Virus record (IMG/VR): IMGVR_UViG_3300028196_000066
Span: 1 to 27,696 of that record
Source: a virus
Direction: 5' to 3' (one strand)
DNA: 27,696 nt
Shown here piece by piece: positions 1 to 27,696 of the stretch; within the stretch, counting starts at the first letter, position 1; every line of letters begins with the position of its first letter. Both the position numbers and the translations under genes were made by a program. Under the pieces are notes generated by a model. It saw only the letters and a list, made by a program, of their open reading frames with translations. It had not been told where the DNA came from and searched no databases.

Positions 1-8
1 AACAAAAA

Positions 9-53
9 TTAACATATAAGATTTGGTAGACTGGGATATTATACTTATCTTTA
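9..53 (+). promoter_or_regulatory. Bacteroidetes-type phage promoter P1
   Basis: A TTG at 23-25 (within ATTTGG) is followed after 20 bases by TATCTTTA at 46-53. This fits the Bacteroidetes primary-sigma pattern TTG-N20-TAnnTTTG. A TTAACAT box at 9-15 lies just upstream; its partner box would fall near or outside the window edge. It should drive the short operon starting at 100. Confidence 0.75.
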
Positions 54-63
54 CATAGTAAAA

Positions 64-79
64 GGGTTAGGGTTAACCT
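64..79 (+). promoter_or_regulatory. 5'-leader hairpin, copy 1
   Basis: GGTTA (65-69) pairs with TAACC (74-78) around a GGGT loop, and G64-T79 can add a wobble pair. It begins about 10 bases after the -7 element of P1, so it would sit at the extreme 5' end of the transcript. Similar hairpins occur at 1090, 1921 and 13039. Confidence 0.6.
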
Positions 80-99
80 CATCATTAAAAAGATAAGAT

Positions 100-366
100 A
101 TGAACAGAATAGAAAAGTTTCAGAAAGCAATTGAGGGAGTTAAGTTCACTACACCTCAGAAGAAGATAGTTAACCTCATCCTTGAAGGATACACAATTGA
201 GGTTGTTAACAAACACCGAATGAGTGGTGGTGAGTTGATGTGGAAGAATCCTAACTCAGAATACTTAGAGTATGCTGGTAAAGTTTACAAAGCATTCTTC
301 AATGTGTTCTATCAGATAAAGAAACAGACTGGTGTTGAACTTCCAACTACTGGGTATATTAATTAG
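100..366 (+). CDS. hypothetical protein, 88 aa
   Basis: I do not recognise this protein. It is basic in its first half and rich in aromatic residues in the second (YLEYAGKVYKAFFNVFYQ), with no signal peptide or membrane segment. It is the first gene after promoter P1 and its leader hairpin, with an A-rich leader (AAAAAGATAAGAT) before the ATG. It is followed after 14 bases by the next gene, so they are probably co-transcribed. Small early phage proteins of this kind often act on the host, but nothing here shows a function. Confidence 0.75.
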   Translation: MNRIEKFQKAIEGVKFTTPQKKIVNLILEGYTIEVVNKHRMSGGELMWKNPNSEYLEYAGKVYKAFFNVFYQIKKQTGVELPTTGYIN

Positions 367-380
367 TAATTAGATAAGAT

Positions 381-728
381 ATGAAATTAGAATTGAATCA
401 AAGTGAACTAATGTTAATCAAAGAAGCATTAACAGATTTGCAATCCCAATTGGTTGGGGTAGGAACTAAAACCAATACAATCATTGATATACTTAATAAG
501 GTATCGGAATCGACTAAGCCTAAAGTAAAAAAGAAGTTATCCAACAAAGAGTATATGTTCACCTTTGAAGAGGGTGGTTGGAATACGGTATGGGCTAAAA
601 CCAAAAGAGGAGCTATCAAAGCGGCCATTAAAGAATATAAGAGTTCTGATGCATTAACTGTTAGAGTAGATTCGGTTCATAAGGCTACTGAGAGTGGATT
701 GAAAACAGCTATGAATTTGTTCTATTAA
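381..728 (+). CDS. hypothetical protein, 115 aa
   Basis: No recognised family. The first 45 residues look like an amphipathic helix with regularly spaced Leu/Ile (LELNQSELMLIKEALTDLQ). A Ser/Lys linker (KPKVKKK) leads to a compact-looking C-terminal half with the aromatic stretch FTFEEGGWNTVWAKT and a following Ala-rich helix. It is the second gene of the P1 operon, 14 bases after the first, and the next gene follows after 4 bases. Confidence 0.75.
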   Translation: MKLELNQSELMLIKEALTDLQSQLVGVGTKTNTIIDILNKVSESTKPKVKKKLSNKEYMFTFEEGGWNTVWAKTKRGAIKAAIKEYKSSDALTVRVDSVHKATESGLKTAMNLFY

Positions 729-732
729 TATT

Positions 733-1026
733 ATGTGGAGCACAGAGAGAAAGAGGTTCACCGATTCCCAATGGAATGCGTTAACCATAATGACTAAAGA
801 AGGGGAGGTTCAATATAAGGATGAGTATGGTGTAAGGGTTGGAATTAATCCACACACATTTATTCTTTGGTATCCAAAGGCAAGTTTTCCAACAGGCTAC
901 AAAGAAGTTGAATTAAGTAGAGAATTCCTTCTTTCCGATTTTTGGATAAGTAAGCTACATGCTTTATTTAACGTATGGAAATTAACTCATCTATTTAATA
1001 GATTAGAAAAAGAAATAAAGACTTAA
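733..1026 (+). CDS. hypothetical protein, 97 aa
   Basis: Unrecognised soluble protein rich in Trp and Phe (six Trp), with a helical, Leu-rich C-terminus (FLLSDFWISKLHALFNVWKL). The start codon lies 4 bases after the previous stop, which suggests translational coupling. The stop codon overlaps the TTAAC box of promoter P2, so this is the last gene of the P1 operon. Confidence 0.75.
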   Translation: MWSTERKRFTDSQWNALTIMTKEGEVQYKDEYGVRVGINPHTFILWYPKASFPTGYKEVELSREFLLSDFWISKLHALFNVWKLTHLFNRLEKEIKT

Positions 1027-1078
1027 CGATTTGTTAACATAAGAAATTTGGTAGACTAAGAAATTAGTTGTACATTAG
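1023..1078 (+). promoter_or_regulatory. phage promoter P2
   Basis: Duplicated TTAAC boxes at 1023-1027 and 1034-1038 (spacing 11) precede TTG at 1048-1050, exactly 20 bases, and TACATTAG at 1071-1078. The upstream box overlaps the stop codon of the preceding gene. Confidence 0.8.
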
Positions 1079-1089
1079 TAAGGTAATAA

Positions 1090-1107
1090 GGGTTAAGAGT
1101 TTAACCC
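1090..1107 (+). promoter_or_regulatory. 5'-leader hairpin, copy 2
   Basis: GGGTTAA (1090-1096), loop GAGT, TTAACCC (1101-1107): a perfect 7-bp stem about 11 bases after the P2 -7 element. The flank GTAATAA upstream of the stem is shared with copies 3 and 4. It is not followed by a T-tract, so it is not a terminator. It may stabilise the mRNA 5' end or bind a regulator. Confidence 0.7.
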
Positions 1108-1123
1108 AATTGATAATTAAAAA

Positions 1124-1363
1124 ATGAATAAAATGTTAGATTTAAATAAAGAAATGGCGTGGGTAACGTTTGTGGATAATGGTTTCGAAACTAAGTGGTT
1201 TCCAGTAACCGATGTATGTGGGAATCAATTAGAGTGGTCAGACTCAAATGAGATTATGGCCATCTGCCGTTCACAGTTCAACGATAAAGAAAATTGGGTT
1301 AGTTTTGGTATTGCTCCAACCTCTCAGATGATGATGAAACATTCAGTAAAAGATAACTTATAA
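1124..1363 (+). CDS. hypothetical protein, 79 aa
   Basis: Unrecognised small soluble protein. Its first half reads as beta-strand-like (AWVTFVDNGFETKWFPVTDV) with several Trp, and the C-terminus is Met-rich (SQMMMKHS). First gene after P2 and leader hairpin copy 2; the A-rich leader AATTAAAAA immediately precedes the ATG. Confidence 0.7.
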   Translation: MNKMLDLNKEMAWVTFVDNGFETKWFPVTDVCGNQLEWSDSNEIMAICRSQFNDKENWVSFGIAPTSQMMMKHSVKDNL

Positions 1364-1374
1364 AACAATTAGAT

Positions 1375-1560
1375 ATGTTAATAATTTTAGAATCAGTAGG
1401 TAGTGTATTAGATACAAACAACCTATGTGTCTATCCTCAGAATGTGGATGGTAGTTATGATAAAGAATGTAGTATCTCAATAGAAGAAGAAGAGATAGCA
1501 AAGGATTGGTGGGATACCTTATCCGTTGAAGATTTCGATACTGTAAATTGTTGTATATAA
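1375..1560 (+). CDS. hypothetical acidic protein, 61 aa
   Basis: Small, strongly acidic protein (run SIEEEEIAKDWWD) ending in CCI. No recognised family. Highly acidic phage microproteins are sometimes DNA mimics, but this is only a composition argument. The stop codon TAA shares its last base with the next ATG (TAATG), which suggests coupled translation. Confidence 0.65.
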   Translation: MLIILESVGSVLDTNNLCVYPQNVDGSYDKECSISIEEEEIAKDWWDTLSVEDFDTVNCCI

Positions 1561-1850
1561 TGAATTATATGGAAGCAATGGGTAATCTTTCAATGGATGA
1601 TTACGTTAGGATATATGGGGAATTACCTTCCCACACAGTCCTTAAAAGAATGACACAAGAGTTTATAAAATCGTACCACACACTAGGTGTAGACAGTTTA
1701 CATTTAGTAGATGGGTATGGATTAGATTGGATGACTGCTCTCATCACCTACAACGAAGAGGTAGAGGAATATGAACTATGTACTATCTTTAGAGATTTGA
1801 TTATAGAGTATGAAAATGCTACAATTGAATATATTGGAGGTTTCGGCTGA
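1560..1850 (+). CDS. hypothetical acidic protein, 96 aa
   Basis: I chose the ATG at 1560, which overlaps the preceding stop as TAATG. An in-frame TTG at 1548 would give only four more residues and lies inside the upstream gene. The protein is acidic and Tyr-rich (DDYVRIYGELPSHTV; NEEVEEYELCTIF) without signal or membrane segments. Not recognised. Last gene of the P2 operon; promoter P3 begins directly after its stop. Confidence 0.7.
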   Translation: MNYMEAMGNLSMDDYVRIYGELPSHTVLKRMTQEFIKSYHTLGVDSLHLVDGYGLDWMTALITYNEEVEEYELCTIFRDLIIEYENATIEYIGGFG

Positions 1851-1854
1851 AGAC

Positions 1855-1909
1855 TTAACATTTTTTAACATTAGAAATTAGGTTATTGTACGATAATATC
1901 GTACATTAG
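1855..1909 (+). promoter_or_regulatory. phage promoter P3 with palindrome
   Basis: TTAACA boxes occur at 1855-1860 and 1865-1870. The -33 position reads ATTAGG instead of TTTGG, and TACATTAG lies at 1902-1909 in the same register as the other copies. The spacer contains a perfect inverted repeat, GTACGATA-A-TATCGTAC (1888-1904), that runs into the -7 element and is unique to this copy. Confidence 0.75.
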
Positions 1910-1920
1910 TAGGGTAATAA

Positions 1921-1938
1921 GGGTTAAAAGTTTAACCC
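1921..1938 (+). promoter_or_regulatory. 5'-leader hairpin, copy 3
   Basis: GGGTTAA (1921-1927) and TTAACCC (1932-1938) around AAGT. The stem is identical to copy 2 and lies at the same distance from the -7 element. Confidence 0.7.
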
Positions 1939-1954
1939 ACTTAAAAGATAGATT

Positions 1955-2260
1955 ATGTATCAAAAAATAAAAACGTTTGAAGATTTAACATTCTTCCCAC
2001 ATATGGGTGGAGTTGCTTCACTACAAAAGATTGGGGAATATACCCTTTCAATTATAGCAGGTGGTAAACTTGCAATGTCTTCCCCTAAAGGGTTGAACTC
2101 TTCACGAAGTTGGGATTTCCAATCTTTTGAGATAGGAATCATACACACCGAATCCGATGAGTGGGTAACCAAAGATATTCTTCAAGTCGATGCGGATACT
2201 GTAGGTTGGTTTGAACGAAGCGATATCAACAACGTTATAGAGATGGTATCTGATTATTAA
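1955..2260 (+). CDS. hypothetical protein, 101 aa
   Basis: Unrecognised soluble protein with alternating hydrophobic beta-like stretches (YTLSIIAGGKLAMSSP; FEIGIIHTESDEWV) and an acidic C-terminus. First gene after P3 and leader hairpin copy 3, with leader AAAAGATAGATT before the ATG. The following gene starts 19 bases after its stop. Confidence 0.7.
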   Translation: MYQKIKTFEDLTFFPHMGGVASLQKIGEYTLSIIAGGKLAMSSPKGLNSSRSWDFQSFEIGIIHTESDEWVTKDILQVDADTVGWFERSDINNVIEMVSDY

Positions 2261-2279
2261 ATTGTAACAAGAAGTATAT

Positions 2280-2606
2280 ATGAAAAAAATCGCAATAACA
2301 TTATTGATTGGACTTACCTCAATAGTAGGTATGTCTCAAAAAATTCAAAGTGATAAGATATCACATTTTATGGCTGGTGGTTTAATCACCTCATCAACCT
2401 ACATAGGTTTAAATAGATTTAAACTTAAAGAAACAAATAAGATATTCATTTCAGTAGGTATGGGTCTATTAGCCGGAGTAGGTAAAGAAATATGGGACAA
2501 ACAAAGAGGTGGTAAGTTTGATGGTAAAGATATTCTTGCTACCGGACTAGGTTCTATCTCAGTAACCATTCCAATCGGAATCGGAAACTTAAAACCAAAA
2601 CAATAG
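2280..2606 (+). CDS. exported protein resembling the YfiM/DUF2279 family
   Basis: Residues 1-19 form a Sec signal peptide (KK then a hydrophobic core ending near GMSQ). The mature part has a DKxxHFxxG motif (SDKISHFMAGGLITSS) followed by GVGKEIWDK, FDGKDILATGLGS and a hydrophobic end. That order matches the small YfiM/DUF2279 envelope proteins, which have DK..HF, a KE.xD motif and a D..A...G motif. The role of that family is unknown; here the protein is likely placed in the periplasm or membrane of the host. The assignment is by motif memory, not alignment. Confidence 0.6.
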   Translation: MKKIAITLLIGLTSIVGMSQKIQSDKISHFMAGGLITSSTYIGLNRFKLKETNKIFISVGMGLLAGVGKEIWDKQRGGKFDGKDILATGLGSISVTIPIGIGNLKPKQ

Positions 2607-2636
2607 ATTGATTCACCTACAAAATAAAAAAGAAAT

Positions 2637-3320
2637 ATGAAAATCACATTTATATCAGATACACATACTAAGCATAAGCAATTAGATTTGTCAGGTGGAG
2701 ATTTACTAATTCATGCTGGAGATATAATGAATAGTGGTTATAGCGCATATGATATAGAGGACTTCTGTAATTGGTTTGATGGCTTAGAACAATATGACCA
2801 TAAAGTTTTTATTGCTGGAAATCATGATCGAATGTTTGAAGATACGCCAGAGAAGGCAATGGAAATTGTTAATTCATATAAGTGGATTGATTATTTGCAA
2901 GATAGTACAATTGAAGTCGGAGATGATAATGAAACAGCTAAAATCTACGGTAGTCCTTGGCAACCAGAATTTTACAATTGGGCCTTCAACTTACCAAGAC
3001 GTGGAGATGGACTAATGGCAAAATGGGGAGCAATCCCAAAAGATACAGATATTCTTATTACGCATGGGCCACCACAAGGTCATTTAGATATTAGTGGCCC
3101 ACCTCATAATGTAGGTGATTTAGGTTGTGAATTATTAAGAGTTAAAGTAGATGAGCAACCACCGAAGATTCATGTGTTTGGACATATACATGGAAGTTAC
3201 GGTTATAAGTTTCATAATGGTACGCATTTCATTAATGCATCAGTATTAAACGAAAGATATGACCAAGTAAATAAACCAATGACTATTGATTGGGATAAAG
3301 AAACAAATGAAATAAAATGA
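2637..3320 (+). CDS. calcineurin-like metallophosphoesterase, 227 aa
   Basis: All hallmark metal-binding motifs are present in order: SDTH (D8, H10), GD (D29), GNHD (61-64), a His in ITHGPP (H143) and GHIHG (182-186). This is the two-metal calcineurin-like phosphoesterase fold, of the short type seen in MPPED/YfcE-like enzymes. It hydrolyses phosphomonoesters or phosphodiesters; the substrate cannot be told from sequence. In phages such enzymes are thought to act on nucleotides or nucleic acids. It has no export signal, so it is cytoplasmic. The stop overlaps the next start as ATGA. Confidence 0.9.
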   Translation: MKITFISDTHTKHKQLDLSGGDLLIHAGDIMNSGYSAYDIEDFCNWFDGLEQYDHKVFIAGNHDRMFEDTPEKAMEIVNSYKWIDYLQDSTIEVGDDNETAKIYGSPWQPEFYNWAFNLPRRGDGLMAKWGAIPKDTDILITHGPPQGHLDISGPPHNVGDLGCELLRVKVDEQPPKIHVFGHIHGSYGYKFHNGTHFINASVLNERYDQVNKPMTIDWDKETNEIK

Positions 3321-3676
3321 TAGGAGGAGTACAACCAAAATTATTAGTTTCCTTTGATGAAGATGGAAATATGCAATTAGATTCATTACAAGCAGAACTA
3401 TTGGGTTTAGTGGAGAATGAATTTCATTGGAAACTCATCAGAGAACGAGATGGGTTATTGAAACAATCCAAAGAGGTAATGTGGATAGAGTGGAACGAGA
3501 ATGGTAGTTTTAAATCTAAACATGATGAACCAGCAATCAATAGAAGTTTAATTATGTCACCGTTTAATCATTCATTCACTTGGCAAACCACAACGATTAC
3601 TGAGATTGTGGAACAACGAGATGACTATATTAAATTTAAAACAGGAAACAGTACTTACGAATTATTTAAGTTATGA
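3317..3676 (+). CDS. hypothetical protein, 119 aa
   Basis: Unrecognised. It starts within the stop of the metallophosphoesterase gene (ATGA overlap) and ends in the same arrangement with the next gene, so all three should be translated in coupling. The protein is rich in Trp and Glu, with beta-like segments (VMWIEWNENGSFKSK; DYIKFKTGNSTYELFKL). A functional link to the phosphoesterase is suggested only by the overlap. Confidence 0.7.
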   Translation: MIGGVQPKLLVSFDEDGNMQLDSLQAELLGLVENEFHWKLIRERDGLLKQSKEVMWIEWNENGSFKSKHDEPAINRSLIMSPFNHSFTWQTTTITEIVEQRDDYIKFKTGNSTYELFKL

Positions 3677-3840
3677 AAGAACAAAAAATTATGGTTACCA
3701 AAGAAAATATTGAAAGTTATAAAAGAATGATTAGACTGTTTGAAATAGCTATAGAAAGAGAACCCAATAATGAAAGAGTAGATATATGGGAAGGAAAGAA
3801 ACATATGTTAGAGATGTTTTTAAAAGACTTAGGCGAATAA
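3673..3840 (+). CDS. hypothetical microprotein, 55 aa
   Basis: A 55-codon ORF that starts with an ATGA overlap of the previous gene and ends with TAA at 3838-3840. The product is a charged helix-forming peptide (YKRMIRLFEIAIEREP, then WEGKKHMLEMFLKDLGE). Gapless packing and in-frame overlap support it as real. No family recognised. Confidence 0.6.
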   Translation: MKEQKIMVTKENIESYKRMIRLFEIAIEREPNNERVDIWEGKKHMLEMFLKDLGE

Positions 3841-3844
3841 TTTT

Positions 3845-3881
3845 TATTAAACCAAAACAAAGATGAGTAAAAAAGAAATAA
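3845..3881 (+). repeat. 37-nt direct repeat, copy A
   Basis: Identical over 37 bases to 3975-4011 (130 bases apart). Each copy holds the leader (ACCAAAACAAAG), the ATG and the first codons (MSKKEI) of one of two neighbouring small genes, so the repeat coincides with the translation-initiation region. Confidence 0.9.
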
Positions 3882-4000
3882 TAAAATCTCTTAAAGATAT
3901 ATTGGATGAAATAAATGAGACACCTAAAGATTCTTTTGTTGATATAACATATATTAAAGAGACATTAGAAGATATATTAAACCAAAACAAAGATGAGTAA
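3863..4000 (+). CDS. hypothetical microprotein, 45 aa (tandem paralog 1)
   Basis: MSKKEI start followed by an amphipathic helix (LKDILDEINETPKDSF) and a second helix (IKETLEDILNQNKDE). The next gene begins with the same MSKKEI, and its helices align in order, so the pair is a tandem duplication. The end of this gene overlaps the start of its sister by 8 bases in another frame. No function recognised. Confidence 0.65.
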   Translation: MSKKEIIKSLKDILDEINETPKDSFVDITYIKETLEDILNQNKDE

Positions 4001-4011
4001 AAAAGAAATAA
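3975..4011 (+). repeat. 37-nt direct repeat, copy B
   Basis: Second identical copy. It serves at once as the C-terminal coding end of paralog 1 and as the leader and start of paralog 2. Confidence 0.9.
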
Positions 4012-4106
4012 CTAATCTTAGTGACCAGATAGTAGAAGCTATAAATAACACCACTAATGATTATGATGCTAAAGAAGAAGTTATTAAAATTTTAAGTAAC
4101 ATATAA
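3993..4106 (+). CDS. hypothetical microprotein, 37 aa (tandem paralog 2)
   Basis: Begins MSKKEI inside repeat copy B. The rest (LSDQIVEAINNTTNDYDAK, then EEVIKILSNI) aligns loosely with paralog 1: two short helices around an Asn/Asp-rich turn. The stop TAA overlaps the following ATG (TAATG). Function unknown. Confidence 0.6.
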   Translation: MSKKEITNLSDQIVEAINNTTNDYDAKEEVIKILSNI

Positions 4107-4225
4107 TGAAAACAAGAAAACAATACGGAGACTCTGTTGGATTAGCAGAGGGTGCGATGTTAGGTGTTATCTTAACATTTATAGGATTATTAATTTATAA
4201 TGTGATTGTATATGGGATTGGTTAA
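4106..4225 (+). CDS. single-pass membrane microprotein, 39 aa
   Basis: A short basic and polar N-terminus (MKTRKQYGDSVGLAEG) leads to one hydrophobic segment, about residues 18-36 (AMLGVILTFIGLLIYNVIV). The start overlaps the upstream stop as TAATG. Probably sits in the host inner membrane. No family recognised. Confidence 0.6.
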   Translation: MKTRKQYGDSVGLAEGAMLGVILTFIGLLIYNVIVYGIG

Positions 4226-4391
4226 GAAGATAAAATCAAAGTTACTTACAAAACTATTTGTGGAGTGGGTAGGAGAATCTAAGGATGTTGAGGCACTTCA
4301 ATTTTCTAAGGAGTTAATATCCAATAGGATAAATGTAGTAGATGGTAGACCTAATGTGATTGGGTTTCGTATGAATAGCCAGTGCGGTTAA
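4212..4391 (+). CDS. hypothetical protein, 59 aa
   Basis: I chose the ATG at 4212 rather than the in-frame TTG at 4206; it overlaps the end of the membrane microprotein by 14 bases. The N-terminus is strongly basic (LVKKIKSKLLTKLF) and the rest is mixed. No recognised family. Last gene before promoter P4. Confidence 0.55.
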   Translation: MGLVKKIKSKLLTKLFVEWVGESKDVEALQFSKELISNRINVVDGRPNVIGFRMNSQCG

Positions 4392-4448
4392 AGATAAAGG
4401 AATGTAAATTTCTTTTAAACACACTTTTTCAAAGATGTGGAATTGATG

Positions 4449-4503
4449 TTAACAATTTAGTAACGTTAGAATTTGGATATGTCAAATTAATTTTGTATAT
4501 TTA
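4449..4503 (+). promoter_or_regulatory. phage promoter P4
   Basis: TTAAC at 4449-4453 and a degenerate GTAAC box at 4460-4464 precede TTG (4473-4475), 20 bases and TATATTTA (4496-4503). The spacer region holds AATTTG/CAAATT arms (4470-4475 and 4483-4488), a weaker version of the spacer hairpin in other copies. Confidence 0.75.
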
Positions 4504-4524
4504 CTTTAAATAATAAAAAGAACT

Positions 4525-4650
4525 ATGAGTGTATTCGAAGTTATAATCGCAGGTGGGGTTATACTAAATGTGATTGTGTTTTTATGGGGGGTGTTTCACC
4601 TCGCTAAAGCAATTGGGAATCGTAATAATAATAAAGACGTGGGATTATGA
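4525..4650 (+). CDS. single-pass membrane microprotein, 41 aa
   Basis: One transmembrane segment at about residues 3-26 (FEVIIAGGVILNVIVFLWGV), followed by a basic/Asn tail (GNRNNNKDVGL). First gene after P4, with leader AATAATAAAAAGAACT before the ATG. The stop overlaps the next start as ATGA. Not recognised; probably an inner-membrane peptide. Confidence 0.6.
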   Translation: MSVFEVIIAGGVILNVIVFLWGVFHLAKAIGNRNNNKDVGL

Positions 4651-4790
4651 AACAGTTTATTGAAGATTCAAAGTGGTTTTACCGTACCAGTATGTCGTAC
4701 ATGGATGGTCATTCTAAGTGGTATGTTTATTCAAGAATGCCTATCGCTTATATTAAATTTATGTTGTATCAATATCGAATAATCAAATAG
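4647..4790 (+). CDS. hypothetical microprotein, 47 aa
   Basis: Starts with an ATGA overlap and is very rich in Tyr, Trp and Met (SKWFYRTSMSYMDGHSKWYV; KFMLYQYRIIK). The C-terminal 20 residues are amphipathic and basic. No family recognised. Its stop lies one base before the start of the lipoprotein gene at 4792, so it belongs to that operon. Confidence 0.55.
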   Translation: MKQFIEDSKWFYRTSMSYMDGHSKWYVYSRMPIAYIKFMLYQYRIIK

Positions 4791-4791
4791 T

Positions 4792-4977
4792 ATGAAAAAA
4801 GTAGTAATTAGTTTTATCGGGTTTGTTACATTTTTAACAGCCTGTGTTTTGTTTTCTTCTTGTGAGAAACAAGATGATTGCAAATTATACCGATGTGGAA
4901 CTAAAGAAGTTAATGTTATCAATCATGCCGCATATTACCAATCAGATAACTGCGAATGTATTGAAAAATTTAAATAA
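4792..4977 (+). CDS. small Cys-patterned lipoprotein A, 61 aa
   Basis: A signal peptide (MKK plus hydrophobic core) leads to lipobox candidates LTAC (C18) or LFSSC (C24). After C24 comes EKQDD, similar to the acidic lipoprotein export signal that directs Bacteroidetes lipoproteins to the cell surface. The mature part has CKLYRC and ends with CECIEKF. The same pattern, CKxxxC then CECIExF, recurs in lipoprotein B at 5304, so the two are paralogs. It is immediately followed by the T9SS-CTD gene. Probably a surface-exposed, disulfide-bonded lipoprotein; function unknown. Confidence 0.8.
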   Translation: MKKVVISFIGFVTFLTACVLFSSCEKQDDCKLYRCGTKEVNVINHAAYYQSDNCECIEKFK

Positions 4978-4978
4978 T

Positions 4979-5302
4979 ATGAAAAAGTTATTAGTAATAG
5001 CGGCAATGTTTGTTGGAGTAACAGCATCCGCACAAGAAGTTTACATTCCAAATGCATTTACCCCTAATGGTGATGGACACAATGATATTTGGAAACCTGT
5101 GTTTAGTGATACACTTACTGTCAAACAATACGACTTACAAATATTTGATAAGTATGGTGTATTAGTGTTTTGGACAAACGACCCTACTGATGGGTGGGAT
5201 GGGTTACCATTTGATAGTACCTATGTGTATAAACTAACTATGAAATATGAAGGCCATCTAAATGGTATTAGTAAGAGTGGAACTATAAAATCAATACATT
5301 AA
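4979..5302 (+). CDS. secreted bare type-B T9SS C-terminal domain (CHU_C-like), 107 aa
   Basis: Sec signal peptide at residues 1-18 (KKLLVIAAMFVGVTASA). The rest is one domain matching the gliding-motility-associated C-terminal (CHU_C) family: IPNAFTPNGDGHNDIW (23-38), YDLQIFDKYGVLVF (51-64), GWDG (72-75), TYVYKL (81-86) and the ending SGTIKSIH. In Bacteroidetes this domain is the type-B sorting signal for type IX secretion, normally at the end of large surface proteins; here there is no cargo. I placed the start at 4979, one base after the lipoprotein A stop, because it begins the signal peptide; the longer reading frame upstream lacks one. It may occupy the host T9SS or decorate the surface. 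Confidence 0.85.
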   Translation: MKKLLVIAAMFVGVTASAQEVYIPNAFTPNGDGHNDIWKPVFSDTLTVKQYDLQIFDKYGVLVFWTNDPTDGWDGLPFDSTYVYKLTMKYEGHLNGISKSGTIKSIH

Positions 5303-5303
5303 G

Positions 5304-5555
5304 ATGAGCAGAAAAGAACAAACCGAAAAGTTTGCATTAAGTGCAATAGGATATACGTTTACCATTATGGGTATTTTAATTTTACTATCAATGTTGGTCG
5401 GATGTGATGAAGACAGACGATGTAAAACATGGAATTGTAAATCTTGGGATGGTGGTGGTAATATAGAGTATATAGAAGTAGATTCACCTAACCAACAACT
5501 TTACCAATACTGTGAATGTATAGAGAATTTTGATAGAACTTGGGTAGTAGATTAA
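5304..5555 (+). CDS. small Cys-patterned lipoprotein B, 83 aa
   Basis: Ten charged residues, then a hydrophobic segment ending in a textbook lipobox, LVGC (C34), followed by acidic DED as in surface-export signals. The mature part has CKTWNC (40-45) and CECIENF (70-76), matching lipoprotein A. Between them is a longer acidic, Tyr-rich insert. It starts one base after the T9SS-CTD stop, so the two lipoproteins bracket that gene in one operon. The shared cysteine pattern points to a common disulfide fold. Confidence 0.8.
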   Translation: MSRKEQTEKFALSAIGYTFTIMGILILLSMLVGCDEDRRCKTWNCKSWDGGGNIEYIEVDSPNQQLYQYCECIENFDRTWVVD

Positions 5556-5568
5556 AAATAAATAGAAA

Positions 5569-5889
5569 ATGGGATTAAAAAAGAAATACAAAAGAGAGTA
5601 TGGTGAATTGATTGCCGCTCTTATTAAAGATGGTAGACCAACTGCAGTATTGGAAGTAAAGGTAATAGAAACATCTAAGATGAAGGGTTACTTAATTTAT
5701 GAATGTTCTTACATTGATAGCGGTACTGTTAAAGTATCCAATATTATTGCTAGAGATATATCGGATGCAATGGATAAGCTAGAACCACTACTAGGGTCAG
5801 GTATCCCATCATCAACTGTAAATTATGTATTAGGAAGTAAAACGTTACATACTCCGATTGAAATCCAAACAGATTCATCCGATAAATAG
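5569..5889 (+). CDS. hypothetical protein, 106 aa
   Basis: Unrecognised soluble alpha/beta-like protein: a basic N-terminus (MGLKKKYKREYG), strand-like segments (PTAVLEVKVIETSKMKG; YLIYECSY) and a helix with DAMDKLEPLL. It follows lipoprotein B by 13 bases and ends one base before the next start. Confidence 0.7.
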   Translation: MGLKKKYKREYGELIAALIKDGRPTAVLEVKVIETSKMKGYLIYECSYIDSGTVKVSNIIARDISDAMDKLEPLLGSGIPSSTVNYVLGSKTLHTPIEIQTDSSDK

Positions 5890-5890
5890 A

Positions 5891-6073
5891 ATGGGAGGCC
5901 CGAAACGAAGATATGTACCTCTCATTGATGTACTAAAGAAATTAGATGACCATCAGATTTGGAAGACGTATCATACGGTAGAAATTTTAATTGGGTCAAT
6001 AGAAAGTATTAATCACATAAACAATATAATAGAGAATTATGGCAAACCACATGGAAACTTACGTTCGGATTAA
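5891..6073 (+). CDS. hypothetical protein, 60 aa
   Basis: I placed the start at the ATG at 5891, one base after the upstream stop; an in-frame TTG at 5858 lies inside the previous gene. The N-terminus is basic (MGGPKRRYVPL) and the remainder helical and Ile-rich (VEILIGSIESINHINNII). It overlaps the next gene by 35 bases. Function unknown. Confidence 0.6.
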   Translation: MGGPKRRYVPLIDVLKKLDDHQIWKTYHTVEILIGSIESINHINNIIENYGKPHGNLRSD

Positions 6074-6587
6074 GAATGGGGATATAAACGTAGCAAAGAA
6101 ATTAAAAGAAATATTCACACCAATTGATGGTGAGTATGAGACCGATGCACATCTGTTGGTAAATCGAATCTATGATAATCCACCAGAAGATGCCGATAGA
6201 AGTTGGATGATTGATAAGGTTGGTGCTAAGTGGATGTGCTCTGAGTTTGAATACGATGATGAGTGTGAACACATGTATCTAAGGTTAACATCAGCATGGA
6301 GTGTGCCTCAATACTTCTTAGAACGATTAGCAAAAGTTTTGTCTGATATAAAAGAAGATTGTTATATCGTAGGTACATATGAAGACGAGGGGCTTGACCC
6401 AATAGGTGCATTCGTTTACGCAAAGGATTATGATGATATCGAAGATTATGATGAAGATATTGATTATGATAAAGTGTGGGATGATGATGAGTATCGGGAT
6501 GACCTTTACGAAAAAAACTATCAATTACAAAACGGATTAGAAGAATGTTATATGGAGTATTTAAAAGATGAAAATACAGAAACGTAA
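6039..6587 (+). CDS. Api92/YubB-like ferredoxin-fold protein, 182 aa
   Basis: The N-terminal MANHMETYVRIKNG, a central VGAKWMCSEFEYDDE and LRLTSAWSVPQYFLERLA recall the DUF1281/Api92-like (YubB ferredoxin-like) family found on phages and plasmids, with its MANW..N.v.i.G start, GaKW motif and SAW.PP segment. The function of that family is not established. The C-terminal third is unusually acidic and Tyr-rich (DYDDIEDYDEDIDYDKVWDD), with about half of residues 130-160 being Asp or Glu. It is cytoplasmic. Family membership is from motif recall. Confidence 0.6.
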   Translation: MANHMETYVRIKNGDINVAKKLKEIFTPIDGEYETDAHLLVNRIYDNPPEDADRSWMIDKVGAKWMCSEFEYDDECEHMYLRLTSAWSVPQYFLERLAKVLSDIKEDCYIVGTYEDEGLDPIGAFVYAKDYDDIEDYDEDIDYDKVWDDDEYRDDLYEKNYQLQNGLEECYMEYLKDENTET

Positions 6588-6726
6588 AATGAGTATATCA
6601 ATGGAATACATATGGGCACAGTTATACATACTGCCATTCGTAAAGGTTACCCATACTAGAGTACTTAATGGTGATTACGAATTACTAATCGGATGGTTGA
6701 AGTGGCGACTCGCTATAACAATTTAA
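6568..6726 (+). CDS. hypothetical microprotein, 52 aa (family with 8877)
   Basis: Product has QLYILPFVKVTHTRVLNGDY followed by ELLIGWLKWRLAI. The protein at 8877-9023 has QVYLLPFIKITHDIFLNGEY followed by ELIVGWVNIGISL, so the two are clear paralogs. I took the ATG at 6568, overlapping the previous gene by 20 bases; ATG at 6589 is the alternative, just after the upstream stop. Its stop lies within the TTAAC box of promoter P5. Conservation at two loci supports coding. Function unknown. Confidence 0.65.
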   Translation: MKIQKRKMSISMEYIWAQLYILPFVKVTHTRVLNGDYELLIGWLKWRLAITI

Positions 6727-6777
6727 CATTTTTTAACATTAGAGGTTTGGTTATTCCAAGCCTTTTTTGTATCTTTA
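6723..6777 (+). promoter_or_regulatory. phage promoter P5
   Basis: TTAACATT boxes at 6723-6730 and 6733-6740, TTG (6747-6749), 20 bases, then TATCTTTA (6770-6777). The -33 element forms the left arm of the terminator-like hairpin at 6741-6768. Confidence 0.8.
6741..6768 (+). terminator. terminator-like hairpin inside promoter P5
   Basis: GGTTTGG (6744-6750), loop TTATT and CCAAGCC (6756-6762) form a 7-bp stem with one G-T pair, which AGA/TTT extends to about 10 bp. Six T's follow (6763-6768). This has the form of an intrinsic terminator for the upstream operon, yet it lies between the -33 and -7 elements of P5. Confidence 0.65.
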
Positions 6778-6798
6778 CTTTATAAAAGAAAATAAGAT

Positions 6799-7284
6799 AT
6801 GGCTTATAATAAATTCCGTTGGTTCACATCTGGTAAGTACCGCAAGAAACCACTTAAATCAAATGCACCATTATTACTAAAGATTCGTAATGGTGATTTT
6901 GAATCATCACCTTTCTTTAGAGAGGCAGATGATAATCGTAAGTTATATCATACGATGTATGATAACTATATGAATACATCACCAATAAAAAATCTTAAAG
7001 ATAAAGAGCATGAAGCTCATCAATGTGCTAAGATGAAACGAATCAAAGAACAGAAGTTGTTGGAGAAGGGTGTAGAAGAAGAACAGATGAGATTGAACAA
7101 ACTAAAGATAGAATTAGAAAAAGAGTTTGGTAAATGTCTTTGGGACAAATCACTAGAACGTCAGAGGGGTAAGGGTGCTACTGAAGATTTATATTGGTGG
7201 TATAAGAAGCAATGTAAGATGGGGTATACTCCATCAGAACTTGCAATTAGATTAGGTAGAAAAACAACTAAAGGATTAAAGTAA
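6799..7284 (+). CDS. hypothetical basic protein, 161 aa
   Basis: Basic N-terminus (KFRWFTSGKYRKKPLKS), then a charged helical middle likely to form a coiled coil (RIKEQKLLEKGVEEEQMRLNK), then DLYWWYKKQCKMGYTPSELA, which resembles a helix-turn-helix-like end (MGYTPSELAIRLGRKT). A nucleic-acid-binding role is possible from that ending and the charge, but I do not recognise the family. First gene after P5, two bases before the next ORF. Confidence 0.7.
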   Translation: MAYNKFRWFTSGKYRKKPLKSNAPLLLKIRNGDFESSPFFREADDNRKLYHTMYDNYMNTSPIKNLKDKEHEAHQCAKMKRIKEQKLLEKGVEEEQMRLNKLKIELEKEFGKCLWDKSLERQRGKGATEDLYWWYKKQCKMGYTPSELAIRLGRKTTKGLK

Positions 7285-7285
7285 T

Positions 7286-7621
7286 ATGAAGTACGACCCT
7301 AATAACGAACTAAGTGAATCCGAACAATCTGCTCTATCTGAAGATGAGTTTTTTGATTACTTAGATTCTAAAGCAAAGTATCTAAACCAATTCACCAAAC
7401 CATTGGGTGAGTACCATACAAAACGATATGCAACACTTGCAGCAGAAGCACAGAATAGACAATTAACTGAAAAGGAATTTAATACTGCTAAAAAAATTGG
7501 CAAGGAGGGTGATGTTATAAATCACCAACGTATTATTGATAAGATGAATGAGAAGGGTATGGTAGAGCCCTCAAAGCAAGTTAAGAATGTTAAAACAAAT
7601 CGTTCACAATGGTTCGATTAA
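7286..7621 (+). CDS. hypothetical protein, 111 aa
   Basis: Unrecognised soluble protein with an acidic N-terminal third (NELSESEQSALSEDEFFDYL) and a helical, charged remainder. It follows the previous gene by one base and ends immediately before promoter P6. Confidence 0.7.
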   Translation: MKYDPNNELSESEQSALSEDEFFDYLDSKAKYLNQFTKPLGEYHTKRYATLAAEAQNRQLTEKEFNTAKKIGKEGDVINHQRIIDKMNEKGMVEPSKQVKNVKTNRSQWFD

Positions 7622-7623
7622 AT

Positions 7624-7654
7624 TTGGTAGTTTAAAATATTATTCGTATATTTG
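7624..7654 (+). promoter_or_regulatory. phage promoter P6
   Basis: TTG (7624-7626), 20 bases, TATATTTG (7647-7654), a perfect match to the Bacteroidetes -7 consensus. Unlike most copies it lacks the upstream TTAAC pair, because the region upstream is coding. Confidence 0.75.
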
Positions 7655-7671
7655 TATTATAAATAAAAAAG

Positions 7672-7926
7672 ATGAAGTGGGATACTGTACACATAAGTGA
7701 TAAGATACATTATTTGAAAGATGTATTAATCAACTCAACTAAATATAAGAATGGAGATGAGGATATTTTAAATGCTCTAATCACAGGTTCTAATAATACA
7801 TTTAGTGGTGATGTGGGATTTGAAATCCTACCCCATCATACGAGATTTATGAGAAAGTTATGGGATAAACACATAGTTACTCAGAAAGATAATACAATAA
7901 TTAATAAAATAAAAAATGGATTATAA
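7672..7926 (+). CDS. hypothetical protein, 84 aa
   Basis: Unrecognised small soluble protein (VHISDKIHYLKDVLINSTKY; FEILPHHTRFMRKLWDKHIV), His-rich in the middle. First gene after P6, with leader ATAAATAAAAAAG. It overlaps the next gene by 11 bases. Confidence 0.7.
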   Translation: MKWDTVHISDKIHYLKDVLINSTKYKNGDEDILNALITGSNNTFSGDVGFEILPHHTRFMRKLWDKHIVTQKDNTIINKIKNGL

Positions 7927-8245
7927 AGAAACACAAAAGCTTTTGGAGATACAATATCTCAAAGGTAGGTTGGATGAACTCTACAAAGGATTCGTTCCAC
8001 ATAATAACTCAACTCGTAGTAGAACCGTTGATAGCCGTATATCCAAATACGAAGATAAGTTAAAATCAATTGATGAGATTGCATACCACCTCTACATCGT
8101 AGAACGAACCAACATTCAGTTCTCTAAACGAAAGCAAGACAAGTTAATGATTAACTTATTAGAAGATACGTTAGAGTGTTTAGAGCCGGTACATGAAGAA
8201 TTACAAGTTAGAATTTTAGAACAATTAAATAATCTTAAAAACTAA
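7916..8245 (+). CDS. hypothetical helical protein, 109 aa
   Basis: Mostly alpha-helical and charged (KETQKLLEIQYLKGRLDELY), with a basic Ser/Thr patch (NNSTRSRTVDSRISKYE) and a Leu-rich C-terminus. No family recognised. Its start lies inside the upstream gene, which suggests coupled translation. Confidence 0.7.
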   Translation: MDYKETQKLLEIQYLKGRLDELYKGFVPHNNSTRSRTVDSRISKYEDKLKSIDEIAYHLYIVERTNIQFSKRKQDKLMINLLEDTLECLEPVHEELQVRILEQLNNLKN

Positions 8246-8247
8246 AG

Positions 8248-8409
8248 ATGACGGAGCAAATAGAAGAGGTATTGATGGAAGCTAATGCATATGGTATCCG
8301 AAAAGAAGTGATTGAAGCAGGTAAAGTCATACGACATGATAACCCTAAGTTAACCCAATTAGAATCAATTGAACGTGCTTTCAAACAACTACTAAATAAA
8401 ACTAAGTGA
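8248..8409 (+). CDS. hypothetical microprotein, 53 aa
   Basis: MTEQIEEVLMEANAYGIRKE followed by VIEAGKVIRHD and ERAFKQLLNKTK: a charged helical peptide. The ATG lies two bases after the previous stop, and its own stop overlaps the GTG of the truncated ORF at 8406 (GTGA). Function unknown. Confidence 0.6.
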   Translation: MTEQIEEVLMEANAYGIRKEVIEAGKVIRHDNPKLTQLESIERAFKQLLNKTK

Positions 8410-8471
8410 GTTACAAACCACTACCCGATTACTTAACAATCAAAGAAAGTAGAAACATATTGCTTGGATGA
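8406..8471 (+). pseudogene. SET-domain-like ORF remnant cut off at the tRNA
   Basis: A GTG overlapping the upstream stop opens a frame reading SYKPLPDYLTIKES, then RNILLG, then TGA at 8469-8471. The PLPxxLTIKxS beginning resembles the N-terminus of small viral SET-domain proteins, where it continues as a GLGLFA motif. Here the frame ends after 21 codons, inside the tRNA-Leu acceptor/D-arm junction. The likely reading is a gene whose body was lost when the tRNA was acquired. It could also be a coincidental short frame. Confidence 0.4.
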
Positions 8472-8547
8472 TGGAATTGGTAGACATGTAGCACTTAAAA
8501 TGCTATGAACAGTAATGTTCGTGCGGGTTCGATTCCCGCTCCAAGTA
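8462..8547 (+). tRNA. tRNA-Leu (anticodon UAA)
   Basis: The acceptor GCTTGGA (8462-8468) pairs with TCCAAGT (8540-8546; first pair G-T). The D-arm has the class II AATTGGTAGA loop. The anticodon stem TAGCA/TGCTA encloses CTTAAAA with anticodon TAA at 8496-8498. A long variable arm (GAACA-GTAA-TGTTC) and T-arm GCGGG-TTCGATT-CCCGC complete the cloverleaf. The 3' end reads A then CTA, so CCA is not encoded and must be added. It would supply UUA/UUG leucine codons, which suits this AT-rich phage. Confidence 0.95.
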
Positions 8548-8582
8548 CTAAAGAGAGGTAGTGAAGCTACAATGATATTAAA

Positions 8583-8603
8583 GCAGGTGATGAGATTACC
8601 TGC
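8583..8603 (+). other. hairpin downstream of tRNA-Leu
   Basis: GCAGGT (8583-8588) and ACCTGC (8598-8603) form a 6-bp stem around a 9-base loop, followed by AAATATATATTTT. A smaller GTAG/CTAC hairpin lies just before it. It may protect or guide 3' processing of the tRNA transcript. It is a poor terminator because there is no direct T-tract. Confidence 0.4.
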
Positions 8604-8641
8604 AAATATATATTTTATGACCCGTTGAATAAAAAGATTTT

Positions 8642-8890
8642 ATGAGTGAACAAGAATTAATAAAATTAGGTTTTGAGAAGCAACTAGAAGAAGACTCGGA
8701 CAATCCATTCTATTACTATACACTAGATATAACAACCGGATTAGCTTTTATTACTCAAGCAAATGATGAGGTGAAAGATGGAGAATGGGTTGCAGAAATA
8801 TTTGAAGCTTCTGAGATTAAATTCAAAGATGTTAAGTTATTAACTGAACTAATTAATCTATTAAAATACAGTAAAAATGAAAATAAGTAA
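8642..8890 (+). CDS. hypothetical acidic protein, 82 aa
   Basis: MSEQELIKLGFEKQLEEDSD followed by FYYYTLDITTGLAFITQAND and WVAEIFEASEIKFKD: a small alpha/beta protein of a kind I have seen among Bacteroidetes phage and mobile-element hypotheticals, without known function. Its end overlaps the next gene by 14 bases. Confidence 0.7.
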   Translation: MSEQELIKLGFEKQLEEDSDNPFYYYTLDITTGLAFITQANDEVKDGEWVAEIFEASEIKFKDVKLLTELINLLKYSKNENK

Positions 8891-9023
8891 ATACACAATA
8901 TACGGACAGGTTTATCTCTTACCATTCATTAAGATAACTCATGATATATTTCTTAACGGAGAATATGAATTGATAGTAGGATGGGTTAATATAGGAATCT
9001 CATTATCATATAAACCAAAATAA
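8877..9023 (+). CDS. hypothetical microprotein, 48 aa (family with 6568)
   Basis: Paralog of the protein at 6568-6726: shared core LPFxKxTHxxxLNGxYELxxGW, differing mainly at the ends. The ATG lies within the upstream gene (14-base overlap). Its stop is 3 bases before thyA, so it is co-transcribed with thyA. The hydrophobic, aromatic composition suggests a compact beta fold or a membrane-associated peptide. Confidence 0.65.
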   Translation: MKISKYTIYGQVYLLPFIKITHDIFLNGEYELIVGWVNIGISLSYKPK

Positions 9024-9026
9024 GAT

Positions 9027-10079
9027 ATGAATAACTTAGATAAGCAATACCACAAGCTACTCGAAGATATTTTAGATATTGGAGTGGATAAGATGGATAG
9101 AACCGGCACAGGCACACTATCCGTTTTTGGAAGACAGATAACACACAATATGTCAGATGGGTTTCCTTTGTTAACTACAAAGAAGATGGCAGTTAAAACT
9201 ATGATGACTGAACTAAAGTGGTTTTTAAAGGGAGATACTAACATCAAATATTTGGTAGATAATAATTGTAATATTTGGAATGGTGATGCTTATAAGAGAT
9301 ATGAAACGGAATTTGAAAAAGGTAATGCCCCCGGTGAAACTTTGCTAGTTCAGAGAGTAGAGGGTAAATCTACTAAAAGAAAATTCTCAATGGGGAAGTT
9401 TATTGCAATGATTCAACATGATGATGTGTTTGCTATGAAGTGGGGTGATTTAGGCCCTATCTACGGAAAGCAATGGAGACATTGGAATGGTTATGACCAA
9501 ATCACAAACTTAATCAACGAACTAAAAACAAATCCAGATTCAAGACGATTAATGGTATCGGCTTGGAATGTAGGAGAGTTATCAGAAATGACACTTCCAC
9601 CTTGTCATTATGGATTTCAAGTTTACACAAGAGAATTGAGTTTAGAAGAAAGAACTAAGATATTAGTTAAAAACTCAGAACAGAAAGATGTATTCTATGA
9701 TAGATTTCAAAAGCTTATAATTGAAGAGGAAGAATTATTAGATTCTGAGAATATTCCAAAAAGAGAAATCTCCCTAATGTGGAATCAACGTTCAGTAGAT
9801 ACATTCTTAGGATTACCTTTCAACATAGCATCATATGGTTTGTTATTGGAGTTGTTAGCAAAAGAAGTTAATATGATTGCAGGTGGGTTGATTGGTAACT
9901 TAGGTGATACCCATCTATATCTTAATCATATTGAACAGGCAGAAGAACAATTAGACCGAGTTCCATTTGAACTACCTAAACTTAAACTATCTAATGTGGA
10001 TATACTTAGTGGTGAGTTTAAAGCAGAATTGCTTGGTTACAGACACCATCCAAAAATTAAAGCATCTTTATCAAATTAA
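9027..10079 (+). CDS. thyA: thymidylate synthase, enlarged (350 aa)
   Basis: Makes dTMP from dUMP using methylenetetrahydrofolate, for phage DNA synthesis. Visible motifs: DRTGTGTLSVFG (24-35), the folate/dUMP region FPLLTTKK (46-53), LGPIYGKQWRHW (142-153), RR (173-174), the catalytic LPPCHYGFQ with Cys193, NQRSVDTFLGLPFNIASYG (253-271) and GDTHLYLNH (293-301). It ends with a usual YxHHPKIK motif. At 350 residues it is about 85 longer than the E. coli enzyme. The extra sequence lies at about 91-138 and 202-247, two positions where ThyA proteins vary; the catalytic core is complete. It is the last gene before P7. Confidence 0.97.
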   Translation: MNNLDKQYHKLLEDILDIGVDKMDRTGTGTLSVFGRQITHNMSDGFPLLTTKKMAVKTMMTELKWFLKGDTNIKYLVDNNCNIWNGDAYKRYETEFEKGNAPGETLLVQRVEGKSTKRKFSMGKFIAMIQHDDVFAMKWGDLGPIYGKQWRHWNGYDQITNLINELKTNPDSRRLMVSAWNVGELSEMTLPPCHYGFQVYTRELSLEERTKILVKNSEQKDVFYDRFQKLIIEEEELLDSENIPKREISLMWNQRSVDTFLGLPFNIASYGLLLELLAKEVNMIAGGLIGNLGDTHLYLNHIEQAEEQLDRVPFELPKLKLSNVDILSGEFKAELLGYRHHPKIKASLSN

Positions 10080-10082
10080 GAC

Positions 10083-10138
10083 TTAACAATTTGTTAACAT
10101 TGAAAGTTTGGTAATCCCAATCTTTTTTCGTACTTTAG
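10083..10138 (+). promoter_or_regulatory. phage promoter P7
   Basis: The clearest copy: the palindrome TTAACAA-T-TTGTTAA (10083-10097) also contains two TTAACA boxes 11 bases apart. TTG follows at 10108-10110, then 20 bases and TACTTTAG (10131-10138). The box starts 3 bases after the thyA stop. Confidence 0.85.
10102..10128 (+). terminator. terminator-like hairpin inside promoter P7
   Basis: GAAAG-T-TTGG (10102-10111) pairs with CCAA-T-CTTTT (10117-10126) with one T-T mismatch around loop TAATC, and T's continue to 10128. As in P5, the -33 element is the left arm, and the T-tract fills the promoter spacer. It could end thyA transcripts. Confidence 0.5.
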
Positions 10139-10165
10139 TATTGTAATCATTAAGAGATATACAAT

Positions 10166-10363
10166 ATGAAAAATTATCAAGCAATTTTATTGGCAGCAGT
10201 AGGAATGGGAGTTGCACTCCTTACTATGAATGGAACAATTCAAAACCACATCCATTTTTCGGATGTTATTAACGAAGTGATATTTGCAATCATAGCGTTA
10301 ATGAGTAGTTTATGTGGGTTACTATCCATAGATTATAAGAAACTAGTCAAAGGGTTACTTTAG
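10166..10363 (+). CDS. two-pass membrane protein, 65 aa
   Basis: Two hydrophobic segments, about residues 5-22 (QAILLAAVGMGVALLTM) and 35-54 (INEVIFAIIALMSSLCGLL), joined by a His-containing polar loop (NGTIQNHIHFSD). The tail is basic (YKKLVKG). The size and topology allow a holin-like role, but there is no lysis gene nearby and no family match that I recognise. Sole gene between P7 and P8. Confidence 0.7.
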   Translation: MKNYQAILLAAVGMGVALLTMNGTIQNHIHFSDVINEVIFAIIALMSSLCGLLSIDYKKLVKGLL

Positions 10364-10388
10364 ATTGTTAATAACTATGTTAATAACT

Positions 10389-10443
10389 TTAACATATTTT
10401 AACATTAAATACTTGGTTATTCAAGTAAAATACCTTATCTTTA
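10389..10443 (+). promoter_or_regulatory. phage promoter P8
   Basis: TTAAC boxes at 10389-10393 and 10399-10403, TTG (10413-10415), 20 bases and TATCTTTA (10436-10443). ACTTG/CAAGT arms (10411-10415 and 10422-10426) overlap the -33 element, without a T-tract. It drives the HExxH-VWA gene. Confidence 0.8.
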
Positions 10444-10470
10444 CATAGTAAAGAGAGATAATTAGTAATA

Positions 10471-12648
10471 ATGAGAAAAGATAAATATATGAGAGATAAC
10501 ACAAAATACAGTTCGTATTGGTTAAAAGATGACCTATTCGATGACACTACTTCTGATGATGTAATTGAGAATAAACAATCTAATTTACTTGCACTTTCGT
10601 CATACAAACGTGCCATTTCTAACTTCGTTAACATTGTAACAAATGAGAACATTAAAGTAACGTTTGATGAGCGTGGTGCTGATTCTTATACTGATGGTAA
10701 ATCAGTTGTGATATCGGCTAAAATGGATGATAAAGAGTTTGACCCTACGGTTGGACTAGCCCTTCACGAAGGTTCACACATTAAGTTAACCAACTTTGAT
10801 ACGTTAGGAACAATCAACAATTATATTGGAAATGTAGTTGGGTATGAACTAATTACGGAACTGATGGAGAAACATTCTAAAGATGAGTTCCAAACTAAAA
10901 ACTACATTAAAGATATCGTTAAGAACTTACTTAATGTTATCGAAGATAGACGAATTGATTACTATGTTTATTCTACTTCTCCTGGCTACAAAGGTTACTA
11001 TCACTCTATGTATGATAAGTATTTCAACGCTAAGATTATCGATAAAGGACTTCAATCTTCTGAATATAGAGAAAATGATTGGGAATCTTATATGTTCCGT
11101 ATTATCAATATCACTAACGAACATAGAGATTTAGATGCTCTTCCAGAACTGAGAGCAGTATGGGATATGTTGGATTTAAAAAACATACAAAGATTAACCA
11201 ATACCGAAGAGTCTATGAAATTGGCTGCAAGTATTTTCAAACTGATTGAGAACTCACTTCCAGCTGACCAAAAACCAATTGAATCACCTAATGAGCAAGA
11301 AGGCGAAGGTGGTGGTACTGAGGGTGAACAATCTGAAGGTAGTGGTGCTGGTGGTGGTGGTGATAACTCCGATACCAATGGTACTGATAATACTGAAGGT
11401 AGTGGTGGTGAACCTAAAGATGGTTCTAATGATACTGATGATACCAACGGCGATGCTGATGGAGATGATACACAAAGTGGTTCTACTTCTTACAATCCAA
11501 ATGGAGCAGGTGGTGATGGGTCTAACAATCAGATTGCTGATAACAAAGTGGAATCATCTGAAGGTGAGGGTCGTATGAGTGACCGACAAAAGAAACAATT
11601 AGATAATGCTATTAAGAAACAAAAAGATTTTCAAAATGGTGATATAAAAAAGAAGAAAGTATCTAAGAATGAAAACAAAAAAATAGAAACTTTAGCCAAG
11701 AGTGGTATCGAAGAAAAATTAGTTGGTGAGGGTTATAAATCTGCAGACTATTGGAGAAAGGACAAGAAAATCCCAGTAATGATTATTAGAAACTTCACTA
11801 AGCAATTGGCAGAGTCTAATACCATTAATATGTTATCAACGTGGGAGTATCGATGTGCTGATAACCAAGCGCCTGTCAATAAAGGTATTCAAATCGGTAC
11901 TATGTTGGGTCGTAAGTTGAAACTTCGTTCTGAGGAACGTTCGTTAACTACACCTCGTATGAAGAATGGTAAAATATCAGGTCGATTGTTGCATGAGTTG
12001 GGTATGGGTAATACAAATGTGTTTGACCAAATTGTGGTTGATAAGCACAGTCCCGCACTAGTTCACATTTCAATTGATGCTAGTTCTTCAATGGGTGGTA
12101 AAAAATGGAGTAACTCACAAACTGCAGCTGTTGCAATTGCAAAAGCCGCTTCAATGACTCCTAATTTAAATGTGGTTATTTCATATAGAAGTATCCAACA
12201 CAATGGGGGTACAAATGGGAATGTTCAACCACTTATGTTAATCGCTTACGATTCTCGTACTGATAAGTTTTCTAAGATTCAACAATTGTTTCAATATCTT
12301 AACCCATGTGGAACTACACCTGAGGGTTTGTGTTTTGAATCTATCTTAGACGAAATCACCAAAACGAGTAAAGGCATTGATTCTTACTTTATTAACTTTT
12401 CAGATGGGTATCCCGGCTTCTCCAATTCAGATATGGATTACTACGGTGCAGGTGCTATAGCACATACGTCAACCCAAGTTAAGAAAATGCAAATGGCAGG
12501 AGTTAAGGTTTTATCTTACTTTATTGAAGAGGGCAATTGGGGTCACGCAATGGAAAGTTTTAAAGAAATGTATGGTAAGTCTGCTGAGAACGTAAATGTT
12601 ACTTCTGTAATACCATTAACTAAGACGTTAAACAAATTATTTCAGTAA
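10471..12648 (+). CDS. HExxH metallopeptidase-like / VWA-domain protein, 725 aa
   Basis: Three parts. Residues 1-260 carry a zinc-metallopeptidase-like signature, LALHEGSH (HExxH at 99-103), and further on NVIEDRRID (156-163), the usual Glu/Arg helix of such proteins. Residues 270-370 are a low-complexity Gly/Asp/Ser/Glu linker. Residues 525-725 are a von Willebrand A domain with MIDAS motif DASSS (536-540), Thr in CGTTPEG (614-615) and Asp in FSDGYP (645). The order resembles CobT-type VWA proteins, which work with a MoxR/CobS AAA+ ATPase; such an ATPase follows at 13082. Likely a metal-dependent remodelling or peptidase complex. Target unknown; a cobalamin role is unlikely in a phage. Confidence 0.85.
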   Translation: MRKDKYMRDNTKYSSYWLKDDLFDDTTSDDVIENKQSNLLALSSYKRAISNFVNIVTNENIKVTFDERGADSYTDGKSVVISAKMDDKEFDPTVGLALHEGSHIKLTNFDTLGTINNYIGNVVGYELITELMEKHSKDEFQTKNYIKDIVKNLLNVIEDRRIDYYVYSTSPGYKGYYHSMYDKYFNAKIIDKGLQSSEYRENDWESYMFRIINITNEHRDLDALPELRAVWDMLDLKNIQRLTNTEESMKLAASIFKLIENSLPADQKPIESPNEQEGEGGGTEGEQSEGSGAGGGGDNSDTNGTDNTEGSGGEPKDGSNDTDDTNGDADGDDTQSGSTSYNPNGAGGDGSNNQIADNKVESSEGEGRMSDRQKKQLDNAIKKQKDFQNGDIKKKKVSKNENKKIETLAKSGIEEKLVGEGYKSADYWRKDKKIPVMIIRNFTKQLAESNTINMLSTWEYRCADNQAPVNKGIQIGTMLGRKLKLRSEERSLTTPRMKNGKISGRLLHELGMGNTNVFDQIVVDKHSPALVHISIDASSSMGGKKWSNSQTAAVAIAKAASMTPNLNVVISYRSIQHNGGTNGNVQPLMLIAYDSRTDKFSKIQQLFQYLNPCGTTPEGLCFESILDEITKTSKGIDSYFINFSDGYPGFSNSDMDYYGAGAIAHTSTQVKKMQMAGVKVLSYFIEEGNWGHAMESFKEMYGKSAENVNVTSVIPLTKTLNKLFQ

Positions 12649-12684
12649 ATTGTTAATAACTTTTTAAAATAAGTGTTAAAACAT

Positions 12685-12715
12685 TAGGTTATTAAGGATA
12701 TTAATCGTATCTTTA
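12685..12715 (+). promoter_or_regulatory. phage promoter P9
   Basis: ATTAGG replaces TTTGG at the -33 position (as in P3), with TATCTTTA at 12708-12715 in the usual register. The upstream boxes are degenerate (TTAAAA). It lies between the VWA gene and the small gene at 12732. Confidence 0.65.
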
Positions 12716-12731
12716 TTATGTAATAAAAAAG

Positions 12732-12974
12732 ATGAGTTATATGAAAGGAAGAAAAACAATTGAAGTATCTACGATGGTAGAATGGGCCAATTTACAATTG
12801 GGTAGAACTGATGATTATGCTGATGTAGGATTTAAGAGTGGTATCTCTACTATGGTAGAAAGGGTGCTCTTTAACTCTAAGAACTACAATGGATTTCAGT
12901 TTATTAATAATGATGATTCAGAGGTAGGTACTGTTGGTTATTACTCTCGCTACTATACTCTACCAAAGACTTAA
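12732..12974 (+). CDS. conserved-looking hypothetical protein, 80 aa
   Basis: KGRKTIEVSTMVEWANLQLG, then RTDDYADVGFKSGISTMVER, then NYNGFQFINNDDSE and GYYSRYY. The patterned WANxQLxRTD, NYNGF and SRYY stretches look like those of small conserved hypotheticals in T4-like marine phages; I know of no function. It sits between the VWA protein and the AAA+ ATPase and may be a third component of that module. Its end overlaps the TTAAC box of P10. Confidence 0.7.
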   Translation: MSYMKGRKTIEVSTMVEWANLQLGRTDDYADVGFKSGISTMVERVLFNSKNYNGFQFINNDDSEVGTVGYYSRYYTLPKT

Positions 12975-13026
12975 CAATTTGTTAACATTGAAAGTTTGGT
13001 AAATCAAAATAATTGTCGTACATTAG
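12971..13026 (+). promoter_or_regulatory. phage promoter P10
   Basis: The same TTAACAA-T-TTGTTAA palindrome as P7 (12971-12985), TTG (12996-12998), 20 bases and TACATTAG (13019-13026). TTTG/CAAA arms lie in the spacer. It drives the AAA+ ATPase gene. Confidence 0.85.
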
Positions 13027-13038
13027 TAAGGTAATAAG

Positions 13039-13055
13039 GGGTTAAGGTTTAACCC
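13039..13055 (+). promoter_or_regulatory. 5'-leader hairpin, copy 4
   Basis: GGGTTAA (13039-13045), loop GGT, TTAACCC (13049-13055), about 12 bases after the P10 -7 element. Same stem as at 1090 and 1921, and the preceding GTAATAA is also shared. Confidence 0.7.
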
Positions 13056-13081
13056 AATTAAAAATTAAAAAATAGTTATAT

Positions 13082-14350
13082 ATGAAAGCACAGAGATTTG
13101 TATTTTGTAAAGTTGTTCGAAATGAGAACAAAGAGTTAATATTGGTTGATTCCAATGGTGTTGAATTTTTAGTTCCTCAACTTAATGAGGGTGGTAGTTC
13201 TCTTTATAAGAGAGCAGTAGCAGCTGCTAACAACCCCACTAAGTACTGTTTTAAGGTACGTGTGAGTGGTAACCTTACAGAAGGTTCAATTGAGTTTGGG
13301 CGAGTGCCAGGTGAGAAGTTTAACGGCGCTGAGCCTGTTGGGAATTTCAACAAACCAAATGGTGGGTTGGAACAATACCAAATGAAAGTGAGTCCCCAAC
13401 CATCTGCAGTTGTCGATAAACCAATGGAAGAGGATTTCCTAAAGTTTATACACAATGAATCTAAAGATTTAAAACCACAGATGTTGTTTATGAATGAACT
13501 GAAGTGGAAGTATCTTATCCGTAATATCATTAGAGGTAAGAACATTATGATGACCGGCCCTGCTGGTTGTGGTAAGACAATGGCTGCCAAAGCCGCTGCT
13601 AATTCAATCGAAGGTTACTCTATGGAAATCTTTAACTTAGGTTCTACACAAGACCCTAGAGCTACGTTAATCGGTAATACTCAGTTCGATACTAAGAAAG
13701 GTACTGTGTTCTCTCCTTCACCATTTGTGAAAGCTATCCAAACTCCAAATACAGTTATTGTATTGGATGAGATTAGTAGAGCACACCCTGAGGCTCACAA
13801 CATTCTGATGAGTGTTTTAGATGCGGGTCAAAGATACCTAAGATTAGATGAGGCTGCTGATTCTCCAATTGTAAAAGTTGCTGATGGTGTTTCCTTTATT
13901 GCATCTGCAAACATTGGTAATGAATATACCGCAACACGTCAATTGGATAGAGCGATTGTTGACCGATTTACAATTATTGAAATGGATACTTTGATTAAAG
14001 ATGAAGAATCATCTCTACTTCAAATGATGTATCCATCAGTTGATATTAAGTTAATCAATTCAGTTGCAGAGATTACTTCAATGACTCGTAGTGAGGTTAA
14101 GAAAGAAACTCCTAACTTATCTAATTCACTTTCAACTAGAACTGCAGTTGAGATTGGTTCTTTACTCTACGATGGATTTACAATAGCGGAAGCTGCTGAG
14201 ATTACCATCTACCCATTATTTGATGATGCGGGTGGAGCACAATCAGAACGAACTTACATTCGTCAGTTTGTCCAAAAGTTTGTCGGTTCAACTGAAGAAG
14301 AAAATCTTTTCAATGTAGAAGATGATTCTAAGTTAGATAACCCATTTTAA
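13082..14350 (+). CDS. MoxR/CobS-type AAA+ ATPase, 422 aa
   Basis: Residues 1-110 are a beta-rich N-terminal region. The AAA+ core follows: Walker A GPAGCGKT (159-166), Walker B VIVLDE (225-230) then ISRAHPEAHN, sensor 1 SAN (275-277), and RQLDRAIVDRF (286-296) with candidate Arg fingers. The SRAHPE helix insert is typical of MoxR-clade ATPases. These act as chaperones paired with VWA-domain proteins, here the HExxH-VWA protein at 10471. The pairing is known for the family; the phage target is unknown. It has its own promoter P10, so it can be made without the VWA partner. Confidence 0.9.
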   Translation: MKAQRFVFCKVVRNENKELILVDSNGVEFLVPQLNEGGSSLYKRAVAAANNPTKYCFKVRVSGNLTEGSIEFGRVPGEKFNGAEPVGNFNKPNGGLEQYQMKVSPQPSAVVDKPMEEDFLKFIHNESKDLKPQMLFMNELKWKYLIRNIIRGKNIMMTGPAGCGKTMAAKAAANSIEGYSMEIFNLGSTQDPRATLIGNTQFDTKKGTVFSPSPFVKAIQTPNTVIVLDEISRAHPEAHNILMSVLDAGQRYLRLDEAADSPIVKVADGVSFIASANIGNEYTATRQLDRAIVDRFTIIEMDTLIKDEESSLLQMMYPSVDIKLINSVAEITSMTRSEVKKETPNLSNSLSTRTAVEIGSLLYDGFTIAEAAEITIYPLFDDAGGAQSERTYIRQFVQKFVGSTEEENLFNVEDDSKLDNPF

Positions 14351-14370
14351 TAATTATTCTTAATTGTAAT

Positions 14371-14409
14371 CCAAATGACTTCTGCTAAATTAGGTAGAAG
14401 TTTATTTGG
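14371..14409 (+). terminator. long hairpin after the AAA+ gene, overlapping P11
   Basis: CCAAAT-g-ACTTCT (14371-14383) pairs with AGAAGT-tt-ATTTGG (14396-14409), two 6-bp stems split by a small internal loop, with a 12-base apical loop. There is no clean T-tract. Its right arm contains the TTTGG of P11. It may terminate or attenuate, or protect the 3' end of the ATPase mRNA. Confidence 0.5.
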
Positions 14410-14436
14410 AAATTAAGAAATAATTTCGTATATTAG
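14406..14436 (+). promoter_or_regulatory. phage promoter P11
   Basis: TTG (14406-14408), 20 bases, TATATTAG (14429-14436). It has no TTAAC boxes; the upstream space is taken by the 14371-14409 hairpin. Confidence 0.7.
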
Positions 14437-14449
14437 TAAAAATATTATT

Positions 14450-14761
14450 ATGAAAACAGAAAAATTAATTATAGATTCCATATTAGACACACTTGTCGAT
14501 GGGGGTTTCTTTGACAACGAATGGATTGATGAAGCAAAGTTCAGACCTCGTTTTAGAAAATCCGCTCTAACAATAGTAAAGAAAGATTTAGGAACTTCAT
14601 TTGAAAAGTTATTCGATTTGGCTGAACAGATTTCGAAAGAAATTATATTAGAAAATATAGATTCCACTATGGGTAGTTTGATGGATAAGGGGTTAGTCGA
14701 ATCCGTTACAACTAAAGATGGTGAGTCGGGTTATAGATTAAATCAAAATACAAATACATAA
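14450..14761 (+). CDS. hypothetical protein, 103 aa
   Basis: Acidic, mostly helical (LIIDSILDTLVDGGFFDNEW; KLFDLAEQISKEIIL) with an ending DKGLVESVTTKDGESGYRL that looks like a winged-helix-style beta hairpin. A DNA-binding or regulatory role is possible but not shown. First gene after P11; only 14 bases separate the -7 element from its ATG. It is followed after 4 bases by the next gene. Confidence 0.7.
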   Translation: MKTEKLIIDSILDTLVDGGFFDNEWIDEAKFRPRFRKSALTIVKKDLGTSFEKLFDLAEQISKEIILENIDSTMGSLMDKGLVESVTTKDGESGYRLNQNTNT

Positions 14762-14765
14762 AATT

Positions 14766-15191
14766 ATGAGTGAAGACATTGATAAAAAAAATCCAATACC
14801 AGGATTAGGTCATACGATGACCCCCCATTCAGATGTATCTCAAGAAGAGATAGAGGCACTACAAGCTGCAGCAAAAGAAATGGAAGAGTACTTATCCGAA
14901 CCATCCAATGAGTGGTGTGAAATGGATGATACTTATTACACCCACCTCAGAGAGAGATTCGGCAAAGGTGTAGATGAGATTGGGCCTCGAACCTTTAAGC
15001 AGTTCCAAAATGATTTCTTACCAATTCAAATGATGGTAATCCCAGCAGGTAGACAGCATGATGGTGAAGAGGTAGTATCTTATTACCACATCATAGCAGA
15101 AGATATGGAAGCTGGTGAGTGTAACGGTTCGCATGAACTTATCACCGAACAAGAATTAGAAAACAAGTATAACATTAAATATAACAATTAA
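14766..15191 (+). CDS. hypothetical acidic protein, 141 aa
   Basis: Not recognised. The acidic N-terminus (SQEEIEALQAAAKEMEEYL) is likely helical. The C-terminal half has PIQMMVIPAGRQHDGEEVVS followed by YYHIIAEDMEAGECNGSHEL and an acidic tail. Two Cys are present (W-C, E-C-N). No signal or membrane segment. Confidence 0.7.
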   Translation: MSEDIDKKNPIPGLGHTMTPHSDVSQEEIEALQAAAKEMEEYLSEPSNEWCEMDDTYYTHLRERFGKGVDEIGPRTFKQFQNDFLPIQMMVIPAGRQHDGEEVVSYYHIIAEDMEAGECNGSHELITEQELENKYNIKYNN

Positions 15192-15219
15192 AATCAAAAC
15201 AATTAAAATCAAAACAATT
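15184..15219 (+). repeat. 15-bp tandem repeat in a leader
   Basis: The unit ACAATTAAAATCAAA starts at 15184 and 15199, with a third partial copy at 15214 running into the ATG of the next gene. The duplicated A-rich leader may set translation strength or reflect slippage. Confidence 0.8.
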
Positions 15220-15420
15220 ATGAAGTATTATATCGCAAAAGTAAAAGTAGTAACTACAGATGACAAAGGTAGACAAAAGAAAATGGTAGAACAATATTGT
15301 GTTCACGCAGTATCCGTAACAGACGCAGAAGCAAAGGTGCATGGAGAGTTTAAGAACGATGGTTTAGAGTTTGAAGTAACTCACGTTAATGAAACTAAAA
15401 TTATTAAAGTTATATCTTAG
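15220..15420 (+). CDS. DUF4494-like protein, 66 aa
   Basis: YYIAKVKVVTTDDKGRQKKM, then VEQYCVHAVSVTDAEAKVHG and FEVTHVNETKII. The order Y-x-V-K-V, KK..E.Y.V.A.S.T.AE, then a closing I-strand matches DUF4494, a short domain common in Bacteroidetes genomes and their phages. Its function is unknown. The start is preceded by the tandem-repeat leader. The next ATG follows 3 bases after the stop. Confidence 0.7.
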   Translation: MKYYIAKVKVVTTDDKGRQKKMVEQYCVHAVSVTDAEAKVHGEFKNDGLEFEVTHVNETKIIKVIS

Positions 15421-15423
15421 TAT

Positions 15424-15645
15424 ATGAGTTATTCAATTGGCTCTACTGTAGTCGTAAGAGTATTTAAAGGTTTTCAAGTGGGTAATGTTATCGATAAGAT
15501 GCCCACTAAAACTGATGTTAAGTACATAGTGGAAATGGAAAATGGTAATGTGCATGAGAATGTGTTTGTCGATATAAAAGAAGCAGACGCGTCTATAGAT
15601 AGTAATATTACAACATCATTTATAAACTCCAAAGATAATGGATAG
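15424..15645 (+). CDS. hypothetical protein, 73 aa
   Basis: Beta-rich N-terminus (YSIGSTVVVRVFKGFQVGNV; KYIVEMENGNVHENVFVDI) that resembles a small SH3/KOW-like barrel, with a polar tail. No family assigned. It overlaps the next gene by 8 bases. Confidence 0.65.
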   Translation: MSYSIGSTVVVRVFKGFQVGNVIDKMPTKTDVKYIVEMENGNVHENVFVDIKEADASIDSNITTSFINSKDNG

Positions 15646-15928
15646 TAAAGAATTTAATCGTATAAAACGAAGAGTAATAAAGAAGTATCCAAAAGCAGAA
15701 ACTCGTATTAATAACGATGGGTTATTCTTTGTTGGAACGGGTACAGAGGAGTCAGTAGTTTCTCAATATATGATACCACCACAAACCACAGTAACAAACG
15801 CGTGGTTATTGGTTAGTGAGACTATGAAGGTTCATCAGAATATTGAAAGAACAAATCCGAAGCGAATGGATAGTATTTCTTTTGAGAAAAAGTTTAATCG
15901 GATTTCTAATAGAAATAAGAAACGATAA
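15638..15928 (+). CDS. hypothetical basic protein, 96 aa
   Basis: Basic at both ends (FNRIKRRVIKKYPKAETRI; KKFNRISNRNKKR) with a central beta-like portion (GLFFVGTGTEESVVSQYMIP). The charge suggests nucleic-acid contact, but there is no motif. It starts inside the upstream gene, so translation is coupled. Confidence 0.65.
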   Translation: MDSKEFNRIKRRVIKKYPKAETRINNDGLFFVGTGTEESVVSQYMIPPQTTVTNAWLLVSETMKVHQNIERTNPKRMDSISFEKKFNRISNRNKKR

Positions 15929-15990
15929 GTAGTTTCATTAAAGATAGTTTCATATTTATTGTAAACAATTAAACAATTAAATACAATATT

Positions 15991-16281
15991 ATGACGCAAT
16001 CATATGGAAAGCCGAGAGGTAGAGTAAATCAAGGAGGAGCAACTCACGAAAAGGATAGAGAACGACTTGCCAAGTTAGGTAAGAATTATAATTCAATAGA
16101 CTTCACAATGAGCGATTCACTAAAAGATTATAACTTTTCTGATAAATCAGTACCAATTGGCACATTAGAAGTTGGGAGAACAACAATAGAACTAACATGG
16201 TCAGAATGTAATAAGGTTATGGAAATTCTAAAAGACGCACAAACAACACATAGACAAAAGATAAAGTTGGGGATGTTTTAA
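15991..16281 (+). CDS. hypothetical protein, 96 aa
   Basis: Basic, Gly-rich N-terminus (SYGKPRGRVNQGGATHEKDR) and a C-terminal strand-helix part (TLEVGRTTIELTWSECNKVM). Unrecognised. A 62-base gap upstream holds CATATTTATTGTAAAC, which shares ATATTTAT with other gaps in this part of the genome (16717 and 25230) and may be a late promoter. Confidence 0.65.
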   Translation: MTQSYGKPRGRVNQGGATHEKDRERLAKLGKNYNSIDFTMSDSLKDYNFSDKSVPIGTLEVGRTTIELTWSECNKVMEILKDAQTTHRQKIKLGMF

Positions 16282-16284
16282 TCT

Positions 16285-16713
16285 ATGGAAACGTCTGAAT
16301 TCTTTAAACAACTTGGATTAGGAGACCCAGATATGGAGAAAGCCCGAGAGTGGGTTTCCTATTCTAAGTTTGAAGAATCAGTACCAAGCGTATTAACATT
16401 ATCTGAATTTGTTGATACTGTATTAAAACATACAGTTAAGGTTGATGCTAAACCACATCTATGGTTTTCGGAAAAGTATATGATAGGTAGGTATCTACAT
16501 TCAGAAACTCCGGCTACTGATGAGTATGTTGAGCAGTTTGATAATAAAATAAAATTGTTAAAATCAAAACTAGCACTACATACTTATTTTGAATGTGAAC
16601 ACATACAAAAATTCTTAGATATTCTGACAGACCAAATACATACCACTAGGCATGTATTCAAAAAGGAGGTTTTAGAATATTTAAACGAATTGTATAAACA
16701 AAAGGTTAAGTAA
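16285..16713 (+). CDS. hypothetical helical protein, 142 aa
   Basis: All-helical by appearance (LTLSEFVDTVLKHTVKVD; FDNKIKLLKSKLALHTYFEC; EVLEYLNELYKQKVK), with several His residues. No recognised domain. It starts 3 bases after the previous stop, so it is in the same operon. Confidence 0.7.
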   Translation: METSEFFKQLGLGDPDMEKAREWVSYSKFEESVPSVLTLSEFVDTVLKHTVKVDAKPHLWFSEKYMIGRYLHSETPATDEYVEQFDNKIKLLKSKLALHTYFECEHIQKFLDILTDQIHTTRHVFKKEVLEYLNELYKQKVK

Positions 16714-16730
16714 TCCATATTTATATACAG

Positions 16731-16916
16731 ATGAAGATAGATGAAATTAAACAGCCATTTAAAGATAGGATACTAGAAATCTTAAAATCAGAAAGTAATT
16801 CTGATAGTAGACTTATCAAATTAAAAATGTATATGTTGAATGAGGATTATTTCAAATCATTCAAAGTAGATGCTGCATGGCTCGCATACGAAATTAACAA
16901 AAACCATTCTTCATAA
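16731..16916 (+). CDS. hypothetical microprotein, 61 aa
   Basis: Charged helical protein (IKQPFKDRILEILKSESNSD; LIKLKMYMLNEDYFKSFKVD). Not recognised. The 17-base gap upstream contains CATATTTATATAC. Confidence 0.6.
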   Translation: MKIDEIKQPFKDRILEILKSESNSDSRLIKLKMYMLNEDYFKSFKVDAAWLAYEINKNHSS

Positions 16917-16928
16917 AAAAGGGTAAAT

Positions 16929-17309
16929 ATGTCTAACGATGAATATTGGGATGAATCTGAATTTGGTTTTTTTGAAACATTAGAAGACGAAGATAAATTA
17001 CTATACCTATACGACCTAATGATTGGTGACTTCGTACATGAGTATGTTGGTAATGGTATTGAAGATGTGTTTGAAATTGATTTTGAAGAAGAACCGTTAG
17101 AACCAATACATCAGAATGTGACTGTTTCATTTGATGATACCGGTAATATAGTGTTCGCTGGTTCTAATGTTATGTTGTTACGAAAAGTTGCAACTGATAT
17201 GATAATGAACGGTCTTATATTACAAAACTCCCAACTATCGTTTGAGGATGATGCTGTTAAACTAACATATGAACTCGTTGGTAAGTCAGAGGCAATATCA
17301 CTTAACTGA
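16929..17309 (+). CDS. hypothetical acidic protein, 126 aa
   Basis: Very acidic first half (DEYWDESEFGFFETLEDEDK; EDVFEIDFEEEPLEPI), then a beta/helix second half (VTVSFDDTGNIVFAGSNVML). No family recognised. Its stop region is part of the first of three hairpins upstream of the Hsp20 gene. Confidence 0.7.
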   Translation: MSNDEYWDESEFGFFETLEDEDKLLYLYDLMIGDFVHEYVGNGIEDVFEIDFEEEPLEPIHQNVTVSFDDTGNIVFAGSNVMLLRKVATDMIMNGLILQNSQLSFEDDAVKLTYELVGKSEAISLN

Positions 17310-17375
17310 CACCTCGTCAGTATTGTTATGACATTATGTCATACACACCCCTTCGGTATACTATTTGAATATACC
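17306..17375 (+). promoter_or_regulatory. three consecutive hairpins upstream of hsp20
   Basis: CTGAC/GTCAG (17306-17320), TATGACA/TGTCATA with a 3-base loop (17327-17343) and GGTATA/TATACC (17355-17375). None has a T-tract. They fill the gap between the acidic-protein stop and the Hsp20 start and would lie in the Hsp20 leader if transcription reads through. They could be an RNA thermometer, a processing site or an operator. No copy of the repeated phage promoter is present here. Confidence 0.55.
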
Positions 17376-17406
17376 TTACTAAATTATAAACTAAAAAAAA
17401 GTTATT

Positions 17407-17760
17407 ATGAATTACAATGCAAACACACTATTTGATAGGTTACTATATGCTAACAATATTAGCCAATCACAAAAAAATACCATCAACTCACGCCATATGA
17501 ATATATCAGATGATGGGGTATTGAATATGGAATTCGATGTACCTGGTTTCTCCAAAAATACAATTACAATCAAATCCGTTGGAAACCGATTGTTTATTAA
17601 TGGAGAAACTAGCGACCGAACACTTAACAAAGAGTATAAAATAGAACAGAAGTGGAATGCGGATGCCACGACTGCTAAAGTTTTGGATGGGGTACTTACT
17701 ATCTCAATACCACCTTTAGAAGAATCTGATAAGAGGGTAAAAACAATATCAGTTAAATAA
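17407..17760 (+). CDS. hsp20: small heat-shock protein (Hsp20 / alpha-crystallin)
   Basis: ATP-independent holdase that binds unfolding proteins. The alpha-crystallin domain spans about residues 30-103: DGVLNMEFDVPGFSKNTITI (36-55), RLFINGE (61-67) and the signature LDGVLTISIP (93-102). The N-terminal arm is short (about 28 residues), and the tail holds ISV (114-116), close to the I-x-I/V anchoring motif. At 117 residues it is compact for the family. T4-like cyanophages also carry Hsp20 genes. Its stop overlaps the next ATG (TAATG). Leader hairpins suggest RNA-level control. Confidence 0.92.
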   Translation: MNYNANTLFDRLLYANNISQSQKNTINSRHMNISDDGVLNMEFDVPGFSKNTITIKSVGNRLFINGETSDRTLNKEYKIEQKWNADATTAKVLDGVLTISIPPLEESDKRVKTISVK

Positions 17761-17948
17761 TGTTATGTAAAGAAGTTATAAATATATCAGATACGTTGTA
17801 CATTGTTCTAAGGAAAATCAGAATTTCAGATAGACCCATTGTAGATACGTGGAGAGAACATTTGAGAGTGGATATGGTTTTTAAAAAAGAACCCTATTTC
17901 TATTTCTGTGAAGAAATTGTAGATGTTGAATTTACAGAGGAAGTATAA
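17760..17948 (+). CDS. hypothetical protein, 62 aa
   Basis: The TAATG overlap with hsp20 indicates coupled translation. LCKEVINISDTLYIVLRKIR is followed by a C-terminus rich in Phe, Tyr and Glu (EPYFYFCEEIVDVEFTEEV). Two Cys. No family recognised; a partner of the Hsp20 is possible from position only. A strong terminator follows. Confidence 0.65.
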   Translation: MLCKEVINISDTLYIVLRKIRISDRPIVDTWREHLRVDMVFKKEPYFYFCEEIVDVEFTEEV

Positions 17949-17963
17949 TACTATTTGATTAAT

Positions 17964-17992
17964 AAAGGGGATATAAGCTATCCCCTTTTTTT
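17964..17992 (+). terminator. intrinsic terminator after the hsp20 operon
   Basis: AAAGGGGATA (17964-17973), loop TAAGC and TATCCCCTTT (17979-17988): a perfect 10-bp stem running into seven T's (17986-17992). The most canonical terminator in the window. Confidence 0.92.
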
Positions 17993-18003
17993 ATGTCCAA
18001 AAC

Positions 18004-18058
18004 TTAACAATTTGGTAACATTGAAATTTGGAAATATGGAATTAATTCCGTATCTTTA
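18004..18058 (+). promoter_or_regulatory. phage promoter P12
   Basis: TTAACAATTTGGTAACA boxes (18004-18020), TTG (18028-18030), 20 bases and TATCTTTA (18051-18058). The spacer contains the palindrome GGAATTAATTCC (18038-18049). This copy follows a dedicated terminator and lacks the hairpin-plus-T-tract spacer. Confidence 0.85.
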
Positions 18059-18082
18059 TTATGTAATAAAAAGATTAAAGTT

Positions 18083-18247
18083 ATGAGAAAATTAGATAAT
18101 TGGTTTGGTGGAAATCCAATAGAACAGATAGATAAGATAATAAGTGAAATGTCCGCTCATGCAGATAAAGCTGGTAAGGTTGTAGATTGTGGTGTTTGTA
18201 AGAATACCAAAATTCAAAATGGACATACGTGTAATGTATGTAAGTAA
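18083..18247 (+). CDS. zinc-ribbon microprotein, 54 aa
   Basis: A helical N-terminus (NWFGGNPIEQIDKIISEMSA) leads to a C-terminal CGVCKNTKIQNGHTCNVCK: two CxxC pairs 11 residues apart, the layout of a small zinc ribbon. Such phage microproteins may bind RNA polymerase, DNA or another protein. First gene after P12, upstream of the UV endonuclease. Confidence 0.75.
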   Translation: MRKLDNWFGGNPIEQIDKIISEMSAHADKAGKVVDCGVCKNTKIQNGHTCNVCK

Positions 18248-18276
18248 TTAATAGTTAAACATAAAAAATAAACAAT

Positions 18277-19185
18277 ATGCAGAATTTAGGATACGCGTGT
18301 ATCAATATGACATTGGGTTCGCAGAAACCCAAAATTACTACTAATCGTAGTATGATTAAAAAAACATTTAAAGAAAGGGGTATGTCTTATGCCTCTGAAT
18401 TAGGGTTACATAATTGTAGAGATTTAATTGAGATTATCAAATGGAATCATAAGAATGGTATCAACTTCTTTAGGTTGAGTTCTGATTTGTTTCCTTGGGC
18501 TTCTGAGTACAATCTAAAAGATTTACCACATTATACTCGTATCAAAACTCTATTAGCAGGGGCAGGTCATCTTGCACAGACATATGGTCAACGTATCACA
18601 TCACATCCTGGCCCTTTCAATGTGTTGGTATCGCCAAGAGAACACGTTGTAGAAAATACTATTACTGATTTGACTACACATGGTGAGGTGTTTGATTTGT
18701 TAGGTTTATCTCGCACTCCTTACAATAAGCTGAATATACATTGTAATGGTGTGTATGGTGATAAGATTTCCGCTATGGATAGATTCTGTAAGAACTTTGA
18801 AAGACTTCCTGAGTCAGTTAGAACACGTTTAACGGTAGAGAACGATGATAAGGGTAGTATGTACTCAGTAAAAGATTTAATGTACATACATGAGAGAATT
18901 GGAATCCCAATTGTTTTTGATTATCACCATCATAAATTCTGTACAGGTGGTTTAACTGAAGAAGAAGCTCTGAGATTAGCAGTTAGTACTTGGGGTGATA
19001 TCAAACCTGTAGTTCATTATTCAGAATCTAAATCATTACATGAAAATAATGATAAGATAAAACCACAAGCACATTCAGATTACATTAGTAGTGTTCCTAA
19101 TACTTATGGTTTGGATGTAGATGTAATGGTGGAGGCAAAAGCTAAAGAACTCTCAATCTTAGAGTACATTCAGACGAATGTATAG
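18277..19185 (+). CDS. uvsE: UV damage endonuclease (UVDE family)
   Basis: Nicks DNA 5' of UV photoproducts as a one-enzyme start to excision repair, using a metal-containing TIM barrel. Recognised by LGYACINMTL (4-13), FFRLSSDLFPW (64-74), SHPGPFNVL (109-117; H110), LNIHCNGVYGDK (152-163; H155), RLTVENDDKG (184-193; E188), IVFDYHHHK (212-220; D215, H217), VHYSES (246-251), HSDY (266-269) and MVEAKAKE (284-291; E286). All expected metal ligands appear present and the length (302) is normal, so it should be active. It shares the P12 transcript with the zinc-ribbon gene. It may protect phage DNA in sunlit water. Confidence 0.95.
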   Translation: MQNLGYACINMTLGSQKPKITTNRSMIKKTFKERGMSYASELGLHNCRDLIEIIKWNHKNGINFFRLSSDLFPWASEYNLKDLPHYTRIKTLLAGAGHLAQTYGQRITSHPGPFNVLVSPREHVVENTITDLTTHGEVFDLLGLSRTPYNKLNIHCNGVYGDKISAMDRFCKNFERLPESVRTRLTVENDDKGSMYSVKDLMYIHERIGIPIVFDYHHHKFCTGGLTEEEALRLAVSTWGDIKPVVHYSESKSLHENNDKIKPQAHSDYISSVPNTYGLDVDVMVEAKAKELSILEYIQTNV

Positions 19186-19345
19186 TATCCCCTTTAGCTT
19201 GTTTTAAGATTAATTATTATTATTTTAATACTTATTGTTATAGGTTATTAGGTTGTTATCAAGCTAATTACTTATTACTTATTTAATAATAGTTGTAAAT
19301 AAATACAGAACTGAAAGTTAATAAAACTAATTATAGGAAAATAAT

Positions 19346-20455
19346 ATGAAGATTGTTAATAACTTTTTCTCAAGAAGAAATGCATTTGGGTTTCTAATGA
19401 TATTGTCAACACTATCTTTAGCAAGTACAGCCGCATATTATTCGGTGTTTGGTCTTAGTTCATTATTTGCTGGAGCAAAAACTGAAGTCATCATTATGGC
19501 AACTGCGTTGGAGTTCGCTAAATTAATTGTAGCATCATATCTACATAACAATTGGGATAAGATTGGTTGGATTTTAAAATCATACCTAACATTGGGTGTG
19601 GGTATCTTAATGATAATCACGTCAGCAGGTATATATGGATTTTTAACATCAGCATATCAAACTACTGCAGACCAATTAACTATTATAGACAAACAAACTG
19701 AAGTAGTTGAAATGAAAAGAGACCGTTTCTCTGAATCATTAGATGGGTATAAGATTGAGCGAACTCAATTAAACTCATCTATTACAGAACTTACTAAGGG
19801 GTTGTCTAATAACACCATACAGTACAAAGACAAGGAGACTGGTGAGATTATAACAACTACATCATCTTCCACAAGAAGAGTCCTTACATCTCAGTTAAAT
19901 GATATGAAAGAAGAACGTAATAAGGTTTCTATAAAGATGGAATCACTTACAGATTCAATTACTTCTTTAGATTTAAAAGTATTGGATATGGAATCTAATA
20001 ACGAAGTTGCAGCTGAGATTGGGCCTCTAAGATATATGGCTGAGATTACAAACAAACCAATGGCAACTATTGTAAATTGGTTTACTTTATTAATCGTATG
20101 TGTATTCGACCCATTAGCAATTGCTATGGTACTTGCCGTAAATAAATTCATTGGTAGAAAAGAAGAAGATGATGTGGAGGATTATTATACCATACGAAAC
20201 AGAGTGGTACATGAGCATACAATGAAATCCCAACGTAAGAATCAAGAAGAAATGATTAAGAAGAACGAAGAGATTCTTGCCAATCATAACACTTCTGATA
20301 GTTTCGAAGTTGAAGATTCTGAAGGGACTGTAGAAGTATACCCTAAAGATGAAGAAATACTTGCTTCCAAAAAAGTAAATAAAAAGAAAATATACGGTGG
20401 TCTTTCAAAACCATATAGTGATTCTCTTACACCTGATGAAACTAATGTAAAATAA
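19346..20455 (+). CDS. four-TM membrane protein with central coiled coil, 369 aa
   Basis: Predicted membrane segments at about 14-40, 45-66, 78-103 and 242-268. Between the third and fourth is a helical domain (105-225) with heptad-like spacing, interrupted by a Thr/Ser stretch (ETGEIITTTSSSTRR). The C-terminal 100 residues are charged (EEDDVEDYY, then KNQEEMIKKNEEILANH). No family recognised, though large coil-containing membrane proteins occur in T4-like marine phages. It probably sits in the host inner membrane. A 160-base gap precedes it, with no copy of the repeated promoter; I see only AT-rich sequence there. Confidence 0.8.
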   Translation: MKIVNNFFSRRNAFGFLMILSTLSLASTAAYYSVFGLSSLFAGAKTEVIIMATALEFAKLIVASYLHNNWDKIGWILKSYLTLGVGILMIITSAGIYGFLTSAYQTTADQLTIIDKQTEVVEMKRDRFSESLDGYKIERTQLNSSITELTKGLSNNTIQYKDKETGEIITTTSSSTRRVLTSQLNDMKEERNKVSIKMESLTDSITSLDLKVLDMESNNEVAAEIGPLRYMAEITNKPMATIVNWFTLLIVCVFDPLAIAMVLAVNKFIGRKEEDDVEDYYTIRNRVVHEHTMKSQRKNQEEMIKKNEEILANHNTSDSFEVEDSEGTVEVYPKDEEILASKKVNKKKIYGGLSKPYSDSLTPDETNVK

Positions 20456-20479
20456 ATTTGGATTATCCAAATGTTTTTT
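20456..20479 (+). terminator. terminator-like hairpin inside promoter P13
   Basis: ATTTGGA (20456-20462), loop TTA and TCCAAAT (20466-20472), a perfect 7-bp stem, then G and six T's (20474-20479). It starts on the base after the upstream stop codon and contains the -33 element of P13. Confidence 0.7.
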
Positions 20480-20488
20480 GTATATTTG
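20458..20488 (+). promoter_or_regulatory. phage promoter P13
   Basis: TTG (20458-20460), 20 bases, TATATTTG (20481-20488): a full Bacteroidetes consensus match. No TTAAC boxes upstream, since that region is coding. It is the last copy in the window and drives clpP and groES. Confidence 0.8.
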
Positions 20489-20520
20489 TTATTAACAAAC
20501 ATAAAAACTTAAAAGATAGT

Positions 20521-21159
20521 ATGGGTGATTTATATAATAGTGGTAGAAATACAACTGAAGGTGATATCGATGTAACGTATAATAGTGACTCAAAGGAAAA
20601 GGATAAATACTTTCAGGAGTTTAGAGAGTTTGATTATGGTATTGATATTAAAGATAATATTATATTAATCCAAGATGATATATCGGCTGGATTAACATTT
20701 GATATTATTTCAAAGGTACGATTACTTAGAAAGATTAATCCAGAACTAAAATCAATAACCATTCTATTAAATTCGGGTGGTGGTGATGTTGTGGAAACAT
20801 TAGGATTAATAGATTATATCCGAAGCCTAAACCAAAGTGATGGAATTAAAACTAACATAGTTTGTAGAGGTATGGCAATGAGTGCAGCTGCACTACTATT
20901 AGCAGCAGGAACTGGTCTTAGAGCAGCATCCAAACATTCTAAAATAATGGTACACCAATTATCATCTTACGCAGCAGGTAAGTTATCTGATTTAAAATCG
21001 AATGCTAAGTTTGCTGAATCATTGGAGAATGATTGTAATAACATTATGGCTGAATGTACGAATAAAGATAAACAATGGTGGTCTGATAACCAACAAAACG
21101 ATTACTTCCTAAACTCAGAGGAAGCATTAGAATTAGGAATTATAAATAAAATCATATAA
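20521..21159 (+). CDS. clpP: ClpP-like serine protease, 212 aa
   Basis: I took the ATG at 20521; the longer frame starts inside the promoter. Motifs in order: INPELKSITILLNSGGGDV (72-90, oxyanion Gly loop), RGMAMSAAALLLAAG (116-130; nucleophile Ser121), KIMVHQLSS (141-149; His145) and NDYFLNSEEALELGII (193-208; Asp194). The catalytic triad is complete and the length is normal. ClpP-fold enzymes act as ATPase-dependent proteases in cells and as prohead proteases in some phages. Its place next to groES suggests head assembly or proteostasis. The N-terminus (1-40) is acidic and polar. Confidence 0.92.
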   Translation: MGDLYNSGRNTTEGDIDVTYNSDSKEKDKYFQEFREFDYGIDIKDNIILIQDDISAGLTFDIISKVRLLRKINPELKSITILLNSGGGDVVETLGLIDYIRSLNQSDGIKTNIVCRGMAMSAAALLLAAGTGLRAASKHSKIMVHQLSSYAAGKLSDLKSNAKFAESLENDCNNIMAECTNKDKQWWSDNQQNDYFLNSEEALELGIINKII

Positions 21160-21171
21160 AACAAAAAAGTT

Positions 21172-21480
21172 ATGGAATACACATACAGACCTTTAGGGGA
21201 TAGAGTTGTCGTAAAAATCGTAAAACGACATGATGAAAAAACAACAGGTGGTTTATACAAGCCATCTGGTTCAGACACCACAATGATGGGTGAAGTTGTA
21301 GCAGTTGGAAGTGGATTATTCACTCATTCGGGTGCAGTAATCCCTATGAGTACAAAAGTAGGTGATGTAGTTCTTTTAGATGGGACTGGATTTAAACACA
21401 AGAATGGTAAAGAAACATACAACATTTATAGAGAGAGTGAATTCTTATCTATATTAGACGAAACTAATACCAATTCGTAA
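21172..21480 (+). CDS. groES: GroES-like co-chaperonin, 102 aa
   Basis: Begins YRPLGDRVVVKIVK (5-18), the family signature. The mobile loop is at about 19-32 (RHDEKTTGGLYKPS), followed by MMGEVVAVGSG (38-48), KVGDVVLLDGTG (62-73) and a terminal EFLSIL. It would cap the host GroEL to fold phage proteins, as T4 gp31 does for the capsid protein. The GroEL-binding tripeptide, usually IVL after GG, reads LYK here, which may alter affinity. It lies 12 bases after clpP in the P13 operon. Confidence 0.95.
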   Translation: MEYTYRPLGDRVVVKIVKRHDEKTTGGLYKPSGSDTTMMGEVVAVGSGLFTHSGAVIPMSTKVGDVVLLDGTGFKHKNGKETYNIYRESEFLSILDETNTNS

Positions 21481-21536
21481 TCACTATCATCCAACACATT
21501 GATAATCAGTTAGTTAACAATAAAAAATAAAAAGTT

Positions 21537-22304
21537 ATGATACATATTTTAGATGAAAATCAAATTGCAGAGAACTACGAAAGGTTCAGAAAGCTAATTA
21601 ATCAAACCTTTGAAGGTGAGAGATTAGAGAAGTTAAACACAATGTATGACCATATAGAGAATAGAATAATTCTCACACCGGCATCATCCATTGAACATTT
21701 CCACAATGCGTTTGCAGGTGGTTATATTGACCACATTCTACGAGTTACTAGAAACGCTTTGAAGTTATACGACCTGTATGAATCACTTGGGATGTCTTTA
21801 AATTTTGATAAACAAACATTAATCTTTACAGCACTTCATCATGATTTAGGAAAAGTTGGTAATCATGAAGAAAGTTGGTATATCCCAAATGACTCACAAT
21901 GGCACATTGAAAATCAGGGTAAGATTTACAAAACAAATCCAAATATGAATTGGATGGACACAACTGATAGAACATTTTGGTTATTAAATCACTATGGAGT
22001 TAAGATATCTGAAACTGAATACATTGGTATAAAGTTAACAGATGGGTTGTATGTTGATAGCAATAAGGATTATCTTATAACGTGGAATAAAGACCATAAG
22101 TTAAAGACAGAGCTACCAACAATAATGCATCAGGCAGATATGATTGCAGCAAACTTCGAACGAGATAGAGTCATAAACTCTGATAAGAAAGTTGAATCTA
22201 AAAGTGTAGGTGGTAGGCCAACTAAGAAAGCAAAGTTAGAAAATGTAAAAATGCCGGATAAGATTGATTTTAAATCTATCTTTGGTGAAACAGAGGAAGT
22301 ATAG
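21537..22304 (+). CDS. HD-domain phosphohydrolase-like protein, 255 aa
   Basis: HFHNAFAGGYIDHILRVTRN (54-73; candidate ligand H66), then FTALHHDLGKVG (97-108; HD at 102-103) and a later Asp in MHQADMIAAN, consistent with an HD metal-dependent phosphohydrolase. Such proteins hydrolyse nucleotides or cyclic nucleotides. Related HD proteins are common in T4-like cyanophages. The C-terminus is basic (KVESKSVGGRPTKKAKLEN). It starts the late-gene block, upstream of the sigma factor. Confidence 0.85.
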   Translation: MIHILDENQIAENYERFRKLINQTFEGERLEKLNTMYDHIENRIILTPASSIEHFHNAFAGGYIDHILRVTRNALKLYDLYESLGMSLNFDKQTLIFTALHHDLGKVGNHEESWYIPNDSQWHIENQGKIYKTNPNMNWMDTTDRTFWLLNHYGVKISETEYIGIKLTDGLYVDSNKDYLITWNKDHKLKTELPTIMHQADMIAANFERDRVINSDKKVESKSVGGRPTKKAKLENVKMPDKIDFKSIFGETEEV

Positions 22305-22306
22305 TT

Positions 22307-22600
22307 ATGGAATTATTATTCATAGTAATATTGTCAGTTTTAACCTTACTATTAGGATACGGAACATATAATTTACTTCGTAAGAATGAAGCACTAGAAG
22401 ATGAATTGGATAATTCAGACGCATACATTCAGTCGGTTTATGGCTCAATGAAAAACGCATACGATAGAATGATAAAAATTGATAGATTGGGTTCATTTGA
22501 ATCTGACGATGAAAGTGGATATATCTTTGATGAGATAAAGTCTTCAATAGAAAACCTAAACGAAAAATATAATTTAGATGCCGAGGAAGAAAAAAAGTAA
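22307..22600 (+). CDS. membrane-anchored coiled-coil protein, 97 aa
   Basis: N-terminal hydrophobic segment (LLFIVILSVLTLLLGYGTY, 3-21), then an acidic helix (NEALEDELDNSDAYIQSVYG) and a second one near the end (SSIENLNEKYNLDAEEEKK). It starts 2 bases after the HD gene and overlaps the sigma gene by 23 bases. No family recognised. The topology would place the helix in the cytoplasm or periplasm, anchored at the inner membrane. Confidence 0.7.
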   Translation: MELLFIVILSVLTLLLGYGTYNLLRKNEALEDELDNSDAYIQSVYGSMKNAYDRMIKIDRLGSFESDDESGYIFDEIKSSIENLNEKYNLDAEEEKK

Positions 22601-23294
22601 AAGATATTTCACACAAATAACAGAAATAGCTATAAACGCGTACAATGAGTCTGATGACCAAGTATTAAAGAATAAAATTTATAATAGGTTTATTCATTAC
22701 CCATTTGATAAAATGGCGGAGAATGTAATTCATACTTACAAAACATATTACTTTGATGTACCATACGAAGATGTAAAAGCAAATGTAGTTGCATTTCTTA
22801 ATGAAAAGATTCACAAATTTAATGGGGAAAATGGTAGAGCATTCTCATATTTTACAGTTGTTGCTAGAAATTGGTTATTTAATGAAAACAACGCCAACTA
22901 TGCCCGAATGAAAACTAGAGATGATTTAACAAAAGTAGACACATCTCGTAATATAACTAATGAAATTTCTGCTGAATCATTACGGGAATCTAAATCAGAT
23001 TTCATAGACCACTACTGTGAATATATTGACCACAATTTAGATACACTATTCCTAAAAGATAGAGATAAAGCAATTGCAGATTCTGTAAATGAGTTATTTA
23101 AAAATAGATTAGACCTATATTCATATAATAAGAAAGCACTTTACATACTTATTAGAGAAAGAACTGGTGTTCATACTCAATATATAACAAAAGTAGTTGG
23201 TAAAATGAAAAGTATTTATCTTCAACTTTATACTGAGTACAATAAGACAGGCCATGTCAAATTAGATTATGAGTTAAAGGAAAAGAATGGATAA
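22578..23294 (+). CDS. 55: late transcription sigma factor, T4 gp55-like, 238 aa
   Basis: After a basic start (MPRKKKSKRYF), residues 30-100 resemble the region 2-like core of T4-type gp55: NKIYNRFIHYPFDKMAENVI, YYFDVPYEDVKANVVAFLNE, KIHKFNGENGRAFSYFTVVA and RNWL. gp55 replaces the host sigma and, with gp33 and the sliding clamp, directs late transcription. The C-terminal 100 residues are divergent. It sits directly upstream of virion genes. The ATG lies inside the preceding gene. The match is from recall of the T4-like family; alignment would settle it. Confidence 0.82.
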   Translation: MPRKKKSKRYFTQITEIAINAYNESDDQVLKNKIYNRFIHYPFDKMAENVIHTYKTYYFDVPYEDVKANVVAFLNEKIHKFNGENGRAFSYFTVVARNWLFNENNANYARMKTRDDLTKVDTSRNITNEISAESLRESKSDFIDHYCEYIDHNLDTLFLKDRDKAIADSVNELFKNRLDLYSYNKKALYILIRERTGVHTQYITKVVGKMKSIYLQLYTEYNKTGHVKLDYELKEKNG

Positions 23295-23655
23295 AGATAC
23301 TGAATTATTTAAAGGAAAAACCTTTGCGGATATTATGTCTGATGTTTATAACAACTCAAAAAAGAAAGATAGGCAACTAAAACTACTTATAGCTCAGTTA
23401 GAACCATTAGTTAAGAACCTACAAGATGCAACTGTTGTAGTTCCTTTGATTAAGGAATATATGGAAGTATCAGTAAAGAACGATGACCAAATAGTAAAAC
23501 TTGCAGCAATAGTTCAACGCATGATGAAAGATGCTAATTCTGATGATGGGAGCGGAGGTCTTGGTTTAAGTGATGATGAGAAGAAACAACTTTTAGCAAA
23601 TGCAAAAGCAATTGATGAGAAAATAGATTCTCTTCAAAACGAAGGAGATGAGTAA
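23287..23655 (+). CDS. hypothetical helical protein near baseplate genes, 122 aa
   Basis: LFKGKTFADIMSDVYNNSKK begins a helical protein with KNLQDATVVVPLIKEYMEVS and VKNDDQIVKLAAIVQRMM. This layout recalls a small conserved protein found beside structural genes in T4-like marine phages; its function is unknown to me. The C-terminus has a Gly/Ser hinge (DDGSGGLGLSDDEKK). It overlaps the sigma gene by 8 bases and the next gene by 1 (TAATG). Confidence 0.7.
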   Translation: MDKDTELFKGKTFADIMSDVYNNSKKKDRQLKLLIAQLEPLVKNLQDATVVVPLIKEYMEVSVKNDDQIVKLAAIVQRMMKDANSDDGSGGLGLSDDEKKQLLANAKAIDEKIDSLQNEGDE

Positions 23656-24644
23656 TGGCAGGAATTGAAACTGGCACAGTACAAAAAATAAATTTAAAAG
23701 ATGATGATGTAAATGAAGTTTATTCTATAGAGGTTGTAACTAGAAGTTCATCGATGACATTTGTAGTTGTATATCCATTAGATACTAATATAAAACGAAT
23801 ACCAATTGTTGGTGAGCAAGTTATTATACTTACATCACAATCACCTGATGGTGCTCCAAATAAAATTGCAAAAAAACGATATTATTTAAACCCAACTTCT
23901 ACTCAACAAAATGTACACAACAACGCATTACCAAAAGCAACGATTGGCAAATCTTCCACATCGGGTGGTGACTATGGAGATACTTCTGCAGGAAACCCCA
24001 ATACATCTGGTGGTGAATCTGATGCCGACTTAGGTGATGGGTTTGTTGAAAGAACTGATGTGGGTTCATTACAACCATTCTTAGGTGATGTATTAATAGA
24101 AGGTAGGTTTGGACATTCTTTACGATTCGGATACTCCCCAACAGAAGCAGACACAACAGAAGACCCATCATGGGAATCTTCAACAGTAGAAGACCCAATT
24201 ACTATTTTAAGTAATGGTAGAAAAAGTGGTGGTAGTTATAATAAATTTATTATTGAAAGTGCTGATGATGACCTATCATCAATATACCTAACCTCATCAC
24301 AAAAAATATCTTTAAAAACATCTCAAACAAATTTAGGAATGGGTGTTGATGTTCAATCTAAATTTGACAAACCATCTGTTATAATAACATCTGATAGAAT
24401 TTTATTGGATTCAAAATCCGATTATGTTATATTATCAGGCGCAAAGGATATTATAAATGCAACACCATCATGGGCAATGGAGATGGATAAGATGTTTACA
24501 ATATTAGAAGGACTTATTCAACAAGTAGCAGATTTAACTGCAGGTACTGCTACATTCGCGACAGGCGTAGGCCCAACTGGCCCTGCAACAAACGTAGCAG
24601 ATGTTCAAAAATTATTAACCGATTTAAAATTAATGGCTCAATAA
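23655..24644 (+). CDS. baseplate hub/spike-like structural protein (gp5-like candidate), 329 aa
   Basis: The N-terminal 85 residues look like an OB-type beta barrel (VQKINLKDDDVNEVYSIEVV; VYPLDTNIKRIPIVGEQVII). A Gly/Ser/Asp linker (95-130) follows. Then come beta repeats (VLIEGRFGHSLRFGYSP; IYLTSSQKISLKTS; ILLDSKSDYVILSGAKD) as in spike-type proteins, and a helical end with a collagen-like GVGPTGPAT. This matches the general plan of gp5/VgrG-like hub proteins of T4-like phages. No lysozyme domain is visible. It precedes gp25 and gp6, as expected for a baseplate cluster. The exact identity is inferred. Confidence 0.6.
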   Translation: MAGIETGTVQKINLKDDDVNEVYSIEVVTRSSSMTFVVVYPLDTNIKRIPIVGEQVIILTSQSPDGAPNKIAKKRYYLNPTSTQQNVHNNALPKATIGKSSTSGGDYGDTSAGNPNTSGGESDADLGDGFVERTDVGSLQPFLGDVLIEGRFGHSLRFGYSPTEADTTEDPSWESSTVEDPITILSNGRKSGGSYNKFIIESADDDLSSIYLTSSQKISLKTSQTNLGMGVDVQSKFDKPSVIITSDRILLDSKSDYVILSGAKDIINATPSWAMEMDKMFTILEGLIQQVADLTAGTATFATGVGPTGPATNVADVQKLLTDLKLMAQ

Positions 24645-25214
24645 ATGCCTGTATTATTCCCATCATTTCAATCAACGGTAGCACCTTACTTAGACGCACC
24701 AATCGAAAAAACAGAAGCAGATACTGCTAAGATTATTGCAGATGCGTATGGGGTATCTGTTGCTAGTGCAATGATTACATTAATTCCAGGCTCATCAATC
24801 ATATCAGCACCTCCGACTAAACCAATTGAAGATGCTATATTAGATACCTTCAATCAGATAAAAGATTCCGAAGGCCCACCGACCCCACCTATGTTTTTAA
24901 AATGGGCAACTGAGACTGTAAAGTATTGGGCGGGGGTTACATGGACACCAGTACCACCACCACCAGGATATGTATCACCAACATCAGGTGTTACGGTTCT
25001 AACAGGTGGAACTCCATCACCATTAGATGTGGGTTTGTGGGGTGCGTTTAACAATCCGCCATCACCAACACCAATGGGTAATATTATATGTGGTAAGCTG
25101 ATAGTAGCATTCACAACACATCTACTAACTGTAAATGGATTATATAATGGATTAATCCCAGCAGCACCATCACCAATACCGGGCCCACCTTTTCCTTGGA
25201 TGGGTGTATCGTAA
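24645..25214 (+). CDS. Pro-rich probable virion protein, 189 aa
   Basis: The ATG is directly next to the preceding stop. The first 80 residues are Ala/Ile-rich (ADTAKIIADAYGVSVASAMI; LIPGSSIISAPPTKP). The rest is rich in Pro, Gly and Thr (VPPPPGYVSPTSGV; NNPPSPTPMGN; PSPIPGPPFPWMGVS), which suggests an extended structural protein. Its place between the hub candidate and gp25 supports a baseplate or tail role. No family is recognised. Confidence 0.65.
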   Translation: MPVLFPSFQSTVAPYLDAPIEKTEADTAKIIADAYGVSVASAMITLIPGSSIISAPPTKPIEDAILDTFNQIKDSEGPPTPPMFLKWATETVKYWAGVTWTPVPPPPGYVSPTSGVTVLTGGTPSPLDVGLWGAFNNPPSPTPMGNIICGKLIVAFTTHLLTVNGLYNGLIPAAPSPIPGPPFPWMGVS

Positions 25215-25252
25215 AACAAAACAATTTGATATTTATATAAAAGTATATTATT

Positions 25253-25726
25253 ATGAAGGCAAAAGAATTAGCACAATTATTGGAAGTTATCGTAAGAAAG
25301 GTAGTTAGAGAAGAACTAAAACCTATAATTACGGAAGTTAGAAACGCGTCCAAGCCAATTATAAAAGAAACAAAATCTAAACCTAAAAAGGTTAAAGACC
25401 CATTGGATATAAACATATCTGATATTTTAAAAGAAGAACGTACAGTAACCCCATCTAAACCAAAAACATTTGTAAAGAATCCGCTGTTAAATGATATGTT
25501 AAACGAAACAATGAATGATGGTGAGTGGAGAAATATGGATGCTCAGTTTGGGTCTAACCAAGCACAAGGATTTATGACTGCAAACTCCAACACAATAGCA
25601 CCGGCAGTAGATATAGATGGTAGACCCGTTGATACTAATAATGAAGAAGTTGCAAACGTTATGGGTGCAATGACAAAAGATTATTCAGCATTAATGAAAG
25701 CGATTGATAAGAAAAAGGGAAGATAA
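25253..25726 (+). CDS. probable structural protein, 157 aa
   Basis: A helical, charged N-terminus (LAQLLEVIVRKVVREELKPI), a Lys/Pro-rich linker (KSKPKKVKDP), then NPLLNDMLNETMNDGEWRNM and AVDIDGRPVDTNNEEVANVM. No family recognised; similar small proteins sit near baseplate genes of T4-like phages. The 38-base gap upstream has GATATTTATATAAAAG, a late-promoter candidate. The next gene starts 3 bases after its stop. Confidence 0.65.
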   Translation: MKAKELAQLLEVIVRKVVREELKPIITEVRNASKPIIKETKSKPKKVKDPLDINISDILKEERTVTPSKPKTFVKNPLLNDMLNETMNDGEWRNMDAQFGSNQAQGFMTANSNTIAPAVDIDGRPVDTNNEEVANVMGAMTKDYSALMKAIDKKKGR

Positions 25727-25729
25727 CAA

Positions 25730-26170
25730 ATGGCTAAACCACGAAAAGAATATTCGTATCAAACTTTAGATTTACAACCCGATGTCGCAGTCGGCATTAC
25801 CTTACCATTCGGTAGTAGTAAGGGATTGTTTACTTTAAGTTATACAACTGAAGAGCAATCCATATCCAACTTAAAAAATTTATTACTAACTAGAAAAGGC
25901 GAACGTCCATTTGTTCCTGAGTTTGGGTCTGGTGTATATTCTTTAATGTTTGAACAAATAGGAGCTGATTTATCAGACAGTCTTACGGAATCCATCACAG
26001 AAGATATTAATTTCTGGCTACCATACATAGTTATTGATGACATTAATATTGAAGTAATAGAAGATAGAAACTATGTTCAAATTCAATTATCATATAGGGT
26101 AACAGAGGATGGTGTAAATCGACAAATTATTATGTATGTAGATAACGCAGGTTCAGCAACAATAGAATAG
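25730..26170 (+). CDS. 25: baseplate wedge protein, gp25-like, 146 aa
   Basis: Core gp25/GPW motif: LFTLSYTTEEQSISNLKNLL (33-52), LTRKGERPFVPEFGSGVYSL (53-72), then MFEQIGADL and an acidic helix with ITEDINFWLPYI (89-100), followed by strands (DINIEVIEDRNYVQIQLSY). gp25 joins wedge subunits in contractile tails, phages and type VI secretion alike. Length is close to T4 gp25 (132). It is followed by gp6 after 7 bases, the usual order in T4-like phages. Confidence 0.93.
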   Translation: MAKPRKEYSYQTLDLQPDVAVGITLPFGSSKGLFTLSYTTEEQSISNLKNLLLTRKGERPFVPEFGSGVYSLMFEQIGADLSDSLTESITEDINFWLPYIVIDDINIEVIEDRNYVQIQLSYRVTEDGVNRQIIMYVDNAGSATIE

Positions 26171-26177
26171 GTATATT

Positions 26178-27696
26178 ATGGCAAAAAAAGCTAACAACGA
26201 CTTAGTACAAAAGGATGTATCTTTAGTAGGTAGAGACTTCGGTGAATTTAGAAAAAATCTAATTGATTTTTCTAAAACATACTTCCCAAATACATATAAT
26301 GATTTTAACGAATCATCTCCTGGTATGATGTTCATTGAGATGGCATCTTATGTTGGTGATGTTCTATCATTTTATACAGATACCCAACTAAGAGAATCAT
26401 TAATAACAACTGCAGAAGAAAATAGTAACTTATTTAATATTGCTGCAGCATATGGGTATAAAGCCAAAAACTATGTACCTGCAACTGTTACTATGGATGT
26501 GTTTCAATTAGTACCATCTACTGGAACTGGTAATAATGTAAAACCTGATTTTACTTATGCAATGATTATTTCCGATGGTATGTCAATCGGCTCAACTGAT
26601 AATAGTGATGTTAGTTTTATAGCACAAGGTCAATTAGACTTTTCATTCTCATCTTCACTAAGCCCAACTGAGGTGACCGTTTATCAAATAGATGAAAATA
26701 CAAATGCGCCAGTTTATTATTTATTAAAGAAACAAATTAAAGCATCAAGTGGTGCTATTAAAACAAAAGAATATTCTTTTGAAAGTCCAAAGATTTATGA
26801 TAAAATAAAATTGGAAGATGAGAATTTTATTAGAATTAAAAGTATAACTGATTCAGATAACGATAAGTGGACTGAAGTTCCGTATCTCGCACAAGACACA
26901 GTATTTGAGCAAATAGAAAACAACGAAGATAACTCAACACAATTTTCACAATTCTCAGATGATACCCCATATCTTTTAGAATTAAATAGAGTACCAAAAC
27001 GATTTATAACAAAAATTGAAGATAGAGGTGTGGTGACAGTTCAATTTGGAGCAGGTGTATCTGCTAATGCAGATGAAGAGATTATACCAAATCCAGATAA
27101 CGTTGGTTCTGCTCTATATGGAGTCGTTGGCGATTTAGACCAGGGAATCGACCCATCTAATTTTTTATATACTAAAACATATGGTGTCGCCCCATCTAAT
27201 ACAACGTTAACGGTTGAGTATTTAGTTGGTAATGGTATCGCAGATAATGTACCAGCAAAAGACTTAGTAACTGTTATTTCATCTACCCAAACATTTGCAA
27301 ATGAACGCAATTTAGATACATCACTTGTAAACTTTGTTAGAAACTCTATAGCAGTAACAAACCCAGAACCAGCACGAGGAGCACGTAGTGAAGAATCTAT
27401 GGATGAGATTCGTAACAATGCAATGTCATTCTTTGCAGCTCAAAATAGAACTGTAAGTAGAGAAGATTATATTATGAGATGTTATGCACTACCACCACAG
27501 TTTGGTTCAGTAGCAAAAGCATACATACTACAAGATTATCAAATTGAAAATAAAAAAAGTAATGGTGAACCAATCACATCTGAAATACCGAACCCATTAG
27601 CACTAAACTTATACACATTGGGTTACAATGATACCAATCATTTAGTACCACTAAACGCCGCAACAAAAAATAATCTAAAAACATATATTTCATATT
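26178..27696 (+). CDS. 6: baseplate wedge protein, gp6-like (partial, runs off the right edge)
   Basis: Open from the ATG at 26178 to the window end with no stop (506 codons). Residues 1-60 carry DFSKTYFPNTYNDFNESSPG and MMFIEMASYVGDVLSFYTDT, the conserved N-terminus of gp6. Further on come NPEPARGARSEESMDEIRNN, AMSFFAAQNRTVSREDYIMR and ALPPQFGSVAKAYI, the baseplate J-like core. gp6 forms the wedge ring with gp7 and gp53 in T4. The protein is longer than what is seen here; the remaining C-terminus lies outside the window. Confidence 0.92.
   Translation, partial: MAKKANNDLVQKDVSLVGRDFGEFRKNLIDFSKTYFPNTYNDFNESSPGMMFIEMASYVGDVLSFYTDTQLRESLITTAEENSNLFNIAAAYGYKAKNYVPATVTMDVFQLVPSTGTGNNVKPDFTYAMIISDGMSIGSTDNSDVSFIAQGQLDFSFSSSLSPTEVTVYQIDENTNAPVYYLLKKQIKASSGAIKTKEYSFESPKIYDKIKLEDENFIRIKSITDSDNDKWTEVPYLAQDTVFEQIENNEDNSTQFSQFSDDTPYLLELNRVPKRFITKIEDRGVVTVQFGAGVSANADEEIIPNPDNVGSALYGVVGDLDQGIDPSNFLYTKTYGVAPSNTTLTVEYLVGNGIADNVPAKDLVTVISSTQTFANERNLDTSLVNFVRNSIAVTNPEPARGARSEESMDEIRNNAMSFFAAQNRTVSREDYIMRCYALPPQFGSVAKAYILQDYQIENKKSNGEPITSEIPNPLALNLYTLGYNDTNHLVPLNAATKNNLKTYISY

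Follow-up and report, generated by a model that had tools for sequence, protein, structure and literature searches.

A phage-encoded, cargo-free type-B sorting domain as a possible decoy of the host type IX secretion system

Type-B substrates of the type IX secretion system (T9SS), such as SprB, PG1035, and Fjoh_3952, carry a signal peptide and a C-terminal sorting domain (CTD). Export of a type-B CTD needs a PorP/SprF shuttle, which is limiting and is not recycled, and orphan type-B substrates can share one shuttle (PMC12618676). PorP/SprF binds and anchors the type-B proteins, which appear to be uncleaved (PMC9143113). A change in a conserved motif blocked secretion of the SprB CTD (PMC12618676), and the last ~100 residues of a type-B CTD were found insufficient for efficient secretion (PMC10202324). 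In Cellulophaga and flavobacteria, cells with mutations in gliding and T9SS genes resist phages extracellularly, and two adhesins, SprB and RemA, are possible phage receptors (PMC13288928). Phage-encoded T9SS cargo of type A has been described in Cryophage, where it is thought to hijack host export and superinfection exclusion was proposed (PMC7468147).

The window (the whole stretch of DNA analysed here) is a phage record of 27,696 bases. The phage is contractile-tailed, with baseplate wedge proteins at 25730-27695, and G001 (65.7 kb), which is collinear with the window, has portal, large terminase, and baseplate genes. The type-B sorting domain in the phage implies a T9SS-bearing member of the Bacteroidota as the putative host. 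The three open reading frames to which a sequence-only reading of this DNA had drawn attention, namely a sorting-domain gene between two lipoprotein genes, are present on the plus strand, head to tail with gaps of 1 nt (Table 1).

Table 1. Coordinates of the sorting-domain gene, its neighbours, and the upstream promoter-like element in the window.
Feature	Coordinates	Strand	Basis
Promoter-like element TTAACA..GTAACGTT..TTTGG - n - TATATTT, ahead of the cluster	4449..4507	+	Pattern only
Single-TM protein, 41 aa, first gene of the cluster	4525..4650	+	ORF lists, synteny
47-aa protein MKQFIEDSKWFYRTSM...	4647..4790	+	ORF lists; same gene, same place in L007
Small cysteine-rich lipoprotein, 61 aa, lipobox SSC/EKQDD, CKLYRC, CECIEKF	4792..4977	+	Translation, relatives
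Signal peptide + bare T9SS type-B sorting domain (CHU_C / TIGR04131), 107 aa	4979..5302	+	Profile matches
Second small cysteine-rich lipoprotein, 83 aa, VGC/DEDRRC, CKTWNC, CECIENF	5304..5555	+	Translation, paralogy to 4792-4977
106-aa protein, accompanies the second lipoprotein in L028	5569..5889	+	ORF list, synteny

The product of the 4979 gene had been described as a signal peptide plus a type-B CTD and nothing else, and this description holds: it matches both PF13585 CHU_C (49.4 bits against a cut-off of 27, E 5e-13, residues 22-89) and TIGR04131 (48 bits against a cut-off of 35, E 1e-12). By inspection, the signal peptide MKKLLVIAAMFVGVTASAQ is the sole element ahead of the CHU_C domain, and all bare relatives have a signal-peptide-like start. 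The protein is without cargo, as the domain begins at residue 22 of 107 and the mature part comprises ~88 residues. An AF2 model made with six phage sequences has a mean pLDDT of 77, the signal peptide being the one part that drops under 50, and contains four main strands. Its best matches in BFVD (TM ~0.7) are other phage proteins, several of them named ‘gliding motility C-terminal domain’. Searches of the PDB by sequence and fold gave weak matches only, to the C-terminus of the Aureispira grappling-hook protein (E 0.0014) and to a chain of the T9SS NucA complex (E 0.04). In PHROG, no significant family was found for the CTD or for either lipoprotein.

The 4979 protein is built like SprB, PG1035, and Fjoh_3952, with a signal peptide followed by a C-terminal domain of the same family. 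IPNAFTPNGDGxND and GWDG occur in it as type-B motifs, along with the YVY strand and a closing G-x-(V/I) strand. Set against the five conserved motifs of the last 100 residues (PMC12618676), with motif borders taken as approximate, IPNAFTPNGDGHND and GWDG are intact, DKYG stands for NRWG, and SIH stands for the C-terminal LIR. Unlike these three substrates, however, the protein is phage-encoded and has neither cargo, nor the Trp of NRWG, nor a linked PorP/SprF gene, which is usual for type-B substrates without being universal. The Cryophage proteins are likewise phage-encoded and carry a T9SS sorting domain, but theirs is of type A and is fused to enzymes or to PA14 cargo (PMC7468147). Type-B proteins of 187-1067 aa that are fused to cargo also occur in phages (e.g. 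L171, L177, and L018; BFVD A0A6J5NJX2); they have the same domain as the 4979 protein but place PKD/Ig-like or other cargo before it. Three bare proteins from host chromosomes (L124-L126) also consist of a signal peptide and CHU_C; they differ in having a short linker before the domain and in keeping NRWG or NRYG. The Trp of NRWG is absent from all 11 bare phage CTDs and present in 76% of the host domains and 96% of the fused phage domains. The count is striking, but since it represents only one or two independent events, the loss is no more than suggestive and does not rank as significant. Phage-encoded T9SS cargo is thus already known; a literature search that covered few subscription journals gave no account of a phage type-B tag without cargo.

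Long secreted proteins of 187-1067 aa with a type-B T9SS domain at the end are encoded by many phages (L156-L226). The fused set includes a family of 815-818 aa, as well as a 187-aa family whose operons encode further secreted proteins of the PKD/Ig-like kind.

Profile scans of IMG/VR yielded 13 further contigs with 10 further distinct bare proteins; with the window included, bare CTDs are represented by 11 distinct proteins of 107-112 aa in 14 phage records. The distant relatives L165, L192, and L210 are likewise bare. The earlier statement that in hosts this domain ends large cargo is true of the best 80 relatives on bacterial contigs, none of which is bare (frames of ~300 to 2,100 aa, bar one case at a contig edge), but it does not extend to every host protein, as three bare ones (L124-L126) occur among the ~155 matches listed of 383 from 12 host genomes (~2%). 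A further near-bare host frame, L127, which appears to be a large gene in broken form, was left out of the count. Among non-redundant phage type-B proteins, 11 of 39 are bare and 28 are fused (Fisher p ~1e-6 against hosts), a ratio that is biased upward because most of the queries used to collect the phage proteins were themselves bare. Because hosts have a few bare type-B proteins too, bareness need not mean sabotage.

In a tree of 120 domains, the bare phage proteins fall in two groups. The first includes the window and lies among host sequences (support 99/98), and the second consists of L165, L192, and L210, near one host protein and one fused phage protein. A single clade of bare phage CTDs is not rejected (AU p 0.30). 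Two separate origins are therefore not claimed here, despite the two groups in the tree.

Of the findings that had been named as refuting a bare domain, a lack of match to type-B CTDs is contradicted by the profile scores, and a fused cargo gene that would show the frame to be broken was not found upstream. Ahead of its start, the CTD frame has no stop codon as far back as a GTG at 4844, but these bases are lipoprotein-coding sequence read in the +1 frame; the extension is missing in L002, L148, L149, L165, L192, and L210. Therefore, no fused cargo is hidden upstream, and a broken cargo gene or frameshift fusion was rejected. The longer open frame in L006 and L007, which runs back through the overlapping lipoprotein gene, is only a read-through of that gene. 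Codon comparisons gave dN/dS values of 0.29 for the whole gene and 0.22 for the mature part between the window and L001, 0.11 for L002-L004, and 0.08 for L004-L006. The purifying selection seen in close CTD pairs is significant (binomial p 0.001 to 2e-6); therefore, the bare domain itself is maintained. In L004, the first 24 nt of the CTD signal peptide are, by eye and at this one locus, those of the adjoining lipoprotein gene, which suggests that the CTD gene was built with a phage signal peptide.

It is proposed, with a probability of about 0.45, that the cargo-free CTD serves as a decoy on the PorP/SprF shuttles or the SprA translocon of the host. The 4979 protein would reach the periplasm by Sec, where its CTD would be recognised by the host T9SS through the SprA translocon and/or a shuttle of the PorP/SprF family. 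The mature CTD of ~88 residues, having no cargo, may then stay on the shuttles or the translocon, and fewer host type-B adhesins, SprB among them, would be secreted and anchored. Infection would strip the cell of gliding adhesins and of surface structures that serve other phages, and the outcome could be superinfection exclusion, perhaps with gliding stopped. The lipoproteins would act as independent envelope modifiers from the same operon, possibly at the same surface, rather than as obligatory partners.

No match to PorP/SprF (PF11751) was found in 12 phage records, some of them fragmentary, in a search that had no positive control in a T9SS host, and the phage records with a bare CTD gave no type-A T9SS CTD. 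Therefore, only host shuttles appear to be available, and as these are limiting and not recycled, a CTD of 88 residues would be well placed to occupy them. The loss of the Trp, taken together with the motif change that blocked the SprB CTD, suggests that recognition of the bare phage CTDs may be altered or lost. The contexts of L165, at the end of a lysis-like cassette, and of L210, beside a PKD protein without a CTD, fit other roles. Competition with host T9SS traffic, one of the functions that had been suggested for the bare domain, is supported as plausible; the gliding shutdown and superinfection exclusion suggested as its aims are inferred. The recurrence of bare CTDs under purifying selection suggests that phages use them to take up or block the apparatus that puts surface and gliding proteins on display in the host. 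Only tentatively, and at somewhat less than even odds, can this be extended to the view that phages evolved, perhaps twice, cargo-free T9SS inhibitors that act in a dominant-negative manner, sequester PorP/SprF shuttles, and stop adhesin display and gliding in the course of infection. If true, this would be, to our knowledge, the first phage-encoded inhibitor class against T9SS.

Another explanation, which is possible though unlikely, is that the CTD is itself exported by T9SS and, on the PorP/SprF barrel, forms a surface anchor or adaptor that holds or places phage proteins made separately (the lipoproteins in the window, PKD proteins in other phages) or simply coats the surface and masks receptors. 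The arrangement of the genes is in its favour, as the CTD gene directly follows a lipoprotein gene with gaps of 1-2 nt in five groups of phages (the window; L002/L003/L005; L004; L006; L007), of which the window and L007 also share the two small upstream genes at 4525 and 4647. In addition, the pair moves together. G003 (6340-6905) and G004 (10093-10657) are otherwise very different, yet they have in common a 566-bp block, 93.6% identical in nucleotides, that contains the lipoprotein and the CTD only and has unrelated flanks; the two genes were co-transferred horizontally in recent time. In L210:2935-4606, moreover, a bare CTD lies near a separate secreted PKD protein of 383 aa without a CTD. 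However, no such lipoprotein adjoins the bare CTD in L001, L148, L149, L165, L192, and L210, the lipoproteins have a membrane anchor of their own, and the last ~100 type-B residues are reported as insufficient for secretion (PMC10202324).

The same comparisons tell against a fixed cassette of three genes, such as had been described at 4792-5555. Six bare CTDs do without the lipoprotein, and in L028, a record in which there is no CHU_C, the second lipoprotein is accompanied by the 5569 gene instead. When the three-gene order was looked for in other phages it was not general; the pair of CTD and lipoprotein recurs in the window and four other groups. Since the pairing is absent in six cases and the second lipoprotein is separable in L028, the bare CTD is the unit of selection, and the lipoprotein is a frequent companion in some phages.

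The two lipoproteins are paralogous, as had been claimed from their common CKxxxC and CECIE(K/N)F motifs, and BLASTP aligns them at 29% identity over 72 aa (E 1e-5). Their hydrophobic N-termini end at a lipobox-like Cys (SSC/EK and VGC/DE), and the lipobox profile LPAM_1 of Pfam gives 15.9 bits, below its 20-bit cut-off. The mature part of the first lipoprotein occurs behind three signal peptides (in the window; in L004, L006, and L007; in L135), and that of the second behind two (in the window and L028), in each case joined at the Cys. Such exchange of signal peptides at the Cys supports the lipobox and indicates that conservation falls on the mature part. An alignment of eight relatives shows as conserved only the lipobox Cys, C-x4-C, one Val, and C-x-C-I. 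A structure model of the lipoprotein reached a pTM of 0.38 and was set aside. The best known surface-export signal of Capnocytophaga is C-X-K-(D/E)2-X, and lipoprotein export signals (LES) after the Cys also include SDDDD and SDDFE (PMC5080379). The acidic residues after the lipobox-like Cys, from which surface export had been predicted, are indeed present, but CEKQDD in the first lipoprotein and CDEDRR in the second are similar to the LES signals with no exact match (PMC5080379). In G003, one of the two phages that share the 566-bp block, the mature part of the first lipoprotein occurs a second time, at about position 150.6 kb (L135:10607-10810), with a different signal peptide and near a metallophosphoesterase homologous to window 2637-3320.

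Small phage lipoproteins on the outer membrane, such as T5 Llp and Cor, bring about superinfection exclusion and are known as receptor blockers, with Llp blocking FhuA. They offer a model for the two small lipoproteins of the window, from which they differ in that the latter have a cysteine pattern of their own and found no sequence match. A receptor block led by the lipoproteins, as by Llp on FhuA, with the CTD as passenger or targeting helper, would fit the retention of the mature parts while signal peptides are swapped and the co-transfer of the lipoprotein with the CTD. It is nevertheless rather improbable, because the CTD is kept in phages that have no lipoproteins and is under purifying selection of its own.

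A late role in lysis or in breaching the outer membrane, in which the CTD would act through the T9SS translocon or the outer membrane together with endolysin and spanins, derives from L165:1456-3276, where a run of lysis-like genes ends in an overlap with the gene of the bare CTD (an endolysin-like protein, phrog_33083, 6e-16; a small membrane protein; a weakly Rz-like spanin, E 0.003), and from L004, where a GH19 endolysin is found ~0.9 kb downstream. This appears improbable, however, as the cluster in the window shares its promoter-like repeat with non-structural genes and is remote from those of the baseplate, and no lysis gene was recognised beside the CTD in the window, L148, L149, L192, or L210. 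It is highly improbable that the gene is what remains, in decay and without function, of a cargo gene captured from a host, of whose usual protein the C-terminal domain alone would be left, since start, signal peptide, and stop are intact in 11 distinct sequences, the gene is under purifying selection and has been transferred recently in intact form, and the 24-nt match in L004 suggests a signal peptide derived from phage.

T9SS and gliding proteins are a route of phage adsorption in flavobacteria (PMC13288928), and the cargo-free CTD could show whether phages shut this route behind them. As a small, natural CTD without cargo, it may also be a tool for studying the effect of the type-B signal alone and the saturation of shuttles in trans. 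In uncultured phages, a bare CTD would help to assign T9SS-bearing Bacteroidota as hosts.

The cluster is preceded by one copy of an intergenic repeat that is found on the plus strand only, in about ten places (positions ~9, 1017, 1848, 4449, 6723, 7621, 10077, 10389, 12965, 18004, and 20455), and ends in a pair resembling the -33/-7 elements of Bacteroidota, TTTGG ... TATnTTT. The repeat often has TTAACA..TGTTAACATT before the TTTGG and TATnTTT boxes, and it probably serves as a promoter belonging to the phage itself, combined with an inverted repeat that resembles an operator. The copy listed in Table 1 lies just ahead of the 4525 gene, and the next is at 6723; from these patterns, the cluster is probably one operon of a non-structural gene set. 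A 39-aa protein like the product of the 4525 gene sits just upstream in L004 and L007.

Elsewhere in the window, 2280-2606 encodes a YfiM-like small exported protein (weak NCBIfam match, E 9e-7); in L001, the bare CTD is closely followed by a homologue of this protein. In L148, the bare CTD is followed directly by a phosphoesterase, a homologue of the metallophosphoesterase at window 2637-3320. At 10471-14350, a large protein adjoins a MoxR-like AAA ATPase, and this pair is kept in G001, G004, and G007.
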